In this document: piece after piece, positions 1 to 64,000 of the stretch
How positions within the stretch are numbered: position 1 is the first letter of the stretch
Layout of the letters: each line of letters opens with the position of its first letter
Origin: Haloglomus salinum
Lineage (GTDB): Archaea > Halobacteriota > Halobacteria > Halobacteriales > Haloarculaceae
Direction: 5' to 3'
NCBI RefSeq assembly: GCF_024298825.1
Contig: NZ_CP101153.1
Location: 1,426,001-1,490,000 of the forward strand
Length of the DNA stretch: 64,000 nt
The notes under the pieces: generated by a model
Databases searched by the model: none
The model's input: the letters and a program-made list of their open reading frames with translations, nothing else
Told to the model about the DNA's origin: nothing
Position numbers and translations under genes: made by a program

Positions 1-2
1 AG

Positions 3-110
3 GAGGACGACGGCGAGGCGGGACTCGCCGACGAGTACGCCACCGAGATGTGGGACACGGCCGAGGACCCCGCGGACATGAGCGACGAGAGCGACGAGCA
101 CACCTTCTGA
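3..110 (+). CDS. C-terminal end of an acidic protein (cut by window edge)
   Basis: The reading frame is open from the first bases of the window and stops with TGA at 108-110, giving the last 35 residues of a longer protein. The tail is very acidic (Asp, Glu and Ser dominate) and ends in DEHTF. Acidic C-terminal tails of this kind are common on haloarchaeal cytoplasmic proteins. Nothing here identifies the family. The next gene starts 4 bases later on the same strand, so the two are probably co-transcribed. Confidence 0.6.
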   Translation, partial: EDDGEAGLADEYATEMWDTAEDPADMSDESDEHTF

Positions 111-114
111 AGGG

Positions 115-444
115 ATGGCCGCCCCCAGCCACGACGGGCGGGGCGGCCGCCCGACCATCGACGACGGCGAGCGACGCGTCCACCTCGTCCCCGCGACGGG
201 CGACTGGCCGGAACGCGTTCGCCGGGACCTCGCGACGACCGACTGGACCGCCACGCCGGTCGTGGACGTGGTCCACTACGCGCCAGCGACCTCGACCGGC
301 CTGGAGGACGGTCGACCGCACACGGAGGTCCACCGCCACGCCGGGACGCCACCACGACCGGAGCGGTACGCGACGCCCGAGCGGGCGTGTCGGGTCGAGC
401 GCGTGACGCGGCCACTGGCCGAACGGTTCGGACTCGACAGTTAG
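115..444 (+). CDS. Hypothetical haloarchaeal protein, 109 aa
   Basis: I do not recognise this protein. It starts with ATG 4 bases after the stop of the upstream acidic protein, which suggests translational coupling. It is rich in Arg, Asp, His and Pro, has no membrane segment, no signal peptide and only one Cys near residue 92. The middle (VHLVPATGDWPERVRRDL) looks like a folded alpha/beta segment, while the two ends look flexible. Codon use is the GC-rich type of its neighbours. It is followed by a 142-base AT-rich spacer, so it is probably the last gene of its operon. Confidence 0.55.
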   Translation: MAAPSHDGRGGRPTIDDGERRVHLVPATGDWPERVRRDLATTDWTATPVVDVVHYAPATSTGLEDGRPHTEVHRHAGTPPRPERYATPERACRVERVTRPLAERFGLDS

Positions 445-586
445 CTCCGATACACCCCGAGAGAATGGATTATTTCCCATATATTATACCAATACAGGCA
501 TAATTAGAAATATTTCCAGAAAGTCCCAATGATAATTTCGAGTGGGGCAAAACATTTGCTTGAGCCGGTAGCAGTACCACCTGGCC

Positions 587-1312
587 ATGAAGAAGGTCCT
601 CGCGACAGTCGGAATCGGTAACGCCACCGTCGACACCGTCCTCGCCTCGGAGACGGTCCAGCCGGGGGAGACGGTCGACGCGGAAATCAGAGTCGAGGGC
701 GGCAACGCCGAACAGGAGGTCCGCCATATCGACCTGGAGTTCGAGACGTACTACCACACCGAGGACGGTCGTCGGGAGGGGACCGTCGACACCGCACGGC
801 TCACCGACGGGTTCATCATCGAACCCGACGAGTCCCGGGCCATCGAGACGCAGGTGGAGATTCCCTGGGGGACGCCGCTGACGATGGGTGGCGTGGACGT
901 GTGGCTGGAGACCGAACTCGACGTGACCGGCATCGATCCCGAAGACAAGGACTACCTCGACGTCCGTCCCACGGACCGCCAGCAGGCCGTCTTCGACGCC
1001 GCGGAGTCGCTCGGTCTCTCGCTGCGGACCGCGAAGAACGAGGAGGTTCCGGGCTGGGGCAGCAACCGATTCGTCCAGGAGTTCGAATTCAAGACGAGCG
1101 GCGGCCCCTTCCGCGGCGACCTCGACGAGATCGAACTCATCTTCGACCCCGGCCCGGACCGGCTCACGGTCGCCGTCGAGGTCGACCGCCGGGGCGGCCT
1201 GCTGTCGGAGATGACCGACACGGACGAGCGCAAGGACTCGCTCGTCGTGGAGACGGCCGACGCCGGTGCCGTCGAGCGCGACCTCCGCGAGATCATCGAG
1301 CGGAACGTCTGA
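587..1312 (+). CDS. Spo0M-like sporulation-control family protein
   Basis: This 241-residue protein opens with MKKVLATVGIGNATVDTVL and continues with the pattern of the Spo0M family, an arrestin-like beta-sandwich protein first described as a sporulation-control factor in Bacillus. The first half holds the arrestin-like strands (ETVQPGETVDAEIRVEGG, then the LEFETYY segment). The second half includes FVQEFEFK and the IELIFDPGP strand. It is cytoplasmic, with no signal peptide. Archaea do not sporulate, so its role here is unknown; Spo0M in bacteria has been linked to cytoskeletal or membrane-associated functions. The preceding spacer (445-586) is AT-rich and probably carries its own promoter. 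Family assignment is fairly sure; function is not. Confidence 0.8.
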   Translation: MKKVLATVGIGNATVDTVLASETVQPGETVDAEIRVEGGNAEQEVRHIDLEFETYYHTEDGRREGTVDTARLTDGFIIEPDESRAIETQVEIPWGTPLTMGGVDVWLETELDVTGIDPEDKDYLDVRPTDRQQAVFDAAESLGLSLRTAKNEEVPGWGSNRFVQEFEFKTSGGPFRGDLDEIELIFDPGPDRLTVAVEVDRRGGLLSEMTDTDERKDSLVVETADAGAVERDLREIIERNV

Positions 1313-1313
1313 G

Positions 1314-2132
1314 TCAGCGGTCGCCGGTCGCCTCGCGGAGAACAGCCTCGTCGAACCCCTCGACGGAGCCGTCCTCGGCGGCGTACCGGTAGAGTGCGGC
1401 CTTCGTGACGCCCTGGAGGGCAGCACCGAACAGGAAGCCGACCGCCGCGAGCGCGACACCGACGAGCAACAGCGGGCCGGCCCCGGTGGGGTCCGGGACC
1501 AGCAGTGCCACCGCGACGACGGCGATGCCCGGCAGGACGAGCAGGAGACTCACCGCCTCGGTGGTGAAATCGGCGCCGAACGCCTCCCCCCAGATATCAC
1601 GCACGGTGCGTCCGCTCTCGCGGAACATCTCGACCGGACCGGCGTCCTCGAAGACGACCACCGGGACGACGAAGTAGGTGAGGGCGCCCCAGGCCAGTCC
1701 GAGCAGCGCCGCCACGATGTCGCCGAGCAGGTCGCTGGAGGACTCGATGGCCCGGAGGACGAGCCCGACGACGGCGCTCGCCAGGGCCCAGACGACGAGC
1801 GCGCCGGCGTGGCCCGCCGCGGCCCGGAGCGATTCGACCACCGTCGGGTCCGCCCCACGGAACGACTCGCGGGCGGCGTACACCAGTGCGGCGTTGCCGA
1901 AGGCGGCCAGCAGGCTCGTGCCGAAGTAGACCGCGAACAGCACCCCGACGGCGACGAGGGGGGAGCCGATATCGCCGACCAGGAGCGTGCTCCCGAGGAC
2001 GGCGACCAGGTAGACCAGCGTCGCGAGTCCGCTCACCAGCGGCAGGACGGCGAACCGGGGGTTCCGACGGAGGAGGCCGGCGCTCTGGCCGGTCAACCGG
2101 AATCCGGTCTGCAGACGCCTCAACAGTCCCAT
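1314..2132 (-). CDS. Multi-pass membrane protein (DUF6159-like)
   Basis: This 272-residue integral membrane protein starts with a short basic amphipathic stretch (GLLRRLQTGFRLTGQSAGLL) and continues with about six hydrophobic segments, including FAVLPLVSGLATLVYLVAVL near residues 28-47 and LLLVGVALAAVGFLFGAALQ near the C-terminus. The pattern of an N-terminal amphipathic helix followed by paired transmembrane helices matches the DUF6159/glycerophosphoryl-diester-like membrane family found widely in haloarchaea. No catalytic residues are visible. Its stop lies 1 base from the stop of the convergent Spo0M-like gene, so there is no room for a separate terminator. Function unknown. Confidence 0.75.
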   Translation of the reverse strand: MGLLRRLQTGFRLTGQSAGLLRRNPRFAVLPLVSGLATLVYLVAVLGSTLLVGDIGSPLVAVGVLFAVYFGTSLLAAFGNAALVYAARESFRGADPTVVESLRAAAGHAGALVVWALASAVVGLVLRAIESSSDLLGDIVAALLGLAWGALTYFVVPVVVFEDAGPVEMFRESGRTVRDIWGEAFGADFTTEAVSLLLVLPGIAVVAVALLVPDPTGAGPLLLVGVALAAVGFLFGAALQGVTKAALYRYAAEDGSVEGFDEAVLREATGDR

Positions 2133-2239
2133 CGGACGGTCACCTCGCTACGCGTCTCGCGGCGGGAACCAGTCGCGCGCATCGGCCGGTTGCTGTGTCG
2201 AGACGGACATAACGGCCACGGTACCCGCGCCACGCTCGC

Positions 2240-3532
2240 TCAGACCGTCACGGCGTCGCCGAGTGCCGGCGCGCTCGCCTCGTAGCCCTCGACCCGCAGT
2301 TCCTCGGCGAACGTCGCGCAGCGGTCGCCGTGGTTGGCGAGGACCGGCGTGTCGCGGTAGCTGTCGAGGAACGACAGGAGCCCGTCGCGGTCGGCGTGTG
2401 CGGAGAAGTCGTACTGTTCGACCTGCGCGGCGACGGGCATCACACGGCCGTCGATCTCGGCGCTGCCCGTCTCCAGCAACTCGCGGCCCGGCGTCCCCTC
2501 GACCTGGTAGCCCGTCATCGCGATCTTGTTCGTCGGATTGCGCCGGATTTCGGGGATGTAACTCATCGCGGGGCCGCCCGAGAGCATCCCGCTCGTGGTG
2601 ACGATGGCGGCGTTCTGTTCCGCGATGCGTTCGCGCTGGCCGTCACGACCGGTGACGAACCGGGCATGTGATTTCGCCCGCCGGAGTGCATCGGCGTCGC
2701 GGACGTAGTCCGGATACTGCCGGAGCATCCGGGTCACGTCCTGGCCCATCCCGTCGACGTAGCAGGGGATGTCGTAGTGTTCGCAGATGAGCAACAGCTC
2801 CTGCGTGCGGCCGATGGCGAACGCCGGGACGACGACGGTGCCACCCTCGTACAGCGTCGTCCGGACGCTCTCGGCGAAGCGTTCCTCGACCGTCGCGCGC
2901 GGTTCGTGCTGGACATCCGAGTAGGTCGACTCGCAGACCACCACGTCCGCGTCCGGGCGCGCGGTCGTGCCCGCGACGAGGCGCTGTCCACGAATCGGCT
3001 CCCCGTGGCGATCCGTGCGGCTCGCGGGAGCGTCGCTCCCGCGCTGGCTGGTGGTGTGGAAGTCGCCCGTGTAGAGCAGCCGCGTCTCCCCGTCGTCGAC
3101 CAGCACGTGTGCGCTCCCGGGGATGTGACCGGCGTCGAAGAAGGTCACCTCGTAGCCCGCGGCTGCGAACGGCTCCCCGTATCCATGGGGCTGGTCGACC
3201 TCCCCGACGCGTTTGAGGTCGGTCTCGGTGAACGGACAGCGGTGGCTGCCACCGTGCAGTTTCAGCGTGTCCCGTGCGAGCGTCAGCGCCAGTTCCCGGG
3301 TCGGCGGCGTCCAGTGGATATCGGGGCGGTCGCGACCCGACAGCAGGGCGGGTACCGCGCCCGCGTGGTCGAGGTGGCCGTGCGAGACGACGACGGCCTC
3401 CGGGTCGACCGACCCGACGGGGTAGGCGGGCGGCGTGCCCGTCTTCATCCCGTAGTCCAGCAGGAGGCGGTCGTCGACGAGGACGGCACTCCGGCCGACC
3501 TCTCCGGCACCCCCGAGGAACTGGAGTTCCAT
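2240..3532 (-). CDS. MBL-fold beta-CASP RNA-processing nuclease/hydrolase
   Basis: I chose the start that gives MELQFLGGAGEVGRSAVLV, because the family begins its first strand here and upstream residues in this frame look like non-coding GC-rich sequence. The 430-residue protein has the metallo-beta-lactamase signature SHGHLDH at residues 50-56 (zinc-binding H51, H53, D55, H56), later metal ligands in YTGDFHTT and CESTYSD, and a beta-CASP region (GTVVVPAFAIGRTQELLLI, MLSGGPAMSYI). It ends with an RMMBL-type segment (YDFSAHADRDGLLSFLD). This is the CPSF73/RNase J-like order of domains, without the N-terminal KH domains of aCPSF1. A role in RNA 3'-end processing or decay is likely from family knowledge. 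Confidence 0.85.
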   Translation of the reverse strand: MELQFLGGAGEVGRSAVLVDDRLLLDYGMKTGTPPAYPVGSVDPEAVVVSHGHLDHAGAVPALLSGRDRPDIHWTPPTRELALTLARDTLKLHGGSHRCPFTETDLKRVGEVDQPHGYGEPFAAAGYEVTFFDAGHIPGSAHVLVDDGETRLLYTGDFHTTSQRGSDAPASRTDRHGEPIRGQRLVAGTTARPDADVVVCESTYSDVQHEPRATVEERFAESVRTTLYEGGTVVVPAFAIGRTQELLLICEHYDIPCYVDGMGQDVTRMLRQYPDYVRDADALRRAKSHARFVTGRDGQRERIAEQNAAIVTTSGMLSGGPAMSYIPEIRRNPTNKIAMTGYQVEGTPGRELLETGSAEIDGRVMPVAAQVEQYDFSAHADRDGLLSFLDSYRDTPVLANHGDRCATFAEELRVEGYEASAPALGDAVTV

Positions 3533-3591
3533 GGGCCCCGGTAGACGGGGCCGGCGTTTCCCTCCGTCGGTCCGGCGGCGCCGGGCGCGTG

Positions 3592-3906
3592 TCAGTCGTA
3601 CGGCCAGTTCGGGTCCCGCTCGGCACCCGCCGGCTCCCGCGTCTCCGCGACGGCCTCCGGCGTGCAGGCACCGTACTCGGCGAAGTTCTCGCGGGCCCGG
3701 CAGAGCGAGACATGGTTGTAGTCTCCCTCGTGGTCCGGGTGGTGGAACCCCACGAGGTCGTCCAGCCAGCCACAGACCGCACAGACCTCGTACGACCCGG
3801 GCGTGTCGGGCGCCAGCGTCCGATACCCACAGCACGGGCAGAACCCGAGTTCGCGAGAGACCGGACTGTCCGTCCGGGTGCGGCGCGGGTCACCGGTCGA
3901 ACCCAT
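3592..3906 (-). CDS. CPCC-family cysteine-rich protein
   Basis: This is a small protein of 104 residues starting MGSTGDPRRT. It carries two zinc-knuckle pairs, FCPCCGYRTL and CAVCGWLDD, followed by a conserved block with NHVSLCRARENFAEYGAC. This is the layout of the 'cysteine-rich CPCC' family, small zinc proteins of unknown function in bacteria and archaea. The start is chosen because an upstream in-frame alternative would run into the short tandem repeats at 3943-3981. The gene lies 59 bases upstream of the beta-CASP nuclease on the same strand and could be co-transcribed with it. Confidence 0.75.
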   Translation of the reverse strand: MGSTGDPRRTRTDSPVSRELGFCPCCGYRTLAPDTPGSYEVCAVCGWLDDLVGFHHPDHEGDYNHVSLCRARENFAEYGACTPEAVAETREPAGAERDPNWPYD

Positions 3907-3942
3907 ACCCGGCCTTGGTGTCGCACGGACAAAAACCGTCGT

Positions 3943-3981
3943 AGCGTCACCCCGCAGCGTCACCCCGCAGCGTCACCCCGT
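3943..3981. repeat. Three tandem copies of a 13-bp unit
   Basis: The unit AGCGTCACCCCGC occurs three times head to tail (3943-3955, 3956-3968, 3969-3981; the last base of the third copy is T). It sits in the divergent spacer between the CPCC-protein gene and the gene at 4053, just upstream of both likely promoters. Copy-number slippage here would change promoter spacing. No known binding site is recognised. Confidence 0.8.
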
Positions 3982-4052
3982 CCTGCCGGCCGGCGCGGGG
4001 CCGCCCCGGCAGCGCCACACGGCTTTTGTCGAGATACGTGTAACGCTACCGT

Positions 4053-4523
4053 ATGTCACGCACAGACGGCGACCGAGACCCCAGCGACGAGGCGCTCACG
4101 GATATCGAACGCGCGGCGCTCCACGACCTCGAACTCGGGCTCGAACACGTCCGACGGGGGTACGGCGCGCTGCTGACGTTCCACCACCAGATCGGCCGCG
4201 GGATGGACCGGTTCGAACGGGCGCGCAGCCGCCTCCGCGAGGCCGGCCACGACGCCCTCGCCGACCGTCTCCGCGACGAGGTCCTGCCGGCGGGCGCCGT
4301 CGGCGACCGCTGGTCGTACGAACTGGTGGCGGACTTCCGCGCGGGGTTCCTCGCCGACGCGACGGCCATCGAGGGCGACGCACGCGAGGCGCTCGCCGGG
4401 GGCGGCCACCACCTCACGGAACGGCGGCAGCAGCGGCGCTGGCGCGAACGGGCCGCCGGCGAGTCGTGGCGCGCGGCGAGCGACGACGAGGCGGACCGCG
4501 CGGCGGGCGACGACGGGGCGTGA
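4053..4523 (+). CDS. Conserved haloarchaeal protein of unknown function, 156 aa
   Basis: The protein is mostly alpha-helical in appearance and highly charged. A central conserved-looking block (ALHDLELGLEHVRRGYGALLTFHHQIGRGMDRF, residues about 21-54) has spaced His and Glu residues that resemble a helical bundle, and the C-terminus is a flexible Arg/Glu/Ala tail. There is no signal peptide, Cys or membrane segment. A TATA-like stretch (CTTTTGTC) lies about 25-30 bases upstream of the ATG, as expected for a leaderless haloarchaeal transcript. I recall similar uncharacterised proteins in haloarchaea but cannot assign a function. Confidence 0.65.
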   Translation: MSRTDGDRDPSDEALTDIERAALHDLELGLEHVRRGYGALLTFHHQIGRGMDRFERARSRLREAGHDALADRLRDEVLPAGAVGDRWSYELVADFRAGFLADATAIEGDAREALAGGGHHLTERRQQRRWRERAAGESWRAASDDEADRAAGDDGA

Positions 4524-4528
4524 CCCGC

Positions 4529-4828
4529 TCAGGCGTCGTCCGCGTCGTCGGCCAGCGCGGCCTCGACCTTCTCGGCGTGTTTCTCGAGGTCGGCGGCGAT
4601 ACTCCGCGCCTGCTCGGGCGTGAGCGTCACCGTCTCGGCGTGGGCCGGCAGCTCCGTCAGCTGCGTGTTGTCCAGCTCCAGCTGCAGGGAGACGTGGTCC
4701 GGGTTCTTCCGCGGCGACGTGACGTTCAGCGTCGCGAACGCCTCCTCCTCGAACCCGTGACCCTCGGCGACGGCGTCCACCAGGTCGAGCGTGGTGTACG
4801 CGTTCACTGTCATCAGTCGGTCGACCAT
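4529..4828 (-). CDS. Small conserved haloarchaeal protein (DUF6360-like)
   Basis: This 99-residue protein begins MVDRLMTVNAYTTLDLVDA and contains a strand-rich centre (NVTSPRKNPDHVSLQLELDN) followed by an acidic helix (LTPEQARSIAADLEKHAEKVE). The pattern matches the haloarchaeal DUF6360 family as I remember it; no biochemical role is known. A shorter start at the internal Met 6 is possible. It converges with the gene at 4053-4523, their stops lying 5 bases apart. Confidence 0.7.
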   Translation of the reverse strand: MVDRLMTVNAYTTLDLVDAVAEGHGFEEEAFATLNVTSPRKNPDHVSLQLELDNTQLTELPAHAETVTLTPEQARSIAADLEKHAEKVEAALADDADDA

Positions 4829-4893
4829 ACCGGCCGGAGGTGGCGGCCGGGCGTAAGGGTGGCGTCCGCCGGGCGGCCCCGGGCGCAGGGCCG

Positions 4894-5349
4894 TCAGCCG
4901 TCGGCCCCAGCGCCCTCGCCGGCGCGCTCGCCACGCACCGTGAGGACTGGCCGCTCGCAGGTCCGGACGACGGCCTCTGCGACGCTCCCGAGGAGGAACC
5001 CGCCATCGCCGCCCCGGCCACGGGTCCCCAGTGCGACGCTGTCGGCGCCGGCCTCCTGGGCGTAGTCGACGATGGCGTCGGCGGGGTGTCCCTCACGGAC
5101 GAGGGTATCCACCTCGATATCGTCGGGGGCCTGCTCGGCGACCGCGTCGACGGCATCCGAGGCGCGTTCGTGGAGTGCGGCCCGGACCGAGTCCGCGTCC
5201 TCGGCAGGCACCTCCGCCACGCGACTGGGGTCGACGACCGACAGCACGTGGACCGCCGCGTCGAACCGGTCTGCCAGGTCCAGCGCCGTGGCGACGGCGC
5301 GCTCGCCGCTCTCCGAGCCGTCCGTCGCCACGACCAGCAGGTCGAACAT
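4894..5349 (-). CDS. Universal stress protein, UspA family
   Basis: This is a single-domain UspA protein of 151 residues. It starts with the canonical first strand and loop (MFDLLVVATDGSESGERAVATA) and ends with the nucleotide-binding signature GTRGRGGDGGFLLGSVAEAVVR, close to the classic G-x2-G-x9-GS pattern, followed by the last strand RPVLTVRG. This means it probably binds ATP. USPs form dimers in the cytoplasm and are multi-copy in haloarchaea, where they respond to stress or pair with transporters. Nothing nearby indicates a partner. It is transcribed divergently from the aldo/keto reductase. Confidence 0.93.
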   Translation of the reverse strand: MFDLLVVATDGSESGERAVATALDLADRFDAAVHVLSVVDPSRVAEVPAEDADSVRAALHERASDAVDAVAEQAPDDIEVDTLVREGHPADAIVDYAQEAGADSVALGTRGRGGDGGFLLGSVAEAVVRTCERPVLTVRGERAGEGAGADG

Positions 5350-5481
5350 GCACGACCCGTCGCGCGCCGCTGGTTAAAAGCCGATGGGTCCGACCCGGAC
5401 ACCACCGTCGGCCGGGGGGCCCACCGGCGGCCACGCGCCGGAGCCGGCAGGTATTCGGGTCGGTCGGCCCTACGACGGCCC

Positions 5482-6345
5482 GTGAGCGACATCGAGAGCC
5501 TCACCGTGCAGGGCGTCGAGGTCCCCCGGCTCGGCCTCGGGACCTGGCGGCTGACCGGCGACGACTGCCGCGAGGCCGTCGAGACCGCGCTCGACCTGGG
5601 CTACCGCCACATCGACACCGCACAGGTGTACACGAACGAGCGGCAGGTCGGTGACGCGCTGGCCGCAAGCGACGTGCCCCGCGAGGACGTGTTCCTCGCC
5701 ACCAAGCTCGGGCCCGAGAGCCGAGCGTACGACGACGTGCTCCGGACGACCGAGGAGAGCCTCGCCCGCCTCGGCACGGACTATCTCGACCTGCTGCTCG
5801 TCCACTGGCCCAACGGCCGGCCGCCGGGGTCGCCGCCGAACCCGCTCGCCGCGGCGCCCGACCACGAGGAGACGCTCCGCGCGATGAACGAACTCGTCGA
5901 TGCCGGGAAGGTCCGGAACGTCGGCGTCTCGAACTTCAGCGTCGACGAACTTGACACGGCCCGGGAGCTGAGCGACGCGCCGGTCCTCACGAACCAGGTC
6001 CAGTACCACCCGTTCTGGGACCAGCAGGACCTGCGCTCGTACTGCCGGGTCCACGACGTGCTCCTGACGGCGTACTCGCCGCTGGGCCACGGGGGCGTGC
6101 TCGACGACCCCGTTCTGGAGCGTATCGCCCGCCGGCACGCGAAGACGCCCGCACAGGTCGCGCTCCGCTGGCTCGTCCAGCAAGAGCAGGTCGCCACCAT
6201 CCCGAAGGCCACGAGCCGCGAGCATCTGGCGGCGAACATGGCGATATTCGACTTCGAGCTGACCGAGGCGGAGATGGCCGAGATCCGCCGTCCCTCGAAG
6301 TACGAGACGCTGAAAGGGTTCCTGAAGGCTCGCGTGAGCGGATAG
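5482..6345 (+). CDS. Aldo/keto reductase
   Basis: The chosen start is GTG at 5482, giving the family-typical N-terminus SDIESLTVQGVEVPRLGLGTWRL and 287 residues, close to the usual AKR length. Signature 1 (GYRHIDTAQVYTNERQVG) contains the catalytic Asp and Tyr. The catalytic Lys is in LATKLG and the His in LLLVHWPNG. The C-terminal NADP-binding motif is TIPKATSREHLAAN. It would reduce carbonyl compounds with NAD(P)H in the cytoplasm; the substrate cannot be told. An upstream extension in the same frame overlaps the divergent UspA gene and looks non-coding. Confidence 0.92.
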   Translation: MSDIESLTVQGVEVPRLGLGTWRLTGDDCREAVETALDLGYRHIDTAQVYTNERQVGDALAASDVPREDVFLATKLGPESRAYDDVLRTTEESLARLGTDYLDLLLVHWPNGRPPGSPPNPLAAAPDHEETLRAMNELVDAGKVRNVGVSNFSVDELDTARELSDAPVLTNQVQYHPFWDQQDLRSYCRVHDVLLTAYSPLGHGGVLDDPVLERIARRHAKTPAQVALRWLVQQEQVATIPKATSREHLAANMAIFDFELTEAEMAEIRRPSKYETLKGFLKARVSG

Positions 6346-6360
6346 GCTCCGCCCGGCGGC

Positions 6361-6963
6361 TCACTCGTCCCCGGCTTCGACTCTGGTGTCTCCATCCGCC
6401 AGCCGCAGGTCGCCGCCACATTCGCCACACCGGTACTCGTCGACCCGCCGGACCAGCTTCGACTCGCGGTACCGCGCCAGCGCCGCGTCGCAGTCCTCGC
6501 AGACCACCCACCACTCCGGTGTCGTGAACAGTTCGCAGGAGACACACGTGTCGAGGCGCTCGGCCCACCGCTCGAACCGTTCGCCGTGGGAGCCGTCGCC
6601 GTACTCGTTCAGCAGGTGGACGTGGACGAGTTCGTGCCGGACGGTCGATGCCATCGCGGCCCAGCCGCGCCGCTCGAAGTAACCCCACGTGAGCACGACC
6701 ACCTCCGGCTCGTCGTCGCGGTAGCGGACCTGTCCGGCCCGACGCTTCGCGCGCCGGCTGACCTGCCAGTCGAGGCGCCCCACGTCGGCCGAGAGACCGA
6801 ACGCATCGACCACCTCGCGAGCGTACAGTTTGCAGGCGGCGAGGAACTCCGCCTCGGAGGCATCCGTATCGACGGCGTAGTACGCCGGGTCGATTCGGGA
6901 GTCGCCGTCGTCCGCCGCCGCACGCTCGGTCGCGTCGGGGGCCGCGTCGTCACCCGGCGTCAC
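6361..6963 (-). CDS. SprT-like zinc metalloprotease domain protein
   Basis: The start is set at GTG 6963, because this GTG overlaps the TGA of the upstream small gene in a 4-base GTGA junction typical of coupled translation. The 200-residue protein has the zinc-protease helix STVRHELVHVHLLNEYGDG (HExxH-like, here HELVH) followed by a third ligand region (SHGERFERWAERL), then a zinc ribbon made of CVSC, CEDC and CGEC pairs near the C-terminus. This matches the SprT-like family, related to SPRTN, which degrades DNA-protein crosslinks in eukaryotes. A role in protein-DNA crosslink repair is possible but not shown in archaea. Confidence 0.85.
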   Translation of the reverse strand: MTPGDDAAPDATERAAADDGDSRIDPAYYAVDTDASEAEFLAACKLYAREVVDAFGLSADVGRLDWQVSRRAKRRAGQVRYRDDEPEVVVLTWGYFERRGWAAMASTVRHELVHVHLLNEYGDGSHGERFERWAERLDTCVSCELFTTPEWWVVCEDCDAALARYRESKLVRRVDEYRCGECGGDLRLADGDTRVEAGDE

Positions 6964-7127
6964 TCCGCGAAGTAGCTCGTGAAGAAACCCGAGAGGAACG
7001 CCGAGACCGCCACCGACAGCAGCAGTTCCTCTGTGCTCCACCCGTCGCCGTCGGCTCCGTAGGCGGTGATTGCGACGCTGATGACCGTCGAGATGATACC
7101 GTTGACGAGGTGCTTGCTGAACCCCAT
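6960..7127 (-). CDS. Small membrane protein, 55 aa
   Basis: I chose the ATG giving MGFSKHLVNGIISTVISVAI because it leads directly into the first hydrophobic segment; a longer start at 7202 adds a Gly/Ala-rich leader of 25 residues with little sequence character. The protein has two hydrophobic helices (NGIISTVISVAITAYGA and LLLSVAVSAFLSGFFTSYF). Its TGA overlaps the GTG of the SprT-like gene by 4 bases. No family recognised; a small membrane partner of unknown role. Confidence 0.65.
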   Translation of the reverse strand: MGFSKHLVNGIISTVISVAITAYGADGDGWSTEELLLSVAVSAFLSGFFTSYFAE

Positions 7128-7294
7128 ACCGACACCAGCGGCGCCAGCCGCATAGGCGTCGGGGTGGCCGCCGGGACCGCCGTTGGACCGTCCGGCCGAC
7201 ACGCTATCTGAACATTTATTCAGCGCCGTGCGCCCATTTGTTACATGGTCCCCAGACGACGGTTCCGGCGGAGCGGACAGTACGGAGGCTGGCG

Positions 7295-8281
7295 ATGAGT
7301 GACATCCTCGATTCCGGGCCGGACTCCGATTCCGGGTCTGACCTCGACCCGGCGCGCGTACTCCGGATGGCGGCCCTTGGACTCGGCCTCCTGGTCGTTC
7401 TCGGGCTGTTGCTCGGGGGGTACCACCAGGTCCCTGAGGGGCACGTCGGCGTGCAGAAGTCGTTCGGCGCGGTCACCGGCGACGAACTCGCGCCCGGTGC
7501 CCACCTCATCGCCCCGGTGAAGGACTCCGTCCAGGACGTGGAGATCCGTCCACGGACGTACACGATGGCGAACACGAGGGGGGAAGGCGACAGAGCCGGA
7601 CGGGCCGACGCGGTGACGGTCCAGACAGTGAACGGGACGACCGTCGAGATCGATATCACGGTTCGCTACCGGGTCGAGCAGAGCAATCCCTCGCGGTTCG
7701 TGACCGAGTGGCGGACGGTGGAGCAGGCCGAACAGCGGCTCATCCGGCCGTCGATCCGGTCGCGCCTCCGCGACGAGGCGGCTGGAATCCAGACCAGCGA
7801 GATATACACCAGCAACGGCCGAGAACGGCTCGGAACGGCCGCACAGGAGAAACTCGAGTCCGCCTTCGAGAGCGAGGCGCTCGTTCTGGAGGAGGTGCAG
7901 GTCCGGGACGTCGACCTGCCGTCGTCGTACGACGAGGCCCTGAACGAGAAGGAGATCGCCAAGCAACGGGTCCAGAAGAAGGAGTTCGAGATCCAGCAGG
8001 CCCGCAAGGACAAGGAGCAACAGGAGATTCGCGCGGAGGCGGACGCCCGCGTCATCGAGATTCGGGGGCGCGCGCTCCGTGACAACCCCATCGTGCTGAA
8101 ACAGCAGTACGTCAAGAGCATCGACGCATCCGACAAGGTCATCCTCGCGACCGACCGCGATGGGACACCGATAATCCTCCAGACCGACGGCGGTGGCAGC
8201 GGCAACACCTCACAGGTCGATATCGGCGGGAGCGCGTCGGTCAACACGACCGGGCCCGTCCGGGCCACACCGACGCCCTGA
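7295..8281 (+). CDS. SPFH/Band 7 (prohibitin-like) membrane protein
   Basis: The ATG at 7295 follows a good Shine-Dalgarno-like GGAGGCT. The 328-residue protein has an N-terminal cytoplasmic acidic stretch, one transmembrane helix (MAALGLGLLVVLGLLLGGYH, about residues 29-48), and then the SPFH domain (VPEGHVGVQKSFGAV through the ITVRYRVEQSNPSRF region). A charged coiled coil follows (LNEKEIAKQRVQKKEFEIQ to about residue 265), then the usual prohibitin-like segment LKQQYVKSIDASDKVILA. SPFH proteins form large ring assemblies at membranes and scaffold proteases or microdomains. The C-terminal Ser/Gly/Thr tail is haloarchaeal in style. Confidence 0.9.
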   Translation: MSDILDSGPDSDSGSDLDPARVLRMAALGLGLLVVLGLLLGGYHQVPEGHVGVQKSFGAVTGDELAPGAHLIAPVKDSVQDVEIRPRTYTMANTRGEGDRAGRADAVTVQTVNGTTVEIDITVRYRVEQSNPSRFVTEWRTVEQAEQRLIRPSIRSRLRDEAAGIQTSEIYTSNGRERLGTAAQEKLESAFESEALVLEEVQVRDVDLPSSYDEALNEKEIAKQRVQKKEFEIQQARKDKEQQEIRAEADARVIEIRGRALRDNPIVLKQQYVKSIDASDKVILATDRDGTPIILQTDGGGSGNTSQVDIGGSASVNTTGPVRATPTP

Positions 8282-8338
8282 CACCTGCCGCCGTCCGCCA
8301 TGGGTAGACCCTTATCCACCCGTGGTGTACGTGAAAGC

Positions 8339-9022
8339 ATGCTCGTGCACCTCCGTGGGGATGTCTGGCAGATAGAGTGTACCGGGGTGAACGCCTACCT
8401 CGCCGACGACGACGGCGTGCTGACCCTGGTCGACACCGGACTGTCGCGGGACGGGAGCACCATCCGGACCGCCATCCGGGAGGCGGGCTACGACGTGAAC
8501 GACCTCGAGCGCATCCTCATCACGCACTACGATGTCGACCACGTGGGCGCGCTCGCCTCGCTCGCCGCCGAGACCGGCGCCGACGTCCACATGGGCGCGG
8601 CCGACGCACCGTTCCTGATGGGCAAGGAGCAGCCACCTGGCCTCACGCTGAAGGGTGCCCTCCAGCGCGCCGGGAAGCGCCTGGTCGACCGCCCGGACCA
8701 CGACCCCGAACTGGTGGCCGACGGCGACGAGATCGGGAGCTTCACCGCCTACCACACGCCCGGCCACACGCCCGGCCACACCGCCTACGTCAGCGACGCC
8801 CTCGACGCCGCGTTCGTCGGTGACCTGGTCCTCGAGTCCGACGGCGAACTCGAGCCCTCCCCGTGGTTCATCACCTACGACACCGAGAGCGTCCGCGAAT
8901 CCATCCACGACCTCGCCGACCGGGCCCCCGCGGTCGACGTACTGGCGATGGGCCACGGCACGCCGTTCGTCCGCGACGGCTCCATCCGGCTCGCGGAGCT
9001 GGGCGAGCGTATCGAGCAGTAG
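8339..9022 (+). CDS. MBL-fold metallo-hydrolase (glyoxalase II-like)
   Basis: The 227-residue protein begins MLVHLRGDVWQIECTGVNAYL. It has the zinc motif THYDVDHVG (H-x-D-x-D-H form; His replaces nothing essential but the second His of HxHxDH is Asp here), and further ligands in YHTPGHTPGHTAYV, VGDLVLESD and MGHGTPF. The variant motif HYDVDHVG is seen in several MBL subfamilies that keep the dinuclear site. The substrate is unknown; the family includes glyoxalase II, lactonases and thioesterases. It stands alone between the SPFH gene and the convergent pyrG operon. Confidence 0.85.
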   Translation: MLVHLRGDVWQIECTGVNAYLADDDGVLTLVDTGLSRDGSTIRTAIREAGYDVNDLERILITHYDVDHVGALASLAAETGADVHMGAADAPFLMGKEQPPGLTLKGALQRAGKRLVDRPDHDPELVADGDEIGSFTAYHTPGHTPGHTAYVSDALDAAFVGDLVLESDGELEPSPWFITYDTESVRESIHDLADRAPAVDVLAMGHGTPFVRDGSIRLAELGERIEQ

Positions 9023-9092
9023 GCCAGGCGGCCCGTGCGCCGGCGGCCGAGTCCTCCGAGAACGTCGGTCCCGGGGGTGGACGTACAGGTCG

Positions 9093-9413
9093 CTACGCCA
9101 GTTCCTCGGCGACCGCCTCGGGCCCCAGCAGCGCGGGGTCCATCGCGATGACCTCCTGCCCACCGACGAACTCCGGCAGGGAGTCGGCAGTGTAGGCGAC
9201 GATACGGATGTCGGAGGTCAGTTCGCGGGCCAGCGGGATGGCCGTCGCGAGACCGGCGTCCGTGAGGACCAACAGGTCGGCCGTCTCGATGTCGGCCTCG
9301 ACGAGGTCGTCGCGGGTGGCCGTGCCGGCCGCGCGAGTGACCTCGAACCCCTCGGCCGCGAGCGCCTCGCCCAGTCCCTCCGGGTCCGCCCCAGCGATGA
9401 CGGCCTCACTCAT
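9093..9413 (-). CDS. Receiver-like small protein (DUF7126-like), third gene of pyrG-guaAb operon
   Basis: The 106-residue protein alternates strands and helices ([25 protein letters not shown] as three pieces; [37 protein letters not shown]) and resembles a response-regulator receiver fold lacking a full phosphorylation site. Haloarchaeal homologues sit beside guaAb and pyrG and are sometimes mislabelled CTP synthetase; I recall the name DUF7126. Its ATG overlaps the end of guaAb by 8 bases, so translation is coupled. A regulatory role in nucleotide synthesis is only inferred from this context. Confidence 0.75.
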
Positions 9414-10323
9414 ATTCGATGGTGGCGGGGGGTTTGTGCGTCACGTCGTAGACGACGCGCGAGACGTTGTCGAGTTGGCCGGTGATGCGTGACTGGATGC
9501 GCTGGAGCGTCTCCCAGTCGAGCTCCTGGGCGCGGGCGGTCATCCCGTCGCGGGACTCGACGGAACGGACCGCGACCACGTGGCCGTGGACGCGGTTGTC
9601 GCCCTTGACGCCCGTCGCACGGCCCAGCACCGCGGCGAACGCCTGCCACGGGTCGTACTCCTCGAGCTCCGCCTCGACGACGTGGGTCGCCTCGCGGGCG
9701 ACCTCGACCTTCTCCTCGGTCACCTCGCCGACGATACGGACGGCGAGGCCGGGGCCGGGGAACGGCATCCGCTCGGAGATGATGGCGTCCAGCCCTAACT
9801 CCCGTGCGACCTCGCGGACCTCGTCCTTGTAGAGGTCGCGCATCGGCTCGACGATGCGGTCGAAATCGACGACGTCGGGCAGGCCGCCGACGTTGTGGTG
9901 GGACTTGATGGTCCCCTCGGACTCGATGCGGTCCGGGTAGATGGTGCCCTGGACGAGCACGTCGGCGTCCTCCTCCCTCGCGACGGTCTCGAACTCGCGG
10001 ATGAACTGCTCGCCGATGACGTGGCGCTTCTCCTCGGGGTCCGTGATGCCCTCCAGCGCGCCGAGGAAGCGGTCCTGGGCCTCGACGATACGGAGCGACT
10101 CCATGTAGGAGAAGGTCTCCCGTATCTCCTCGGTCTCGCCCTTGCGCATCAGGCCCGTATCGACGTAGACGGGCGTGAGCTGGGCGCCGACGGCCTCGTA
10201 CGCGAGCGCAGCGGCGGTCGAGGAGTCCACCCCGCCCGAGAGGGCGATGATGGCGTGGTCGTCCCCGACCTGCTCGTCGATCTCCGCGACGGCGTCCTCG
10301 ATGAACGAGTCGACGTCGACCAT
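9406..10323 (-). CDS. guaAB: GMP synthase (glutamine-hydrolysing), subunit B
   Basis: This is the ATP-pyrophosphatase subunit of the two-subunit archaeal GMP synthetase, 305 residues. It converts XMP to GMP using ammonia supplied by a separate amidotransferase subunit. The PP-loop signature [19 protein letters not shown] is near residues 28-46. The C-terminal dimerisation domain follows, with [34 protein letters not shown] and the terminal [16 protein letters not shown] typical of GuaA. No glutaminase domain is fused, as is usual for archaea, and subunit A is not in this window. Its ATG overlaps the TGA of pyrG by one base (TGATG). Confidence 0.97.
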
Positions 10324-11990
10324 CAGGCGCTCACCTCCTCGGGGTCGCGCTCGTCACGTAGCTCGCCGTGCTCGAGCGCGGCGTCCAGCAACCCGACGAA
10401 CGGCGGCGACGCCCGCCCCGGCCGGGAGCGGAATTCGGGGTGGAACTGCGTCCCGACGAAGTACGGATGCTCGTCGCGGGGCAACTCGAGTATCTCCATC
10501 CGGTTGGCCGCCGTCCCGGAGAAGACGAGGCCGCTTGCCTCCAGCTGGTCGATGTACTCGGGGTTGACCTCGTAGCGGTGCCGGTGGCGTTCCGTACAGG
10601 AGTCGGCGCCGTCGTACAGGTCGGCGGCGAGTGTGTCCGGCTCGATGTCCGTCTCGTGGGCCCCCAGCCGCATCGTCCCGCCCATGTCCTCGACCTCGTA
10701 CTGCTCGGGCAGGATGTCGATGACGGGGTGGGGTGTGCCCTCGTCGAACTCCGTGGAGTTGGCGTCCGCGAGGTCACAGACGTTGCGCGCGTGGTCGACG
10801 ACGGCCATCTGGAAGCCCAGACAGAGCCCGAGGAAGGGCACGTCGTTCTCGCGGGCGTAGCGGATGGCGTCGATCTTCCCGTCGGTGCCGCGGGCGCCGA
10901 AGCCGCCCGGGACGATGAGCCCGTCCGCCCGTTCGAGCCGGTCGCGGTGTTCCTCGTCCATGTCCTCGGTGTCGACCCACAGCACCTCGACGTCGACGCC
11001 GTGTTCGAGGCCGGCGTGCTTGCACGCCTCGTGGACCGAGAGGTAGGCGTCCTCGAGGTCGTACTTCCCGGCGAGCGCGATCTCGACGGTCCCGGTCGTG
11101 TCGCGGGTGACGAGGTCGCGCCAGCCGTTCTTGCGCTCGGCCGGTTCGAGGGCGTCCTCGGCGATACCGAGGCGCTCCATCACGTACTGGTCGAGGCCCT
11201 CGTCCTCGACCATCAGCGGGACGTGGTAGATGTCCTCCACGTCGGGGTTCGAGAAGACGGCGTCCGTCGGTACGTCGCAGAACAGGGCGATCTTCTCCTT
11301 CGTCTCGTCGTCGAGTTTGTCCTCGCAGCGCCCGACGAGGATGTCGGGCTGGAGACCGATAGAGCGGAGCTCCTTCACCGAGTGCTGGGTCGGCTTCGTC
11401 TTCTGCTCGCCGTTCTTCGAGTACGGGACGAGCGTGACGTGCGTGAACAGGATGTCCTCGTCGTCCTCCTCGTGGGAGAACTGGCGCAGCGCCTCCAGAT
11501 ACGGCATCCCCTCGATGTCGCCGACGGTGCCGCCGACCTCGATGATGCAGATGTCGTGGCCCTCGGCGGCCTCGCGGATGCGCCGCTTGATGTCGTCGGT
11601 GATATGCGGGATGATCTGGACGGTCTTGCCCAGGTAGTCGCCGGCGCGCTCCTTCTCGATGACGTTCTTGTACAGCTTCCCGGTCGTGACGTTGTGGTCG
11701 AACGTCATGTCGATGTCCAGGAAGCGCTCGTAGTTCCCGAGGTCGAGGTCGACCTCGCCCCCGTCCTTCAGCACGTACACCTCGCCGTGCTGGTAGGGGT
11801 TCATCGTCCCGGCGTCGACGTTGAGGTACGGGTCGATCTTCACGGCGGTGACGTCGAACCCGGCGTTGGCGAGCAAGCGGCCGGTCGAGGCGGCCGTGAT
11901 TCCCTTGCCGAGCCCGGACATGACGCCGCCGGTGACGAAGACGAACTTGTTCCCCAGTGTGGGGTCGTACTCCGCGGGCCCTGTCGGCAT
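10323..11990 (-). CDS. pyrG: CTP synthase
   Basis: This full-length 555-residue enzyme aminates UTP to CTP using glutamine and ATP. The N-terminal synthetase domain opens with [21 protein letters not shown] (P-loop near residues 17-27) and includes the [15 protein letters not shown] and [14 protein letters not shown] blocks. The C-terminal class I glutamine amidotransferase domain has the nucleophile elbow [11 protein letters not shown] and the catalytic GTQFHPEF. It heads the operon pyrG-guaAb-DUF7126, combining the two glutamine-dependent nucleotide aminations. The 203-base spacer to the divergent msrB must hold both promoters. Confidence 0.98.
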
Positions 11991-12193
11991 ACCGACGGTC
12001 CGCGAGGGTCGCTCAAGAGCGTTACGGAGGGACCGACGGTGTGTGACTCCCTCCCGGAACAGCCGGCCGCGCGGGCCCCGAACTGGGCGTTCGTGGGACG
12101 GGACCGGCTGCCCGGCATCGAGTCCGGGAACGGTCGCACACGCCCGACACCCGTGGGGGAAACGGGGAAGGGGCCACGACCCCTACAGCGGGT

Positions 12194-12595
12194 ATGAGCG
12201 AGTCAGACACGCAGCTGCCCGAGACCGACGAGGAGTGGCGCGAGGTCCTCACCGAGGAGGAGTACCGCGTGCTCCGTGAGCAGGGGACCGAGCCGAAGTT
12301 CTCCAGCGACCTCATCGACGTGAAAGGCGACGGCGCGTTCGACTGCGCGGGCTGTGGCGCCGAGCTGTTCGACGGCGACACGAAGTTCGGCTCCGGCACG
12401 GGCTGGCCCTCCTTCTACGACGCCAACGACGGCGCCGTCGAACTCCGCGAGGACCGCAGCCACGGGATGGTCCGCACCGAGGTCGTCTGTGCCGAGTGCG
12501 GCGGCCACCTGGGCCACGTCTTCGACGACGGCCCCGAGCCGACGGGCAAGCGCTTCTGCATCAACGGCGTGGCGCTGAAGTACGACGAGGAGTAG
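12194..12595 (+). CDS. msrB: Peptide-methionine (R)-S-oxide reductase
   Basis: This is a 133-residue MsrB that repairs oxidised methionine in proteins. The two structural zinc pairs are CAGCG (residues about 54-57) and CAECGGHLGHVFDDG. The conserved substrate motif is GSGTGWPSFYDA, and the catalytic Cys lies in KRFCINGVALKY near the C-terminus. MsrB acts in the cytoplasm with thioredoxin as reductant. The ATG at 12194 follows a 'GGGTATGAG' context common at haloarchaeal starts. The gene is complete and single, divergent from pyrG. Confidence 0.96.
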   Translation: MSESDTQLPETDEEWREVLTEEEYRVLREQGTEPKFSSDLIDVKGDGAFDCAGCGAELFDGDTKFGSGTGWPSFYDANDGAVELREDRSHGMVRTEVVCAECGGHLGHVFDDGPEPTGKRFCINGVALKYDEE

Positions 12596-12626
12596 GCCGT
12601 CCGTCTCCGACCGCCGAACGGGCGGA

Positions 12627-13685
12627 CTACCCGGAATCGGACACGTTCCACACCCCCTGCGCGCGGTCCAGCAGCGCGACCACGACGACGTGAGGGAGCG
12701 TCAGCACGGCGATGAGCACGAGATACAGCCCGACGGCCGCCTCGACGTTCGCAGGGCGCACCGGAACGAGGTAGTAGAACGCCGCGAGGAAAACGACCGA
12801 GACGGCCGTCAGGGGTGCCGCATCGCGCGCGAACCCGCGGAGCGCCGGGGCGAGCGACCCGGCCCGCAGGCCCGCCACCGCGTCCCCGTCGAGTAACACC
12901 AGGCGCGCGATGTGCCGGAGCGAGTGCCAGAGGCAGAAGTAGACACCCACCGCGAGGACGGGCGGCACGGCGAGGAAGAACGCCCAGAGCAGGGCCGTCT
13001 CGCCGGCATCGACCCGCCAGCCCGAATCGCGGAACCCGTCCGTCGCGCGTGCCAGCCCCACGGCGAGCGTCCCGAGCGTCAGGGCGGCGAAAGCCGCGCC
13101 GAGCGCGAGTCGCGTCTCGACCCGGAACAGGGGGGCCAGCGCCGACGGGGCGACGCCGAACCGGCCGGTCAACGCCCGTGCGACGCGGCGGTACTGCCCC
13201 GGATACGAGAGCAGCGGCACGAGCATCGGCAGCCCGCCGCGAACCGCCGCGGTAGCGACGCGCTGGGCCCGCGAGCGGAGGTGGCCGACATCCGCGAGCG
13301 CCAGCAGGGTGTACACGTCGCCCTGCCCCCAGTGGGCCCAGGTGATGGCGATGAACAGCAGGAACGCCGGAACGGGTGCGAGGAACCACAGCGCGAGGTA
13401 GGCGCCGCCGAGCAGCCCGTAGAGGGCGCCGACGCCCGCGAGTGCCCGGAGCGTGACCGGCCGGTCACGGACCCGCGGGACGGCGAGGTGGTCGACGGCG
13501 CCGTGGGGGAGCCCCAGGACGAGAACGCTCACAGCCAGCGGCGCGTACTGGAGCGCGAGCGGCACCTCGACGCCGAGGAGGAAGGGGACGACAAGCAGCC
13601 CGTGGGCGACCCACGCTGGCGCGAGCGCGCCGCCAGCGAGCGTCTCTCGGACCCGACCGGACACCGCCAGTTCTCTCACAGCCAT
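12627..13685 (-). CDS. blh: Brp/Blh-type beta-carotene 15,15'-dioxygenase
   Basis: This membrane enzyme splits beta-carotene into two retinals, the chromophore of bacteriorhodopsin. The 352-residue form starting MAVRELAVSGRVRETL is chosen because its ATG lies 10 bases inside the end of the lycopene cyclase gene, giving coupled translation. It has about ten hydrophobic segments. The family's conserved His residues are visible in GLPHGAVDHLAVPR (near residue 55-65), ITWAHWGQGDVYTLL, FCLWHSLRHIARLVLL and LTLPHVVVVALLDR; these bind the catalytic iron. The gene is the third in the bop-side cluster on the minus strand (lycopene cyclase, then this). Confidence 0.93.
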   Translation of the reverse strand: MAVRELAVSGRVRETLAGGALAPAWVAHGLLVVPFLLGVEVPLALQYAPLAVSVLVLGLPHGAVDHLAVPRVRDRPVTLRALAGVGALYGLLGGAYLALWFLAPVPAFLLFIAITWAHWGQGDVYTLLALADVGHLRSRAQRVATAAVRGGLPMLVPLLSYPGQYRRVARALTGRFGVAPSALAPLFRVETRLALGAAFAALTLGTLAVGLARATDGFRDSGWRVDAGETALLWAFFLAVPPVLAVGVYFCLWHSLRHIARLVLLDGDAVAGLRAGSLAPALRGFARDAAPLTAVSVVFLAAFYYLVPVRPANVEAAVGLYLVLIAVLTLPHVVVVALLDRAQGVWNVSDSG

Positions 13686-14494
13686 CGGTCGGCCACCCAG
13701 AGCCAGAGCACGAGTCCCTGCACGACGAACACGTTCGTCAGGAGGAAGAACGCGGCCTCCTCGACTGGGAGCCCCAGCAACGGGACGGCATAGCCCGTCG
13801 TCAGGTCCGGGGAGAGTTCCCAGACGCCCAGCGCGAGCGCGACCCGGTCGGCTACCCAGAGGTACAGCGTCGGGACGGCCACGGCCAGCGCGACCACCCG
13901 CCGCCGCGCCCAGAGGTACGGCCAGCCGAACGCCCACTGGATGGCGAGCACGGGCGCCGCCCACAGCAGGAGCGTCCCGAGGTAGAACCCGCCCTCCAGC
14001 GCGAGCGCGAACCAGCCGCCGAGCGCAATCAGGCCACCGACGCCGGCGCCGAGGGCACGCTGTCCGGGCGTGGCATCGAGTCGGTCACGTGCGAGCGCCG
14101 TGCCCCCGTCCGCCCGTACCGACCGCTCGGGCGGCCCCGCGGGGAGCAGGTAGAGCCACAGCGCCGTCAGCACCGGCTGGAGGACGAAGAACAGGTACTC
14201 GCCCAGCGGTACCGCGAGGAATCGTGCGACGACGGCGCCCTCGCCGTAGCGCCACGCCCCCTGCCGGATGAGGTAGCTGTCCCACGGCGTGGTGTAGACG
14301 AACGCCAGCACCGCCATGATGAGGACACCGACGACCCGCGCGTCCAGCGATCGCCCGGCGAGTCGGACTCGTGGCGGCGCGACCGCCGGTGGGCCGACCC
14401 GAAGTGCCACCCCGCGAGCGGTGGCCGCGGCGAAGACGAGCAACGGCCCGCCGAGGAACACGAGGTGGAACTGGAGGTACGTAAGGGTCGTCAT
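13676..14494 (-). CDS. crtY: Lycopene cyclase (CrtYcd-type heterodimeric-like, fused)
   Basis: This 272-residue protein has two repeats of the lycopene cyclase membrane domain found as separate CrtYc and CrtYd in actinobacteria and fused in haloarchaea. The first repeat has TTPWDSYLIRQGAWRY and VPLGEYLFFVLQPV; the second has LGVWELSPDLTTGYAVPLL followed by LPVEEAAFFLLTNVFVVQGL. The PxE(E) motifs in each half are the family hallmark. It cyclises lycopene to beta-carotene in the membrane, the substrate for the overlapping blh gene. About seven hydrophobic segments are visible. Its start is 111 bases from the bop stop, so it might be co-transcribed with bop or have its own promoter. Confidence 0.92.
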   Translation of the reverse strand: MTTLTYLQFHLVFLGGPLLVFAAATARGVALRVGPPAVAPPRVRLAGRSLDARVVGVLIMAVLAFVYTTPWDSYLIRQGAWRYGEGAVVARFLAVPLGEYLFFVLQPVLTALWLYLLPAGPPERSVRADGGTALARDRLDATPGQRALGAGVGGLIALGGWFALALEGGFYLGTLLLWAAPVLAIQWAFGWPYLWARRRVVALAVAVPTLYLWVADRVALALGVWELSPDLTTGYAVPLLGLPVEEAAFFLLTNVFVVQGLVLWLWVADRWL

Positions 14495-14605
14495 CGGGTA
14501 TGGTATCGGAAAGAACGCCGTGGTGGTCGCATGAGTCCGGCGATAGCTGCCGGGCGATACGAGCCGCCGGCACCGGCGCCGGCAGGTGGTCCGTGCCGGT
14601 CGTCG

Positions 14606-15367
14606 TCAGTCGGCGGCCGCGGCCTCGGAGGCTGCGGCAGCCTGGTCCAGCACGTCACGGCTTCGGAGCAGGATGAAGCCGAAGCCGACCTTCGCGGCCA
14701 GGTCGAGGACCATGAACAGCACCGTCTCGACACCGAGGCCGACGAGGTCCAGCGTCCCCTCCGTGCCGATAATCCACACGATGGGGTACGCCGTCCACAG
14801 GACGATGACGAGGTTGCGGAGCGTGCTGAACAGGCTCGCGACATCACCCGAGCGCTGGGCCGCGACGCTGCTGAGCGTCGACACCAGGTAGTACAGCAGC
14901 ACGACGAAGAATCCACAGCTGATGCCCCACCACGCGATTCGGGTCCCCGCCGGACTGAGCGGGCTACCCGCACCGGTCGCCAGTGCGCCGGCGAGACCGG
15001 TCACGATCATCCCGACGTCCAGGCCGACAAGCGTGGCGATGGTGTTCCGGTCGGCCCCGGCGAGCAAGCCGAGGTCGAGCAGAAGCAGCGGGGTCGTGAA
15101 CAGCCAGTCGGCGTACCGGGCCCAGTAGATGGTGAGTGTCTCACCACCACCGGCCAGCGTCACCTCGATGACGCCGAACCCCTGGAACATCGAGAAGTAC
15201 GCCACGGCGGCGATACCCGTGATGAACGTGGTGATGATGAAGAACTCCTGTTTCCGTTCGTTGGTCTCGCCCGACCCCATCGCGATGAACGCGAGGGTGC
15301 CGAGCGCCATGCCGAGGGTGCCGATTCCCAGTGCAATGGTCTGTATGTCGCTTGTCGGTCCCGCCAT
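14606..15367 (-). CDS. bop: Bacteriorhodopsin, light-driven proton pump
   Basis: The 253-residue protein has seven transmembrane helices and keeps the proton-pump residues. Helix C reads [16 protein letters not shown], giving R84, D87 (BR D85, acceptor), L95 (BR L93, green-absorbing) and D98 (BR D96, donor). D117 matches BR D115. The release-group pair is E203 and E214 (BR E194, E204). Helix G reads [12 protein letters not shown], giving D222 (BR D212) and K226 (BR K216), the retinal Schiff-base lysine. Everything needed for outward proton pumping is present, so it is not a halorhodopsin or sensory type. The alanine-rich tail ends in AAAAD. blh and lycopene cyclase follow on the same strand. 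Confidence 0.97.
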
Positions 15368-15370
15368 AGT

Positions 15371-15406
15371 GCACCCGTCTCTACGGGTGCGTCCCCCTTA
15401 ATAGTA
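15371..15406 (-). promoter_or_regulatory. bop promoter: TATA-like box and perfect 8-bp hairpin before the start codon
   Basis: Reading on the minus strand, a TATA-like TACTATTAAG lies at 15406-15397 and is followed by GCACCCGT-AGAG-ACGGGTGC (15390-15371), a perfect 8-bp inverted repeat with a 4-base loop that ends 3 bases before the bop ATG. The bop mRNA of Halobacterium is known to have a 5' hairpin. With normal TATA-to-start spacing, transcription would begin inside this palindrome, so it may instead act as DNA, or the true TATA box may lie further upstream. Confidence 0.6.
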
Positions 15407-15467
15407 GGGTGCAGTGGGATGGAGATGAGTCTACCATGCCCCGTCCCGTGGGGACGTATGTAGGGTG
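15404..15467. promoter_or_regulatory. Candidate upstream activating region between bop and ubaA
   Basis: The 220-base divergent spacer between bop and ubaA holds an 8-base direct repeat GTAGGGTG (15404-15411 and 15460-15467, 56 bases apart) and a palindrome CGTCCC-GTG-GGGACG (15442-15456). Halobacterium bop is controlled by an upstream site bound by Bat; I do not recognise that exact site here, so these are only candidates for regulator binding. Confidence 0.35.
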
Positions 15468-15587
15468 GAAACGTTATCGGTAATAAACTTTCTGGTGGAT
15501 AGTGTCCGTCGGGAACAGCCCACGCGGTGGCTGCCATCCCGGCGCGCGACCCCCGCGCTTATTCGCCCACTCGCCCTACGGCGGCGT

Positions 15588-16466
15588 ATGTCACTCGACC
15601 TCACGCCGGAGCAGCTCGACCGCTACTCCCGGCACGTCATCATGGACGAGGTCGGCCCGGAGGGACAGGGCCGGCTACTGGACGCCCGGGTCCTCTGTAT
15701 CGGTGCCGGCGGCCTCGGCTCGCCCGTCATCCAGTACCTCGCGGCGGCTGGCGTCGGCACGCTCGGTATCGCCGACGACGACGTCGTCGAACGCTCGAAC
15801 CTCCAGCGCCAGGTCATCCACGGCGACCCCGACGTGGGGCGCCCGAAGGTCGAGTCAGCGAAGGAGTTCGTCGCCCGGCAGAACCCCGACATCGACGTCG
15901 AGCCCCACGAGACCCGCGTCACGCCCGACAACATCGAGGGCCTCCTCGACGAGTACGACCTCGTCGTCGACGGCTCGGACAACTTCGCCACCCGCTATCT
16001 GGTCAACGACGCCTGCACGCTCGCCGGCGTCCCGTTCGTCCACGGCGCCATCCTCCGGTTCGAGGGGCAGATGACCACCTTCGAGGCCCGCTCGCCGCCG
16101 GAGGCGGTGGGAGAAGACGGCGAAGCCGCCGATTCGCCGGTCGAAGGGGGCGACAACGGCCCCTGCTACCGGTGCCTGTTCCCGGAGGCCCCCGAACCCG
16201 GCACGGTCCCGGACTGCGCCACCGCCGGCGTCCTCGGGGTCCTTCCCGGGACGGTCGGCTGCGTGATGGCCACCGAGGCCGTCAAACTCGTGCTCGACCA
16301 CGGGGAGACGCTCGACGGCCGGATGGTGTTCTACGACGCCGAGGACATGACCTTCCGCGAGATACAGGTCGAACCGCGGCCGGACTGCCCGGTCTGTCAG
16401 CCCGGCGGCATCGAGTCCGTCCACGAGGTCGAGTACCGAGACACCTGTTCTATCGCCGCTGATTGA
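15588..16466 (+). CDS. ubaA: E1-like ubiquitin-activating protein UbaA (MoeB/ThiF/HesA family)
   Basis: This 292-residue protein adenylates ubiquitin-like SAMP proteins, MoaD and ThiS homologues. The nucleotide-binding loop is LCIGAGGLGSPVIQYLA (residues about 36-52), followed by the Rossmann acidic end GIADDDVVERSNLQRQ. Zinc pairs are CYRC and CPVC. The putative active-site Cys is in PDCATAGVLGVLPG. In Haloferax, UbaA drives sampylation, tRNA thiolation and molybdopterin synthesis. A Haloferax-like Asp/Glu-rich loop (PPEAVGEDGEAADSPVEGGD) precedes CYRC. It faces the JAMM protease gene, whose product would reverse the same modification. The ATG at 15588 gives the family-typical MSLDLTPEQLDRYSRHVIM start. 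Confidence 0.94.
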   Translation: MSLDLTPEQLDRYSRHVIMDEVGPEGQGRLLDARVLCIGAGGLGSPVIQYLAAAGVGTLGIADDDVVERSNLQRQVIHGDPDVGRPKVESAKEFVARQNPDIDVEPHETRVTPDNIEGLLDEYDLVVDGSDNFATRYLVNDACTLAGVPFVHGAILRFEGQMTTFEARSPPEAVGEDGEAADSPVEGGDNGPCYRCLFPEAPEPGTVPDCATAGVLGVLPGTVGCVMATEAVKLVLDHGETLDGRMVFYDAEDMTFREIQVEPRPDCPVCQPGGIESVHEVEYRDTCSIAAD

Positions 16467-16541
16467 GACGAGAGCCACAGACAAATAGAATACCTACAGA
16501 TTATCCGGCAGAATCAGAGACTATCGTAGAAATCCGGAGCC

Positions 16542-16970
16542 TCACGAGTCGACGGCCCGGACCGGTTCCCGTTCGAACCGCTCGCCCGTCCAGCGCCAGG
16601 ACCGCACGTCGGGGTCGGCGGCACCCAGCGAGACGATGACGTAGCTGTACCCCTCCCACGTCGCCTCGTGGGCGTCGACGTTGCTCGGGGCCGGCGGGCC
16701 GCGGGGGTGCGAGTGGTAGAAGCCGACGACCTCGTCGCCGTCCGCTTCCAGCTCGCGCATCAGTTCCAGCTGCTCGGCGGGGTCGAGTTCGTACCGGTTC
16801 CGTGGCGAGTCGGCGGCGTTGGTCGCGCGGGCCGACTCGTGGGCGGTCGAGGCCTCGCCGTCGGCCGCCGCGCCGTGTCGTCCAGCGAGGACGCCGCACA
16901 CCTCCTCGGGTACGCCTCCGCGTGCGTGTGCGAGGATATCCTCGCGGACCGACGGGGCGAGACGGAGCAT
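16542..16970 (-). CDS. JAMM/MPN+ metalloprotease, probable desampylase
   Basis: This single-domain 142-residue protein carries the complete JAMM zinc motif: Glu in PEEVCGVLAG (E22/E23) and HSHPRGPPAPSNVD with H86, H88, S96 and D99. The size and layout match HvJAMM1 of Haloferax, which removes SAMP modifiers from proteins and makes free SAMP from linear fusions. Its ATG overlaps the TGA of the upstream cobalamin-binding protein by one base. It converges with ubaA, 75 bases apart; that spacer is AT-rich. An alternative activity on other small isopeptides is possible, but the neighbouring E1 gene makes desampylation likely. Confidence 0.88.
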   Translation of the reverse strand: MLRLAPSVREDILAHARGGVPEEVCGVLAGRHGAAADGEASTAHESARATNAADSPRNRYELDPAEQLELMRELEADGDEVVGFYHSHPRGPPAPSNVDAHEATWEGYSYVIVSLGAADPDVRSWRWTGERFEREPVRAVDS

Positions 16971-17887
16971 CAGGCCACCGTCCGCGCCAGCGGTCGGACG
17001 GCGTCGGCCGGGGGCTCGTCGAACCGCTCGGGATGCAGCACCCACGCGAGGTACTCCAGCGTCTCGACGAGGCGCGGCCCGGGGCGGTTGACGAGGTGGT
17101 GGCCATCCATCGCGAACGCCCGCTCCTCGCGGACCGCGGCCAGGTCGCCGAACCCCTCGCGACCCGTGAGGTCGTCGAGGTTCTCGAACGTCTGGTCGAG
17201 TTCGAACCCGCAAGGTGCGGCGACCAGCACCTCGGGGTCGTACTCGCGGACCTCGGCCCACTCGCGGGGGCGGGACTCGGCTCCGTGCTCGGCCATGCCG
17301 TACTCGCCGCCGGCCCACTCGACCAGTTCGGGCATCCAGTGGCCGGCGACCATCACGGGGGCGAGCCAGTCCAGCACCGCGACGCGAGGGCGCTCGTCCG
17401 TCGGAACGTCGTCCGTCAGCGCCCGCACGTGCCCGACCCGCTCGCGCAGGTCGACCACGAGGTCCGCGGCCGCCGCCGGCCGGTCCAGCGCAGCCCCGAT
17501 ACGCTCGATGTCGTCGAACACGTCGTCCAGCGAGTGTGGGTCCGTCGTGACGACCTCGCAGTCCAGCCCCAGTTCGTCGACGGCCTCGCGCACGAGCACG
17601 CGGTCGACGGCACACACGTCACAGATACCCTGCGAGACGACCACGTCCGGGTCGAGCCGTTCCAGCGTCGCGAGGTCGAGGTCGTAGACACCGCCGGCTC
17701 GCTCGGCCTGCGCGACCTGCTCGTTGATGTCGGCGCTCGAGGCCTCGGGGTCGACGTGCGTCTCGACGACGCTGGGCAGGTCCGCGGCCTCGGGCGGGTG
17801 GTCGCACTCGTGGGAGACGCCCACCGGCTCGATGCCGAGGGCGTAGACGATCTCCGTCGCGGACGGGAGGAGCGAGACGACGCGCAT
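16970..17887 (-). CDS. Cobalamin/metal-chelate-binding protein, BtuF-like, without signal peptide
   Basis: The 305-residue protein belongs to the helical-backbone metal-receptor family of ABC substrate-binding proteins. It starts directly with the first strand (MRVVSLLPSATEIVYALG) followed by VGVSHECDHPPEA, and has the long interdomain helix around residues 130-160. Later blocks are VAVLDWLAPVMVAGHWMPELVE and LVAAPCGFELDQTFENL. No Tat or lipoprotein signal is visible, so it is probably cytoplasmic, as in the haloarchaeal 'cobalamin-binding protein' group. A role in corrinoid handling is a family guess. TGATG overlap couples it to the JAMM protease. Confidence 0.85.
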   Translation of the reverse strand: MRVVSLLPSATEIVYALGIEPVGVSHECDHPPEAADLPSVVETHVDPEASSADINEQVAQAERAGGVYDLDLATLERLDPDVVVSQGICDVCAVDRVLVREAVDELGLDCEVVTTDPHSLDDVFDDIERIGAALDRPAAAADLVVDLRERVGHVRALTDDVPTDERPRVAVLDWLAPVMVAGHWMPELVEWAGGEYGMAEHGAESRPREWAEVREYDPEVLVAAPCGFELDQTFENLDDLTGREGFGDLAAVREERAFAMDGHHLVNRPGPRLVETLEYLAWVLHPERFDEPPADAVRPLARTVA

Positions 17888-18023
17888 ACCTCGTATTGGC
17901 GCGGGACCGGCTAAAACGTGTGGCAGCGCGACACCGATGCCGACCGGGACCGTAGGACCCCGCCACGGTATCACTTCCCAGCCGGGCGTAGCACTGACCA
18001 CGGGGACACCACACGGCAGCCAC

Positions 18024-18545
18024 ATGGCCCCTGACGACAGCGAGCGGACAGCGAACGACCCTGCCACGGCGGTGCGGGAACTGACCACGGACGCGGAGTG
18101 GGACGCGGCGGTGCCGCTGCTGGGACAGCTCTGGAGCGACGCCGACCCGGCGTTCATCCGCTCGTGGCGCGGGGAGGACGACTATCGCCTGTTCGGGCTG
18201 TACGTCACCGACGGCGGCGTGGACGACGCAGACGGTACTGACGGCGCAAACGGCACGAACGGCGCGGACGGCGACCCTGACACGCTCGTCGGCGTCGTCG
18301 GGGTCTCCGTCCATCGCATCCTCCACCATCGGCGCCACGCCTGGGTCCACGACCTCGTGGTGGACGAGCCCCGGCGGTCGTCGGGGTTCGGCGCCGAACT
18401 GCTGGCGTTCGTCGAGCGCTGGGCCGACGAGCGGGACTGCGAGTACGTCGCACTCGCCAACCGTCTCGACAACGAGGACGCGCTGTCGTTCTACGAGGCC
18501 GAAGGGATGGAGCGATGGGGGTACGTGGTGGAGCGAGAGCTGTAG
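18024..18545 (+). CDS. GNAT family N-acetyltransferase
   Basis: This 173-residue protein has the GNAT core: the beta-4 strand LVGVVGVSVHRILHH, then HAWVHDLVVDEPRRSSGFGAELLAF, where motif A is R-x-x-G-x-G/A in a slightly changed form (RRSSGFGAELL), and the last motif ALANRLDNEDALSFYEAEGMERWG. It would transfer an acetyl group from acetyl-CoA to an unknown amine. An inserted run of Asp-Gly and Asn-Gly pairs (about residues 69-90) interrupts the domain between strands; it looks like a simple-sequence expansion and is unusual for the family. The gene stands alone. Confidence 0.85.
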   Translation: MAPDDSERTANDPATAVRELTTDAEWDAAVPLLGQLWSDADPAFIRSWRGEDDYRLFGLYVTDGGVDDADGTDGANGTNGADGDPDTLVGVVGVSVHRILHHRRHAWVHDLVVDEPRRSSGFGAELLAFVERWADERDCEYVALANRLDNEDALSFYEAEGMERWGYVVEREL

Positions 18546-18637
18546 AAGTATATCAAACCTTGCATAGTCAATACCACTGCTGAGGCCCCTGGCTCGTCTC
18601 GGACGACGCGGGGACTGAACGGGAGAATCCATCGTTA

Positions 18638-18766
18638 GCTACCAAGTTCCGTTTCGGCCCAGACACACACGTCGCTCCCGTCAGGGCCCCACCACCGCCG
18701 GGTCGTAGCCACCAGGTCGTGGCCACAGGCTCGACACCGGCGCTTATCTTTCCACCCGGCCAGTGG
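18638..18766 (-). pseudogene. Start-less zinc-ribbon fragment
   Basis: On the minus strand a 43-codon open frame ends with TAA at 18637-18635. Its C-terminal 35 residues read like a small zinc-ribbon protein: CRACGHDL, then a Trp-rich WWGPDG and DVCVWAETELGS. The frame is opened by a TGA just upstream and has no ATG, GTG or TTG before the first Cys pair; only CTG is available. It overlaps the promoter region of the Bat-type regulator gene. It may be a decayed gene, a very short gene with a rare start, or chance. Confidence 0.3.
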
Positions 18767-18771
18767 CGGGT

Positions 18772-19413
18772 ATGAGCCTCATCGCCGAGATATCGCTCAG
18801 CTCCCCACTCATGGAGGCGACCGCGGGGGCGGTCCCGGAGACGACCTTCCGGATGGAGGACCTCCAGCTGGTCGAGGACGGGCCCGCGAAGTACCTCTTC
18901 TGGGCCGAGGGGGGCGACCTCGGCCGGCTGGACGCCGCCCTGACCGTGGACCCGACCGTGGCCTCGTTCACCTGCCTGACGGCGCTGTCGGACCGCCGGC
19001 TCTACCGGGTGAGCTTCACCGGCGAGATGAAGACGCGGATGACCTACCTCGACGCCGCCGCCAACGACATCGTCTATCTGGAGATGCGCTCGACCCACCA
19101 GCGGACCCGCATCCGGGCGCGTGTGCCGACGCGCGCGGCGCTCCGCGAGTACGTCGAAACCTGTCAGGGGAAGGGTATCGACCTTCAGGTCGAGAGCCTC
19201 TACCGCACCGACGAGGGCGGGGCGTTCCCCCAGTACGGGCTGACCGAGCCACAGCGCGCGGCGCTCATCGCCGCGCACGAGGCCGGCTACTTCGACCCGG
19301 ACCGGGGCGCGACGCTGGCGGACATCGCCGCCGACCTCGGCATCTCCCGGCAGGCACTCGCCGGGCGGCTCCGGCGCGGCCACCGGCAGCTCATCGAGGC
19401 GACCCTGCGGTGA
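18772..19413 (+). CDS. Bat-type HTH_10 transcriptional regulator
   Basis: The 213-residue protein has the haloarchaeal 'bacterio-opsin activator' two-part layout. The N-terminal part (MSLIAEISLSSPLMEATAGAVPETTF to about residue 150) is the GAF/HTH-associated sensor-like domain found with these regulators. The C-terminal part is HTH_10, with YGLTEPQRAALIAAHEAGYFD and ATLADIAADLGISRQALAGRLRRGHRQL. Start is the ATG at 18772; a GTG 9 bases earlier adds only three residues. HTH_10 proteins are numerous in haloarchaea and control many genes. Its distance of about 3.4 kb from bop makes a link to the pump possible but unproven. No PAS or REC domain is present. Confidence 0.9.
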   Translation: MSLIAEISLSSPLMEATAGAVPETTFRMEDLQLVEDGPAKYLFWAEGGDLGRLDAALTVDPTVASFTCLTALSDRRLYRVSFTGEMKTRMTYLDAAANDIVYLEMRSTHQRTRIRARVPTRAALREYVETCQGKGIDLQVESLYRTDEGGAFPQYGLTEPQRAALIAAHEAGYFDPDRGATLADIAADLGISRQALAGRLRRGHRQLIEATLR

Positions 19414-19430
19414 GCCACCCGGTCGGCACG

Positions 19431-20945
19431 CTACGCCGGAAACGGCACGTCGAGCACCTGCTCCGCGGCGGGCGCCTCGACGGTGGCGGTGGTCCCACCG
19501 TCCGGCCACGCGACCGTGACCCGCGCCGGCGTCCGGTCGCCGAGGCCGAAGTGGGCGACCGGCTCGCCCTGCGAGAGGTAGCCGGAGCCGGCGTCGACGA
19601 CGCGATGCTGGGGTGGCCCAGCCCCGGTCACTAGCGTGACGCGCGCACCGCGGGCCGGAGCGCCGTGTCGGGTACGGGGCCGGACCCGGAGCCAGCCCGC
19701 GTCGTTCGCGTCCGGCACGCCGTAGACGGCCAGCGGTTCGCCGTCCGTGCCGCCGTGCGCGACGAGCAGTTCGAGCGCGCCGTCGCCGTCGAGGTCCGCC
19801 GCGACGGCGCCCGTCGTCGGGCGGTCGGGGTCGGCGGCCGGGCCGGGGTCGGCGGCCACCCACCCGGTCTCGCCGTCGGCCGCCGCCCGGTCCCCGACAC
19901 GCCGGAGGAGTCGGTTCGGCGCCCCGTGACAGCCCACGAACAGCTCCTGTCGGCCGTCGTTGTCGAGGTCCGCCGCCAGTATCGCCCGGACGGGCCCGGG
20001 CTCGGCGAACGCAGCCGGCGTGATGTCGACGGCGGCTCCGTCGCCCAGCCGCCACAGCCGGTTGTGGCCGTCGTCGTTGCCGAGCGCGAGCCCCAGCCCC
20101 CCACCGCAGTCGACCAGCGCGACGCCGCGGGCGTTGCCGTGCGTGTCCGAGACACCTATCTCGGGTGCGAAGTCCGTGAAGCCGCCGCCGTCGTTCCGCA
20201 GGAGCAGGTTCGGACCGCGCTCCATCCCGAGAAAGAGGTCCATCCGGACCCCCTCGTCTATCGCGGTCTCCACGGGTCGGACGGGACCGGCGAGCACCGA
20301 GCGGCCGCCGCCGAGGAAGTCGACGCCCAGGTCGCCGGCGCGGTCGGTCACGCGCCCGGTCGTAACGGTCTGGAGGCGCGCGGGGGAGGCGTCACCCGTG
20401 ACGAGGAAGGCGTAGGTTCCGTCGCCGGTCCGGTCGAGCGCCGCGACCGAGCGGCCGACCCGGAGGTTCCGGCCCCGTCGATTGCGGCCGTCGGCCAGCA
20501 GGTCGAGCCAGCCGTCGAGGCCGTCCGCGCCGTGCGGGTCGAGCAGGCGGTCGGGTTCGGGCGAGCCGAGGTCGCCCTGCGCGCCCGGTTCGACCACCTC
20601 GCGGGCGAACGGACCGGCGTTGTGGACGTACCACTCCTCCTCGCCGTCCGCGTCGACATCCGCGGCGGCGATACCGACCGCGTGTCCGCTCGGGTCGGCG
20701 ACCGCCTCGCCCTCACCGTACGGGTCGCCGCCGGTGGCCGTCGCGTCCCGGAGTTCGGCCACCACGTCGGCGAGTTCGGTGAGGGGGCTGCCGGCCGCGC
20801 CGGGTGCGGTGCCCCGGAACAGCCGGTTCGCTTCGCCGTAGCCCCCGACGAGGACGTACGGAGTGCCGTCGAACTCGGAGACGGCAACGCCGGTCGCGCG
20901 GATGGGTTCGCGGTCGGGCAGGATGGCAGCGCGGTCTGCGAGCAC
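19431..20945 (-). CDS. FG-GAP/VCBS repeat protein with C-terminal ASPIC/UnbV domain (CRTAC1-like)
   Basis: This 504-residue protein, starting at GTG 20945, is built from beta-propeller repeats with calcium-type Asp loops: ADVDADGEEEWYV, ADLDNDGRQELFVG, ADLDGDGALELLVA, and several degenerate copies. The last ~80 residues (WLRVRPRTRHGAPARGARVTLV, then YLSQGEPVAHFGLG and VTVAWPDGGT) match the ASPIC/UnbV domain, as in the CRTAC1 group. No classical signal peptide or transmembrane helix is visible, which is odd because most such proteins are extracellular. It may bind Ca2+ or surface ligands; no activity is known. Confidence 0.88.
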   Translation of the reverse strand: MLADRAAILPDREPIRATGVAVSEFDGTPYVLVGGYGEANRLFRGTAPGAAGSPLTELADVVAELRDATATGGDPYGEGEAVADPSGHAVGIAAADVDADGEEEWYVHNAGPFAREVVEPGAQGDLGSPEPDRLLDPHGADGLDGWLDLLADGRNRRGRNLRVGRSVAALDRTGDGTYAFLVTGDASPARLQTVTTGRVTDRAGDLGVDFLGGGRSVLAGPVRPVETAIDEGVRMDLFLGMERGPNLLLRNDGGGFTDFAPEIGVSDTHGNARGVALVDCGGGLGLALGNDDGHNRLWRLGDGAAVDITPAAFAEPGPVRAILAADLDNDGRQELFVGCHGAPNRLLRRVGDRAAADGETGWVAADPGPAADPDRPTTGAVAADLDGDGALELLVAHGGTDGEPLAVYGVPDANDAGWLRVRPRTRHGAPARGARVTLVTGAGPPQHRVVDAGSGYLSQGEPVAHFGLGDRTPARVTVAWPDGGTTATVEAPAAEQVLDVPFPA

Positions 20946-21043
20946 ACGCCAGCGTGGTCCGGGTCGGGCTTAGCCGTGGCGGGCGGGAGACCGCCAACAC
21001 ACCCCCACAAGAGCCATACCGCACGCAGGCGGACCGCGGGCCG

Positions 21044-21793
21044 ATGAGCGACGACACAGCCGGCGGCGCACTGGGGGGAATGACGGCGCTCGTGACGGGT
21101 GCCTCCTCGGGAATCGGTCGGGAGACGGTCCGAACCCTCGCGCGCGACGGCGCCGACGTGGTGCTCGCGGCCCGCCGCGAGGGACGCCTCCGCGAGGTGG
21201 CGGACGAGGTGGCCGACGCCCACGGCGTCACGGCCGAGGTGGTCCCGACGGACGTGACCGACCCCGAGCAGGTCGAGGCGCTGGTCGCGGCGGCCCGCGA
21301 GCGACTCGACGGCCTGGACGTCGTGGTCGCGAACGCCGGCGTCGCCGCGGGGTCGGCCATCGAGACGATGACCGACGACGAGTACCGCCGGATGATGGCG
21401 GTCAACACGGACGGCGTGTTCTACCTCACGCGCGCGGCGCTCCCGGCGCTCCGCGAGGCCGGCGGCCACCTGGTCTACGTCGGCTCGTTCGCCGGCAAGT
21501 ACCCGCGGCCGTACAACCCGGTGTACGCCGCGACGAAGTGGTGGGTCCGCGGCTTCGCGAAGTCGGTGTCGGCGCAGGTCGGCGACGACGGGGTCGGCGT
21601 GACGGTCGTGAATCCCGCCGCGGTTCGCACCGAGTTCGAGGTCGGCGACCAGACGATGGCCGAGCGCTACGAACCGGGGGAGGTGGTCGAGCCAGCGGAA
21701 GTGGCGGACGCGATCGCCTTCGCCGCGAAGCAGTCGCCCTCGATGGTCCACGAACTGGACCTGTACGAGCGGGACAAGCTGACCGGGTTCTAG
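21044..21793 (+). CDS. Short-chain dehydrogenase/reductase
   Basis: This 249-residue classical SDR has the NAD(P)-binding TALVTGASSGIGRETVRTLA (TGxxxGIG near residues 19-26), the ARRE region suggesting NADP preference, NAG in VVVANAGVA, and the catalytic Ser-Tyr-Lys as YVGSFAGKYPRPYNPVYAATK (Ser in GSF, Tyr and Lys in YAATK). The C-terminal region resembles the YdfG/serine-dehydrogenase-like SDRs, with a final YERDKLTGF. Substrate unknown; cytoplasmic. It stands divergent from the FG-GAP gene and is the last ordinary gene before the accessory patch that starts at about 21.8 kb. Confidence 0.92.
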   Translation: MSDDTAGGALGGMTALVTGASSGIGRETVRTLARDGADVVLAARREGRLREVADEVADAHGVTAEVVPTDVTDPEQVEALVAAARERLDGLDVVVANAGVAAGSAIETMTDDEYRRMMAVNTDGVFYLTRAALPALREAGGHLVYVGSFAGKYPRPYNPVYAATKWWVRGFAKSVSAQVGDDGVGVTVVNPAAVRTEFEVGDQTMAERYEPGEVVEPAEVADAIAFAAKQSPSMVHELDLYERDKLTGF

Positions 21794-21852
21794 GACGGTT
21801 TCTTGGGTTCTCTGGACTCTCGCGTCGACAGCGAACGCGACTACGACGAACG

Positions 21853-21884
21853 CGACAACAGAACCACCTACGAAGCCCTCGCGC
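21853..21884 (+). repeat. Left terminal inverted repeat
   Basis: Outer arm of the MITE-like element. It begins CGACAACAGAACC and ends with the core CTACGAAGCCCTCGCGC (21868-21884), the same core seen inverted at 22406-22422. Confidence 0.7.
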
Positions 21885-22300
21885 ACTCAGGGGCCCGCGG
21901 CTCGCTGCGCTCCTCGCTCCGGTCGCTTCGCTCCCTCCACTGCGGTGCTTGCGTCGCCGGGGACCCGCTGAGCGCGCTCGCCCTTCGATTCCACCAGGAC
22001 GTTGACCGTTCCACGGAGCGGCGGCCCTGCCCTTCCCCGGGTCGCGTGGGCCTCGCGTGCGCTCGGCCACGCGCTCCCGGCCCGTGGACTGGTCGGCCAG
22101 CCGGTTCCGGGACCAGGAAGCGCGCCGGTGCCACCCGCGTGTGAGACCGCGAGCGCAGCGAGCGAGTCGAACACTACCGGCGCCGGCGCGGGGAGGGGTG
22201 GGGGCACTCGCACTCCGCTGGAACCACCACGCGCCTCGCTCGACCCGAAACGGTCCCCTTGGCGGACTCGAAGCTGAGCCGAGCGAAGCGAGGCGAAGGT

Positions 22301-22320
22301 CGGCAGAGCTTGCTCTGCCG
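22301..22320. repeat. Perfect hairpin inside the element
   Basis: CGGCAGAGC-TT-GCTCTGCCG forms a 9-bp perfect stem with a 2-base loop, about 85 bases from the right inverted repeat. It could be a recognition or hairpin structure of the element, or a transcription attenuator. Confidence 0.6.
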
Positions 22321-22405
22321 GAAGGCGAGCGCTCTCGAACCCTCCCGGCCGACGCAAGCACGCGAGCGTAGCGAGCGCGCGCAACGAGGCCCGGGGTGGT
22401 CGAGA

Positions 22406-22437
22406 GCGCGAGGGCTTCGTAGCCGGTCCTGTTGTCG
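22406..22437 (-). repeat. Right terminal inverted repeat
   Basis: Reverse-complement partner of 21853-21884. It begins with GCGCGAGGGCTTCGTAG (22406-22422) and ends CCTGTTGTCG. AT-rich DNA starts immediately after it (22438 onward), leading into the HNH gene promoter. Confidence 0.7.
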
Positions 22438-22574
22438 ATAGATATATGATTTTGAAAATCGCCCACATATTCTATTTGTTTGAATTATTATCAACTAAAT
22501 TGGGTTACATTCCCATAATTTCCCGTCCGCACAAAGCTTCAAATACCAGTCCCGGCCGAAGACCCGACACGCCT

Positions 22575-23594
22575 ATGACCGGTGACGCCCGAACCGATTT
22601 CGTGACCCAGGGGGCCGACACATCGAGCGACGAACAAAGCTGGGAAGATCCCAGAGATGGCCGACCCTGGCAGGAAGAGAGCCGGCTCAGGCGACTCTAC
22701 ATCAAGGAAGGACTGAGTACGTACGATATCGCTGAAAGGCTCGGATGCAGTCGGCCGACGGTTTCGAACTGGCTGGAGCGGTTCGGGATAGAGCGAACAG
22801 GGCGACAGCCCGAGCCGTGTGTGCTCTCCGACGAATCACTTCTCCGAGGTCTGTACGTGGAACGAGGACTCTCTCTTTCTGATGTCGCACAGGAAGCCGG
22901 CTGCAGCATATGGAAGACCCGGGCCTGGCTTCGGCGGCACGGAATCGAAACCAGAACACCGGGGGAGCACAACCGTAACGAGCTACTAGAAGACGAGGGA
23001 TGGCTCCGCGAACAGTACGTGGAAAAAGAGCTATCAACCCCCACCATCGCCGAGAAGGCCGATTCGTCCGCCCGGACGGTCTCAGAGTGGCTTCGCAAGC
23101 ACGAAATCGATATCCCGCGGCATCTGTCGGAAGAAACGAGAGAGACGTTGGCGGACCCCAGCCGAATGACCCACCTCTACACCGATCGAGGTCTCACGGG
23201 GATGGAGATCGCGGAAGAACTGGATTGTTCAGCAACAGTCGTATACGAACACCTCCAGCAGCATGGCTTGACCAACTACGAGATGGTCGGCGACGATCAT
23301 CCTCGATGGAGGGGCGGAGAGTACGCCTACGGCGAAGGATGGAACGATGCGAAGCGTGAGGCCGTTCGGGACCGAGACGACAATCGCTGCTGTTTGTGCG
23401 GGATGACCCAGCGGGAACATCAAGACGAACGTGGTTCGAAGCTCCCCGTCCACCACGTCCGAAAGGCTCGAAACGTCGACGACCCGGAAAAGCGGAATGG
23501 GATGGGGAATCTAATCACGTTGTGTCACAGCTGCCACTCCATCGCCGAGAAGATGACACCAGAGCTACCGGAGGGGATAGATGACCGACGATGA
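22575..23594 (+). CDS. Protein with four HTH repeats and a C-terminal HNH endonuclease domain
   Basis: The 339-residue protein has four tandem helix-turn-helix units of about 50 residues, each with the pattern LY-x3-GLS-x2-DIAE-x2-GCS: about residues 38-73, 91-124, 142-177 and 198-232. They lead into an HNH nuclease domain: zinc pairs C272/C275 (RCCLCGMTQ) and C317/C320, with the HNH His-His at 293-294 (LPVHHVRKARN) and GNLITLCHSCHS. The HTH array would give sequence-specific DNA binding. GC content is clearly lower than in neighbouring genes. Its stop overlaps the helicase start by 14 bases. A freestanding homing-type endonuclease fits best; a phage-derived or defence nuclease is the main alternative. 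TATA-like TTCAAATACC lies at 22535-22545. Confidence 0.82.
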   Translation: MTGDARTDFVTQGADTSSDEQSWEDPRDGRPWQEESRLRRLYIKEGLSTYDIAERLGCSRPTVSNWLERFGIERTGRQPEPCVLSDESLLRGLYVERGLSLSDVAQEAGCSIWKTRAWLRRHGIETRTPGEHNRNELLEDEGWLREQYVEKELSTPTIAEKADSSARTVSEWLRKHEIDIPRHLSEETRETLADPSRMTHLYTDRGLTGMEIAEELDCSATVVYEHLQQHGLTNYEMVGDDHPRWRGGEYAYGEGWNDAKREAVRDRDDNRCCLCGMTQREHQDERGSKLPVHHVRKARNVDDPEKRNGMGNLITLCHSCHSIAEKMTPELPEGIDDRR

Positions 23595-23739
23595 CGATAA
23601 TCAATCGTGGGGGCCGATTTTTCCGTACGAATCCCCCTACAGGGAGCAACTAAACGGTATTGAAGAAACGATTGAAGTAGCACAAGATTCTGGCTACTCG
23701 GTCATCGAGGGGGCCTGCGGAACTGGAAAGACGCTGTTA
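23581..23739 (+). other. AT-rich 'recoded' 5' end of the helicase gene
   Basis: The first 53 codons contain ATT three times, plus GTA, GCA, CAA, CTA, TCT, ACT, GGA, AGG and TTA; nearly all are rare in the rest of this gene. The change back to C/G-ending codons comes just after the P-loop codons (GACGTGKTLL). The protein sequence stays intact and family-like across the junction. This marks a recombination or replacement boundary next to the HNH gene. Confidence 0.7.
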
Positions 23740-25938
23740 GCGCTCACCGCGGGCATCCAGCTGGTCCGGGACCCGGACACGCAGTACGAGCGCGTCCTCG
23801 CGCTGACGAGCGTCAAACAGCAGCTCCGACAGTTCGAACAGGACCTCCGTATCATCAACGACAACCTGCCCGCGGACTGGAACCCCGTCTCCGGGCTCAC
23901 GCTGGTCGGGAAGGCCGACGTCTGCGCGTACAACGTCGCCGGGACGGGCGGCATCGACGATTCGAACGTCTACGAGCGCTGCGAGGGGCTCCGCGAGCGG
24001 ACGCGCGCGCTGGCGGACGACACGAGCGCGGGGGACCTCGCGTCGCAGGCTCGCTCCCAGCAGGTCGGGCTGGCCGACTCGGGCGCGAGCGGCGGCGACG
24101 CGGCGGACTACCTCGAGGCCGCGGGCGGGATGGCGCCCTATCCCGAGGGAACACCTGAATCCGGGAACGACGTTGAGTACTGCCCGTTCTACGCGCAGTT
24201 CCTCGAGGACCTGCCCGACGACGGCGAGGCCGCCGAGGCGGTCCCGTTCGACTGGACGGAGACCGGCCACATCGACGCACAGGAACTCACGCGGCTCTCG
24301 GTGGACGCCGGGACGTGCCCGCACTCCGTGATGGGGGCGCTCCTCCCGGAGGTAGAGGTCGTCGTCGGGAACTACTACCACGCGTTCGACCCGACAACGG
24401 TCGAGACGTTCACGGGCGCGCTGCTGGACGACGAGACGTTCGTCGTCTGCGACGAGGCCCACATGCTCGAACCGCGCGTGCGCGACCTCGTCAGCGACGG
24501 CATCGCGGACGTCTCGCTGCGCGACGCCGAGAGCGAACTCGCACAGGTCGTCCAGCCGCTGACGATGACCGACGAGACCGGCCGCCAGACGGGACCCGTC
24601 GACCGCATCCGCGCCGAGTTATCGGACGCCACGGTCGACCTGGAGGACCTCCAGCGGACGCGCCAGTTCCTCCGCGACCTCCGCGAGGAGCTCGCCCGGC
24701 AGGTCGAGTCGTACCTCGACCGCGAGCACCGGGGTTGGCGGGCGAATCTCAACGATCTCCCCGACGACGAGATTCCCCTGCGCGACCCCGAACGGCCCCG
24801 TACCGACGACCTCACGCAGTGGGCCGAGAACGAGGGGTACGACGAACGAGACTGGGTGCGTGCCGAGAGCGCGTGTGCCGTCGCCGCGCGCATCCTGAAC
24901 AGCGTCGAGGAGGAGGACACCAAACGGACCGCGCCCGCCGTCGGGCGCGCACTGGGCGCGTGGGCGCGTGCCGACCACGTCGACCACTTCCGCGAGGTCG
25001 AACTCGAGCGGACGTGGGACGACGCCCAGCCGACGGATTCGTGGCGACGGGCGTACAACGCGCGCTTCGCGCTCCACAACTGCCTGCCAGGGGATGCCAT
25101 CGCCGAGCGCCTCGACGAGTTCGGCGGCGGCGTCCTGATGAGCGCGACCCTCGAACCGCTCGACGCCTTCGCCGAGGTGACCGGACTGAACCACCTCGAA
25201 CGCGAGGAGGACCGGCCCGTCATCACCCGGAGCTACGGACTGGACTTCCCGCCGGAGCACCGCGAGTCGTTCGCGGTCGCGGCGCCGCCATTCACCTTCG
25301 AGAACCGCGGTGCGCCGGGCGAGGAGACCGAGGCCCGGCGCATCCACGCGTCGGCACTCCGTGAGGTCGCCACGGTGTCGGGCAACGTCCTCGTCGGGAT
25401 GCCCAACTACGCCGAGGCCGAGTGGGCCGCCGGCTACCTCCGCGACGCGGTCGACAAGCCGGTCCTGCTCGACGAGTCCTCCGCGGACGACGTGACCGAG
25501 GACCTTAAACAGGAGTTCTTCGACGGGTCCGGGAAGGTCCTCGTCACCTCGCTCCGCGGGACGCTGACGGAGGGCGTCGACTACCGCGGTGACCGGCTCA
25601 GCGCGGCCGTGGTCTGCGGGGTGCCGCTCATCAACACCGCCAGCCCCCGGACGCGGGCGCTCCGGACGGCGTACGACCGGCGGTTCGGTGACGGCTTCGA
25701 GTACGCGCTCACGGTCCCCGCCGTCCGGAAGGCCCGGCAGGCCGTGGGGCGGGTGATTCGGGGTCCCGAGGAGACGGGCGTCCGGGTGCTGCTGGACGAG
25801 CGCTACGCCCGCGACACGTGGAACAGCGTCCGTGAGTACCTCGGGCCGGACCGCGAGGAGTTCCAGCCGGTCTCGCCGGACATGCTCTCGCTCGGGCTGG
25901 ACCGTTTCCGCGGGACGGCCGGCGACGGTACGGAGTGA
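23581..25938 (+). CDS. XPD/DinG-type superfamily 2 DNA helicase, Fe-S type
   Basis: This 785-residue helicase has the Walker A motif GACGTGKT at residues 44-51, the DEAH box (VVCDEAHMLE, near residue 290), motif III-like GGVLMSATLEPLDAF and motif VI QAVGRVIRGPEETGVRVLL. Four Cys between Walker A and DEAH (near residues 116, 132, 199, 245) are placed like the 4Fe-4S ligands of XPD. It should unwind DNA 5'-to-3' in repair. Codons 1-53 use many AT-rich codons (ATT, GTA, CAA, CTA, TTA, ACT), then the gene switches sharply to GC-rich codons. Its ATG lies inside the end of the HNH gene. Confidence 0.92.
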   Translation: MTDDDDNQSWGPIFPYESPYREQLNGIEETIEVAQDSGYSVIEGACGTGKTLLALTAGIQLVRDPDTQYERVLALTSVKQQLRQFEQDLRIINDNLPADWNPVSGLTLVGKADVCAYNVAGTGGIDDSNVYERCEGLRERTRALADDTSAGDLASQARSQQVGLADSGASGGDAADYLEAAGGMAPYPEGTPESGNDVEYCPFYAQFLEDLPDDGEAAEAVPFDWTETGHIDAQELTRLSVDAGTCPHSVMGALLPEVEVVVGNYYHAFDPTTVETFTGALLDDETFVVCDEAHMLEPRVRDLVSDGIADVSLRDAESELAQVVQPLTMTDETGRQTGPVDRIRAELSDATVDLEDLQRTRQFLRDLREELARQVESYLDREHRGWRANLNDLPDDEIPLRDPERPRTDDLTQWAENEGYDERDWVRAESACAVAARILNSVEEEDTKRTAPAVGRALGAWARADHVDHFREVELERTWDDAQPTDSWRRAYNARFALHNCLPGDAIAERLDEFGGGVLMSATLEPLDAFAEVTGLNHLEREEDRPVITRSYGLDFPPEHRESFAVAAPPFTFENRGAPGEETEARRIHASALREVATVSGNVLVGMPNYAEAEWAAGYLRDAVDKPVLLDESSADDVTEDLKQEFFDGSGKVLVTSLRGTLTEGVDYRGDRLSAAVVCGVPLINTASPRTRALRTAYDRRFGDGFEYALTVPAVRKARQAVGRVIRGPEETGVRVLLDERYARDTWNSVREYLGPDREEFQPVSPDMLSLGLDRFRGTAGDGTE

Positions 25939-26043
25939 GCAGGCCCGGAGCGACCGGGCACACCGGCGGACCGGCAGCACTCGTGCGGCCCCAGCAGGAA
26001 CCCGACGCGTGACTTTTTGTCACCTGGCGCGGAACCGGAACGC

Positions 26044-27156
26044 GTGTCACTCGCTCGCCGTCGCCGCCGGCTGCTCGCCGCCCTCGTCGTCGGGTTGCTG
26101 TTCGTCTGTGGGGTGGTGCTGTTCGACGTCCTCCAGACGGTGTTCTTCGCGATAACGGTCGCGTACGTCCTCCACCCGGTCCATCAGCGACTCGTGGACC
26201 GTGGGATACCGGCGTACTGGGCCAGCGTGCTCGTCACCGGCGCCGCGTTCGGTGTCGTCCTCGTCGTCGTGGGGGCGCTCGGACTCGTCCTCTACAACCG
26301 ACGTGAGTCGCTGTTCACTCTCCTCCGGACGGTCCCGTCGGAGGTGACGGTCCCGCTGGGGGAGTTCACCTACACCGTGGACACGACGGCAATCCTCGCA
26401 ACCGCCCGGAACGCGCTGCAGGGGCTCGCCGTCGACGTGGCGACCGTCGCACCGGTGCTCGCTCTGAAGCTGTTCCTGTTCGCCATCCTGCTGTTCGCTC
26501 TCCTCGTGCGCCCCGGCTCCGTCGGTCGGACGGTGTTCTCCGTGACCCCGCCGGCCTACCACGATGTACTGGTCGCGCTGGACCGGCGTGTCCGCGAGAC
26601 GCTGTACGGCATCTACGTCCTGCAGGCCGCCACGGCAGCGGGCACGTTCGCCGTCGCACTGGTCGTGTTCGAGGGGCTGGGCTACGGCGCCTCGTTCACG
26701 CTCGCCGTGCTCGCGGGCATCCTCCAGTTCATCCCCATCGTGGGGCCGGGCGTCCTCATCGCGGTGCTGGCGGGTGTGGACCTGCTCACCGGGATGCCGA
26801 CGCGCGCGGTGCTGGTGGCAGTGCTGGGCGCCGTCTTCGTCGGCCTCGTCCCCGACGCCATCATCCGGCCGCGGCTGGCGAGTCGGGCGGCACACCTCCC
26901 GACCTCGCTGTACTTCATCGGCTTCACCGGCGGGCTGCTCACCGTCGGCCCCATCGGCTTCATCGCGGGGCCACTGGTGGTCGGGCTGCTGGTCGAGGCG
27001 GTCGACCTGCTCTCGCGGACCGCCGAGGGGCGACAGACCCAGCTGGATACGGACGTGGTATCCGGACCGAACGGCGACGCCGGCGACGACCCGCGGCCGA
27101 ACGCGGTGGCGGACGCTGGGATGGGGGAGTCCGACGCGGGCGGGCCGGAGGGCTGA
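26044..27156 (+). CDS. AI-2E family transporter (TqsA/YdiK-like permease)
   Basis: The 370-residue membrane protein starts at GTG 26044 with SLARRRRRLLAALVVGLLFVCGVVLF; an upstream TTG would add a stretch without family character. About eight hydrophobic segments are present, with the family region FSVTPPAYHDVLVALDRRVRETLYGIYVLQ and the conserved LAGILQFIPIVGPGVLIAV and FVGLVPDAIIRPRLASR blocks. The family includes autoinducer-2 exporters and Na+/H+ antiporters; substrate unknown here. The last ~45 residues are a soluble acidic tail. It converges with the rhodanese gene. Confidence 0.9.
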   Translation: MSLARRRRRLLAALVVGLLFVCGVVLFDVLQTVFFAITVAYVLHPVHQRLVDRGIPAYWASVLVTGAAFGVVLVVVGALGLVLYNRRESLFTLLRTVPSEVTVPLGEFTYTVDTTAILATARNALQGLAVDVATVAPVLALKLFLFAILLFALLVRPGSVGRTVFSVTPPAYHDVLVALDRRVRETLYGIYVLQAATAAGTFAVALVVFEGLGYGASFTLAVLAGILQFIPIVGPGVLIAVLAGVDLLTGMPTRAVLVAVLGAVFVGLVPDAIIRPRLASRAAHLPTSLYFIGFTGGLLTVGPIGFIAGPLVVGLLVEAVDLLSRTAEGRQTQLDTDVVSGPNGDAGDDPRPNAVADAGMGESDAGGPEG

Positions 27157-27163
27157 CCCGGCG

Positions 27164-28072
27164 TCAGGCGGTCTCCAGCGTGTTCCCCTCGGCCTCCCAC
27201 TCCGTCAGCGACCCCTCGTAGAACGCCAGGGTCGGGAAGCCGAGATGTCGGAGAACGGTGTACGTGTGGCTGATGCGGCGGGCGGTGTTGCAGTAGAGCA
27301 GAACGCGCTCGCCCGGTCGGATGCCACGCTGGGCGAGCAGGTCACGGATCTCGTCGTCGGGGAGCAGTCCGCGTGTCTCCATGTCGACCAGCTCCTGCCA
27401 GTCCAGCCGGACCGCCCCGGGGATGTGGCCCTCCTCGAACTCCCACTCCTCGCGCGTGTCGACGATGACGGTCCCGGGGTCGTCGACGGCGGCTTCGACC
27501 GTGGCGAGCGGCACCAGGGGGCCCCGCTCCTCGTACGCGGCGCGGTAGTCGGTCGGCTCGACATCGGGAGCTTCGCCCGTCGTCTCGTGGTCGAGATTGT
27601 AGGCGGAGAAGTCGCCGTCGAGCAGATGCAGGCGGTCGGGGTCGTGGCCGTACAGCTCGGCGGTGACGAGCAGGCGCGCGGCGAACACGCCGTTCCGGTC
27701 GTCGTAGGCCACGATGCGGTCGCCGTTCTCGATGCCGACCTCACTCATGAGGTCCGCGAACGCTCGCGAACCGGGGAGCATCCCGGCCTCGGCCTCGCCG
27801 TGCTCGGTGGCGCGGAACGAGTCGAACGGGACGTTCACGGCCCCGGGAACGTGCCCGATACCGTCGAACTCCCAGGCGTCACGGACATCCACGACGGCCA
27901 CGTCCGGGGCCTCGCGGTGGGCCGCCAGCCAGTCGACGCCGACGACGACCGGCACGGTCCCGTCGGTCGTGTCGCCGGCACCATCGGAGCGTCGCTCCGG
28001 CGAGGCTCGACTCGCATCGCTCGCCGCACCCCCGTCACCCGCCGCGCGCCGTCCGGCGTCGTCGTCGGTCAT
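27164..28072 (-). CDS. Tandem-rhodanese sulfurtransferase
   Basis: This 302-residue protein has a flexible acidic and Ala/Gly-rich N-terminal ~40 residues, then two rhodanese domains. Domain 1 (VDVRDAWEFDGIGHVPGAVNVPFD) is inactive-type, with Asp in place of Cys (VAYDDRNG). Domain 2 carries the active-site loop YCNTARR, Cys about residue 261, and the CDC25-like IVDTREEWEFEEGHIPGAVRLDW. Such enzymes move sulfane sulfur from thiosulfate or mercaptopyruvate to acceptors. A second tandem-rhodanese gene is divergent across a 276-base spacer, a common haloarchaeal arrangement. The loop CNTARR differs from the partner's CRIGERS, so the two may use different donors. Confidence 0.92.
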   Translation of the reverse strand: MTDDDAGRRAAGDGGAASDASRASPERRSDGAGDTTDGTVPVVVGVDWLAAHREAPDVAVVDVRDAWEFDGIGHVPGAVNVPFDSFRATEHGEAEAGMLPGSRAFADLMSEVGIENGDRIVAYDDRNGVFAARLLVTAELYGHDPDRLHLLDGDFSAYNLDHETTGEAPDVEPTDYRAAYEERGPLVPLATVEAAVDDPGTVIVDTREEWEFEEGHIPGAVRLDWQELVDMETRGLLPDDEIRDLLAQRGIRPGERVLLYCNTARRISHTYTVLRHLGFPTLAFYEGSLTEWEAEGNTLETA

Positions 28073-28148
28073 ACCAGTATCTCTGGCCGAGCGGGCATCA
28101 ACCCGGCGAGCGCGGCGAACGGGACCCGGGATACTGGATAGCGGATTT

Positions 28149-28266
28149 GGTTGCCGGTTCCGTGGCAGATATTTGGACCACAATTCGACTTCCGGAGCCG
28201 AAACCGGGACGGGGACCGTCAACTGGCCGGGAAGCGACGGATTCCGCTACCACAATAACCGGCAAC
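28149..28266. promoter_or_regulatory. Divergent promoter region with inverted repeat between the two rhodaneses
   Basis: The 276-base spacer contains a 10-base inverted pair, GTTGCCGGTT (28150-28159) and AACCGGCAAC (28257-28266), about 97 bases apart. It lies between two divergent sulfurtransferase genes. This could be a shared operator or chance; no known regulator site is recognised. Confidence 0.3.
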
Positions 28267-28348
28267 ATCCTCTGGTAATAGCCATGGGCGGCCTGTCCTG
28301 CCGGTGGTGGTAGGGTTATCTCTCGGGTCCGGGTATAGGGGAACGAAC

Positions 28349-29218
28349 ATGGTAGAAGACAGCTACGCGAAGGACGTTCTCGTCTCCGCCGACTGGGTCG
28401 AGGACCGACTCGACGAGTTCCAGAGCGACGGCCCTGCCCACCGACTGGTGGAGGTCGACGTGGACACCGAGGCGTACGACGAGGGCCACGCCCCCGGTGC
28501 CATCGGCTTCAACTGGGAGACCCAGCTCCAGGACCAGACCGAGCGCGACATCCTCTCGAAGGAGGACTTCGAGGACCTGCTCGGCTCCCACGGCATCACC
28601 GAGGACTCCACGGTCGTCCTGTACGGTGACAACTCCAACTGGTTCGCGGCCTACACCTACTGGCAGTTCAAGTACTACGGCCACGACGACGTCCGCCTGA
28701 TGGACGGTGGCCGCGATTACTGGGTCGAGAACGACTACCCGCTCAGCGACGAGGCCCCCGACTTCTCCGCACAGGAGTACACCGCCGGCGGCCCGTTCGA
28801 GGGCATCCGCGCGTACCGCGACGACGTCGAGCACGCCATCGACCGTGGCATCCCGCTCGTCGACGTCCGCTCGCCCGAGGAGTTCTCCGGCGAGATTCTC
28901 GCGCCGCCGGGCCTGCAGGAGACCGCCCAGCGCGGCGGCCACATCCCCGGCGCCGAGAACATCTCCTGGGCCGCGACGGTCAACGACGACGGGACGTTCA
29001 AGTCCAGAGAGGAGCTCGAAGAGCTGTACGGCTCGCAGGGCATCGACGACTCGCAGTCGGTCGTCGCCTACTGCCGTATCGGTGAGCGCTCCTCCATCGC
29101 GTGGTTCGCGCTCCACGAGCTGCTGGGCTACGAGAACACGACGAACTACGACGGCTCCTGGACCGAGTGGGGCAACCTCGTCGGCGCACCCGTCGAGACG
29201 GGCGGGGCTGACGACTGA
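28349..29218 (+). CDS. Thiosulfate sulfurtransferase (tandem rhodanese)
   Basis: This 289-residue tandem rhodanese starts MVEDSYAKDVLVSADWVEDRL. Domain 1 carries VEVDVDTEAYDEGHAPGAIGFNW and an inactive Asp loop (LYGDNSNWFAAYTYW). Domain 2 has the active-site loop YCRIGERSS, Cys about residue 242. CRxGxRS/T loops are typical of thiosulfate sulfurtransferases (TssA-like) rather than mercaptopyruvate enzymes (CGSGVTA). It is cytoplasmic, complete and acidic. It pairs with the divergent tandem rhodanese at 27164-28072. Confidence 0.93.
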   Translation: MVEDSYAKDVLVSADWVEDRLDEFQSDGPAHRLVEVDVDTEAYDEGHAPGAIGFNWETQLQDQTERDILSKEDFEDLLGSHGITEDSTVVLYGDNSNWFAAYTYWQFKYYGHDDVRLMDGGRDYWVENDYPLSDEAPDFSAQEYTAGGPFEGIRAYRDDVEHAIDRGIPLVDVRSPEEFSGEILAPPGLQETAQRGGHIPGAENISWAATVNDDGTFKSREELEELYGSQGIDDSQSVVAYCRIGERSSIAWFALHELLGYENTTNYDGSWTEWGNLVGAPVETGGADD

Positions 29219-29684
29219 GCACCGCGAAGGAGGAAGCCCCGGAGCGAGCGGGGAGAGCGGGGGCGAAGCCCCCGGCGAGCGGCACCGCCGCGAGCGAAGC
29301 GACCCGCGAGCAGGGCTCGGGCGAGTAGAACGCGCCGCGTCGGCCGAACTCTCCGCTCTTCTTTCGCCTCCGGAGCCGCAGCACTGGTCGGACACACGGG
29401 CCACCAGCAAACAGAACCCGCACACCGACAGAAAATAGATATATCTCGCAATACAGAGATATAAGGCAATATAGTACGAAAAACAGACTTATGATAGAGT
29501 CTCGGGAGTTCGAGACGGGATGGTACCGGCAGCGACTGCCGGGTGCTGGGGAGCGCAGACCCCGTCCGCGTGGCAACGGCGGGGACCGATTCACGCATTA
29601 AGGGGACGCTAAGGGCCACGAACCGTCGTTCGAGTGTCCGACGGAATCCGCATGTTTCTTGCGTCCGCACCGACAGAGGCGGGT
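29219..29684. other. 466-base intergenic region without a gene
   Basis: The first ~130 bases are GC-rich repeats of the GCGAGCG/GCGAAGC type, with a strong hairpin GGGGGC-GAA-GCCCCC at 29259-29273, about 40 bases past the rhodanese stop and possibly acting in mRNA 3'-end stability. The segment 29420-29500 is AT-rich (AATAGATATATCTCGC and onward) and could be an upstream control region for the sulfatase. I see no reading frame with haloarchaeal protein character. Confidence 0.5.
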
Positions 29685-31214
29685 ATGAGCGAGACGGCCG
29701 ACTCCGCCGGAACGGGCGACGCGGGCGGCCAGGCGGACGGGAACGTGCTGTTCGTCGTGCTGGACACGGTCCGCAAGGACCACCTGACGCCGTACGGCTA
29801 CGACCGGCCGACGACCCCCGTACTGGAGGAGTTCGCCGCGGAGGCGCGGGTCTACGAGAACGCGGTCGCACAGGCACCGTGGACGCTACCCTCGCACGCC
29901 TCGATGTTCACGGGGCTGTACCCGAGCGACCACGCGGCCACGCAGGAGGACCCCTATCTCGGGGACGATATCGGGACGCTGGCCCAGGCAGTCCGGGCGA
30001 GCGGCCGTGCGACGGCCTGCTACTCCTCGAACGCGTGGATCACCCCCTACACCCGACTCACCGCGGGCTTCGACCGCCAGGACAACTTCTTCGAGGTGAT
30101 GCCCGGCGAGTTCCTCTCGGGGACGCTCGCGGACCTCTGGCAGCGCATCAACGACAACGACCGGCTCCGGTCGGTGGCGGACCGTCTCGTGGAACTGGGC
30201 AACACCGTCCACGAGTACCTCGCCAGCGGCGAGGGTGCGGACACGAAGACACCCGAGGTCATCGACCGGACCATCGAGTTCACCGACGAGGCCGAGGACT
30301 GGTTCGCGTTCATCAACCTGATGGACGCCCACCTCCCCATCTACCCGCCCGAGGAGTACCGCGAGGAGTTCGCTCCCGGGGTCGACCCGACCGCAGTCTG
30401 TCAGAACTCGAAGGAGTACAACTCCGGGGCCCGGGACATCCCCGAGCAGGAGTTCGACGACATCCGCGGGCTGTACGACGCCGAGATACGGCACATCGAC
30501 GCCCAGCTGGAGCGGCTGTTCGACCACCTCAAGCGGACCGACCAGTGGGAGGATACCACGGTCGTCGTCTGTGCGGACCACGGCGAACTCCACGGCGAAC
30601 ACGGGCTGTACGGCCACGAGTTCTGCATCTACGACCCGCTGGTGAACGTGCCGCTCATGGTCAAATCGCCCGGGCTGGCGCCGGGGCGCGACGAGACGAC
30701 CGTCGAACTGCTCGATCTCTACCACACGACGCTCGATGCAGCCGGTGCGACCGACGCCGCCGGCACACCCGACCACGGTGGCGAGGCGTTCGACCCGACG
30801 CGGTCACTCCTGCGCGAGGAGGCCCGCGCGTTCGAGGGCGGCGAGTACGGCTTCGTCGAGTACCACCGCCCGGTGGTGGAGCTGAACCAGCTCGAGACGA
30901 AGGCCAGCGAGGCCGGCATCACCCTGGACGAGGACTCCCGGTTCTACTCCCGGATGCGCGCGGCGCGGCGGGCCGACGCGAAGTACATCCGCAACGAGCG
31001 CATCCCCGACGAGGGCTACCGGCTGGACGGGGACCCCGGCGAGACGGAGACCGTCGGGACCGACGACCCTGCTGTCGCCGAGGCCGAGGAGACGCTCGCC
31101 GAGTTCGAGGCGTGGGTCGGCGGCGAGTGGTCCGAGGTGGACGGCGACGACGTACTGGGCGACATGAGCGACGACGCCAAATCCCGACTGCAGGACCTGG
31201 GCTACATGGAATGA
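29685..31214 (+). CDS. Sulfatase/phosphoglycerol-transferase-like alkaline phosphatase superfamily protein
   Basis: This 509-residue soluble protein has the alkaline-phosphatase-superfamily core: NVLFVVLDTVRKDHLTPYGY with the first metal Asp, the nucleophile region APWTLPSHASMFTGLYPS, and VVVCADHGELHGEHGLYGH with metal-binding Asp-His. The nucleophile position (T67 in TLPSH) is Thr, not the Cys/Ser that becomes formylglycine in true sulfatases, and PSR is changed to PSH. Thr nucleophiles are used by lipoteichoic-acid-synthase-like phosphotransferases, so it may transfer rather than hydrolyse sulfate. No signal peptide is seen. Its end overlaps the flippase-like gene by 4 bases (ATGA). Confidence 0.88.
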   Translation: MSETADSAGTGDAGGQADGNVLFVVLDTVRKDHLTPYGYDRPTTPVLEEFAAEARVYENAVAQAPWTLPSHASMFTGLYPSDHAATQEDPYLGDDIGTLAQAVRASGRATACYSSNAWITPYTRLTAGFDRQDNFFEVMPGEFLSGTLADLWQRINDNDRLRSVADRLVELGNTVHEYLASGEGADTKTPEVIDRTIEFTDEAEDWFAFINLMDAHLPIYPPEEYREEFAPGVDPTAVCQNSKEYNSGARDIPEQEFDDIRGLYDAEIRHIDAQLERLFDHLKRTDQWEDTTVVVCADHGELHGEHGLYGHEFCIYDPLVNVPLMVKSPGLAPGRDETTVELLDLYHTTLDAAGATDAAGTPDHGGEAFDPTRSLLREEARAFEGGEYGFVEYHRPVVELNQLETKASEAGITLDEDSRFYSRMRAARRADAKYIRNERIPDEGYRLDGDPGETETVGTDDPAVAEAEETLAEFEAWVGGEWSEVDGDDVLGDMSDDAKSRLQDLGYME

Positions 31215-32239
31215 CGGGCGAGGGGCGCCAGTTCGTGGAGTTCGCCACCCGCGAGACGCTGGCCAAGACCGGCATCGGCTTCCTGGTGGCGGTCGTCTTC
31301 CTCTACCTCGTGGCTGTCGGCCTCGGCGTCGAGAAGGTGTCGCAGGCGCTGGCCGGCGCCGAGTGGGAGTGGGTCGCGCTGGGCTGTCTGTCGACGGCGT
31401 TCTGTCTCGCCGCGTGGGGGAAGGCCTGGCAGATCGTCCTCCAGGTGGTCGGCATCGACGTGCCGTACCGCCGGCTCGTCGTGACGTATTTCGCGGCCAC
31501 GTTCGCCAACTACGTCACGCCGCTGGGACAGGCCGGCGGCGAGCCGTTCATCGCGTACGTCCTCTCGCGGGACACGGACGCGAGCTACGAGGACTCGCTG
31601 GCGTCGGTCGTGACGGCGGACCTGCTCAACCTGCTGCCCTTCTTCAGCTTCGCGGCCGTCGGCCTGGGCGTGCTGCTGACACGGCCGTCGCTCCCGGCGG
31701 CGACGCGACCGCTCGCCTTCGGCCTGTTCGGGATGGCCGTTGGCATCCCCGCGCTCACGGGTGCGGGCTGGTTCTGGCGCGAGCGCGTCCGGAGCGGCAT
31801 CCTCCGGCTGGTCGCGCCGGTCGCGAAGCGGACCAGCCGCGTCAGCGTCGCGGGCGCCGCCGAGCGCCTCGACGACCTGTACGCCGCGTTCGGCCGGGTC
31901 GCCCAGGACCCGCGCGCGCTGGTGAAGGCGGTCGGCTTCGCCTACGTCGGCTGGGTGTTCTTCGCCCTCCCCCTGTACTGTGCCGGGCAGGCGCTCGGCG
32001 TCGACATCAGTCCGCTGACGGTGCTGTTCGTCGTCCCCGCCTCGACGCTGGCCGGGATGGTCCCCACGCCCGGCGGGCTAGGCGGCGTGGAGGCCGCCCT
32101 GGTGGCGCTGCTGGTCGCCGTGGCCATCGAGTCGGCCGCACTCGCGCTCGCCATCGCGCTGGTCTACCGCGTGGTGTCGTACTGGTTCGCCCTCGGTGTC
32201 GGCGGGACGGCGGCGCTGACGGTCGTGAAACGTGCCTGA
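31211..32239 (+). CDS. Lysylphosphatidylglycerol-synthase-TM/UPF0104 family membrane protein
   Basis: This 342-residue protein has about eight transmembrane helices and the family motifs TYFAATFANYVTPLGQAGGEPF (residues about 90-111) and VVPASTLAGMVPTPGGLGGVEAALVALL near residues 270-297. These are typical of the LPG_synthase_TM/AglD-linked group. Haloarchaeal members are proposed to move or process polyprenyl-linked sugars. The ATGA overlap with the sulfatase-like gene means coupled translation, so the two may modify the same surface glycan or lipid. Substrate unknown. Confidence 0.9.
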   Translation: MTGEGRQFVEFATRETLAKTGIGFLVAVVFLYLVAVGLGVEKVSQALAGAEWEWVALGCLSTAFCLAAWGKAWQIVLQVVGIDVPYRRLVVTYFAATFANYVTPLGQAGGEPFIAYVLSRDTDASYEDSLASVVTADLLNLLPFFSFAAVGLGVLLTRPSLPAATRPLAFGLFGMAVGIPALTGAGWFWRERVRSGILRLVAPVAKRTSRVSVAGAAERLDDLYAAFGRVAQDPRALVKAVGFAYVGWVFFALPLYCAGQALGVDISPLTVLFVVPASTLAGMVPTPGGLGGVEAALVALLVAVAIESAALALAIALVYRVVSYWFALGVGGTAALTVVKRA

Positions 32240-32286
32240 GCGATACCGGCGCGACGCTTAACCGGGTGGCGTACCTCCCGATACGT

Positions 32287-32628
32287 ATGAGCGACACGGC
32301 GACCGCCGACAGCCCGACACATCTCGACGACGAGGCCGCGCTGGATGCCTTCCTCGCCGACCACGACCGCGCGCTGGTCGAGTTCTACACGGATGGCTGC
32401 TCGATATGCGCGTCGATGGAACCCGTCCTGGGGAACGTCGCCCGCGCGACGGACGTGGCGGTGGCGCTGGTGAACCCGCGCGACGACCCGCCGCTGGTCG
32501 AGCGGTTCGCCGTGCAGAGCGTCCCGCTGCTGGTCTACTTCGAGGACGGGGAGCCGGTCGCCCGGAAGGCCGAGGGGTTCGTCGGGGCCGACGACGTGCT
32601 GGCGTTCGTCGACGCGGCCGACGAGTGA
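32287..32628 (+). CDS. Thioredoxin-fold protein with CSIC active site
   Basis: This 113-residue thioredoxin-like protein has the first strand LVEFYTDGCSICASMEPVL, with redox Cys C38 and C41. The motif is CSIC instead of the usual CGPC. The cis-Pro is in VQSVPLLVYFEDGEPV, followed by the C-terminal helix GADDVLAFVDAADE. The changed dipeptide (Ser-Ile) would shift its redox potential toward a more oxidising, glutaredoxin- or DsbA-like range. It is cytoplasmic with no signal. Forty-seven bases separate it from the flippase-like gene, so it probably has its own promoter. Confidence 0.92.
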   Translation: MSDTATADSPTHLDDEAALDAFLADHDRALVEFYTDGCSICASMEPVLGNVARATDVAVALVNPRDDPPLVERFAVQSVPLLVYFEDGEPVARKAEGFVGADDVLAFVDAADE

Positions 32629-32692
32629 GCGGCCACCGAAGCCTCGCCGCCGGAGTAACGAATTTGTGAATCGCCCGAAGTAGACACACACG

Positions 32693-33448
32693 ATGTCGAC
32701 GAGGACGAGCGTCCGCGGGACGATACAGGGGATGGGGAATCGGGCGAACCCGGCGTTCGCGGCCGGCGCCGTGGCCGTGCCGGTGCTGGCACTGGCGTAC
32801 GTGCTGGTGAACGGGACCGTCCAGCAGCACACGTACGTCCACGTGATGGCCGGCGTGCTGTGGACGGGCATCGACCTGTTCATGGCCGCCGTGCTGGGGC
32901 CGGTGCTGGGCGGGCTGGACGTCGACGCTCGGGCGGACGTGTTCCAGCGGTTCACGCCGAAGATGACGTTCCTGATGCCGGTCCTGGCGCTGGTCACCAT
33001 CGTCGGCGGTATCACGCTCGCACTGCGGCTGGGCTACTTCCCGAACGCCGACCCGTGGCTGGCGCTGCTGAACTTCGCCATCGTGGTGCCGGCGCTGCTG
33101 GCCATCGGTTACCAGTTCCGGGCGTTCGGCGACCGACGCTGGCAGGCCGTGTTCGCCGTCGCCACCGTGGCGAGCATCGCCTACCTCGCGATAACGCTGC
33201 CGGAGTTCGCCATGACCTCGACGGTCATCGCAGTGTCGCTCGGCATCGTGGTCGTGCTGAGCGTGCTGGGCTTCGGCGTCCTGATGCCCGGCGAGGTACT
33301 GATGTACAGGGAGATGACCTCCGCGGACCCCGACACCCAGCGCATCGCCGACATCGGGATGCGGAACGCGAAGCTGGCGGGCATCCAGGGGGTCTTCCAG
33401 CTCAGCATCGTCTTCGTGATGGTGTCGCTACGGTGGGGTGGCTTCTGA
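32693..33448 (+). CDS. Membrane protein, DUF2269-like
   Basis: The 251-residue protein has about seven hydrophobic helices. The second starts with a His-containing block (YVHVMAGVLWTGIDLFMAAVLGPVLGGL), and the fourth holds VLALVTIVGGITLALRLGYF. The 'H-x-x-x-G-x-x-W-x-G' pattern resembles CopD/DUF2269 membrane proteins that may bind heme or copper through such His. I cannot assign a substrate. It ends 15 bases before the convergent CPBP protease gene. Confidence 0.7.
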   Translation: MSTRTSVRGTIQGMGNRANPAFAAGAVAVPVLALAYVLVNGTVQQHTYVHVMAGVLWTGIDLFMAAVLGPVLGGLDVDARADVFQRFTPKMTFLMPVLALVTIVGGITLALRLGYFPNADPWLALLNFAIVVPALLAIGYQFRAFGDRRWQAVFAVATVASIAYLAITLPEFAMTSTVIAVSLGIVVVLSVLGFGVLMPGEVLMYREMTSADPDTQRIADIGMRNAKLAGIQGVFQLSIVFVMVSLRWGGF

Positions 33449-33463
33449 GACACGCCGCGAGAC

Positions 33464-34492
33464 TCACCGCTCGCGCCACCGCAGGTCCGGGGTCCACACC
33501 TCGGGAGCCAGCCCGAGTCGGCCCGTCCGTGCCCGGACCCACCCCGCGATGGCCACGATTCCGAGCAGGATGGCCGCCACGCCCAGCAGGCCCGCCTCCG
33601 GGCCGAACCGCCCGCCGGTCACGAGGTCGGGCCCCGTCTCGCGCGTGCGGACGAGCGCGACCCCGACCCGGACACCGCTGACCGGGAAGCCGAACAGGAC
33701 CCCCTGGGCGTAGTTCCACGAGAAGTGCAGGCCCAGCGGGATGTCCAGCTCCCCGCTGAGGACGTAGCCGGCCGCGAGGAACACGCCCGCGAACGCGATG
33801 GTGGCCGTGCTCGCCAGCGTCGCGTTCGGATTGGCGGCGTGGAGCAGGCCGAACAGCCCCGAGGTCAGGAGGACGGCCACCGCGAGCGCGGTACGCCCGG
33901 TGACAGGGCCGATACGGAGCCCCTCGGCGAGGTTCGTGAGCAGGTAGCCCCGGACAGCGAGTTCCTCGGTGATGGAGACGCCGGCGAAGGTGACCAGCAG
34001 CGTCGCGCCGAGGACGAGGAAGGAGGCCCCGGGCGAGGCGTAGAGGGTGTCGGTCACCCGGAACCACCCCGCGGCGACGCCCACGAGAACGATGCCCGCC
34101 ATGAGCGCGACACCGAGCGCGGAGCCGAACGCGCAGTCGATCCACCACTCGCGGTCGACGTGGAACCCGAGGTCCGAGAGCCGGCGCCGGTCGAGGCCGA
34201 CAGCCGCGATGCCGACCGCGAGTGCGACCGTGGCGACCGAGACCAGCGCGGCGGCCACACGGACGAGCGGGCCGACCTCCGACCCCGGGAGCGCCGACGC
34301 CAGCGCAGTCCCGCCGGCGCCGTCGGTGAGGAACCGGCCCACCGCGACCGCCCCGCGACCGAGGAGGGCGAGCAGGACCACCGCGAGCGCGAGCCGGATG
34401 GGGAGTCGGGGGCGCCGCTCCGCCCGGTTCCAGCCGAGCCAGACCACGCGGTCGAGGAGCCAGCCGAGCGGTTCGGGGAGCCTGGGGGACAC
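33464..34492 (-). CDS. CPBP family intramembrane metalloprotease
   Basis: The 342-residue protein starts at GTG 34492 and has about eight transmembrane helices. The CPBP (Rce1-like) motif 1 is SITEELAVRGYLLTNLAEG (EExxxR) and motif 2 is GLFGLLHAANPNA (FxxxH-type). Motif 3 is LHFSWNYAQGVLFG (HxxxN). These residues bind water or metal for intramembrane glutamyl proteolysis. The product may process prenylated, signal or bacteriocin-like peptides; target unknown. The N-terminus has a Trp/Arg cluster (GWLLDRVVWLGWNRAERRP). Confidence 0.92.
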   Translation of the reverse strand: MSPRLPEPLGWLLDRVVWLGWNRAERRPRLPIRLALAVVLLALLGRGAVAVGRFLTDGAGGTALASALPGSEVGPLVRVAAALVSVATVALAVGIAAVGLDRRRLSDLGFHVDREWWIDCAFGSALGVALMAGIVLVGVAAGWFRVTDTLYASPGASFLVLGATLLVTFAGVSITEELAVRGYLLTNLAEGLRIGPVTGRTALAVAVLLTSGLFGLLHAANPNATLASTATIAFAGVFLAAGYVLSGELDIPLGLHFSWNYAQGVLFGFPVSGVRVGVALVRTRETGPDLVTGGRFGPEAGLLGVAAILLGIVAIAGWVRARTGRLGLAPEVWTPDLRWRER

Positions 34493-34561
34493 GGGGGGAC
34501 CGAGACACGGCTGGAAGAAGAGTCCCGGGGGCCACAGGTCGGGAGCGCCTCGAGTGCCGCC

Positions 34562-35182
34562 TCAGGTGCCCTCGACCAGCCGCTCCAGCTGTTCGGGTGG
34601 CACGGCACCGCGGGCCGCGTACCCCTCGTACGTGAACGTCGGGACGCCCGTGACGCCCGTCTCCCGTGCCGCGTCGAACCGTTCGGTCAGCGCCGCGCGG
34701 AGGTCCTCGTCGGCGAGCGCCTCGTGGACGACCGCGGCGTCGAGGCCCACCTCCTCGGCGATGTCGACGAGCACGTCCGCGTCGCCGATGTCACGGCCAT
34801 CCGTCCAGAGTGCTGCCAGGAGCGCCTCGTCCAGCGCGAGCCAGGTCTCGTACGGTTCGGCCTGCTTCACGCGGTAGGAGACCAGTTGCGCCGGGAGGGA
34901 GTCCACCTCCATCGCGGTCTCGAGGGTCATCTCCACGTCGTAGCGCTCCTGCAGGCGCCGGACGTTCTCCTTGGCCTGCTCGAAGTACTCGTCGTCCTTC
35001 CCGTCGTCGACGGAGTGGTCGATGCTGCCGTCGGGGCGGCGCTTGTTCGACCGGAGGTCGAACGGGTGCCAGTCGATCTCGAGTGACTCCTCGCGGCCGG
35101 CCTGGTAGCGCGACAGCGACTCGCGGCCGAGGTAGCAGAACGGGCAGACGTAGTCGGAGTAGACGGTGATAGCGTCGGTCAC
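34562..35182 (-). CDS. DsbA family oxidoreductase, FrnE-like
   Basis: Start is GTG 35182, giving VTDAITVYSDYVCPFCYLG. The 206-residue protein has the CPFC active site at about residues 13-16 followed by the helical insertion typical of FrnE/DsbA (ERYDVEMTLETAMEVDSLPAQLVSYRVKQ) and the cis-Pro region GVTGVPTFTYEGY. It lacks an export signal, so it works in the cytoplasm, as FrnE of Deinococcus does, perhaps in disulfide control under oxidative stress. The ATG alternatives upstream would make non-family residues. Confidence 0.93.
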   Translation of the reverse strand: MTDAITVYSDYVCPFCYLGRESLSRYQAGREESLEIDWHPFDLRSNKRRPDGSIDHSVDDGKDDEYFEQAKENVRRLQERYDVEMTLETAMEVDSLPAQLVSYRVKQAEPYETWLALDEALLAALWTDGRDIGDADVLVDIAEEVGLDAAVVHEALADEDLRAALTERFDAARETGVTGVPTFTYEGYAARGAVPPEQLERLVEGT

Positions 35183-35323
35183 ACTCGCACGGAAGGGCCC
35201 GCGCCACAAGAGTTGGCGGGCGACCGTACGGGTCGTGCACGACCGCGTGGGCGGGCGCCGCGACCGGCCAGCCCCGGCATGACCGGGGTGTGATTCATAC
35301 CGGCAGCCCTCCCGCCCGTCACC

Positions 35324-36388
35324 ATGAGCGACCCCTATCCGGTGTCGGTGCCCGAGCCCCCGACCGACCTCGTCCGGGGGCCGACCCGCCTCGACACCCT
35401 CGACCTGTCCGAGACCGACGGGCACGACGCCGAAGCGTTCGTCAAGCGCGACGACCGGACCGGCGGCCCCGCACAGGGGAACAAGCTCCGCAAGCTGGAG
35501 TACCTCCTCGGCGACGCCGCGGACGCCGGCGCGGACGTACTCGTGACCGGCGGGGGCGTGCAGTCGAACCACTGCCGGGCGACGGCCGTCGTCGCCGCCG
35601 AGCGCGGGCTGGACTGTCACCTCGTCCTGCTGGGCGAGGAGCCCGAGGAGCCCGACGGGAACCTGCTGCTCTCGCGGGTGGCCGGGGCCGACGTGGAGTA
35701 CTGCCCGTGGACGGAGTTCAGCGGCGACCTCGACAACGAACTCGGCGAGGCGGCCGACCGACTCCGGGAGGCGGGCTGCGACCCGTTCGTCGTGCCGCTG
35801 GGCGGCTCCACCGCCCGGGGCTCGCTGGGGTACGTCCGGGCGTACGCAGAGTGCCGGCGGCAGGCCGCGGGACACGCAGACGCGGACGTGGCGGCCGGCG
35901 ACGCCCCGGTCGACAGTATCCACGTCGCCACCGGTTCCGGCGGGACGCTCGCTGGGCTCGTGGCGGGGGCGCTGCTCGCGGGCGACGACACCGACGTCGT
36001 GGGCGTCGACGTGACCCCGTACGGCGCGACGTACCTCGAGCAGGTCGTGACCGACCTCGTCCACGGCGTCGGCGAGGAACTGGACCACGCATTCGACGAC
36101 GCGGCGGTCGAGCGGGCCGTCACCGTCCGGTCGGGTTACGTCGGGCCTGGGTACGGCGAACCGGCCGAGGCGGACGCCGAGGCCATCGTCGCCGCCGGAC
36201 GCGACGTCGGGCTGGTGCTGGACCCGACGTACACGGGCAAGGCGTTCCGGGCGTTCCGCGAGCACCTCGCCGACGCCGACGCGGGTCGGCACCTGTTCGT
36301 CCACACCGGCGGCTCGTACGGGCTGTTCCCGAAACGCGAGGCGGTGGGCGCGGCGCTCGAGCGGGCCGAGCGGGAGGACGGACGCTGA
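35324..36388 (+). CDS. PLP-dependent D-cysteine desulfhydrase/ACC deaminase-like enzyme
   Basis: This 354-residue fold-type II PLP enzyme has the Schiff-base lysine in GPAQGNKLRKLEYLL and the substrate loop TGGGVQSNHCRATAVVAAERG; the phosphate loop is GSGGTLAGLVAGA. These match the D-cysteine desulfhydrase/1-aminocyclopropane-1-carboxylate deaminase group. The C-terminal end has YTGKAFRAFREHL and LFVHTGGSYGLFP. It would release sulfide and ammonia from D-cysteine or act on a similar amino acid; the Ser/Tyr needed for true ACC ring opening cannot be judged by eye. Cytoplasmic. Confidence 0.9.
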   Translation: MSDPYPVSVPEPPTDLVRGPTRLDTLDLSETDGHDAEAFVKRDDRTGGPAQGNKLRKLEYLLGDAADAGADVLVTGGGVQSNHCRATAVVAAERGLDCHLVLLGEEPEEPDGNLLLSRVAGADVEYCPWTEFSGDLDNELGEAADRLREAGCDPFVVPLGGSTARGSLGYVRAYAECRRQAAGHADADVAAGDAPVDSIHVATGSGGTLAGLVAGALLAGDDTDVVGVDVTPYGATYLEQVVTDLVHGVGEELDHAFDDAAVERAVTVRSGYVGPGYGEPAEADAEAIVAAGRDVGLVLDPTYTGKAFRAFREHLADADAGRHLFVHTGGSYGLFPKREAVGAALERAEREDGR

Positions 36389-36460
36389 CGGACGGGGCAC
36401 GGGGTGCCACTCGGTACCGTAGCACGCAACAGCTATATTCTCACCTGGCGTATGTGTTGT

Positions 36461-36757
36461 ATGAACATCACCCTACTCGAGAATCACTGGTACGACGCGA
36501 CGTTCAGCCCCAGCGCCCGCTTCGGACGCGCCGAGGGCGAGGAACACGAGGGCAAGCACGTGGAGGTAGAGCCGGCACCCGAGTCCGACGGCTCCCGCGG
36601 TCCCGTCATCATGCTGGGCCCGATGCTCGTCGTCGCCGGCGTCGTCGCCGCCGTCATCGCCGCCCGGCGTGCCCGAGCCCGGCGTGCGGAGCGGGCCGAG
36701 GAACTGCGACGCATCGAGGTCGACGCCATCGGGTACACCAACGACATCACCGAGTGA
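36461..36757 (+). CDS. Small single-pass membrane protein, 98 aa
   Basis: The protein begins MNITLLENHWYDATFSPSARFG and has one hydrophobic helix near residues 49-66 (VIMLGPMLVVAGVVAAVIAA), followed by a basic Arg-rich stretch and an acidic C-terminus. A clear TATA-like GCTATATTCT lies at 36432-36441, about 25 bases upstream of the ATG, so the transcript is probably leaderless. Function unknown. The following 178 bases to the ABC genes are AT-rich (36768-36860). Confidence 0.75.
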   Translation: MNITLLENHWYDATFSPSARFGRAEGEEHEGKHVEVEPAPESDGSRGPVIMLGPMLVVAGVVAAVIAARRARARRAERAEELRRIEVDAIGYTNDITE

Positions 36758-36935
36758 GCTGCTGTCGAACACTAGATATCTCGTAATCCTGCCTATAGAT
36801 ATCAGAGAACCCATAATAACACATATATCCAACCCCTATTCCGGTTGTGGTCGTAATTTCGCTCGAAAACCACGGTGCATCGTCACTCGCAGGTCGGGAC
36901 AGGGTTAACCACCATCGGGGTCGAACAGGTGGTCA

Positions 36936-37853
36936 ATGACCGGTGACGAGGGGGAACCAGCGGTACGGACCGAGGGACTCGCAAAGCACTACGGGGACGT
37001 GACGGCGCTGGACGACCTGTCGCTGACCGTCCCGCGGGGGGAGCTGTTCGGCTTCCTCGGTCCGAACGGGGCGGGGAAGTCGACGACCATCAACATCCTG
37101 ACCGGGCAGCTCGTGCCCGACGAGGGGACCGCCGAGGTGGTAGGCATCGACCCCGTCGCGGAGCCGGTCCGGGCGCGCGAGGCGGTGGGTATCCTGCCGG
37201 AGAACGGTCGGCCGCCCTCCTTCCTCACCGTCCGTGAGTACTTCGAGTTCGTCGCGGCCACCCGCGACCTCGACGACGCGGCGGTCCAGCCCCGCGTGGA
37301 CGCGTGGGCCGACCGGCTGGAGTTCGAGCACAAGCTCGACACGCTCTGTACGGACCTCTCGCAGGGCGAACGCCAGAAGGTACTCATCACGCAGGCGTTC
37401 CTCCACGAGCCCGACGTCGTGTTCATCGACGAGCCGCTGACGAACCTCGACCCCATCATGCAGGAGCGGGTGAAGCGGTTCTTCCGGGAGTACCGCGCCG
37501 ACGGCAACACGCTGTTCCTCTCGACGCACTTCATCGGGACCGCCGAGGAGGTCTGCACGCAGGTCGGCATCATCAACCGCGGCCGGCTGCTCGCCGAGAT
37601 CGACCCGCGCGAACTCGGGGCCGAGGAGAGCCTTCTGGACCGCTTCTTCGCCGCGGTCGACGCCGACTCGAAGGAAGGGGCCGAAATCGGCGAGGGGCTG
37701 GCGACCGACGCCGCCGACCCCGCGGCGATGGCCGAAGAGGAGGCCGTCGAGGCCGAGACGGACGGCGGCGAGGCGAGTGACGCGGGACGTGGGCCGTCGG
37801 ACGGCCGGTCCGACGGCGGCGACCCCGGATACGGGGGGACGGGGGACCGGTAG
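36936..37853 (+). CDS. ABC transporter ATP-binding protein
   Basis: This 305-residue ATPase has Walker A GPNGAGKSTTINIL (residues about 40-53), the signature DLSQGERQKVLITQAFL, Walker B VVFIDEPLTNLDP and the H-loop STHF. The C-terminal ~75 residues are a long acidic Glu/Asp/Gly-rich tail (from AGSKEGAEIG-like DADSKEGAEIGEGLATD onward) without catalytic motifs, unusual in length. It lies directly before the permease gene with no spacing, so they form one exporter. Substrate unknown; the pairing fits ABC-2-type efflux. Confidence 0.95.
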   Translation: MTGDEGEPAVRTEGLAKHYGDVTALDDLSLTVPRGELFGFLGPNGAGKSTTINILTGQLVPDEGTAEVVGIDPVAEPVRAREAVGILPENGRPPSFLTVREYFEFVAATRDLDDAAVQPRVDAWADRLEFEHKLDTLCTDLSQGERQKVLITQAFLHEPDVVFIDEPLTNLDPIMQERVKRFFREYRADGNTLFLSTHFIGTAEEVCTQVGIINRGRLLAEIDPRELGAEESLLDRFFAAVDADSKEGAEIGEGLATDAADPAAMAEEEAVEAETDGGEASDAGRGPSDGRSDGGDPGYGGTGDR

Positions 37854-39284
37854 ATGGGCGTCTCGTACCGCTACCTGTTCGACCGGATGGTCCGCGAGGA
37901 GTGGCGGCTCCACAGCGAACTGTTCGGGGGAGCCCGGTTCGCCATGTTCCCGCTGTTCGTTGCGCTCGTCGCGGCCGGGACGGCGACGTTCTTCGCGCTG
38001 GGGAACGCCGCGGCCGACACGCTGCTCGGAGGGCTCCACCTCGTCGTCGCGCTGCTGGGACTGCAGGTCGGCACCGTCGGGCTCGTCGGCCGGGACGCGC
38101 TGGAGGACCTCCTCGGGGACACGACGCTGCTGCTGTTCGCCGCGCGCACGCTCCCCGTCTCCTTCCGCCGGCTGATGGTCGCGTTCGTGTTCAAGGACGT
38201 GCTCTACTACGCGTTCCTGTTCATCCTGCCGCTCGCGGTAGGCGTGGCGCCGCTGGCGTACTTCGGACTCGTCCCGTGGACGACGGTGCCGCTCGTGTTC
38301 GTCACGGCGGCCGGGATGTTCACGCTGGGCGTGTCGCTGTCGCTGTTCCTCGTGGGCGTCTACACGCGCTCGCGGCTCGCGTCGCTCGCGGTCACCGGCA
38401 CCGTCGTCGCCGCGCTCGTGCTGCGGGGCGCGACCGTCGTCAGCGTCACGCCGTACCAGCTCGTCTCGCGGGTGACCCCCGCCGCGGTCGCCGGGAGCGT
38501 CCTGCTCCCGGTCGCCCTGACGGCGGTCGGCATCGCGCTGTTCGAGTTCGACCGGCGCACGCCCGCCCGCACGGCGCGCGACCGGTTCCGCTTCCTGCAC
38601 TCGCGGCTCGGGCGGCTGGACCAGCAGGGTGCACTCACGAAGTCGCTGCTCGACGTCGGGCGGTCGTCGGGCGGCCTCTGGAAGGTCGTCTTCTCGCAGG
38701 GGCTCGTCTTCGGCGTCCTCGCCGTGTTGCTCGCGTATCTGCCAGAGGTCGTCCCCGTCCGGCCGGCGCCGGGGCTGACCATCGCCACCATCCTCGCGCT
38801 GGGGACGTTCACCACGTACAACTGGCTCTGCCAGTTCGAGGACGAGCAGTTCTACCTCCGATACCCGGTGAGCCTGCCGACGGTGTTCCGCGCGAAGCTC
38901 ATCGGGTTCGCCGTCCTCGCGCTCCCGGTCGGGCTGGCCTACCTCGCGCTGGGCGGGCTCGTCTTCGGCTACGACACCGCCGTCGTCGGGCTACTCGTCT
39001 TCCCGCCGCTCTCGATGTACGTCTTCGGCGTCACATCGTACGTCGCCGGGCTGGAGCCGACCGAGCTGCTGTTCGACACGCCGACGTTCGCGCTGTTCAC
39101 GCTCGCGATGATGGCCGTCCTCATGCCCTTGGTCATCCTCGCCATCGCGTACCCCCTGTATCCGCCGCTGCAGACCGGCGGCGCCGCGGTCGGCATCGGG
39201 CTGGTCGCGGGCGGCATCGGGGTGGGCCTCTACACCCGGACCGGGGCGCGCTGGGAGCGGAAGGCGCTCGCCGGAGCAGACTGA
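37854..39284 (+). CDS. ABC transporter permease, large membrane protein
   Basis: The 476-residue protein starts one base after the ATPase stop and has about 12 hydrophobic segments. It opens with [22 protein letters not shown], and the first helix is [21 protein letters not shown]; later helices include [17 protein letters not shown] and [16 protein letters not shown]. This is the size of a fused two-half ABC-2 type membrane domain. It partners the preceding ATPase. I see no sequence clue to the exported substrate. Confidence 0.85.
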
Positions 39285-39365
39285 AACCCGGGCAGACGAC
39301 GGGGGGGGCGCCACTCGCCGCGGCCGGAGACGACCACCACCGCTATGGTCGTCACGCCCGCAGCC

Positions 39366-40760
<1,395 letters not shown>

Positions 40761-40825
40761 AACCGCCGGGCTGGTGCGCTATTCGAGATATCACCAGCAA
40801 GAGAGGACAGGAGTCCAGTCTCCGT

Positions 40826-41830
40826 CTAGTCCGCGCTCGCGGCGCCGGCCACCAGTTCCTCCGGCGGCCCGCCGGGCAGCTCGTCGCGGTCGTGGGCGGC
40901 CGTGAAGTCGAGGTCGGGCCCGACCGCGACGAACGCGGTCGGGTTGATGTCCGTGTGGGTCGTGTAGTAGTGCTCCTTGATGTGGGCCATGTTGACCGTC
41001 TCCGCGATACCCGGCGTCTGGTAGATGTCGCGCACGTACGGCCAGAGGTTGTCGTACTGCTCGATGAGCTGCCTGTTGCACTTGAAGTGGGTGTGGTACA
41101 CCTGGTCGAAGCGGACGAGCGTCGCGAACATCCGGAGATCAGCCAGCGTCAGGCGTTCGCCGTCGGCCGCGAGGTAGCGCTGGTCCGCGAGCACGTCGTC
41201 CCAGTGGTCGAGTGCGTCGAACAGCTCGGAAATGGCGGTCTCGTAGGCCTCCTGCGTGCCCGCGAATCCGGCTCGGTAGACGCCGTTGTTGATGGGGTCG
41301 TAGATGGCGTCGACGACCTCGTCGACCTCCTCGCGGATGTCGGCGGGGTAGAGGTCGACACCGTTGCCCACGTCCGTCATCTCGGTGGCGAGCATCCGCA
41401 TGATCTCGATGGACTCGTTGTTGACGATGGTCTCCTCCTGCGTATCCCATAGTACCGGGACGGTCACCCGGCCGGTGTACGAGGGGTCGGCCTCGACGTA
41501 GGCCTCGCCGAGATAGTCGAAGCCGTTGATGCGGTCGGTCGTGCAGTCGTCCTTCTCGGGGGTGAACTGCCACCCCTTCTCGTCGCGGTACGGGTCGACG
41601 ATGTCCATGGTGATGGCGTCCTCCAGCCCCAGCAGCGACCGGACCATCGCCGCGCCGTGGGCCCAGGGGCAGGCCCGGGAGATATAGAGGTGATAGCGGT
41701 CGCTCTCGACGGGGAACTCCTCGCCGAGCGCGTCCCGGAAGGTCGTCGGCTGCCGGTCGAACTCGCCCTCCTCGTCGCTGAACTCGTACGTGTCGGTGCG
41801 CCACTCGCCGTCGACGAACATGTTGACCAT
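40826..41830 (-). CDS. Glutathionyl-hydroquinone-reductase-like GST family protein
   Basis: The 334-residue protein belongs to the ECM4/YqjG group of glutathione transferases. The active-site motif is YISRACPWAHG (Cys about 54), followed by VTVPVLWDTQEETIVNNESIEIMRML, which binds the thiol peptide in the GST fold. A helical C-terminal domain follows, with LTLADLRMFATLVRFDQVYHTHFKCN. Haloarchaea make gamma-glutamylcysteine rather than glutathione, so the natural thiol is probably that. Function may be reduction of thiolated quinones in detoxification. An internal Met 4 is an alternative start. Confidence 0.9.
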   Translation of the reverse strand: MVNMFVDGEWRTDTYEFSDEEGEFDRQPTTFRDALGEEFPVESDRYHLYISRACPWAHGAAMVRSLLGLEDAITMDIVDPYRDEKGWQFTPEKDDCTTDRINGFDYLGEAYVEADPSYTGRVTVPVLWDTQEETIVNNESIEIMRMLATEMTDVGNGVDLYPADIREEVDEVVDAIYDPINNGVYRAGFAGTQEAYETAISELFDALDHWDDVLADQRYLAADGERLTLADLRMFATLVRFDQVYHTHFKCNRQLIEQYDNLWPYVRDIYQTPGIAETVNMAHIKEHYYTTHTDINPTAFVAVGPDLDFTAAHDRDELPGGPPEELVAGAASAD

Positions 41831-42006
41831 GACTGGTCACCCCTACACGCGCGAGACATATCAGCGTCGTCGTGACACGGGTGTTACCAGCTATAGCGCC
41901 CGAAACCGACGCTCAGGACGGCCGGGCGTACAGAGGCCGGCGGTTGCCATGGACGCCGAAACCGCCGACAGGTTCAAGTCAGTGTGAGTCATTGACACCC
42001 ACTGTA

Positions 42007-42153
42007 ATGGGAGACACGAAGAAGGGCCGTGAGCGGAAGGGTCTGGTGAAGCGAGAACAGCGACGCGAGCGCGACATCGAGAAAGCGATCGAACACCAGG
42101 ACGAGGACGTCGACTTCGAAGAACTGTACGAGGGCGAGGAGCTCGAACTATAA
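42007..42153 (+). CDS. Small highly charged protein, 48 aa
   Basis: The protein starts MGDTKKGRERKGLVKREQRRE and ends in an acidic half (EDVDFEELYEGEELEL). The basic-then-acidic helix without hydrophobic core suggests a partly unfolded nucleic-acid-associated or adaptor protein; small proteins of this type are common in haloarchaea. Start chosen because it follows TGTAATGG, and longer in-frame extension looks non-coding. Function unknown. Confidence 0.65.
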   Translation: MGDTKKGRERKGLVKREQRRERDIEKAIEHQDEDVDFEELYEGEELEL

Positions 42154-42294
42154 CGGGACCTCTCACACCTTCTACCGTCAGCTACCACCACAGCGGCAGC
42201 CACGCGGGGAGCGGCCGACCGCGCCGACGTGGAGCGCCCAGCGCCCGCCAGGCAACTCCGGGGAGAGGCATCCGCGCCGTGCAGCCCACGACCG

Positions 42295-43617
42295 TCAGTC
42301 GAACGAGACGGCGTGGAGTCGGCCGTCGCCGTACGGCACCAGCACCTCGTCCCGACCGTCCGCGTCCACGTCGGCCGTGACGGCGGGCGTGTAGAGCGAG
42401 CGGTCGCCCCCGCGGTCGAACGTCGCGCGGACGGCCCCGTCGCCCGCGAGGACCGCGACGACGCCGTCGCCCGTCACCGCGACGACCTCCGGCCGGCCGT
42501 CACCGTCCACGTCACCGGCCGTCGCGGGCGGGACCGAGCGCAGCGGTGCCTCGGAGAGCGAGTCGCTCGTCCACTCGACCGCGCCCGTGTCGCCCGCCAG
42601 CGCCCGGACGCGGGCGTCCTCGCCGGTCACGTAGACCTCGACCGTGCCGTCGTCGTCGCCGTCGAGGGCAGGCCCGACCGCCGCGAGGTCACCCGGGACG
42701 CCGTAGCGCCACTCGACCGTGCCGTCACGGCCGTCGAACGCGACGGTCTCACCGTCAGCGGTCGTGACCAGGAACTCGACCGCAGCGTCGGCGTCCACGT
42801 CGGCGGTCGTGGCCCAGACGATGGCGCCGTCGACGGTGGTGTTCCAGTCGCGGACGCCGTCGCCGGTGAAGGCGACGACGTGGCCGTCCCCGGTTCCGAG
42901 GACGAGTTCGGGCGCGCCGTCGGCGTCGAAGTCGGCGACGACAGGGTCCGCGAAGGTGTAGGCGTCGAGCGAGCGCCGCCAGACCACACCGTCCGGGCGG
43001 ACGACGAGCAGTTCGCCGCGGGCGTCGACCGTCACGAGCTCGGGCGCGCCGTCGCCGGTGAGGTCCGCGACGACGGGCGTGACGTAGCCGTAGTCGGTGA
43101 GTGAGACGGCAAAGCGGCGCTCCCCGCTCCGGGCGTCGTAGGCGACCGTCTCCGCCGCCGTGGTCGAGGCGATGACCTCGGGGCCGGGGCCGCCGAGGAA
43201 GTCGGCGACGACGGGGTCCGCGACGGCGTGGATGGTGCAGTGCTCGGGCGGAATCGGAGCGGTCCAGCGCTCCCCGCCGCTCCCGTTCAGGGCGAGCAGT
43301 CGGCAGCCCGCTTCGTCACCACGGCCGCCGAGGGGGTGTGCGACGACGACCCCCTCCGAGCCGTTCACGCCCGGGAGCCGACCGACACCGGGCGAGTGGT
43401 GGTTGCCCAGGACCTCGGAGTCGCCGGCGACCCAGTCGACGCTGGCCGTCAGGTCGTCGTCGCTGGCGGTGTCGCCCCCGGGGAGGGAACAGCCCGCGAG
43501 GACGAGCAGGACCGCGAGGACGAGCGCGGCGAGCACGCGAGGGGAGAGACGCAGGCGCCGGTACCCCTTCACGGGCGCGTCCGCGGACGACCACTCACCA
43601 TCCAACGGCGAGTCCAT
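42295..43617 (-). CDS. Lipoprotein with FG-GAP/PQQ-like propeller repeats
   Basis: The 440-residue form starts at the ATG giving MDSPLDGEWSSADAPVKGYRR. A transmembrane signal (LAALVLAVLLVLAGC) with lipobox LAGC follows, so it is an exported lipoprotein through the Sec-type pathway. The rest is a beta-propeller of repeats (DPVVADFLGGPGPEVIAS, TPVVADLTGDGAPELVTV, DPVVADFDADGAPELVLG and so on), each with an Asp/Gly-rich calcium-type loop. It resembles FG-GAP integrin-like proteins and PQQ quinoproteins, but no PQQ ligand set can be assigned. Function may be adhesion or surface binding. It converges from the P19-like gene. Confidence 0.88.
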   Translation of the reverse strand: MDSPLDGEWSSADAPVKGYRRLRLSPRVLAALVLAVLLVLAGCSLPGGDTASDDDLTASVDWVAGDSEVLGNHHSPGVGRLPGVNGSEGVVVAHPLGGRGDEAGCRLLALNGSGGERWTAPIPPEHCTIHAVADPVVADFLGGPGPEVIASTTAAETVAYDARSGERRFAVSLTDYGYVTPVVADLTGDGAPELVTVDARGELLVVRPDGVVWRRSLDAYTFADPVVADFDADGAPELVLGTGDGHVVAFTGDGVRDWNTTVDGAIVWATTADVDADAAVEFLVTTADGETVAFDGRDGTVEWRYGVPGDLAAVGPALDGDDDGTVEVYVTGEDARVRALAGDTGAVEWTSDSLSEAPLRSVPPATAGDVDGDGRPEVVAVTGDGVVAVLAGDGAVRATFDRGGDRSLYTPAVTADVDADGRDEVLVPYGDGRLHAVSFD

Positions 43618-43702
43618 ATTCCGGAGTCGGCGAGCGAGCGGCAAACGCCTGTCGCTCCGGTCGGGTAACGGAAACGGGCAACCGAGGCGCCGAGCGCCGG
43701 GA

Positions 43703-43722
43703 TTTCGACGGTCGGACCAGAA
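43703..43722 (+). promoter_or_regulatory. 20-bp promoter box A (copy 1)
   Basis: TTTCGACGGTCGGACCAGAA occurs here, about 36 bases before the ATG of the first P19-like gene, and is identical at 48131-48150 before the second P19-like gene. It sits just upstream of the likely TATA position. It is a candidate operator for a metal-responsive or other regulator of the module. Confidence 0.75.
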
Positions 43723-43757
43723 CTCCTTTCGACACATCTCGCGTACCCCACGCAAGA

Positions 43758-44864
43758 ATGGACAGACGAGAGTTCCTGCGAGCGGGCGGGGCGGCCGGAG
43801 TCCTCGCGCTGGCAGGCTGCACGGGAACAGACGGGGGGGACGGTGGCGGGGGCGCGACACCGACGCCCACGCCGGCCGGCGGCAGCGGCGAGACACCGAC
43901 ACAGGCCGACGACGCGTCGCTCCCCGGGGGCGTCTACGTCCAGCGCTACTCCGAGAGCATGGCGATGCAGGGAACGGAGACGGCGGACGGATACGCCGCC
44001 GGGCTCATGTACGCCGCCCCGCACGTTTTCTGGAACGTCGCCGGGTCACAGCTGGAGCAGACACCGAAGGAGCCCTCGGACAGCGTCCACCTGATGGCCG
44101 TCGTCTGGGACCCCGAGACGAACACGGTCCTCCCCGAGGCGGGAGTCTCCGTCGAAATCCTCCAGAACGGCTCGCTCGTGAGCCAGGAGGTCATCTACCC
44201 GATGCTCTCCCAGCGGATGGGATTCCACTGGGGCGGGAACTTCCCGCTCGACGGCGACGGGGAGTACGTCGCGCGGGTGAGCATCGGCGGCATGAACACC
44301 CGCCGGACGGGTGCCTTCGAGGGGCAGTTCGGTGACCCGGCGACGCTCGAGCTCCCGTTCGCGTTCAACGAGGCGGAGCGCTCGAAGGTGACCGTCGAGC
44401 CGCTGGAGCAGTACGGCCAGCGCGGCGCGGTCAAGCCGATGAGCATGGGGATGATGCCGCAGGCGTACGCGCCGAAGCAGTCGGACCTGCCGGGCGAGTT
44501 CCTCGCGAAGACGACCAGCGACGACACCGTCTTCCTGTCGACACAGCTCTCGGGCGAGGCCGCGAGCCGGTTCGACGCCACGAACTACCTCGCCGTCTCG
44601 GCCCGGACCCCCTACAACCGCATCGTCCTCCCGTCGATGGCCGTCGAGGCGACGGTCACGCGGGGGAGCGAGACCGTCTTCGACGGCGCACTGACGCGGA
44701 CGCTCGACCCCGAACTCGACTACCACTACGGCACGGCCATCGCGGGCGGCCTGCAGGCTGGCGACGAGGTCGAGTTGCGGGTCCCGACCCCGCCGCAGGT
44801 CGCCCGCCACGAGGGGTACGAGCGGGCGTTCCTGCAGATGGAGCCGATGACGTTCACGGTCTGA
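43758..44864 (+). CDS. P19/Tp34-like Tat lipoprotein (iron-binding family), copy A
   Basis: The 368-residue exported lipoprotein has a Tat motif and lipobox: MDRREFLRAGGAAGVLALAGC, with C21 lipidated. A Thr/Pro/Gly linker follows. The folded part contains blocks shared with its paralogue at 48184: SQEVIYPMLSQRMGFHWGGNFPL, MNTRRTGAF, GMMPQ and SARTPYNR. The H-W-G-G-N-F-P-L and Met-rich segments are like the P19/Tp34 periplasmic iron-binding family (there HYGANV). It would bind ferrous iron or copper at the cell surface. The last residues PPQVARHEGYERAFLQME are also shared with the paralogue. Confidence 0.82.
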   Translation: MDRREFLRAGGAAGVLALAGCTGTDGGDGGGGATPTPTPAGGSGETPTQADDASLPGGVYVQRYSESMAMQGTETADGYAAGLMYAAPHVFWNVAGSQLEQTPKEPSDSVHLMAVVWDPETNTVLPEAGVSVEILQNGSLVSQEVIYPMLSQRMGFHWGGNFPLDGDGEYVARVSIGGMNTRRTGAFEGQFGDPATLELPFAFNEAERSKVTVEPLEQYGQRGAVKPMSMGMMPQAYAPKQSDLPGEFLAKTTSDDTVFLSTQLSGEAASRFDATNYLAVSARTPYNRIVLPSMAVEATVTRGSETVFDGALTRTLDPELDYHYGTAIAGGLQAGDEVELRVPTPPQVARHEGYERAFLQMEPMTFTV

Positions 44865-44897
44865 GCGTCCGGGAGGTCGACCGGCGCGGCCGTGCGA

Positions 44898-44908
44898 TTC
44901 TGGTCCGA
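44898..44908 (-). promoter_or_regulatory. Inverted half copy of the promoter box
   Basis: The 11 bases TCGGACCAGAA occur here in reverse orientation (plus strand TTCTGGTCCGA), about 43 bases before the start of the DUF7282-like gene at 44952. A TATA-like GGCTATACAGG lies at about 44920-44930. It places this gene under the same control as the P19-like genes. Confidence 0.6.
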
Positions 44909-44951
44909 ATTGGGAAACAGGCTATACAGGACGAGCGACAGCGTACGGGCA

Positions 44952-46019
44952 GTGCAACGACGCTCCCTCGTCGCGGCGGCGCTCGCGCTGGCCTGCGTGG
45001 CGGCGCTGGCGGCGGTTCCACTGCCGGTCAGCGCCCACGTCAACGACGTCCGTGCGGACCCGCAGGTCTCAGCCGACGGGACCGTACTGGTGGAGACCGC
45101 GTACGTCGCCGACGACGCCTGGCTGGCGCTGTACAGCGACGACGGCGGCGAGCGGGGCGAGGTCATCGGGACGAGGCAGCTGGGTGACGCCGGCTTCCGC
45201 ACCGACCTCGCCGTGCGCATCGACGAGGGCGCCTGGCGCGACTGGAGCGAGGGCGAGGCCCGGACGGTCCACGTCGCGCTCCACAACGACAAGGGGTCCA
45301 GCGGCTTCGACCGCGAGGAGGACCCGGTTCTGACCTTCTTCGGGCGCGAGGCGACCGACCAGTTCACCCTCGAACACGGCCAGGGCGCCTACGTCGGCAC
45401 CCGGGCGTTCAGCCCGCAGGACACCGACGGCCCGAGTGTGACCGTGCGGACCGCACGACTGCCGAGCGACGGGCATCTCGTCGCGCGGAACGTGACAAAC
45501 GCCAGCGAGGGGAACGAGACCGCGCTGGAGCCCGTGGGCTCGACCGCGCTGGCGGCCGGCACCCACCAGGACGTGACCGTCGAACTGGACGCGGCGTACT
45601 ACGAGCGCCAGGACACCCGCGCCCGCATCGGTCTCACCGTCTACCGTGACGACGGCGACGGGCGCTTCGGCCCCGGTGACGAGCCGGTTCGCGCGGGCGA
45701 CGCGGCGGTCACCACCTTCGTCTTCCTCAACCGGACGGACGCCTCCGGGGGCGCTGGGGGCGAGAGTGCCGGTGGGGGCGAGAGTTCGGCCAGTGACGGC
45801 GCGGCGGTGACCACCCCGGGTGCGACCGACGGGACGGACGGCGAGGGCGGGGGGCTCGTCACGACCGCGACGGCCGAGTCGACGACGGCGCCCGGAACCA
45901 CGGCGGACGGCGACACCGCGACGAAGAGTACGGACGGACAACCCGGATTCGGCGTTCTGACGGCAGCACTGGCCGTCGTGGCCGTGCTCGCGGCGGGCGG
46001 ACGGCGCCGACGGACCTAA
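44952..46019 (+). CDS. DUF7282-like PGF-CTERM surface protein, copy A
   Basis: Start is GTG 44952, giving a Sec signal QRRSLVAAALALACVAALA and 355 residues. The mature protein contains a beta-sandwich repeat unit (HVNDVRADPQVSADGTVLVE followed by the AWLALYSDDGG region). The C-terminus has a Gly/Ser/Thr-rich stalk and then the PGF-CTERM tail GQPGFGVLTAALAVVAVLAAGG with terminal basic residues RRRR. Haloarchaeal archaeosortase ArtA cuts such tails and attaches a lipid anchor. Function of the DUF7282 domain unknown, but it is paired with P19-like proteins here. It is paralogous to the gene at 47145. Confidence 0.85.
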   Translation: MQRRSLVAAALALACVAALAAVPLPVSAHVNDVRADPQVSADGTVLVETAYVADDAWLALYSDDGGERGEVIGTRQLGDAGFRTDLAVRIDEGAWRDWSEGEARTVHVALHNDKGSSGFDREEDPVLTFFGREATDQFTLEHGQGAYVGTRAFSPQDTDGPSVTVRTARLPSDGHLVARNVTNASEGNETALEPVGSTALAAGTHQDVTVELDAAYYERQDTRARIGLTVYRDDGDGRFGPGDEPVRAGDAAVTTFVFLNRTDASGGAGGESAGGGESSASDGAAVTTPGATDGTDGEGGGLVTTATAESTTAPGTTADGDTATKSTDGQPGFGVLTAALAVVAVLAAGGRRRRT

Positions 46020-46044
46020 ACACGAACGATGACTACCTACCCAC

Positions 46045-46371
46045 ATGGCCAACGGGCCGCTGCTCATCGCGCTGCTGGCGCTCGCGGGTGTCGCAGCGGC
46101 TACGCTGCTCGGACTGGCGCTCGCGGGCTTCGCCCGCCGGCGCTCCCGACCGTACCTGCTGGTCGCGCTCGCGCTCGCGACGCTCCTCGTCCGCGTCGCG
46201 GTGGCGTCGGCCGCGATGGCCGGCCTGCTGACGGACCCCGACCACCATCTCGCCGAGCACGTGCTGGACGTGCTGATGGCCGCGCTGGTCATCGCCGCCG
46301 TCTACACGGCCCGCTCGGTCCGCCGGCGGGCGAGCGCGGACCCCGAGCACGAGGTGGTCGACGATGACTGA
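46045..46371 (+). CDS. Small membrane protein, 108 aa
   Basis: Three to four hydrophobic helices are seen (LLIALLALAGVAAATLLGLAL; PYLLVALALATLLVRVAVASA; LDVLMAALVIAAVYTA), with a His pair DPDHHLAEHVLDVL before the last helix and an acidic C-terminus. Its end overlaps the wHTH gene by 8 bases, suggesting a membrane sensor/regulator pair, as is common for haloarchaeal DUF7471-like and HTH pairs. The ligand might be a metal or a heme, inferred only from the His pair and the neighbours. Confidence 0.72.
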   Translation: MANGPLLIALLALAGVAAATLLGLALAGFARRRSRPYLLVALALATLLVRVAVASAAMAGLLTDPDHHLAEHVLDVLMAALVIAAVYTARSVRRRASADPEHEVVDDD

Positions 46372-46888
46372 AGCGACCGAGAACACGACCCGGCGGGCGA
46401 TTCACGACCACATCCGGGACCGTCCGGGCGTCCATTTCAACGAGCTGACCCGGGTGCTGGACCTCGCACCCGGACAGGTCCAGTACCACCTGAAGCGGCT
46501 CACCCGTTCCGACCGCGTCGTCGCCGCGGACCTGTTCGGCCGAACCCACTACTATCCGCCCGAGTACGACGACTGGGAGCGGGCCGCGCTGGCGCTGCTC
46601 CACCGCGAGACGAGCGCGGACATCGTCGCCGAACTGCTGGCGGCGGGGCCGCTCGGCGCCGGCGAGACCGCCGAACGCGTCGGTATCGCCCGCTCGACCT
46701 GCTCCTGGCACGTTGATCGGCTGGTCGAGGCCGACGTGGTCCGGAAGGAGCGCGACGGGAACCGTGTGGTACTGACGCTCGCGGAACCGGAGCGGACGGC
46801 ACGACTCCTGCAGCGGGCCGAGCCGTCGCTCCCCGAGCGGCTGGTGGACCGGTTCACGCGGCTCGTGGATTCGCTACTTGCCGAGTGA
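46364..46888 (+). CDS. Winged helix-turn-helix transcription regulator
   Basis: This 174-residue protein has two wHTH units. The N-terminal (RAIHDHIRDRPGVHFNELTRVLDLAPGQVQYHLKRLTRSDRVV) is an ArsR/MarR-like DNA-binding unit, and the C-terminal (ALALLHRETSADIVAELLAAG, then ERVGIARSTCSWHVDRLVEADVVRKE) is a second unit. This is the double-wHTH layout seen in haloarchaeal regulators paired with a small membrane protein. It probably controls the neighbouring P19/DUF7282 genes, perhaps through the 20-bp boxes. Overlap of 8 bases with the membrane gene suggests the two work together. Confidence 0.88.
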   Translation: MTEATENTTRRAIHDHIRDRPGVHFNELTRVLDLAPGQVQYHLKRLTRSDRVVAADLFGRTHYYPPEYDDWERAALALLHRETSADIVAELLAAGPLGAGETAERVGIARSTCSWHVDRLVEADVVRKERDGNRVVLTLAEPERTARLLQRAEPSLPERLVDRFTRLVDSLLAE

Positions 46889-46984
46889 ATATCACACCAG
46901 ATTCAAATTTTGGTTCATGAATTGAAATTTCCGAGATTTATACGGGTATCACGTATTCCTTCTCAGCGATAACGCGACCATCTC

Positions 46985-46996
46985 CGAAGCCCTCGC
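46985..46996 (+). repeat. Short copy of the dispersed CGAAGCCCTCGC core
   Basis: The 12 bases CGAAGCCCTCGC match the core of the inverted repeats at 21871-21882. It sits in the 256-base spacer before the DUF7282-like gene at 47145, next to an AT-rich stretch (46889-46960) with TTCAAATTTTGG and GAATTGAAATTT palindromic pieces. Confidence 0.45.
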
Positions 46997-47144
46997 ACGC
47001 GAGAGCGGCGGCGGGCCTCCGGCACAGCCGCCAGCGCGCGCCCGGTGGACTGACAGATACCCCCCACTCGTGGAAGGCGGCAACAGCGTGCGCCCCCGGA
47101 GGTGAACCCGCAGCCTCTTGCGCCCCGGTGCCGAAGCCCCGGCC

Positions 47145-48092
47145 ATGCGACGGGGCGCTACGACGCTGGGTCTCCTCGTGCTGGTCGCCGCGCTCGTGGG
47201 CGCGGGCGTCGCGGGCGGCCACTCCGTCAACTACGTCTCCGCCGACCCGCAGGTCACGCCCGACGGGACGGTCCTCGTCGAGGGAGCCTTCGTCGAGGAG
47301 TCCGGCTGGGCCGTGCTCCACGAGCGGACCGTGGATGGCTACGGGGAGGCGCTCGGCGCGACCCGGCTCCCCCGACGGAACGCCTTCTACACGGATATCG
47401 CGGTCACCATCGAGGCCGAGGCGTGGGCGAACTGGTCGACGCGTGAGGTCGTCGTGGTCCTCCACGGTGAGGACGGGGACGGCGAGTTCACCGACGCGGA
47501 CCCGCCGCTGGCCGGGTTCGGCGTCGTCGTCACGGACCGGTTCGTCGTCGAACCGGGCCACCGCGCCGTCGTCACCGGCGAGGACGATTTCCCGCAGCGG
47601 GCCGACGGGCCGAGCGTGACCGTCCGGCGGGCGACCCTGCCCGAGCGCGGGCACCTCGTCGTCCGCAACCGGACCGCCGAGGGCCGCGTCATCGGGGCCC
47701 GGACCCTCGACGCCGGCACGTACGAGAACGTCTCGGTCGCGGTGAACGACTCGTTCCACGCGGCGACCGAGGGGTCGTTCGCGGCGCGCGTGAGCCTCCA
47801 CCGCGACGACGGGGACGGGGAGTTCGACGGCGACGAGCGGGCGGTTCGTGCGGGCAACGAGACCGTCACAACCCGGTTCAGCGTCGAACCCGAGCGGGCG
47901 GGCGGCATCGTCACGACGCCGGTCCCGACGACCGCGCCACCCGACGGCGGGAGCGGCGGGACTGCCACGGGAAGCGGGACGACGGCCGGCGGGGCGACCG
48001 AGACGGGTGGTCAGCCCGGCTTCGGCCTCGCGGCGGTCGTCGCGGGGGTCCTCGTGGCCGCGCTAGCGCTCGGCGGCGGCCGGCGCCGTTGA
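47145..48092 (+). CDS. DUF7282-like PGF-CTERM surface protein, copy B
   Basis: The 315-residue protein starts at ATG 47145 with a Sec signal RRGATTLGLLVLVAALVGAGVAGG. It is a paralogue of 44952: SVNYVSADPQVTPDGTVLVE matches HVNDVRADPQVSADGTVLVE. Repeated blocks include RADGPSVTVRRATLPERGHLVVRN and RVSLHRDDGDGEFDGDERAVRAGNETVTTRF. The tail is PGF-CTERM type (GQPGFGLAAVVAGVLVAALALGGG and RRR). Likely anchored to archaetidyl lipids after ArtA processing. No promoter box is seen in front of it, so it may depend on upstream transcription or the AT-rich stretch at 46900. Confidence 0.85.
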   Translation: MRRGATTLGLLVLVAALVGAGVAGGHSVNYVSADPQVTPDGTVLVEGAFVEESGWAVLHERTVDGYGEALGATRLPRRNAFYTDIAVTIEAEAWANWSTREVVVVLHGEDGDGEFTDADPPLAGFGVVVTDRFVVEPGHRAVVTGEDDFPQRADGPSVTVRRATLPERGHLVVRNRTAEGRVIGARTLDAGTYENVSVAVNDSFHAATEGSFAARVSLHRDDGDGEFDGDERAVRAGNETVTTRFSVEPERAGGIVTTPVPTTAPPDGGSGGTATGSGTTAGGATETGGQPGFGLAAVVAGVLVAALALGGGRRR

Positions 48093-48130
48093 CGCCCGGC
48101 ACTCCCACGCGGCTGCCCGTCTCACGACGG

Positions 48131-48150
48131 TTTCGACGGTCGGACCAGAA
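48131..48150 (+). promoter_or_regulatory. 20-bp promoter box A (copy 2)
   Basis: Identical to 43703-43722 over all 20 bases, 34 bases before the ATG of the second P19-like gene. It is the same position relative to the start as copy 1 (about 33-36 bases). Sequence between box and start differs, so conservation is limited to the box. Confidence 0.75.
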
Positions 48151-48183
48151 TCCGTTTTGGTGGGGAGACCGGACGAGTAGCCA

Positions 48184-49248
48184 ATGCGACGACGCGATTT
48201 CCTGCTGGGCACCGGCGCCGCGGGCGCGACCGCGCTGGCCGGCTGTGGAGGGCTCGTCGAGACCCGCTCGCTCTCCTCGCCGCCGGTGCTGTCGAACCGC
48301 CCGGATGCCGTCTACTTCCCGACCCACGTCGAGGGGATGCAGATGACGGGGATGGGCGGGTCGGGAGACTACAAGTTCGCCCTGATGTACAGCTACCCGC
48401 ACCGGTTCTGGAACGTGAACGGAGACGAGGTCCAGAAGACGAGCATCGAGGACGAGGACGACGTCCACCTGATGGCGACCGTCTGGGACCCGGAGACGGG
48501 TGTCGTCCTGCCGGAGACCGGCCTCAGCCTCGAGATATCGAAGGGCGGGGACCTGGTGAGCCAGGAGGTCATCTACCCGATGCTCTCCCAGCCCATGGGC
48601 TTTCACTACGGCGGCAACTTCCCGCTCGACGGCGACGGGGCGTACGACGTGACCGTCTCGGTCGGCGGGGTGAACACCCGCCGGACGGGCGCGTTCCGGG
48701 AGAAGTTCGGCGACCCCGCGGAGACGACCATCGGCTTCGACTACAGTGAGTCGAAGCGCAACGAGATCATGTTCGAGGAGACGCCCGACCGGGCCGGCAA
48801 GCGGAGCGCTCGTGACCCGATGGAGATGGGGATGATGCCCCAGTCGACGCTCCCGCCGGCCGAGGAGTTCCCGGGCGGCGTGCGCGGGACGGCCGAGACG
48901 GGCGACGCGAACCTCGTCGTTACCACTCTCGACGCGCCGCCCGAGGGTGTCGACGCCCCCGACGGCGCACAGTACCTCGCGGTGTCGGCCCGGACGCCGT
49001 ACAACCGGATGGTCCTGCCAGCGATGGCGATGGAGGGCACGCTGACCAGCGGCGGCGAGACGGTGTTCGACGGCGCACTGACCCGGACGCTCGACCCTGA
49101 CCTGAACTACCACTACGGTGCGGCTGTCGAGTCGGTCCCGGCGGGTGCCGACCTCGAACTGCGCGTGACGACCCCGCCACAGGTCGCCCGCCACGAGGGG
49201 TACGAGACCGCGTTCATCGACATGCAACCGACCAGCCAGACCCTCTGA
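48184..49248 (+). CDS. P19/Tp34-like Tat lipoprotein, copy B
   Basis: The 354-residue Tat lipoprotein starts MRRRDFLLGTGAAGATALAGC, with the lipid Cys at 21. It is the paralogue of 43758: SQEVIYPMLSQPMGFHYGGNFPL, VNTRRTGAF, GMMPQ and SARTPYNRMVLP are shared. The HYGGN block is closer to P19 HYGAN than copy A (HWGGN). Unlike copy A it lacks the long Thr/Pro linker. The two copies may bind different metal states or act as partners. It is followed 40 bases later by the DyP-like Tat gene, so the two may form an operon. Confidence 0.83.
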   Translation: MRRRDFLLGTGAAGATALAGCGGLVETRSLSSPPVLSNRPDAVYFPTHVEGMQMTGMGGSGDYKFALMYSYPHRFWNVNGDEVQKTSIEDEDDVHLMATVWDPETGVVLPETGLSLEISKGGDLVSQEVIYPMLSQPMGFHYGGNFPLDGDGAYDVTVSVGGVNTRRTGAFREKFGDPAETTIGFDYSESKRNEIMFEETPDRAGKRSARDPMEMGMMPQSTLPPAEEFPGGVRGTAETGDANLVVTTLDAPPEGVDAPDGAQYLAVSARTPYNRMVLPAMAMEGTLTSGGETVFDGALTRTLDPDLNYHYGAAVESVPAGADLELRVTTPPQVARHEGYETAFIDMQPTSQTL

Positions 49249-49288
49249 GCATGGAACGACTAAACACCTCCACCGTCAACGACGGACC

Positions 49289-50599
49289 ATGACCGGACCG
49301 AACACCGACCGGAGCCGTCGCGACGTGCTGAAAGCCGCCGTCGCCGTGGGCGGGAGCGTCGGCCTCTCGGCGTGTCTCGACGCCGTCGGCTATCAGGGCG
49401 CGGACCGCCCACCCGTGCCGTCGGGACCGGCGGACCTCTCGACGCTCCCCACACGGCAGTTCGCATGGGGCGAGTTCATCCGTCGCGACGAGTTCGGCAA
49501 CGAGCAGTTGCCACGCCACCAGACGCTCCTGTATCTGAACCTCCACGGCGAGGGGGCACCGACCGCCGACCAGCGCGCGACCGTCGAGCGCGCGCTCACG
49601 CGGCTGGACGAGGCGTACGCGTGGTCCCACGAGGGCCTGCTGCGCTCGATCGCGTACACCCCGGAGTACTTCCAGCGCTACGGCGCCATGCCGGAGGGCG
49701 TCGACATCTACCCCGCGAAGCGGCTCTCATCGTTCGAGACACCCGATTTCGACCGGCAGGACGCGCTGCTCCACCTCGCCAGCGACCGCCCGGACGCGCT
49801 GCTGGAGGCGGAACTCGCGCTCACCGGCGAGCGCGCGACGGCCAACGGCGTCGAGTTCGACGCCGCACTCACGGATGTCTTCACGGTGGACGACCGCCGG
49901 ACGGGCTTCGTCGGCGCCGGCCTGCCGGCCGAGAAACAGGCCGGACTCGAGGGCGTGCCCGAGGACGGCCCCGTCCCGGAGGCGAGTCCGCTGTTCATGG
50001 GGTTCAAGGCCGGCTTCGCGAAGAACCAGGCGCCCGAGGACCGCGTGACCATCCAGGAGGGTCCGTTCGCCGGCGGCACCACGAAACACGTCGCCAACCT
50101 CCGGCAGCGGCTGTCGGACTGGTACGGCGAACAGGACTTCGCCGACCAGGTGATGGAGATGTTCTCGCCGATGCACGCCGAGAACAACTGGGTCGAGGGG
50201 GTCGGCGCGAACCTCGGCGACGGCTCCCGCGTGGACGCGACGCTCGACACCATCCGCGAGCAGGCCCGCGAACACGGTCGCGTCGGCCACGCGCAGAAGG
50301 CCGCCCGCGCGAACCGGGACGCGGACGGCGGCGTGAAGCTCAACCGCCGACACTTCGAGTCCGCCGACGACGGCATCGCCAGCCTCCACTTCCCCTCGCT
50401 CCAGCGCGAGATGAGCGAGTTCGACGCCGTCCGCGAGGCGATGAACGGCCAGGACCTGACCGAGGTGACACCCGCGGTCCGCCAGCGCGTGAACAACGGC
50501 ATCCTCGAGTACATCTTCGTCCGCCATCGCGGCAACTTCCTCGTGCCGCCGCGGGAGATCCGGTCGTTGCCGACGCCGCAGGGAGAAGTTCCAGAGTAG
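49289..50599 (+). CDS. Tat-exported DyP-type peroxidase-like protein (DUF7405-like)
   Basis: The 436-residue protein begins with a Tat signal (DRSRRDVLKAAVAVGGSVGLSACL). It resembles DyP-type/EfeB proteins: GFKAGFAKNQAPEDR stands where DyP has GFxDG, and GRVGHAQKAARANR with RRHFESADDGIASLHFPSLQREM match the heme-ligand and RR-F-S-DG region. The catalytic Asp of GxxDG is Ala here, so peroxidase activity is doubtful. EfeB-type DyPs work with ferrous-iron importers and P19-like proteins, matching the context. Heme binding and substrate are not proven. An upstream gene start is 40 bases from the P19-like stop. Confidence 0.78.
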   Translation: MTGPNTDRSRRDVLKAAVAVGGSVGLSACLDAVGYQGADRPPVPSGPADLSTLPTRQFAWGEFIRRDEFGNEQLPRHQTLLYLNLHGEGAPTADQRATVERALTRLDEAYAWSHEGLLRSIAYTPEYFQRYGAMPEGVDIYPAKRLSSFETPDFDRQDALLHLASDRPDALLEAELALTGERATANGVEFDAALTDVFTVDDRRTGFVGAGLPAEKQAGLEGVPEDGPVPEASPLFMGFKAGFAKNQAPEDRVTIQEGPFAGGTTKHVANLRQRLSDWYGEQDFADQVMEMFSPMHAENNWVEGVGANLGDGSRVDATLDTIREQAREHGRVGHAQKAARANRDADGGVKLNRRHFESADDGIASLHFPSLQREMSEFDAVREAMNGQDLTEVTPAVRQRVNNGILEYIFVRHRGNFLVPPREIRSLPTPQGEVPE

Positions 50600-50927
50600 A
50601 GGAATTTCCCCACAATATCTCCTATTTATCCATAATTCGAGGATTATATATTAAACTCTGAATCTGAGCATACATCTCGTCAGAGACGAAAGTCAGCGAC
50701 AGGGATGGCTACGAAGGGCGAGCGCGCGAGGGCTTCGTAGGTCTCACCGTCGTCGCCGAAGTCGTCGTCGCCGTGGAGCGCGGGGGCTTCGCAGGTGCCG
50801 CTGTCGTCGTAAGAGCGCGAGGGCTTCGGAACCACCCCCATGCCGCCGTCGCGGACAGTTCGGGGACAACATCGACACGGCTGGTACATCGCCCGGAGTT
50901 AAGCCGCCGACCCACCAACGCCCGCTC
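50600..50927. other. 328-base intergenic region with short dispersed repeats
   Basis: After the DyP-like gene an AT-rich ~90 bases (50600-50690) may be a promoter or terminator region. It is followed by GC-rich copies of GAGCGCG(A/G)GGGCTTCG. I see no gene with credible protein character; possible short frames on the minus strand repeat TYEALAR-like peptides and look like by-products of the repeats. Confidence 0.6.
50709..50830. repeat. Three copies of a GCGCG[A/G]GGGCTTCG repeat, one as an inverted pair
   Basis: Copies end near 50740, 50795 and 50830 (50724-50740, 50776-50795, 50813-50830), spaced about 54 and 37 bases. The first is palindromic with CTACGAAG at 50709-50716 matching CTTCGTAG at 50733-50740. 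These are the same core as the inverted repeats of the element at 21853-22437 and the copy at 46985. They may be remnants of a non-autonomous element or a regulatory repeat family. Confidence 0.65.
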
Positions 50928-51467
50928 ATGACCGTCTACGAGACCGACGTGCCGGGCGTCGGCAAGAAGTTCGAGGTGGACGTGGGCGGCGGGGCCCGCG
51001 CGGTCGTCCTGCTCCATCACGACGGCCGGGTCGAACTCTTCCGCCGGCCGGACGCGGACGCCGACTCCCAGAAGGTGTTCGAGTTGACGAGCCAGCAGGC
51101 CAACTACCTCGGCTCCATCCTCGAGGGCGCGTACTTCGAGACCGTCGACATGGACCGGCTCTCCGTCCCGCTGGGCGACGCCATCATCGAGTGGGTCGAC
51201 ATCACCGACGCCTCACCCGTCGCCGGAAGGACGCTCGCGGAGGCCGACCTCCGGGCGGTGTCGGGCGTCTCGGTCATCGCCGTCCAGCGCGGGCCCGACA
51301 CCGTCCCGAACCCGGGCCCCGACTTCCGCGTCGAGCCCGGCGACATCCTCGTGACGCTCGGCACCCGCGAGCAGCAGTCGGTCTTCGCCGACCGCTGCCA
51401 GGGCGGGGACGCGACCATCGATGGGATGGACGACGGCGCCGGTGCGGACGGCACGGACGGGGCCTGA
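50928..51467 (+). CDS. TrkA-C (RCK_C) regulatory protein, KhtT-like
   Basis: The 179-residue protein has an N-terminal barrel-like part (MTVYETDVPGVGKKFEVDVGGG) and a C-terminal TrkA_C domain (IIEWVDITDASPVAGRTLAEADLRAVSGVSVIAVQRG through FRVEPGDILVTLGT). This is the KhtT layout, the cytoplasmic gating subunit of a K+/H+ antiporter. A Gly/Asp-rich tail ends in GADGTDGA. It lies 2 bases before the antiporter gene and should form a complex with it. It may bind c-di-AMP or NAD(H) as related RCK domains do; not decidable here. Confidence 0.92.
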   Translation: MTVYETDVPGVGKKFEVDVGGGARAVVLLHHDGRVELFRRPDADADSQKVFELTSQQANYLGSILEGAYFETVDMDRLSVPLGDAIIEWVDITDASPVAGRTLAEADLRAVSGVSVIAVQRGPDTVPNPGPDFRVEPGDILVTLGTREQQSVFADRCQGGDATIDGMDDGAGADGTDGA

Positions 51468-51469
51468 GC

Positions 51470-52678
51470 GTGGCCGCGACGGAGTCGCTCCTGCTGGCCG
51501 CGGGCGTCATGTTCGCGACGCTGGCCATCGGCGGCGCACTCGCCACCCGGCTCGACCAGTCGGTCATCCCGGCGTACATCGTCGCCGGCGTCCTCGTCGG
51601 GCCGAACGCACCCGAGATCGCGGGGCAGTCGCTCACGCTCGTCCAGCAACAGGAGTTCATCACGCTCCTGCAGGAGCTGGGTATCGTCCTGCTACTCTTC
51701 TTCATCGGGCTGGAGTTCGACCTCTCGAGCCTGCTGCGCCGGCGCGAGGCCGTCACGCGCGCGGCGGGCGTCGACCTCCTGCTGAACGCGGGGGCGGGCT
51801 TCGCACTGGGCTACGCCTTCGGCTTCGGCCTCGTCGAGAGCGTCCTGCTCGCCGGCGCGACCTACATCTCCTCGTCGGCCATCATCACGAAGTCGCTCAT
51901 CGAACTCGGCTGGATCGCCGACCCCGAAGCCGAGGCCATCCTCGGCGTCCTCATCGCCGAGGACCTCGTCATCGCGGTCTACCTCGCGCTCCTCACGGCG
52001 GTCGCGCTCTCGGGCGGTACCCTCGCGAGCGCGCTCGTCCCGCTCGGCATCTCGGTCGCGGTCATCGCGGCGCTGGTCGCGCTCGCCACCGTCGGGACGC
52101 CGCTGGTCGCTCGGGCGCTCGACACCGACGCCGACGAACTGTTCTTACTTCGAATCGTCGCGGCCGTCACCGTCGTCGCGGGCGTCGCGCTCGCGCTCGG
52201 GGTGAGCGAGGCCGTCGCGGCGTTCTTCCTCGGGGCCGCGGTCGGCGGGACCGAGCATGCCCACCGCGTCGAGCGCGTCATCACCTCCGAGCGCGACCTC
52301 TACGCAGCCGTCTTCTTCTTCGCCATCGGCCTGGGCACGGACCCCGGGGCGCTGGGCGCGGTGGCGGTGCCGCTCGCAGCGCTCGTGGCCGTGACCGCGG
52401 TCACCAAACTCGTCTCGGGCTACCTCGGCGCGGCCGCCTACGGCCTGACCGAGCGCCGGCGCGTCCGGATGGCGCTGGCGATGGTCGCGCGTGGCGAGTT
52501 CTCGCTCGTCCTCGCGGCACTCGCCGTGACCGCGGGGCTGGACCCGCAACTGACGGCACTCATCGTCGGCTACGTCCTCGCGATGAGCATCCTCGGGACC
52601 GTGCTGATGCGGCTCTCCGGCCGCGTGGAGGCACTCGTCGCGCGGCTGCGTGGCGGAGCGGGCGCCGCCCCGACCTGA
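51470..52678 (+). CDS. Cation/H+ antiporter, KhtU-like (CPA2 family)
   Basis: The 402-residue CPA2 antiporter starts at GTG 51470, two bases after the KhtT stop, and has about 12 helices. The core motif includes VIPAYIVAGVLVGPNAPEIAG, and the ion-binding helix region reads ELGIVLLLFFIGLEFDLSSLL; the ND-like pair is replaced with conserved residues in YISSSAIITKSLIELG and GVLIAEDLVIAVYLALLTA. Together with KhtT it exports K+ in exchange for H+, helping a salt-in haloarchaeon control K+ and pH. The SSSAI segment is the TM discontinuous-helix region of the family. Confidence 0.93.
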   Translation: MAATESLLLAAGVMFATLAIGGALATRLDQSVIPAYIVAGVLVGPNAPEIAGQSLTLVQQQEFITLLQELGIVLLLFFIGLEFDLSSLLRRREAVTRAAGVDLLLNAGAGFALGYAFGFGLVESVLLAGATYISSSAIITKSLIELGWIADPEAEAILGVLIAEDLVIAVYLALLTAVALSGGTLASALVPLGISVAVIAALVALATVGTPLVARALDTDADELFLLRIVAAVTVVAGVALALGVSEAVAAFFLGAAVGGTEHAHRVERVITSERDLYAAVFFFAIGLGTDPGALGAVAVPLAALVAVTAVTKLVSGYLGAAAYGLTERRRVRMALAMVARGEFSLVLAALAVTAGLDPQLTALIVGYVLAMSILGTVLMRLSGRVEALVARLRGGAGAAPT

Positions 52679-52711
52679 AGACACTTGTCGGCGGCCGGAC
52701 GACGGCCGGCC

Positions 52712-53212
52712 GTGCGACGACGCGAGATGCTGGCGGCCGCCGGAACCGCCGCTGCGGCCGGGCTGGCGGGCTGTCTCGGCCTCGGCCCCTGCGCGAGCGC
52801 CCCCGACGAGCCGCGCCGCATCGAGACGACCGTCCGGAACGAGCGACGGGTGACGCTCTCGCACGACGGCTGCCCGACGCTCCGTGACCCCGCGCCTCAC
52901 GACACGACTGTCGAGAACCAGCGGACGGAACCGGCCACGGTGGCCGTCGGCATCGACCGACGCGACGGCGGGGCGCTGTTCCGCGGGACGTTCCGTCTCC
53001 GGACCGACGCCACGGTCACCGTCGAGCGCCCGGAGCCGGCAGCGTACGCCGTCACCGTCCGGGTGCCAGCACTGGACTGGCGCGAGCGCTACACGGCGAC
53101 GCCCGACAGCTACGACTGCAACGAACACTGGCAGGGGGTCACGATCGACACGGGCGGGGTCGAGAGCAGGGAACTCGCGACGACGATGGGCTGCGAGACG
53201 GGACCGTTCTGA
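52712..53212 (+). CDS. Tat lipoprotein, uncharacterised, 166 aa
   Basis: Start is GTG 52712 giving RRREMLAAAGTAAAAGLAGC, a Tat lipoprotein signal, with further Cys nearby (GPCASAP). The mature part is a small beta-rich domain (PRRIETTVRNERRVTLSHDGC, RTEPATVAVGIDRRDGG, CETGPF), with three or four Cys that may form disulfides. No family recognised; it resembles small haloarchaeal surface lipoproteins. It follows KhtU by 33 bases, with no further partner evident. Confidence 0.7.
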   Translation: MRRREMLAAAGTAAAAGLAGCLGLGPCASAPDEPRRIETTVRNERRVTLSHDGCPTLRDPAPHDTTVENQRTEPATVAVGIDRRDGGALFRGTFRLRTDATVTVERPEPAAYAVTVRVPALDWRERYTATPDSYDCNEHWQGVTIDTGGVESRELATTMGCETGPF

Positions 53213-53213
53213 C

Positions 53214-53906
53214 TCAGACCAGCGCCGGCAGCCGCCCGACCAGTTCCAGCCCGAGGGTCATCGCGACCGCGGCCGCGGGCGGGATAGTGAGGTTATCGTC
53301 AAGGACGTAGCCGCGGACGGTAGGCTTGACGCCGTCGGCGAGTGCAGTCGCCAGGCCGCCCAGTACCGCCGCGAGCGCCGGGACGAAGAAGCTCGCGATG
53401 CCGGTCGCGATGCCGAACGTCGCCAGCAGGACGTACCCCTGCTTCACGTCACGGAGCTCACCAGAGCCCAGCAGCCCCGAGACGGGGTCGGCGATGGCGA
53501 GCGCCAGCACGGCCGGGATGGCCACGCGGGGCTGGAAGAGGAGAACGACGACGGTGAAGCTCACCACGTACAGCGCGTACGCTGCGACGTTGTCCTGCTC
53601 GTACTCGCGGGTGAGCCGGTCGTAGATGGCGAGGTCGAGTCGGCCCGAGAGCCGACCGGCCTCCAGCAGCGCCGCCAGCATCGACCCACCCAGCAGGACG
53701 AGCCCGAGCTGGCGCCAGGTGAACACCCCGAGCAGGTAGCTCGCGGGCGCGAGCGCGCCCGTGACGTGGACCAGCCGACGCTCGACCTCGGGGTGGCGGA
53801 GCCGCGAGAAGCGGCCGCCGTCCGCGTCGGTACCGGCGTCGGCGCCGTTCGACGCTCCCCCGTCCGCACCGCCCCCGCCCCCGTCGGCGCTGGCGGTGTC
53901 GGTCAT
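53214..53906 (-). CDS. CTP-dependent polyprenol/dolichol kinase-like membrane protein
   Basis: The 230-residue protein starts with a Gly/Asp-rich cytoplasmic tail (DGGGGGADGGASNG), then about six helices. RRLVHVTGALAPASYLLG is the kinase family's conserved first block, and ALADGVKPTVRGYVLDDNLTIPPAAAVAM near residues 185-212 is its CTP-binding-like DDNLTIP region. It could phosphorylate dolichol or archaeal polyprenols for glycosylation and lipid synthesis, in place of a DGK. It is in line with the sulfatase/flippase and PGF-CTERM surface glycobiology in this window, but no direct link is shown. Confidence 0.85.
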   Translation of the reverse strand: MTDTASADGGGGGADGGASNGADAGTDADGGRFSRLRHPEVERRLVHVTGALAPASYLLGVFTWRQLGLVLLGGSMLAALLEAGRLSGRLDLAIYDRLTREYEQDNVAAYALYVVSFTVVVLLFQPRVAIPAVLALAIADPVSGLLGSGELRDVKQGYVLLATFGIATGIASFFVPALAAVLGGLATALADGVKPTVRGYVLDDNLTIPPAAAVAMTLGLELVGRLPALV

Positions 53907-53910
53907 CGAC

Positions 53911-55704
53911 CTACAGCTCGGAGATGTCGGTGCTCCCGGTCCGGAGCGCGGTCAGCGTGACGGGCAACTCCTCGATATCGACGCGGGCCTGCTCGGTCGA
54001 GTCACGCTCGCGGACGGTGACGGTGTCGTCCTCCAGCGATTCGTAGTCGACCGTCACACAGTACGGCGTGCCGACCTCGTCCTGACGGCGGTAGCGCCGG
54101 CCGATGTTGCCCGAGTCGTCGTACGCGACGGCGAAGCCGGCCTGCCGGAGGTCCGCCTCCACCTCGCGGGCGCGCTCGCCGAGGCCGTCCTTGTCCATCA
54201 GCGGGAAGACGCCGACCGTCGTCGGTGCCACCTCGGGCGGCAGGTCGAGGAACGCACGCTCCTCACCGTCCACCAGGTCGCGGTCGTACGCGTGCGTGAG
54301 AACCGTATAGACGATGCGACCGATACCGAACGACGGCTCCACGACGTGGGGCGTGATGTGCTCGCCCGACTCCGTGACCTCCTCGCGGGCGAAGTTCGCG
54401 TCCTCGACGTCGACCTCGTAGGTCTCGCCGTCGACCTCGACTGCGACGCTCTCGCCGTCGAAGGCGTCGGGGTCGCGCGCGACGAGGTCGTTGAGCGCCT
54501 CCTGCACCGCGCCGGCGTCGCCGCCGAACTCCGGTCCGAGGACGGACATATCGGGGTCGACGGTCGCACGCTCGACGGTCTTGGGCTCGTCGTACTGCTT
54601 GAACAGCGTGAAATCCTCGTCGGAGTGGGCGCCGTGCTTCGAGAGGTCGTAGTCCGAGCGGTAGGCAAAGCCCGTAATCTCGACCCAGTCGCCGCCGAGT
54701 TCGGCCTCGGCGTCCCAGCAGTCCGCGGCGTAGTGGGCGAGTTCGCCCGAGAGGTGCTGGCGGTAGCGGAACCGGTCCATGTCGACGCCGACCCGCTCGT
54801 ACCAGTCCTGCGAGAGCCCCAGGTAGTAGGCGACCCAGTCGGAGGCGACGATGTTCTCGTCGACGGCCTCCTGCACCGTGCAGGTGACGTACTCCCCGTC
54901 ATCGGCCTCCTGCTCGTCGGCCGGGTACAGCGTGAGTTCGACGTCCGCGACCCGGTGGAGGGGCGGCTCGTCCTCGTCGGGGTCGACGAAGTGCTCCAGC
55001 TCTGCCTGCGTGAACTCCCGGACCCGGACGAGCGCGCGACGCGGCGATATCTCGTTGCGCCACGCGGTGCCGACCTGCGCGACGCCGAACGGGAGCTGGT
55101 TCCGGGCGTACTGTTTGAGCTGCGGGAACTCCACGAAGATGCCCTGGGCCGTCTCCGGGCGGAGGTAGCCCGGCTTCGAACTACCGGGGCCGATGTTCGT
55201 CTCGAACATCAGGTTGAACTCCTCGACGGGGACATCGGTCAGCGGCTCGCCACAGACCGTACAGTCGAGGTCGTACTCCGCGATGAGTGCCTCGACCTCC
55301 GGAATCGGGAGCGACTCGGCCTCCTCGATACGGGTCGCGTCCTCGACGAGGTGGTCGGCACGGTGGTTGGTGCCACACTCCGGGCACTCGATTATCATGT
55401 CGTCGAAGCCGTCGAGGTGGCCCGACGCCTCGAAGACGGGCTCGGGCATCACGTCGGGCGCGGATATCTCCATGTGGCCCTCCTGGGTCACGAACAGGTC
55501 GCGCCAGGCGTCCTCGACGTTGCGCTTGAGGGCAGCGCCCTCGGGGCCGTACGTGTAGAAGCCGGCGACGCCGCCGTAGGCCCGCGAGGCGGGGAAGAAG
55601 AACCCCCGGCGTTTCGCGAGTTCGGCGACGGTCTCCAGCTCCTCGTCGGCCGGGACCGGCTCGAGCGCCTCCGCGTCCGCATCCGCATCCATGTCCTCAC
55701 TCAT
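53911..55704 (-). CDS. glyS: Glycyl-tRNA synthetase
   Basis: This 597-residue archaeal-type (eukaryotic-like, homodimeric) class II GlyRS charges tRNA-Gly. The N-terminal TKRGFFFPASRAYGGVAGFYTYG-type block, here AKRRGFFFPASRAYGGVAGF, is the usual start. Motif 2 includes FGVAQVGTAWRNEISPRRALVRVREFTQAELEHF, and motif 3 GIGRIVYTVLTHAYDRD. The C-terminal anticodon-binding domain (APTTVGVFPLMDKDGLGE) follows, with TPYCVTVDY near the end. Its ATG overlaps the end of the CBS gene by 8 bases, so the CBS protein is upstream in the same operon. Confidence 0.97.
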   Translation of the reverse strand: MSEDMDADADAEALEPVPADEELETVAELAKRRGFFFPASRAYGGVAGFYTYGPEGAALKRNVEDAWRDLFVTQEGHMEISAPDVMPEPVFEASGHLDGFDDMIIECPECGTNHRADHLVEDATRIEEAESLPIPEVEALIAEYDLDCTVCGEPLTDVPVEEFNLMFETNIGPGSSKPGYLRPETAQGIFVEFPQLKQYARNQLPFGVAQVGTAWRNEISPRRALVRVREFTQAELEHFVDPDEDEPPLHRVADVELTLYPADEQEADDGEYVTCTVQEAVDENIVASDWVAYYLGLSQDWYERVGVDMDRFRYRQHLSGELAHYAADCWDAEAELGGDWVEITGFAYRSDYDLSKHGAHSDEDFTLFKQYDEPKTVERATVDPDMSVLGPEFGGDAGAVQEALNDLVARDPDAFDGESVAVEVDGETYEVDVEDANFAREEVTESGEHITPHVVEPSFGIGRIVYTVLTHAYDRDLVDGEERAFLDLPPEVAPTTVGVFPLMDKDGLGERAREVEADLRQAGFAVAYDDSGNIGRRYRRQDEVGTPYCVTVDYESLEDDTVTVRERDSTEQARVDIEELPVTLTALRTGSTDISEL

Positions 55705-56560
55705 CCTCGATCACCGCGGCGAGCAGGTCGATGTCCCGGAGGATGCCGACCATGTCGTCGGCCGTCATCAGCGGGAGCTGTTCGATATCGTTGGATATCA
55801 TGAGCTGGGCGGCATCCTGTGCGGTCCGCTTGCGCGTGACCGTCACGAGGTCCTCGCTCATGAACCGGTGAGCCGGCTCGGCCGGAATCTCGACGTTCCG
55901 GGTCGGAAGGTAGCGGTTGCCGGTCGCCTTGATTCCCTCCCACTTCCAGTCGTCGTCCTCGTCGGCCAGGGATTCGCCGGTCTCGGCCTCGCCCTCCTCC
56001 ACGCGGGCCACCTCGATGATGTCGACCTCCGTCAGCATGCCCTCGGGTTCGCCCTCGTCGTCGAGCACGGCCGCGTAGGGCACGTCGGCGTAGTCGAGTT
56101 CGGCCTGTACGACCGGGAGCGGTGTCTCGCGGTAGACCGTGTTGACCGCGTGGGTCGACAGTGGGCCCACTTCGACGTCCGTGCCGGCGATTTCGCCGTT
56201 GGCCAGCGCCCGGATGACGTCGGTCACGGTGACGATACCGGCGAGATGGTCGTTATCGACCACGGGGACGCGGTTGTGGCCGCTCTCGCGGACGAGCCGC
56301 GCCACGTCGGCCAGCGAGGCCTCGCTCGTGACGGTCGGGACTTCCTCGACCAGCAGCGCGAGCTGGTCCTCGTCGGGCCGTTCGATAAGCGCCTCGCGGG
56401 TGACGAGCCCGCGGAACTCCTCGCCGTCCTCACCGTCCTTCACCACGGGGACCGAGGAGAAGGCACCGCCCTGCAGGTATTCGAGGGCGTCCTCGCGGGT
56501 ACCGGGGATGGACACCGTCACCACCTCTTCGCGCGGCGTCATGGCGTCTGCGACGTTCAT
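55697..56560 (-). CDS. CBS-domain protein, multi-CBS
   Basis: The 287-residue protein contains four CBS motifs: MNVADAMTPREEVVTVS..., VTSEASLADVARLVRESGHNRVPVVDNDHLAGIVTVTDV, a third at LSTHAVNTVYRETPLPVVQAELDYADVPYAAVLDDEG, and a fourth at FMSEDLVTVTRKRTAQDAAQLMISNDIEQLPLM. Pairs of CBS form Bateman modules that bind adenosyl nucleotides. There is no catalytic domain. Overlap with glyS suggests nucleotide or amino-acid sensing related to translation, but this is inferred only from gene order. Confidence 0.9.
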   Translation of the reverse strand: MNVADAMTPREEVVTVSIPGTREDALEYLQGGAFSSVPVVKDGEDGEEFRGLVTREALIERPDEDQLALLVEEVPTVTSEASLADVARLVRESGHNRVPVVDNDHLAGIVTVTDVIRALANGEIAGTDVEVGPLSTHAVNTVYRETPLPVVQAELDYADVPYAAVLDDEGEPEGMLTEVDIIEVARVEEGEAETGESLADEDDDWKWEGIKATGNRYLPTRNVEIPAEPAHRFMSEDLVTVTRKRTAQDAAQLMISNDIEQLPLMTADDMVGILRDIDLLAAVIEDE

Positions 56561-56865
56561 ACCGGCCCGAGACGGGCCGCGTACTAAGTCCTTGCAGTAT
56601 CCCGGCAGGCGGCCACACGGCCGAGGGGACCACCCGGGCACCGCCAGACGCGCCCCGACCACCCCCAGACCGCCTCCGTTTCGAGTCCAGATACCGACCT
56701 GTCCGGTCGCATAGAGCGTGCACAACGCCAGGTAGCTCCCCGGTAGCCGCGAATCGACGGCTACCGTGTCATAATTTCACGGCCCCAAACCGCATCTCCA
56801 CCGGAAGCGGAGGGGTTCGCGGGCGCGGGCGGAACGGTGATGTGCCCGACCGCCCCAGCCCCGCT

Positions 56866-57483
56866 ATGCGCATCGCACCCGGTGCCGGTCGCTACGCCGT
56901 CGCCGCCACGCTCGCGGGCCTCGCGACCGCCCGACGGCTGGGACGCCGCGCGGCCGTCGCGCTCGGCCTTCTGCTGGCGGGAGCCGTCCTCGCATTCCAC
57001 CGCGACCCCGAACGCACACCGCCCGATAGCGGGGCTGTCGCGCCCGCCGACGGCGTGGTGTCGGTCGTCCGCACGGAGGAACACGACGGCGACGCCCGCG
57101 TCCGCGTGGGCATCTACATGAACGCCGCGAACGTCCACGTCAACCGCGCGCCGCTCGCGGGGCGTGTCGAGGCGGTCGAGCACATCGCGGGGGGCCACCG
57201 GCTGGCGTTCTCGAAGGAGTCCGAACACAACGAACGCGTCCACGTCGACATGGCGCGCGAGACGGGTGACTACCGCGTGACCCTCATCGCGGGCGCGTTC
57301 GCCCGGCGCATCCACCCGTACGTCGAGGCCGGGCAGGAACTCGAGCGCGGCGACCGCATCGGCCACATCTCCTTCGGCTCGCGGGCCGACGTGCTGCTGC
57401 CCGCGGGCGTAACCGAGGCGGACGTGCTGGTCGAGGAGGGTAAGGCAACGCGGGCCGGGGAGACGCGAATCGCGGATATCTGA
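56866..57483 (+). CDS. asd: Archaetidylserine decarboxylase
   Basis: The 205-residue protein is a PSD-family enzyme that makes archaetidylethanolamine by decarboxylating archaetidylserine. It has one N-terminal hydrophobic helix region (AVALGLLLAGAVLAFHRDPER), the conserved FSKESEHNERVHVDMA and the self-cleavage site at GHISFGSRADVLLP: cleavage between G171 and S172 forms the pyruvoyl group. Haloarchaeal Asd is linked to PGF-CTERM anchoring by ArtA, because the anchor is thought to be an archaetidyl lipid. Two PGF-CTERM proteins are in this window. The gene is convergent with the following low-GC patch. Confidence 0.93.
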   Translation: MRIAPGAGRYAVAATLAGLATARRLGRRAAVALGLLLAGAVLAFHRDPERTPPDSGAVAPADGVVSVVRTEEHDGDARVRVGIYMNAANVHVNRAPLAGRVEAVEHIAGGHRLAFSKESEHNERVHVDMARETGDYRVTLIAGAFARRIHPYVEAGQELERGDRIGHISFGSRADVLLPAGVTEADVLVEEGKATRAGETRIADI

Positions 57484-58092
57484 TTCGCTGCGGGCGACTC
57501 GTGGCGAGAATCGGTCATGCGCGTCGTGACCGACTTAGAGGATGTAGTCAGCGGAACGAATCTGATTCTCCCGCGCCGAAATGAGCCTCCGAGTCATTAC
57601 TTTCACAGAGCTATCCTGAGCTGGTGAAAAGAGCAACCACGTACCCAATCAGGACACCTAACGAGATCGTAACCAATTCCGAGCCCACAGTCACCACCCC
57701 AAAGAGACTCAGGTAATTGATGAGGAGGAAGAGGACGAACCCAAGAATCAATGCGCCAACGAGAGGGCCTATCTCCTTCAGCTGTATTGTGGGCATTGTT
57801 CGACAGGTTCTCGCCTCCGGTAAGTGTCTTCCTCCGTACCGACCAAGCCTCGGTTATCATACATCGGTTGGTCAATTCCCGACTTGCGCTCTCTATTCAG
57901 CACTACCCTCCAGATATTCCCCGCTGATGACATGGTACGTAATCATACCCGCAGCCACTGTCCTCACTAGTCACTTATTCCCAACTATCTAAACAGAAGA
58001 AACAACACGGTGTCAGAATGGGCCATTTCTAACGAACTACGGCCATAATGGCAAAATAACTCCCAGAAGTTATGGATTCGAGGTGCGACAGC
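57484..58092. other. Low-GC accessory patch between asd and the LAGLIDADG gene
   Basis: This 609-base stretch has clearly lower GC than its flanks. It holds one small membrane gene (57611-57796). The part 57797-58092 (about 296 bases) has no gene I can support; it contains AT-rich runs and would lie downstream of the LAGLIDADG gene. I looked for a second, GC-rich copy of the pcn 3' end here and did not find a convincing one. Confidence 0.5.
57611..57796 (-). CDS. Small low-GC membrane protein, 61 aa
   Basis: The protein starts MPTIQLKEIGPLVGALILGFV and has two hydrophobic helices (GALILGFVLFLLINYLSLFG and LVTISLGVLIGYVVALF). Its codons are AT-rich, unlike asd beside it, so it came with the patch. 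Function unknown. The protein could be a small membrane partner or a passenger of the mobile patch containing the LAGLIDADG gene. Confidence 0.6.
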   Translation of the reverse strand: MPTIQLKEIGPLVGALILGFVLFLLINYLSLFGVVTVGSELVTISLGVLIGYVVALFTSSG

Positions 58093-58857
58093 TTAGTCCT
58101 CTACTTCGATGGTCTGCGTCGCGTGCTCCTCGTACGCCTCCTGTTTCAGTTCGTGGTACTGCTCGCGGGAGCCGAGCGCCCACTTGTACTCGAAGCCAGG
58201 CAGCGGATCGCCCATCCACTCGACGAGGTGCTCCGTCTCGTCGCACGTGAACCGAAGTTCGTGACGCTTGTACAGCGGGGAGAAGCCCACGTCCTCGAAC
58301 AGCCCAACCAAGAACTCGGCACGCTTCTCCTCGTTGCGGGCCTTGATCTCGATTCTGGGACGACCATGCTGCCCGACATCGAGGTAGCCGTCACAGAGGT
58401 ACCAGAGCTTGGCTCGGAGCGGTGTCAGTTCGAGATCATCCGGAAACTGCTTGTTACGGTCTGGATACCACCGCTCGCGCAGGTCCTCGAAGTACGGATG
58501 CGTGCGCGTCCAGATGGTGTACATGTCGTGGTACCGCTCTTCCTTCGCGTTCGGACTGAACCCGCTCTCGCGGTTGTTGCTGGCGAGTTCCGAGGCGGTC
58601 TTCTTCAGCGAGACGCCCGTCGTGAGGATGCCGAGTCGCTCGTCGATCCACTCCAGAAAGCGGCGGTTGATCATCGGGAGATGGAGTAGAGCACTATTGC
58701 CGCCGCTCTGTTTCGGTATCGACCCATCGCCAATCAGCAGGCCCTCGAACACCGCCTCCTGAATCGGAGATATCTCTGGGTACGGACAGGTGCCGTGTGA
58801 CCAGTGAAGCCCCGGCTTGTCGAACTCTTCACCGCAAGACGGACAGATTCCGCTCAT
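58093..58857 (-). CDS. LAGLIDADG homing endonuclease with N-terminal zinc knuckle
   Basis: The 254-residue protein has an N-terminal zinc finger (C5, C8, H18, H21, C24: CPSCGEEF and HWSHGTC), then two LAGLIDADG motifs: FEGLLIGDGS (residues 38-46, Asp 44) and LWYLCDGYLD (residues 151-160, Asp 156). This is a monomeric two-motif meganuclease that should cut a long asymmetric site. It begins 8 bases downstream of the pcn stop and may be translated from the pcn transcript. Homing nucleases of this type also occur in inteins of pcn in some haloarchaea. Whether it cuts pcn itself is inferred from position only. Confidence 0.88.
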   Translation of the reverse strand: MSGICPSCGEEFDKPGLHWSHGTCPYPEISPIQEAVFEGLLIGDGSIPKQSGGNSALLHLPMINRRFLEWIDERLGILTTGVSLKKTASELASNNRESGFSPNAKEERYHDMYTIWTRTHPYFEDLRERWYPDRNKQFPDDLELTPLRAKLWYLCDGYLDVGQHGRPRIEIKARNEEKRAEFLVGLFEDVGFSPLYKRHELRFTCDETEHLVEWMGDPLPGFEYKWALGSREQYHELKQEAYEEHATQTIEVED

Positions 58858-58865
58858 CCTCTGAT

Positions 58866-58919
58866 TCAGTCGCTCTGGATACGCGGCGCTAACATATAAG
58901 TGATTTTACCTTTCCCTTC
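58866..58919 (-). other. AT-rich 'recoded' 3' end of pcn
   Basis: The last ~18 codons of pcn use GAA, AAA, GGT, AAA, ACT, TAT, TTA and CGT, all rare in the rest of the gene, while the protein ([14 protein letters not shown]) stays family-like. The switch lies around 58919, beyond which codons are C/G-ending. This is the same kind of boundary as in the helicase at 23739 and lies next to the LAGLIDADG gene. Confidence 0.7.
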
Positions 58920-59609
58920 CGCGATATCGAAGTGCATCTTGACGGGGAACTCCTCGCCCAGCTCCATCCGGACCTCCGCGTCCTTCGGGATGGCCTTGTT
59001 CATGTCCTTCAGATAATCGAGCGAGAACAGCGAGCGGGCCTCGCCTGCCTCGAGGTCGATGAGGTCGTCGCGGGTGAGCGTGAGGTGGACGTCGTCGGTG
59101 TCGCCCTCGGCCTCGACGTAGAACTCCTCGGCGTCGACGTCGACACCGAGCGCGATGTGGTCGCTCACCATGTCGGCGGCCTTGACCGCGCGGTCGATGT
59201 CCTTGCCCTCGACGACGATCTCGGCGGGGAGGTCCAGGTCCGGGAGGTCGGGCTCCTGGCGGATGGAGTCGGGGTCGATGAGCGCGAGCGTGCCCTCCAG
59301 GCCCTCGATCTGGATGTGGAGCTTGCGGGTCTCCTCGTCGAGTTCGAGCTGGACGAGTTGGCCCGAATCGGCCATCCCCACGAACTCCTCCAGCCGCGCG
59401 AGGTTGACACCGATGATGCCGCCGTCGGTCTCGTAGGACTCGAAGGCGTCCGCGTCGAGCGAGAGGTCCACCATCCCGACGTTCGCCGGGTCCACCGCGC
59501 GGATGGCCAGTCCGTCCTCGTTGAGATTGATCTTGCACTCGTCGACGAGCACGCTGACGGAGTCGAGCGCGGACTCCAGCGTGTCCGCGCTCACGATGGC
59601 CTTGAACAT
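58866..59609 (-). CDS. pcn: DNA polymerase sliding clamp PCNA
   Basis: This complete 247-residue PCNA begins [19 protein letters not shown] and has the conserved segments [36 protein letters not shown] and the C-terminal MLAPRIQSD, where clients bind in the interdomain-connecting region. It forms the trimeric clamp for replicative polymerases, FEN1, ligase and others. The sequence is uninterrupted, with no intein, but its 3' end differs in codon use (58866-58919). Stop is TGA at 58868-58866. A LAGLIDADG gene abuts it. Confidence 0.97.
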
Positions 59610-59717
59610 GCGGCGGGATTCGGCGTCCCCCGATAAAAAGTCACCCCTACGCGTGCGCGGGCGCGGGTTCACCGGGGGCGGTTCCGAGGGCACGTCATCA
59701 GCGGCCGGAGCGGGCAC

Positions 59718-60902
59718 TCACCCGCCGCCGGGACCACCGTGACCGCCGGCGTTCCGCCGGAGCTCCGTCAACGTGTTCGAGAGCCCGGCGACCTCGAAAC
59801 GGGCCCCGCCGGAGGCGCTCTCGACGGCACGGACCTCCCAGCCGTGGTCCTCCGCGACGTTGCGGACGATGGGGAGCCCGAAGCTGGGGTCGGAACCACC
59901 GGTCGAGCCGTGTTCGAACAGGTCACCGCGCTCCTCGGGCGGGATGCCGGGGCCGTCGTCGGCCACGTAGAAGCCGTCCTCGTCGGGCAGCGGTCCCACC
60001 TCGACCGTGACGTCCTCGCCGCCGTGTTCGATGGCGTTGCGGAACAGCTGGTCGAACAGCGACCGGATGCGGTCCGGGTTCGCCGCGATGGTCGGCAGTC
60101 CGTCGGCCGTCTCCAGCGTCGCCCCGGGTGTCGCGGTCGCCGCCCAGCGCTCGGCGGCCGTCGTCTCGAAGTCGACGGGTGCGACGCCGTCCGCGGTGCT
60201 CAGCGAGGTGAGCCGGTGGAGCTTGTCGACGAGCGTCCCGATACGGTCGATGGCGTCGTCGATCTCGGCCAGCGCGTCCGCCGTGTCGGCGTCGCCGTCG
60301 CGGGCGAGCTGGACGTACCCCGAGGCGATACTCAACGGGTTCCGCAGCTCGTGGGAGATGAGTTCGGCGAACTCGCCGAGGCGCTCGGTGCGTAGCTCCA
60401 GCTGCTTCTCGCGGGCCTTCCGCTCGACGGCGTACCGGACCGCCCGCGCCAGCATCGGCCCCTCGATATGCTCGTTCTTGTCGAGGTAGTCCTGAGCACC
60501 GGCGCGGATGGCTTCGAGGGCGACCTCTTCGTTCTGGAGCCCCGTCAGGACGACGACCGGGACGGCAGGGTACGCGTCGAGCACCCGCTCGGCCGTCTCG
60601 AGACCGGTACTCTCCGGGAGTCCCAGGTCCAGCAGGACGACATCGAACTGGTCGGTCGCGAGCCGGTCGAGCGCCGCCGTCAGGGTCTCGACGTGCGTGA
60701 GCGAGAGCTCCGTCCCGAGCTCGTCGCCGGAGACCCGGTCGAGGTGTGTCTCGATGAGCGTCGCGTCCCCGGAGTTGTCCTCGACCAGCAGTACCTGCAG
60801 CGACCGTCCGCCGAACGCGACGGGCCCGTCCGCCTCCTCGGTGGTGTCGTCGGCGTCGGTCGCGGCCGGGCCCGTCATCTCGGGGTCGGGGTGTCCACTC
60901 AT
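59718..60902 (-). CDS. Response regulator-histidine kinase hybrid (REC-HisKA-HATPase)
   Basis: The 394-residue cytoplasmic protein has an acidic N-terminal tail, a REC domain (VLLVEDNSGD with D92 in VVLLDLGLPES, then VVLTGLQ and GAQDYLDKNE), a dimerisation helix with the phospho-His (ISHELRNPLSI, H184), and an ATPase domain (DGLPTIAANPDRIRSLFDQLFRNAIEHGG, then GFYVADDGPGIPPEERGDLFEHG). The order REC first then kinase is common in haloarchaeal signalling hubs. It should pass phosphate between modules, perhaps receiving it from the big PAS kinase in the same cluster. Two bases separate it from the RR gene. Confidence 0.93.
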   Translation of the reverse strand: MSGHPDPEMTGPAATDADDTTEEADGPVAFGGRSLQVLLVEDNSGDATLIETHLDRVSGDELGTELSLTHVETLTAALDRLATDQFDVVLLDLGLPESTGLETAERVLDAYPAVPVVVLTGLQNEEVALEAIRAGAQDYLDKNEHIEGPMLARAVRYAVERKAREKQLELRTERLGEFAELISHELRNPLSIASGYVQLARDGDADTADALAEIDDAIDRIGTLVDKLHRLTSLSTADGVAPVDFETTAAERWAATATPGATLETADGLPTIAANPDRIRSLFDQLFRNAIEHGGEDVTVEVGPLPDEDGFYVADDGPGIPPEERGDLFEHGSTGGSDPSFGLPIVRNVAEDHGWEVRAVESASGGARFEVAGLSNTLTELRRNAGGHGGPGGG

Positions 60903-60904
60903 GC

Positions 60905-61351
60905 TCAGTCGGGTGGGAACTCCACGACGGATATCCAGAACCCCTCGACCCGGCTCACGACATCCAGGAACCCCTGGAAGTCGACCGGCTTCGTGAGGTA
61001 GGCGTTCGCGTGCTCGTTGTACGTCTTTATCATGTCCTCCTCGGCGTCCGAGCTAGTGAGGATGACGACCGGGATACGCTTGAGGTCGTCGTCGTGCTTG
61101 ATATCGCTCAGCACCTCCTCGCCGCTCTTGCGCGGCAGGTTCAGGTCCAGCAACACCATATCCGGCCGGTCGGCGTCGGTGTACTCGCCCTCCTGGCGGA
61201 GGTACTCCATCGCGGCGACCCCGTCGTTGACGACGCTGAGGTTGTTGACGAGGCCGGCGTCCTCGAACGCCTTCCGGGTGAGCTGGACGTCGCCGGGGTT
61301 GTCCTCGACCAGCAGTATCTCGATGGGGTTCCCCTCCTCACCGGGGGTCAT
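60905..61351 (-). CDS. Single-domain response regulator, Rcp1-like
   Basis: The 148-residue REC protein has IEILLVEDNPGDVQLTRKAF (acidic triad), the phosphoacceptor D69 in PDMVLLDLNLPRKSGEEVL, T/S in VVILTSSDAEEDM and K in AYLTKPVDFQGFLDVV. The extended 'DLNLPRKSG' and N-terminal NPGD motifs are those of phytochrome-type Rcp1 regulators. There is no output domain, so it acts as a phospho-relay or adaptor. Overlap of 4 bases (ATGA) with the upstream PAS kinase makes them a cognate pair. Confidence 0.95.
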   Translation of the reverse strand: MTPGEEGNPIEILLVEDNPGDVQLTRKAFEDAGLVNNLSVVNDGVAAMEYLRQEGEYTDADRPDMVLLDLNLPRKSGEEVLSDIKHDDDLKRIPVVILTSSDAEEDMIKTYNEHANAYLTKPVDFQGFLDVVSRVEGFWISVVEFPPD

Positions 61352-63648
61352 CGCGGAACACCCCCGTTCCCGCCGGGGCGTTTCGCGAGGGTGAACCGGA
61401 CCGTCGTCCCCTCCCCGGGGTCGGACTCGACCCAGATGCGGCCGCCGTGGTTCTCGACAACGCGCTTGCAGATGGCCAGTCCGATACCGCTGCCGCCATC
61501 CTCGGTGCCGGCACCGCGCATGAAGATGTCGAAGATACGGTCCTGCTCCGCCTCGGGGATGCCGACGCCCTCGTCCTCGACGGCGAACTCCCAGCGGTCG
61601 TCGTGCTCTGTCGCGGCGACATGGACCCGCGGGGGCTCGTCGCCGGCGTAGCTGATGGCGTTGTCCAGCAGGTTCTGGAACAGCTGGCGAAGCTGGTGGT
61701 CGTCGACTGCGAGCGTCGGGAGGTCGTCGTGGGAGATGGTCGCGTCGGACTCGCTGATGGCGACGGCGAGGTTGTCCCGGGCCTCCTCGAGGACAGCCTC
61801 GACCGACCGGGGCTCGAACTCCTCCTCCCGGGTCTGGACCCGCGAGAACGCCAGCAGGTCGTCGATCATCTCGCGCATCCGGTCGGCCCCGTCGACGGCG
61901 TACTCGATGTACTCGTGGGCCGCCTCGTCCAGCGCGTCCTCGTACTCCAGCTCCAGCAGGTCGAGGTAGCTCGATATCATCCGGAGCGGCTCCTGCAGGT
62001 CGTGCGAGGCCACGTACGCGAACTGCTCCAGCTCCGCGTTGGTCCGCTCGAGCCGGTCGACGGTCCGTTCGAGCTCGTCGGTCTTCTCGGCCAGCTCCTG
62101 CTCCCGCTGTTTGAGTTCCGTGATGTCCCGCCCCTCCGGGATGAGCAGGACGACCTCGCCGGACTCGTCCGTGACGGGTTTCAGCGAGAAGTCGATGGGG
62201 ACGGTCTCGCCCGGCTCCGCACCGTCTATCTCCATCTCGAAGCGGACGAACTCGCCCCCGCGAGCGCGCTCGGTCGCCTCGCGCACCTGGTCGCGGTTCT
62301 CCTCGGTGATCCAGGCGGCATCGACCAGATGCTTGCCGACGACATCGTCCCGTTCGATGCCGGCGAACGACAGTGCGGTATCGTTGGCCTCGAGCATCGT
62401 CCCGTCGGGTTCCATCAGTCCCGTGAACTGGTAGGTCTGGTTGAAGATGGCCTCGAACCGGCGCTCGCGCTCCTTGCGCTCCGTGACATCCCGTCCGATG
62501 CCGACCACACCCATGACCTCGCCCTCGGGGCCGCGCCACTGGCCGGCCTTGAACTCGTAGGGGATCCGGTCCCCGGCTCTGGTCTCGAGGTAGCTCTCGA
62601 TGACGACTGGCTCGCCCGTCTCGAGGATGCTGCCGATGGCCTCGCCGACGGACTCCGACTCGTCCGCCGGAACGAAGTCGAGCGGCTCCATCGTCTCGAT
62701 CTCGTCGTCGTCGTAGCCGGTCACCGAGGCGAATCGGTCGTTCCACCGGACGAAGTTCCCGTCGGCGTCGTACGCGTAGAAGATGTCGGGCACGGCCCCG
62801 AGCATGCTATCGGTGAAGGCCCGCTCCTCGCGAAGGTCGGCCTCCCGCTGTTTGAGTTCCGTGATGTCCCGTCCCTCCGGGATGAGCAGGACGACCTCGC
62901 CGTGCTCGTCGGTGAACGGCTTCAGCGAGAAGTCGATGGGAACGGTCCCCTCGCGCTCGGCGCTGTGGATCTCCATCTCGAAGCGGACGAACTCGCCCCC
63001 ACGAGCGCGCTCGGTGGCGTCGTAGACGCGCTCGCGGTTCCCGTCGGTGATCCACGGCGACTCCGCGAGATGCTTCCCGACGGCCGCCTCGCGCTCGGCC
63101 CCGACGAACTGGAGTGCCGTCCGGTTGGCCTCGATGAGCGTGCCGTCGGGCTCCATCAGTCCCGTGAACTGGTAGGTGTTGTTGAAGACGGCATCGAACC
63201 GGCGCTCGCGCTCCTTGCGCTCCGTGATGTTCTCGAAGGCGAGGACGATGTGCTCGACCGCGCCGTCATCGTCCAGCAGTGGCGTCCCGCTGATGGAGAG
63301 CCAGATGTGCTCCCCGGTCGGCAGGTCGATGCGATAGACCCGGTTCTGGACGGGTTCGCCGGTCTCGAGGATCTCGGCCGTGATCCCCTCGCCCTCCCCG
63401 ACGGGGTCGCCGTCGGCGTCGACGGCCGAGAGCGACGAGTCGTCCGTACTCAGGCCGAGGAGTTCCTCCTCTCTGAGTCCCAGTTCTCGCTTCGCTCTGT
63501 CGTTGGCGAGGACGACCTGCCGGTCGGCGTCGAGGATGGCGATGGGGACGGGACTGATCTCCAGTATCCCCTCCCGCAGCGCCCCCTCCGGCGGGAGCGC
63601 CTCTCCGACCGACGGCCCGCCACCACCTGCGGATGTGTTGTCCGCCAC
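61348..63648 (-). CDS. Multi-PAS sensor histidine kinase
   Basis: The 766-residue cytoplasmic kinase has four PAS domains: about residues 25-145, 150-275, 278-400 and 400-525. They are followed by the dimerisation/phosphotransfer helix FAYVASHDLQEPLRMISSYL (H549) and a HATPase domain (LRQLFQNLLDNAISYAG, then VEDEGVGIPEAEQDRIFDIF). PAS 2 and PAS 4 are near duplicates. There is no membrane segment, so ligands such as oxygen, light chromophore or redox state are sensed inside the cell. It is followed by the Rcp1-like RR and the REC-kinase, in one operon. The phytochrome-like kinase core (DLQEP) fits the Rcp1-type partner. Confidence 0.95.
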   Translation of the reverse strand: MADNTSAGGGGPSVGEALPPEGALREGILEISPVPIAILDADRQVVLANDRAKRELGLREEELLGLSTDDSSLSAVDADGDPVGEGEGITAEILETGEPVQNRVYRIDLPTGEHIWLSISGTPLLDDDGAVEHIVLAFENITERKERERRFDAVFNNTYQFTGLMEPDGTLIEANRTALQFVGAEREAAVGKHLAESPWITDGNRERVYDATERARGGEFVRFEMEIHSAEREGTVPIDFSLKPFTDEHGEVVLLIPEGRDITELKQREADLREERAFTDSMLGAVPDIFYAYDADGNFVRWNDRFASVTGYDDDEIETMEPLDFVPADESESVGEAIGSILETGEPVVIESYLETRAGDRIPYEFKAGQWRGPEGEVMGVVGIGRDVTERKERERRFEAIFNQTYQFTGLMEPDGTMLEANDTALSFAGIERDDVVGKHLVDAAWITEENRDQVREATERARGGEFVRFEMEIDGAEPGETVPIDFSLKPVTDESGEVVLLIPEGRDITELKQREQELAEKTDELERTVDRLERTNAELEQFAYVASHDLQEPLRMISSYLDLLELEYEDALDEAAHEYIEYAVDGADRMREMIDDLLAFSRVQTREEEFEPRSVEAVLEEARDNLAVAISESDATISHDDLPTLAVDDHQLRQLFQNLLDNAISYAGDEPPRVHVAATEHDDRWEFAVEDEGVGIPEAEQDRIFDIFMRGAGTEDGGSGIGLAICKRVVENHGGRIWVESDPGEGTTVRFTLAKRPGGNGGVPR

Positions 63649-63746
63649 GATATCGAGTGATGTGTGTACTCGTACCTAAGTGTTCGGCGTGCGGCCGTGG
63701 TCGCGCCGGACACACCGGAACCACACCACCCCGACTCCGGCACGTG

Positions 63747-64000
63747 TCAGCTGGTGTCGTCCCTGATGCCGCCTTCGGCGTTGTTCTCGTAGACGTTGTT
63801 GCGCCCCTCGAAGGTCGCGCCCCCCTCGACGACGAGGCCCCAGGTGGCGCTGTTCGCGAGTCTGGAGTTGGTCAGGGAGAGGCGGGCACCGTTCTGCACC
63901 CAGACGTTCGCCCAGTCGCCACCGCCGCCGTAGGCCACCTCCACGTTGTCGAGGACGTTGTCGGGGTTGTTGGATTCGAACTCGATGGTCTGCCAGTAGC
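63747..64000 (-). CDS. C-terminal part of a right-handed beta-helix protein (cut by window edge)
   Basis: On the minus strand the reading frame is open from the end of the window to TGA at 63749-63747. The last 84 residues have the beta-helix pattern of short repeating strands with Asn, Gly and Val (VAYGGGGDWANVWVQNG, LSLTNSRLANSATWGLVVEGG, RNNVYENNAEGGIRDDTS). Such proteins are pectate-lyase-like, surface adhesins or sugar-binding proteins. N-terminus, signal and catalytic residues are outside the window. Confidence 0.75.
   Translation of the reverse strand, partial: YWQTIEFESNNPDNVLDNVEVAYGGGGDWANVWVQNGARLSLTNSRLANSATWGLVVEGGATFEGRNNVYENNAEGGIRDDTS

Follow-up and report, generated by a model that had tools for sequence, protein, structure and literature searches.

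A haloarchaeal HNH gene that very probably forms a homing element with the recoded start of the gene it targets

The HNH and helicase genes

We analysed a 64,000-nucleotide stretch (the window) of the high-GC chromosome of the haloarchaeon Haloglomus salinum (NZ_CP101153.1, positions 1,426,001 to 1,490,000), in which an HNH endonuclease gene encoding 339 amino acids (22575–23594) runs into the ORF of a Rad3/XPD–DinG-type helicase (23581–25938). All features described here lie on the forward strand. The HNH stop codon and the helicase start share 14 bases (23581–23594), an overlap that would allow coupled translation.

The HNH protein matches PHROG 8446 (‘HNH endonuclease’, E = 3 × 10−73). It comprises four helix–turn–helix (HTH) repeats, which are matched by HTH_23, and a C-terminal HNH domain (residues 238–330; 23286–23564) with matches to HNH families, the catalytic His/Asn/His set (invariant HH, N and H) and four Cys residues in zinc-binding CxxC...CxxC pairs. 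Its predicted structure has HTH helices and a beta–beta–alpha end, with low to middling overall confidence (pLDDT 70). A fold search with this model found no significant match in the PDB; the GVE2 HNH protein and Cap5 were among the sub-threshold matches. Full-length relatives in the plasmids, phages, and genome and viral contigs searched reach about 42% identity at best, and none of the relatives inspected has a helicase as a neighbour.

No Rfam match to a group I intron was found in the window at positions 22000–24500 up to E = 1. The HNH ORF is closed by its own stop at 23594 and no intein domain is among its listed matches. On these searches, the element in the window is neither an intron nor an intein.

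A codon-usage break at the P-loop

Codon usage changes abruptly inside the helicase gene. GC3 is 0.55 over codons 1–53 (29/53) versus 0.92 afterwards (676/732; Fisher p = 4 × 10−12), and the maximum-likelihood change point falls after codon 53, at base 23739, a result reached by 0 of 2,000 permutations. The AT-rich stretch (23581–23739) runs through the Walker A motif (P-loop) GACGTGKT, which is encoded by codons 44–51 (23710–23733). A first-pass annotation of the window had pointed to both the 14-base overlap and the AT-rich start that ends at this motif, and both are borne out by the ORF coordinates and the GC3 counts.

Lower GC3 near the start occurs in some genes, and the pattern might be read as a 5′ codon ramp or another expression-related effect, with the HNH gene a co-transcribed neighbour. 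However, GC3 over the same stretch is at least 0.72 in 48 HNH-less haloarchaeal helicases (three alleles from the same genus and 45 others) and 0.48 in the window helicase, and the break falls where homology to other alleles is lost. On the basis of the 48 helicases we ruled out a GC3 ramp, and we give this explanation almost no weight. The N termini separate in the same way: all 48 HNH-less helicases have the type FGHxxPY, and the window helicase alone has FPYESPY.

Empty alleles define the junctions

The orthologous helicase occurs without an HNH gene in three genomes of the same genus (L002, L003 and L030), so that presence at this site is patchy, with one occupied allele and three empty ones. 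The helicase protein of the empty alleles begins M(T/A)GDARPDFVTEGAD(T/V)SSDD..., and the HNH protein of the window begins likewise (MTGDARTDFVTQGADTSSDE). Base-for-base alignment with the three alleles shows that DNA homology takes in the native start codon with some 59 coding bases (22575–22633; the start codon and about 19 codons), is then lost and returns at 23740. Thus, the HNH gene is inserted within the helicase ORF after approximately codon 20 and uses the native start codon, and a divergent segment, which brings its own ATG overlapping the HNH stop, takes the place of 65 native helicase codons that extend just beyond the P-loop. In total, 1,106 bp (22634–23739) stand in place of 196 bp of the native gene (L002, 1461–1656), with no homology to the same-genus alleles inside and about 84–95% DNA identity on either side.

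Relative to L002, the nearest empty allele, identity over codons 9–53 is 53% at the nucleotide and 44% at the amino acid level (GC3 of 0.56 in the window versus 0.89 in L002), rising to 95% and 96% over codons 54–98 and to 95% and 99% over codons 54–300. The remainder of the gene (23740–25938), with matches to the Helicase_C_2, DEAD_2, rad3 and DinG models, is therefore native.

The first-pass annotation had proposed a comparison with HNH-less relatives, and it supports the view that the helicase start was replaced when the HNH gene arrived: the three same-genus alleles are GC-rich in this stretch and identity switches exactly at 23739/23740. We also looked for the outcomes that the annotation had named as counting against it—the same AT-rich codons in empty-site relatives, or a boundary that is not shared—and found neither. 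Two of its statements can be refined. The term ‘recoded’ holds for codon usage, but the change goes beyond synonymous substitution, as the protein itself has diverged (44% amino acid identity versus 96% just after). The HNH gene does separate the helicase from its old start; however, it takes that start and around 20 native codons as its own N terminus.

Divergence at the protein level could reflect ordinary horizontal replacement, in which the helicase 5′ end arrived on a recombination tract from a distant haloarchaeon, and an unrelated HNH gene either came along with it or inserted there by coincidence; haloarchaea recombine often. Against this, we found no close donor for the recoded start in 391 genomes of the class, and its 60 residues are 55–65% identical to those of all haloarchaeal helicases. 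The failure to trace a donor counts against the homing reading favoured below as well. Matches to this helicase that have an internal stop codon are reported in other haloarchaea (loci L005, L011, L013, L016 and L024).

The same architecture at a HerA-like ATPase

A short native leader, an HNH gene, a recoded 5′ segment and a native remainder also occur, in this order, at a gene for a HerA-like ATPase. In g20, another haloarchaeal genus, two species represented by MAGs (QH_7_65_31 and QH_7_66_36) encode HNH homologues directly upstream of the ATPase. The junction is a 4-base ATGA overlap and ATPase GC3 is low over the first approximately 65 codons; in HNH-less g20 genomes, HerA has a native, GC-rich start. 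The recoded segment is 73–77% identical to the HNH-less g20 alleles at the nucleotide and 86–88% at the amino acid level, versus 88–90% and 93–97% downstream.

We searched 52 Halorubrum genomes and found HerA in 50. At least six carry occupied alleles (G314, G438, G110, G169, G299 and G440; named genomes among them are sp. 48-1-W, Hd13, A07HR67, amylolyticum and alkaliphilum), and the other alleles examined are empty. Here the HNH and HerA genes overlap by 8 bases and HerA is recoded up to about codon 80; across g20 and Halorubrum, the recoded stretch of occupied alleles runs from codon 1 to about codons 68–80. At the protein level, occupied alleles share 73% identity with empty Halorubrum alleles across the 5′ segment and 95% beyond it. 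Ahead of the HNH gene, the original HerA start persists together with 21 native codons as a leader ORF, the stop of which overlaps the HNH start in three HerA loci. More generally, the displaced old gene end lies beyond the endonuclease gene as a native leader of 14–21 codons, upstream of or fused to the HNH gene; L037 retains only the native start region.

Phylogenies of the two parts of the gene disagree. The 5′ segments of the occupied Halorubrum alleles form one clade (support 100/100), whereas the gene bodies of these alleles are scattered among empty ones and their monophyly is rejected (AU test, p = 0.0005). This discordance indicates that the HNH gene and the recoded segment move as a unit into resident genes and, on these trees, that the two share a history separate from that of the rest of the gene. 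Such co-movement is predicted by homing and is unexpected under chance transfer. Because the helicase version is present in one genome only, we infer its mobility from HerA.

Independent evidence that the HerA P-loop does receive homing elements comes from another g20 genome (G426, contig C88; locus L066), in which a LAGLIDADG intein of more than 400 amino acids lies inside the Walker A motif.

Viral and proviral loci

Comparisons among haloviruses and proviruses suggest that the same architecture is probably present at three further genes, encoding the terminase large subunit (TerL), ThyX and a tail-region protein. The TerL start of halovirus HVTV-1 shares 4 bases with an HNH gene that precedes it, and the sequence ahead of the HNH start resembles the native sequence upstream of the terminase in HCTV-1, which lacks an HNH gene at this place. 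Compared with HCTV-5, HVTV-1 TerL DNA is 72% identical around Walker A (protein, 86%) and 93% identical thereafter (p = 6 × 10−7), with the jump nine codons after the start of Walker A; HCTV-5 has a different HNH gene at the same place, so that an HNH gene precedes TerL in both of the viruses compared. At L038, the HNH gene opens with what is natively the start of a gene in the tail region, and a recoded copy of this start follows; the native arrangement is seen in halovirus Humcor1. Similarly, on viral contig L148, the HNH gene opens with the start of thyX and is followed by thyX with a recoded start. The N-terminal duplications in L038 and L148 outscore all 3,040 shuffled pairs; the comparators are single or distant.

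The anatomy of the element, its junctions, its recurrence and its co-inheritance can all be read from these aligned sequences. They leave ordinary horizontal replacement very unlikely: an HNH gene is paired with an altered 5′ end, in the same orientation and with an overlap, at HerA in two families and again at viral TerL, and the occupied Halorubrum segments form one clade on scattered gene bodies.

A second alternative is intronless homing of the kind described in phage T4, in which a free-standing HNH gene occupies an intergenic position and the changed 5′ end is a passive co-conversion tract rather than part of the element. Homing is routinely accompanied by co-conversion (PMC2988022), and HVTV-1 and HCTV-5 are rich in homing endonuclease genes (PMC3950731). 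However, the segment keeps its AT-rich codon usage and its clade across Halorubrum species; that is, it travels with the HNH gene. Furthermore, because the insertion is inside the target ORF, a working gene needs a substitute start and 5′ coding segment. We regard this alternative, too, as very unlikely.

Proposed homing mechanism

The explanation that we strongly favour is a homing element in which the mobile unit consists of the HNH endonuclease gene and a recoded version of the 5′ end of the gene that it targets. The HNH protein would nick or cut the native (empty) allele close to what becomes the right-hand border of the recoded stretch, in or beside a conserved motif. Repair of the break from an occupied allele would then copy in the HNH gene with the recoded segment, with homology supplied on the left by the upstream region and native leader and on the right by the native body of the gene. 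Rescue of the gene product would come from the recoded segment, which, judging by its recoding, would resist being cut again, and translation of the rescued gene would be coupled to the HNH stop through ATGA or other short overlaps.

We infer such cutting, the resistance of recoded DNA and the exact position of the cut. A target close to the right-hand border is probable: for the helicase and terminase this lies just past Walker A, and for HerA, in which the recoded stretch ends about 40 codons beyond the P-loop, around 40 codons past that motif. For the helicase and terminase, cutting at the P-loop itself is plausible; the P-loop of empty helicase alleles is a candidate target.

Relationship to known elements

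Homing elements are usually classed as introns, inteins or free-standing genes. End-replacing elements—the WHO elements of yeasts and the mORFs of fungal mitochondria—have been proposed as a further class, and the cases that we found in print are fungal. No prokaryotic or viral example was found in the open-access papers searched. The closest known elements are WHO and the mORFs, which replace 3′ ends; the haloarchaeal element is a 5′, HNH version.

In Torulaspora and Lachancea, each homing event of a WHO element replaces the 3′ end of FBA1, so that the old end comes to lie past the WHO gene (Coughlan et al. 2020, PMC7282813). Both in that system and here, the endonuclease gene lies beside the host gene rather than being spliced from it, one end of the host gene is swapped for a divergent version (which is resistant in yeast), the displaced end persists on the other side of the endonuclease gene, and the histories of the two host-gene ends conflict, as they do here at Halorubrum HerA. 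However, WHO endonucleases are intein-derived, HO-related zinc-finger proteins that act in yeast nuclei on the 3′ end of an aldolase gene, FBA1, whereas the element described here has an HNH protein with HTH repeats, replaces the 5′ portion of NTPase genes in archaea and in viruses of archaea, and appropriates the start codon of its host gene. It is the WHO mode of action in mirror image, but it is excluded from WHO sensu stricto by its nuclease (HNH with HTH), the end replaced (5′) and its targets (helicase and HerA).

The mORFs of Allomyces atp6 and Glomus atp6, atp9, cox2 and nad3 bring foreign 3′ ends that encode nearly identical protein from DNA that is 64–81% identical (PMC3630166). They share with our element an endonuclease ORF that lies in a gene along with a foreign copy of the displaced part, and differ in being LAGLIDADG, mitochondrial and 3′ (C-terminal) rather than HNH, archaeal and 5′. 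The Seg and Mob genes of T4 (Mob being HNH) resemble the element in that they are free-standing endonuclease genes that overlap neighbouring ORFs and co-convert flanks, but as described they neither split a target ORF nor furnish a replacement 5′ end that has a start of its own, and their cut sites are hundreds to thousands of base pairs away (PMC2988022). The T4 genes lie outside the target ORF, whereas the insertions here are within the helicase and HerA ORFs. The HerA intein (G426, L066) occupies the same gene and the same conserved motif, but is removed by splicing; the HNH element lacks a splicing domain and carries stop and start codons of its own. Finally, synthetic home-and-rescue (HomeR) gene drives likewise cut an important gene and copy in a nuclease with a recoded functional version (PMC7968924), although these are engineered, Cas9-based and used in insects, and the analogy is one of design, not of kinship.

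On balance, we lean towards a broader view, in which a widespread and previously unrecognised class of prokaryotic and viral homing elements exists: diverse HNH genes that enter conserved genes (often those of P-loop NTPases) in their 5′ part, seize the native start codon and bring with them a recoded 5′ rescue segment that resists cleavage. If this is true, archaea and their viruses contain a natural home-and-rescue drive, with resistance alleles (recoded patches without an HNH gene) segregating in Halorubrum. That a mirror-image version occurs at several NTPase genes of unrelated type suggests that recoded rescue segments offer a general route into a conserved gene without splicing, and it provides a reason for chimeric 5′ ends in such genes. 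The prediction is that the native allele is cut and the recoded allele is not. Homing could be measured in haloarchaea because they mate and are genetically tractable, and they would offer a natural setting in which to study the coexistence of drive and resistance alleles.

Shortened, HNH-less and candidate loci

At L097 and L053 (Halorubrum alkaliphilum), a shortened HNH gene (223 amino acids, internal repeats lost) lies beside a recoded HerA start; these are possibly decaying elements. Six HNH-less Halorubrum HerA alleles (L242, L244, L254, L255, L259 and L264) retain the native start and P-loop but have an AT-rich recoded patch of about 90 bases, approximately from codon +13 to codon +45 past the P-loop. 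The patch forms one clade (99/95) that the gene body rejects (AU test, p = 0.013), and it may represent a resistance allele or a scar left by a different element. We dropped the reading of these patches as remnants of the HNH element because they form a clade of their own; it is further weakened in that the AT-ending codons they share in two-codon families can be convergent.

Five further HNH loci (L280 and L282–L285) were checked and none has the cassette. On two viral contigs, 4-base HNH overlaps lead into an RFC-like ATPase (L187, around position 6327; P-loop at residue 47) and a RecF/SMC-like ATPase (L152, around position 6366; P-loop at residue 29), and by their layout both loci are candidates for the same class of element. 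In HCTV-5 (L279, KC292027.1, 57500–70500), four HNH genes lie in a single virion-gene cluster of about 10 kb, one each preceding TerL, the portal gene, an ADP-ribosyltransferase gene (with a 4-base overlap) and a gene annotated as a sialidase.

Follow-up and report, generated by a model that had tools for sequence, protein, structure and literature searches.

Why do two lipoprotein genes whose products are only 53% identical carry exactly the same stretch of DNA in front of them? In a 64,000-nucleotide stretch of the Haloglomus salinum genome (positions 1,426,001 to 1,490,000 of contig NZ_CP101153.1; hereafter, the window), the genes for two P19-like Tat lipoproteins, P19a and P19b, are each preceded by an identical 20-bp box, raising the question of whether this box is a leftover of duplication or a control site and, in the latter case, which protein reads it. 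Our analysis establishes the box as a real, widely conserved haloarchaeal control site before genes for exported metal and redox proteins. As judged from sequence, it is probably a bipartite operator (the A box) read by a tandem winged-helix protein, regulator A, which would mainly activate an exported metal/redox regulon. The general kind of system is already known; this site and the role of its regulator are without published description in the literature that we searched.

Two identical boxes in the window

The box, TTTCGACGGTCGGACCAGAA, occurs as two identical copies on the forward strand, at 43703–43722 (core TTCGACGGTCGGACCAGAA at 43704–43722) and 48131–48150 (core at 48132–48150), in agreement with an earlier note on this DNA. 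Allowing up to three mismatches recovers the same two copies only in the window, whereas shuffled windows contain a mean of 0.02 copies and none of 100 shuffles contains two. A search of the whole 4.19-Mb genome, proposed in the same note, returned these two as its only exact copies and a third with one mismatch near 423 kb. The boxes end 35 nt before the ATG at 43758 and 33 nt before the ATG at 48184, in line with the 33–36 bases described earlier, and at both copies a T-run in the TATA position starts 4 nt behind the box (43727–43729, a weak TATA that is also visible in the family logo, and 48155–48158).

Both boxes precede genes for DUF7350 Tat lipoproteins, P19a (43758–44864; PF24041, 8.4e-53) and P19b (48184–49248; assigned by Pfam, with one part modelled in the P19/FetP fold). 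The double winged-helix regulator and small membrane partner that had been described between the boxes are present there, all genes of the group being on the forward strand: a DUF7282 protein (44952–46019, in a frame open from 44892, its start inferred from the signal peptide), the small DUF7471 membrane protein (46045–46371), which we regard as the partner gene of the regulator on the basis of domain match and neighbourhood, regulator A itself (46364–46888) and a second DUF7282 protein (47145–48092, in a frame open from 47118, assigned by frame and domain match). A gene for a DUF7405 Tat lipoprotein (49289–50599; Pfam and model) starts 40 bp behind P19b, and the two genes are probably on the same transcript. 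Separately, the interval 46893–46945, which lies past the regulator and ahead of the second DUF7282 gene, is AT-rich and contains a partial palindrome and TTTATA; position 46908 on the minus strand scores 14 bits as a box, second in the window only to the two true copies.

A duplication that produced both P19a and P19b could have left identical boxes in front of these DUF7350 paralogs. The DNA around the boxes is, however, unrelated: the upstream flanks are alike at 39 of 100 bases and the box-to-ATG stretches share 12 matches (both ungapped). Because the flanks are this unalike while the proteins are 53% identical, the identity of the boxes is not a remnant of duplication. The same element also precedes unrelated genes in many other genomes, which together with the flanks refutes recent duplication as the cause; we give it practically no credence.

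Conservation of the element across haloarchaea

Relatives of P19b were collected from named genomes at 39 loci, the nearest in Haloglomus species at 86% and 78% identity. Eleven loci were excluded because the start did not coincide with the match, the locus was cut short or the gene lay behind another gene, leaving 28 promoters to be read. In 23 of these, TTCGANNNYCGNACCAGAA is matched at 16 or more of its 19 positions, always 50–52 nt before the start and followed by a T-run; the remaining five score 11–15 of 19. The aligned columns carry little information beyond the box and the T-run. The genera represented include Haloglomus, Halorarius, Halorientalis, Halorubrum, Haloplanus, Halobellus, Halomarina, Halovenus, Haloarchaeobius, Halorussus and Halobacterium. 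The resulting consensus is TTCGA-N7-ACCAGAA, about 51 nt ahead of the start codon.

A search allowing one mismatch finds the box in 31 of 39 related genomes. In H. salinum, the third copy (423054–423072, minus strand) sits 50 nt before the ATG of a gene whose Tat lipoprotein product carries a thioredoxin domain of the DsbA type, an arrangement that recurs in three relatives. The box is therefore not confined to the two P19 duplicates, the outcome that the earlier note had regarded as fatal to a regulatory role. When two mismatches to the 19-bp element are allowed, this genome yields 20 places against 2 for the control; by eye, most of the 20 are off the standard promoter spacing, and only the one-mismatch site at 423 kb was therefore added as a target. 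H. salinum has one more DUF7350 gene (2702084–2702863), its third, which lacks a box immediately upstream; it directly follows a frame whose end resembles a cupredoxin and is probably part of an operon.

A strict pattern comprising the box plus an ATG matches at 130 sites, spread over 59 of 97 haloarchaeal genomes of the order, against a single match to the reversed pattern that served as control. Outside the order, 97 genomes gave four strict-pattern matches, equal to the four control matches (119 genomes of the phylum were searched). A distinct arrangement appears in five genomes of one family, where two boxes abut head to head on opposite strands between divergent genes, one of which encodes a membrane protein with AHSGTTHAGTPHW near its start.

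Genes behind the box

Of the 130 strict-pattern sites, 126 could be recovered with their downstream frames and clustered. The two largest clusters are DUF7405 (39 sites) and DUF7350 (33 sites), followed by an unnamed membrane family (6), DsbD_2 (4), HiPIP (3), SCO1/SenC (2), NosL (2) and DUF7471 (1); the remaining sites precede small groups, isolated proteins or short frames, or are probably chance matches. The one-mismatch set adds a halocyanin-like copper protein and a YtkA-like protein. Seven genomes have a box upstream of, and on the same strand as, DUF7471. At six loci of one genus, the box before DUF7471 precedes a frame of 25–34 codons at the usual distance, and the DUF7471 domain starts about 200 nt from the box, leaving room for a leader peptide or a 5′ UTR. 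A beta-propeller-like lipoprotein with no firm Pfam family is associated with a box or one-mismatch box in three genomes.

The box targets thus appear to be exported metal-binding and redox proteins, export being read from Tat and lipoprotein signals. In this genome, the predicted targets are P19a, the P19b–DUF7405 genes and the DsbA-like lipoprotein at 423 kb. The fixed distance to the start codon and the occurrence before orthologous as well as unrelated genes in many genera strongly support the shared operator or activator site proposed earlier. The targets make regulation by metal, also proposed there, plausible; copper delivery or envelope redox would account for them no less well than iron.

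Structural models give the two principal families a clearer identity than sequence does. For both P19b and DUF7405, profile searches against solved structures are weak and fold searches are clear, and a direct sequence search of the two proteins against solved structures found no match. The P19b model (pLDDT 89) adopts the P19/FetP beta-sandwich over about 155–170 aligned columns of its 354 residues and matches the structures of FetP, P19, FtrA, HftA and Tp34 (best E 7.1e-7; TM to target 0.60–0.67). P19b passes the PF10634 cut-off narrowly (23.8 bits against 21), P19a has no PF10634 match, and the candidate metal-site residues H95, M97 and H141 are invariant in 35 sequences. P19b shares the fold of the P19/FetP/FtrA/Tp34 proteins (PF10634) in part of its length, but it has about double their length, carries a Tat lipoprotein signal and continues into a DUF7350 domain. 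The DUF7405 model (pLDDT 82) matches structures of DyP-type peroxidases, a group that includes EfeB/deferrochelatase, with a best E of 9.6e-15, whereas the profile match to DyP is insignificant (E 0.08). DyP peroxidases carry a catalytic GXXDG-type motif and heme. DUF7405 shares their fold but forms its own Pfam family, at 12–17% identity among the fold matches listed.

A tandem winged-helix protein linked to the box

Regulator A combines a PF24266 domain (residues 8–76) with a second helix-turn-helix domain matched by HTH_20 (78–128) and HTH_24 (86–127); this second domain resembles ArsR/SmtB metalloregulators, with NF033788 over its cut-off. It belongs with the HVO_0163-type double winged-helix proteins (PF24266), whose cut-off of 31 bits is passed by regulator A (124 bits) and by a paralog described below, regulator B (82 bits); in the literature searched, no operator is in print for this family. 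HVO_0163 itself may be another paralog rather than regulator A, and its neighbour in numbering, HVO_0162, is called a Zn-dependent protease in a passage of one source (PMC12175516). Published hypochlorite data for HVO_0163 (PMC10294847) were set aside, since that passage of PMC12175516 leaves room for HVO_0163 being another paralog.

Of the 59 box genomes, 55 encode an ortholog of regulator A, and the nearest box lies within 5 kb of the regulator A gene in 39 of those 55, against 0.42 expected for random placement, a figure partly explained by the clustering of targets with the regulator. In 29 of 30 loci, the regulator gene is next to DUF7471. H. salinum encodes a third PF24266 protein (2322332), which has no such box nearby.

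Two observations would fit a different reader, such as a dedicated TFB or an activator of the Bat type, with the winged-helix gene merely clustering with the targets. Four box genomes lack regulator A, one of which (G063) has three convincing sites, and 23 of the 38 genomes without a box still encode regulator A, which there must have another role or a drifted site. A scan of 15 regulator A loci for a degenerate box found, at the 13 box-negative ones, at best a partial match in one genome (G025). What weighs against another reader is the pairing of a paralogous winged-helix protein with a box that differs by two bases, set out in the next section, and we consider such a reader improbable. Regulator A is the likely reader of the A box, on evidence that is strong yet indirect.

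A paralog paired with a sister box

Regulator B, a paralog in the same genome (638317–638832), is about 40–42% identical to regulator A. A tandem pair of sequences close to the box, one reading TTCGACGGTCGGACGCGAA, lies 2 kb from its gene, and a search with TTCGAN7ACGNGAA plus ATG located sites beside regulator B in several genomes. Searching 194 genomes for regulator B yielded 24 copies in 21 genomes. Around these, TTCGAN7ACGCGAA (the B box) occurs 31 times, at 22 of the 24 loci and about 2 kb away. At regulator B loci fetched only after the hypothesis had been formed, the sister box is present at 13 of 14.

The two box types are mutually exclusive by locus. The 24 regulator B loci contain no A boxes and no matches to the reversed pattern, and altered spacers of 5, 6, 8 and 9 give 1, 0, 1 and 0 matches, respectively. 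Conversely, the 51 regulator A loci contain 41 A boxes, at 28 loci, with no B boxes, no reversed matches and no other spacers, in a set that is biased because 21 of the 51 were fetched through P19 similarity. The B box also precedes other genes than the A box, and one of the neighbours encodes an ApbE flavin transferase. A two-base change in the box that tracks the regulator paralog, next to unrelated targets, is the strongest evidence that these winged-helix proteins would read the box. As a separate observation, the H. salinum locus at 636271–638832 contains, besides its two tandem boxes, genes for an acidic small protein, the ApbE flavin transferase and a membrane protein that belongs to no Pfam family; this regulon may be a flavin-linked exported electron-transfer system.

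Comparison of 51 regulator A with 10 regulator B proteins points to the domain that may discriminate between the boxes. Three positions in the N-terminal winged helix, N26/R, Q38/T and H62/R (A/B), are 94–100% diagnostic, whereas positions 113–114 in the second recognition helix vary within group A; regulator A of the window has S at 114, as in B, yet its box is of the A form. Given these diagnostic N-domain residues and the variable 113–114, we infer that the N-terminal domain reads ACCAGAA or ACGCGAA and the second domain TTCGA, an assignment to be taken as a prediction because diagnostic A/B positions also lie outside the N-domain.

Promoter layout

The box starts 50–52 nt before the start codon in 84 of 99 sites (those with frames of at least 90 aa), and a canonical TATA follows within 15 nt in 3 of 126 promoters. 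The AA of ACCAGAA falls at what we take to be the BRE position. Because the core promoters have no canonical TATA and the site ends where the BRE begins, we prefer activation; the layout suggests, with reasonable rather than high confidence, an activator and not a repressor. The haloarchaeal activators GvpE, Bat and TrmB (as activator) bind just upstream of the BRE. The A box likewise lies directly upstream of the BRE/TATA region, but those activators belong to other protein families with other sites, and the A box is bipartite and non-palindromic.

Regulator A could instead be an ArsR-style repressor that covers the BRE and access for TFB until metal or oxidant releases it. The ACCAGAA half lies directly against the BRE position, the second domain of the protein is ArsR/SmtB-like and one inverted site lies ahead of the regulator's own gene group, all of which would suit repression. 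The weak core promoters, however, suit activation, and such a rigid position is expected if contact with TFB matters, leaving repression rather unlikely. A further alternative is an unusual BRE/TATA core promoter that has no specific regulator, as the AA at the presumed BRE position could indicate. Yet TTCGA lies 12 bp further upstream at a fixed spacing (with no shifted spacers at the 51 A loci), the gene set is narrow and there is no excess over the control outside the order. We regard a mere core promoter as very improbable.

An inverted copy before the regulator genes

The earlier note had also described the inner 11 bases of the box as recurring in inverted form before the DUF7282 gene. 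An inverted 11-base copy is indeed found at 44898–44908, but it corresponds to the 3′ part of the box, its last 11 bases (TCGGACCAGAA), and not to inner ones. Extended to 19 bp (44898–44916, minus strand), the copy reads TTCCCAATTCGGACCAGAA, differs from TTCGANNNYCGNACCAGAA at two positions and scores 7 bits against 28 bits for the true boxes. The site, together with a TATA-like stretch behind it, is kept with its neighbourhood in two relatives (one assembly, counted once, appears as both L066 and L159; the other is L161). Its orientation is wrong for the standard arrangement of box and promoter. The exact 11-mer has one further copy in the genome, at 3966867, making the 11-mer alone weak evidence. 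It was also discarded as a genome-wide marker, being too short: up to one mismatch gives 74 places against 23 for the reversed control. Because the copy is imperfect, the inverted site before DUF7282 has only a putative role: it may serve autoregulation, possibly bringing the DUF7282–DUF7471–regulator genes under regulator A.

Discussion

The genomes themselves show the element, where it sits, which genes follow it, how closely it is linked to regulator A and how paralog and box change together. In the mechanism that we favour, the A box would be an operator made of two parts, TTCGA and ACCAGAA, 7 bp apart and without palindromic symmetry, that sits immediately ahead of the BRE/TATA position in leaderless-looking promoters. 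Each of the two dissimilar winged-helix domains of regulator A would bind one of the dissimilar half-sites, the N-terminal one probably ACCAGAA and the C-terminal one TTCGA, and the bound protein would mainly activate by aiding the binding of TFB and TBP. Since the regulon is made up of exported proteins that bind metals or act in redox reactions, the most likely signal is the copper or redox state of the envelope, possibly sensed via DUF7471.

A wider reading, which we put forward as a real possibility rather than as the expected outcome, is that tandem winged-helix proteins and paired half-sites form a modular DNA code, with regulator A and a DUF7471 sensor coupling envelope copper or redox to exported proteins. 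If so, each operator would consist of a shared TTCGA plus ACCAGAA (A) or ACGCGAA (B), and a few residue changes in one domain would direct a regulator to a different regulon, with the other half-site left as it was. Through regulator A and the DUF7471 sensor, the copper/redox state of the envelope would then be coupled to a set of exported metal proteins and electron-transfer proteins. DNA sites are known for few haloarchaeal regulators. To a regulator family that has received no study, the analysis assigns two predicted, mutually exclusive operators and a predicted regulon of poorly annotated exported proteins (DUF7350, DUF7405 and DUF7471), and the predictions, made at the level of single bases, can be tested in genetically tractable haloarchaea.

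Follow-up and report, generated by a model that had tools for sequence, protein, structure and literature searches.

The last codons of pcn, the gene for the DNA polymerase sliding clamp, and the freestanding homing endonuclease gene directly behind it in Haloglomus salinum probably form one mobile cassette. This would consist of a monomeric LAGLIDADG nuclease gene and the synonymously altered last 12 to 17 pcn codons; the nuclease would cut an unaltered pcn end, the cassette would replace that end by copying, and the recoding would make the carrier immune. The comparisons that support this reading are the nuclease's predicted fold and intact acidic motifs, the linkage to pcn, the recoding in every carrier, the exchange of tail and nuclease as a unit, repeated gain or loss, and the branching of the nuclease tree, which does not follow the host families. 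From the sequences, we infer its remaining parts, i.e., the unaltered pcn end as the cleavage site, immunity through recoding, and spread by break repair. The features lie in a 64,000-nt stretch of the H. salinum chromosome (contig NZ_CP101153.1, 4.19 Mb, positions 1,426,001 to 1,490,000; here called the window) as follows.

57484-58092, no strand: AT-richer stretch with no clear gene, between the nuclease gene and a convergent gene (56842-57483); GC ~0.45-0.56 in 100-nt windows from 57500
58093-58857, minus strand: freestanding LAGLIDADG homing endonuclease gene, 254 aa, two motifs (PF03161, E 2.1e-10; PHROG 11023, E 2.5e-48)
58390-58392, minus strand: Asp156 codon, LAGLIDADG motif 2 (WYLCDGYLD), invariant in 18/18 aligned relatives
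58726-58728, minus strand: Asp44 codon, LAGLIDADG motif 1 (GLLIGDGS), invariant in 18/18 aligned relatives
58786-58845, minus strand: N-terminal Cys5-Cys8-His18-Cys24 cluster, four residues invariant in 18/18 aligned relatives
58858-58865, minus strand: spacer of 8 nt from the pcn stop to the nuclease ATG (coordinates of both genes)
58866-59609, minus strand: pcn, DNA polymerase sliding clamp, intact, 247 aa (NF002222 over residues 1-247; PF00705, PF02747)
58869-58904, minus strand: last 12 pcn codons, whose homologues co-segregate with nuclease type in family f4 (Mantel test)
58905-58919, minus strand: pcn codons -17 to -13, recoded too in the window genome (AT-rich codons)

The recoded pcn end and the nuclease gene in the window

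The initial annotation had described a recoded pcn end of about 18 codons with a freestanding LAGLIDADG gene 8 nt past the stop. The recoding is real, and the coordinates bear out the spacing. The last ~17 codons (58869-58919, minus strand) are rich in AT; their sequence, with the stop, is GAA GGG AAA GGT AAA ATC ACT TAT ATG TTA GCG CCG CGT ATC CAG AGC GAC TGA. The estimate of its extent was fair: recoding starts at about codon -17 here, and in family f4 the last 12 codons are those that co-segregate with the nuclease. The GC3 of pcn is 0.95 in the body versus 0.57 in the last 14 codons, and the 14 lowest-GC3 windows of 14 codons all begin at codon 221 or later. For the background, we ran a simple codon-position gene caller on 464 kb of the same genome (i.e., the window and 400 kb of other stretches). 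A GC3 drop of at least 0.3 at the gene end was found in 3 of 361 called genes including pcn, and 2 of the 32 genes with a GC3-rich body and a same-strand gene no more than 30 nt downstream showed an end drop, pcn among them; since the caller is crude, these counts are background estimates. Two other genes with a strong end drop are located at C1:1214858-1215658 (0.55), where the neighbouring genes drop in GC3 too, and C1:1255630-1257483 (0.37).

The nuclease scored 41.2 bits against PF03161 (curated cut-off, 25). Its AlphaFold model (pLDDT 89.6; pTM 0.85) matched I-WcaI (Z 19.2; rmsd 2.8; 207 residues) and I-SceI (Z 18.4-18.8) best, followed at Z 11-12 by matches that include I-Tsp061I, PI-PfuI, and I-DmoI. 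We therefore predict a monomeric LAGLIDADG endonuclease with an I-SceI-like fold. The likeness to I-SceI and I-WcaI lies in this predicted fold (Z 18-19 over ~205 residues) and in the two motifs, each with an invariant Asp. Those two enzymes are intron-encoded, whereas the pcn-linked gene lies outside any intron, shares 16% identity in the alignment, and has the N-terminal Cys-Cys-His-Cys cluster, which by its residues possibly binds metal. Searching solved structures with the nuclease sequence gave nothing meaningful (best E 0.2), and no NCBIfam model matched at E 0.1. The pcn frame is continuous over 247 aa with the nuclease ORF outside it, and a Pfam scan gave no intein domain; the gene is borne by neither an intron nor an intein.

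Distribution of the nuclease and of the recoding

Nuclease relatives were detected at E 0.001 in 49 of 391 genomes of the class, and the neighbourhoods of 30 of these were covered (the other 19 have matches of E 6e-17 or weaker). Nineteen of the 391 genomes, the window's included, carry a pcn-linked nuclease or a clear remnant, in every case behind pcn. They comprise the window, 14 further full-length copies (53-67% identical; L012 among them has two internal stops), and four broken copies or remnants (L019, L027, L030, and L033). The gap between the two genes is small, except for ~180 nt at L019 and a maximum of ~540 nt at L007. A tree of 29 nucleases unites the 14 intact pcn-linked copies in a single clade (support 98/97). 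No pcn lies near the nuclease in the remaining 11 of the 30 genomes, whose best matches are at most 44% identical over long stretches; the nucleases of four of these 11, and a second copy in the window's genome, lie beside thyX. Relatives of the pcn-linked clade also occur in 21 phage records, at 21 loci of viral contigs, and in 6 plasmid records, with no more than 43% identity; neither pcn nor thyX was found in any of the 21 viral nuclease loci (E 1e-5; flank up to 3 kb). With viral and plasmid relatives so distant, and without pcn or thyX beside the viral ones, no phage or plasmid vector was identified.

Related nucleases just behind thyX (named from its sequence) were seen at L003 (window genome, C1:4042577-4046101), L021, L022, L247, L249, L256, and L264. 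The four genomes of genus g27 with a nuclease hit at the thyX locus end thyX in GCA CCA or GCT CCG; among the other 14 genomes of the genus, 9 end in GCG CCC and 1 in GCT CCG, a weak parallel to the pcn tail. At L020 and L025, a nuclease of another clade is located upstream of thyX, and that of L020 ends a few nucleotides before the thyX start. In the viral contigs L231, L232, L233, and L236, the nuclease follows the same kind of gene, with products that end in similar residues, which suggests that gene ends serve as addresses in viruses too. The window's genome also holds a related nuclease frame with an internal stop (L002, C1:3976431-3980099), followed by what we take to be ribosomal protein genes.

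We compared 191 pcn loci (179 distinct) drawn, not at random, from best-match lists and chosen places. The 179 loci include 21 carriers (14 with an intact and 7 with a decayed nuclease) and 158 non-carriers. The drop in GC3 from body to tail averaged 0.40 in carriers, exceeding 0.2 in 21 of 21, versus 0.05 in non-carriers (U test, p 2.7e-11). Within genus g20, the means were 0.36 for 12 carriers and 0.20 for 39 non-carriers (p 0.0015); in genus g4, the drops were 0.54 and 0.73 in the two carriers versus -0.12 to -0.01 in the eight fetched non-carriers. Recoded ends (i.e., a drop of 0.2) without a nuclease were found at 27 of the 158 loci: 24 of 62 in carrier genera versus 3 of 96 elsewhere (L117, L040, and L133; p 1.9e-11). 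The U test and the genus counts ignore kinship, which independent pairs on the tree of pcn bodies take into account; among 10 such pairs, recoding accompanied the nuclease in 6.5, had the opposite direction in 0, and showed no difference in 3.5, which is modest support (median p 0.031; range, 0.004-0.125). At L013 and L111 (G196 and G394), pcn matched in two overlapping pieces, probably owing to a frameshift or sequencing error, and only the C-terminal parts were used; the pcn of L133 is six bases shorter.

Relatives with an unoccupied site had been predicted to keep GC-rich tails. This holds for all eight fetched non-carriers of genus g4 and fails at the 27 recoded nuclease-free loci. Recoding without a nearby nuclease had been named beforehand as speaking against the reading, and it exists; but 24 of the 27 cases are in carrier genera, a concentration that fits loss of the nuclease after recoding.

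Exchange, loss, and scars

Family f4 has two main nuclease types, ~35% apart in protein: type A (L009, L011, L012, and decayed L030, with L013 nearest to it) and type B (L010, L014-L018, and decayed L027 and L111). Ten f4 loci with a full-length nuclease thus allow the histories of pcn and nuclease to be compared within one family. Nuclease distance correlated with the distance between the last 12 pcn codons (Mantel r 0.86-0.88; p 0.0004-0.0005) and not with that between pcn bodies (r 0.03). Among six-codon windows, r was 0.87 for codons -12 to -7 and 0.74 for codons -6 to -1 (each p 0.0005), versus 0.15 (codons -18 to -13) and 0.10 for the two windows upstream of -12; 12-codon windows upstream of codon -13 gave r -0.16 to 0.28, none with p <0.05. 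Codons -17 to -13 accordingly show no link to nuclease type in this family, while recoding begins at codon -17 (L005) and -16 (L006) in these two carriers of family f1. With L013 excluded, the values were 0.94 for the tail and -0.13 for the body, the first ~630 nt of the nuclease gene were type-specific (r >=0.96), and the last ~110 nt were not. Past the nuclease stop, sixteen 30-nt windows gave r -0.30 to 0.31 (lowest p 0.054; nine g20 loci); with L013 included, one of six scorable 60-column windows reached r 0.38 (p 0.022), two of the eight being unscorable. The flanks agree with each other (pcn body versus DNA after the nuclease, r 0.81 in f4). Since the host background is continuous on both flanks, the segment from codon -12 to near the nuclease C terminus has a separate history. 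Tail and nuclease thus form one exchangeable cassette with a sharp left edge at codon -12, and the final ~110 nt of the nuclease gene, which the types share, may act as the right homology arm when they replace each other. The exchanged unit is observed in f4; a cut is its presumed trigger. The initial annotation had assigned the recoded end to the nuclease element, and this gains from both comparisons: in f4 the tail tracks the nuclease type, and on the pcn tree nuclease presence and recoding coincide.

The tail might instead be the left margin of imported AT-richer DNA that hitch-hikes with a nuclease whose cut site lies elsewhere (in the spacer, in the neighbouring gene, or far off) and that gives no immunity. 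The base composition leaves some room for this: GC3 is 0.55-0.85 in the nuclease genes versus 0.94-0.98 in the pcn body, the AT-richness of the tail may derive partly from an AT-rich cassette as a whole, and the sharp edge at codon -12 could mark the start of any heterology. In 5 of 15 loci, the tail's GC3 is not lower than that of its own nuclease gene; in the other 10 it is lower, which speaks against hitch-hiking. The Leu codon at -8 (in M-L-A-P-R) argues the same way, being TTA, CTA, or CTT, i.e., three different codons, in 14 of 14 intact carriers. CTC occurs there once among all 21 carriers, at L012, the locus with two internal stops in its nuclease; genera in which no carrier was sampled have CTC or CTG at 92 of 96 loci, and 526 of 555 Leu codons in carrier pcn bodies are CTC or CTG as well. 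Recoded tails also persist where there is no nuclease. We consider hitch-hiking unlikely.

The differences in the tails are mostly synonymous: against their nearest unscarred relatives, 14 tails of 17 codons showed 100 codon differences that are synonymous and 31 that are not. Over the last 17 codons, 5-17 of 51 sites differ, compared with 13-51 of up to 450 in the body, a contrast inflated to an unknown extent because the comparators were picked for GC-rich tails. The element thus supplies the 3' end of its host gene with mostly synonymous differences.

The carrier state changes 16 times on the pcn-body tree, at least 10 times on well-supported branches, and by this tree the cassette is gained or lost repeatedly. 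It has apparently also moved between families, as judged from one AU test: the nucleases of G184 (f4) and G222 (f2) fall together, and a single f4 clade was rejected (p 0.014). Sporadic presence with mobility, as in intronless homing, is therefore seen here in the 19 of 391 genomes, the at least 10 state changes, and the grouping across families. Decay is visible in relatives of the window's genome: a recoded tail stands with nuclease remnants of 40 and 61 codons in G389 (of the window's genus) and in Haloglomus irregulare (L095), respectively, and the pcn of the latter is 94% identical to that of the window.

Non-carriers also have cassette-like tails. In genus g20, 20 of 39 non-carrier tails are nearer to type A or B, 14 are nearer to the native consensus, and 5 are tied; outside g20, the native consensus is the nearer one for 25 of 29 non-carrier tails in f4 and for 79 of 90 in other families. 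The last 36 coding nucleotides of nuclease-free L076 and L099 are identical to those of type B carrier L016 (0/36 differences), from which their pcn bodies diverge by 3.4% and 8.5%. At the 27 recoded loci without a nuclease, tblastn (E <0.05) detected no remnant of one downstream, and DNA matches there were 24-31 nt long, compared with 21-28 nt at 118 unscarred controls. They are therefore scars by their tail sequence alone, or their tails were recombined in without the nuclease.

Such tails invite the reading that they are host resistance alleles, built up by point mutation under nuclease attack, beside which a nuclease that brings no tail was acquired later. Their frequency without a nuclease in carrier genera (24/62), the lack of remnants beside them, and the differences in codon choice between lineages are all in its favor. 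The family f4 data point the other way, since tail type there tracks nuclease type and not the host; so do the 36 of 36 identical tail sites on pcn bodies 8.5% apart, and the type A tail, which holds the start codon of the nuclease. We regard this origin as rather improbable.

Start codons were read off the sequences. The sole in-frame start found for the type A nuclease is a GTG inside the pcn tail, its first base 7 nt before the last base of the pcn stop; it exists because the Ser codon at -2 is AGT, not AGC. Type B starts with TTG 1 nt past the pcn stop. The distance past pcn is 8 nt in the window, 10-16 nt at L005 and L006, 60 nt at L008, and ~540 nt at L046. The last locus is that of Halarchaeum rubridurum (L094/L046), where the gap appears, by eye, to hold a small reverse-strand ORF and the tail is still recoded. 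That the AT-rich pcn end merely lets ribosomes start on the nuclease gene, with no relation to DNA cutting, agrees with a nearest in-frame start no more than 16 nt from the pcn stop, or within the tail, at 13 of 15 loci examined, but it is very improbable, and we reject translational coupling as the sole cause, given recoded tails at L008 and L046, with starts 60 nt and ~540 nt off, and at loci where no nuclease follows, and an end drop in only 2 of the 32 close gene pairs of the host genome, pcn included.

A GC-rich native tail displaced downstream of the element had also been expected. We aligned the native tail consensus locally, on one strand, with the DNA downstream of the nuclease, and at 11 loci (12 segments) nothing scored above the best of 30 shuffles; the closest was the window locus (22 versus a shuffled maximum of 23). 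None was seen at the printed f4 junctions either. A displaced tail is thus rejected for these 11 loci, where an old, decayed one may remain, and a duplicate of the native end, as in the fungal mORFs discussed below, was not found there. At the g20 junctions inspected, the nuclease is followed directly by the end of the convergent gene next to it. In full-length g20 carriers, homology resumes exactly at the nuclease stop, and in the g20 non-carriers aligned with them, it resumes mostly ~55-115 nt past the pcn stop (~450 nt at L109), at the end of the convergent gene. Since no displaced tail was found and the nuclease abuts the convergent gene, the pcn end seems to have been replaced and not pushed downstream.

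Proposed mechanism, related systems, and significance

In the mobile cassette proposed here, the nuclease, translated right behind pcn, would encounter a chromosome with an unaltered pcn end and cut it in a conserved stretch that encodes 13 residues. Repair of the break would copy the cassette from the carrier chromosome, with pcn as the left homology arm and the next conserved sequence as the right one, so that the old tail and spacer would be lost. The new tail would encode nearly the same clamp end, and the nuclease would no longer fit it. Later, the nuclease would decay or be exchanged, often with the recoded tail left behind as a scar. Because the element carries its own rewritten pcn end, it probably spreads by end replacement and leaves the clamp unharmed.

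A possible, more tentative extension is that rival cassettes compete for the 3' end of pcn as a docking site in haloarchaea. Types A and B, which meet in one genus, and further types elsewhere would evict each other, each tail being resistant to its own nuclease and open to the other's. The pcn end would then be the element's antidote, and hosts would keep recoded ends as lasting protection once the nuclease has gone.

The nearest described kind of element is the C-terminus-supplying mORFs of fungal mitochondria, in which an endonuclease ORF brings a foreign, mostly synonymous C terminus, as described for atp6, atp9, cox2, and nad3 of Glomus, with the atp6 case of Allomyces macrogynus cited among them (PMC3630166). 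The native gene end is duplicated downstream of the ORF there, or, for atp9, also completely replaced by the insert; the hybrid gene is expressed, and horizontal movement of the gene end together with the ORF is proposed (PMC3630166). The two systems share an endonuclease ORF directly behind a conserved gene and a supplied end that differs mostly synonymously, and they differ in the native end, which lies downstream in mORFs as described in that account and was not found at the pcn loci (PMC3630166). The comparison with a fungal mitochondrial atp6 element, made in the initial annotation, holds for the supplied gene end and not for a native end downstream. Further differences are that the present element sits on an archaeal chromosome, at a replication clamp gene, and that exchange edges were mapped, two nuclease types compared, and recoded ends without a nuclease found.

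In the intronless homing of phage T4, freestanding endonucleases cut alleles that lack them and convert neighbouring DNA, and the cleavage sites of free-standing enzymes are described as hundreds or thousands of bp from their own genes (PMC2988022). The pcn-linked gene likewise lies outside any intron or intein; unlike in T4, the suspected site is within ~70 nt of the nuclease gene, and the cassette includes the host gene's end (PMC2988022). Freestanding PF03161 nuclease genes on haloarchaeal chromosomes are also known from glycosylation islands of Haloferax, where LAGLIDADG_2 genes have flanks that resemble no protein-coding gene; the portion of that account dealing with them mentions no recoding of a neighbour (PMC5867893). 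Another account, PMC10643990, has mcm inteins as its subject. Among titles and abstract openings of the open-access literature, with subscription papers mostly outside this scope, we found no account of a pcn-linked or gene-end-supplying homing element in archaea.

These results point to a selfish nuclease that lives at an essential gene of an archaeal chromosome without an intron or intein and carries the end of that gene along. The target of the nuclease and the logic of its self-immunity are open to direct test with short DNA fragments. The results also call for caution, as synonymous shifts at the ends of haloarchaeal genes can be footprints of mobile elements and not expression signals. 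Silent positions near the pcn end seem to record the visits of such elements, and past invasions may therefore be readable from the sequence.
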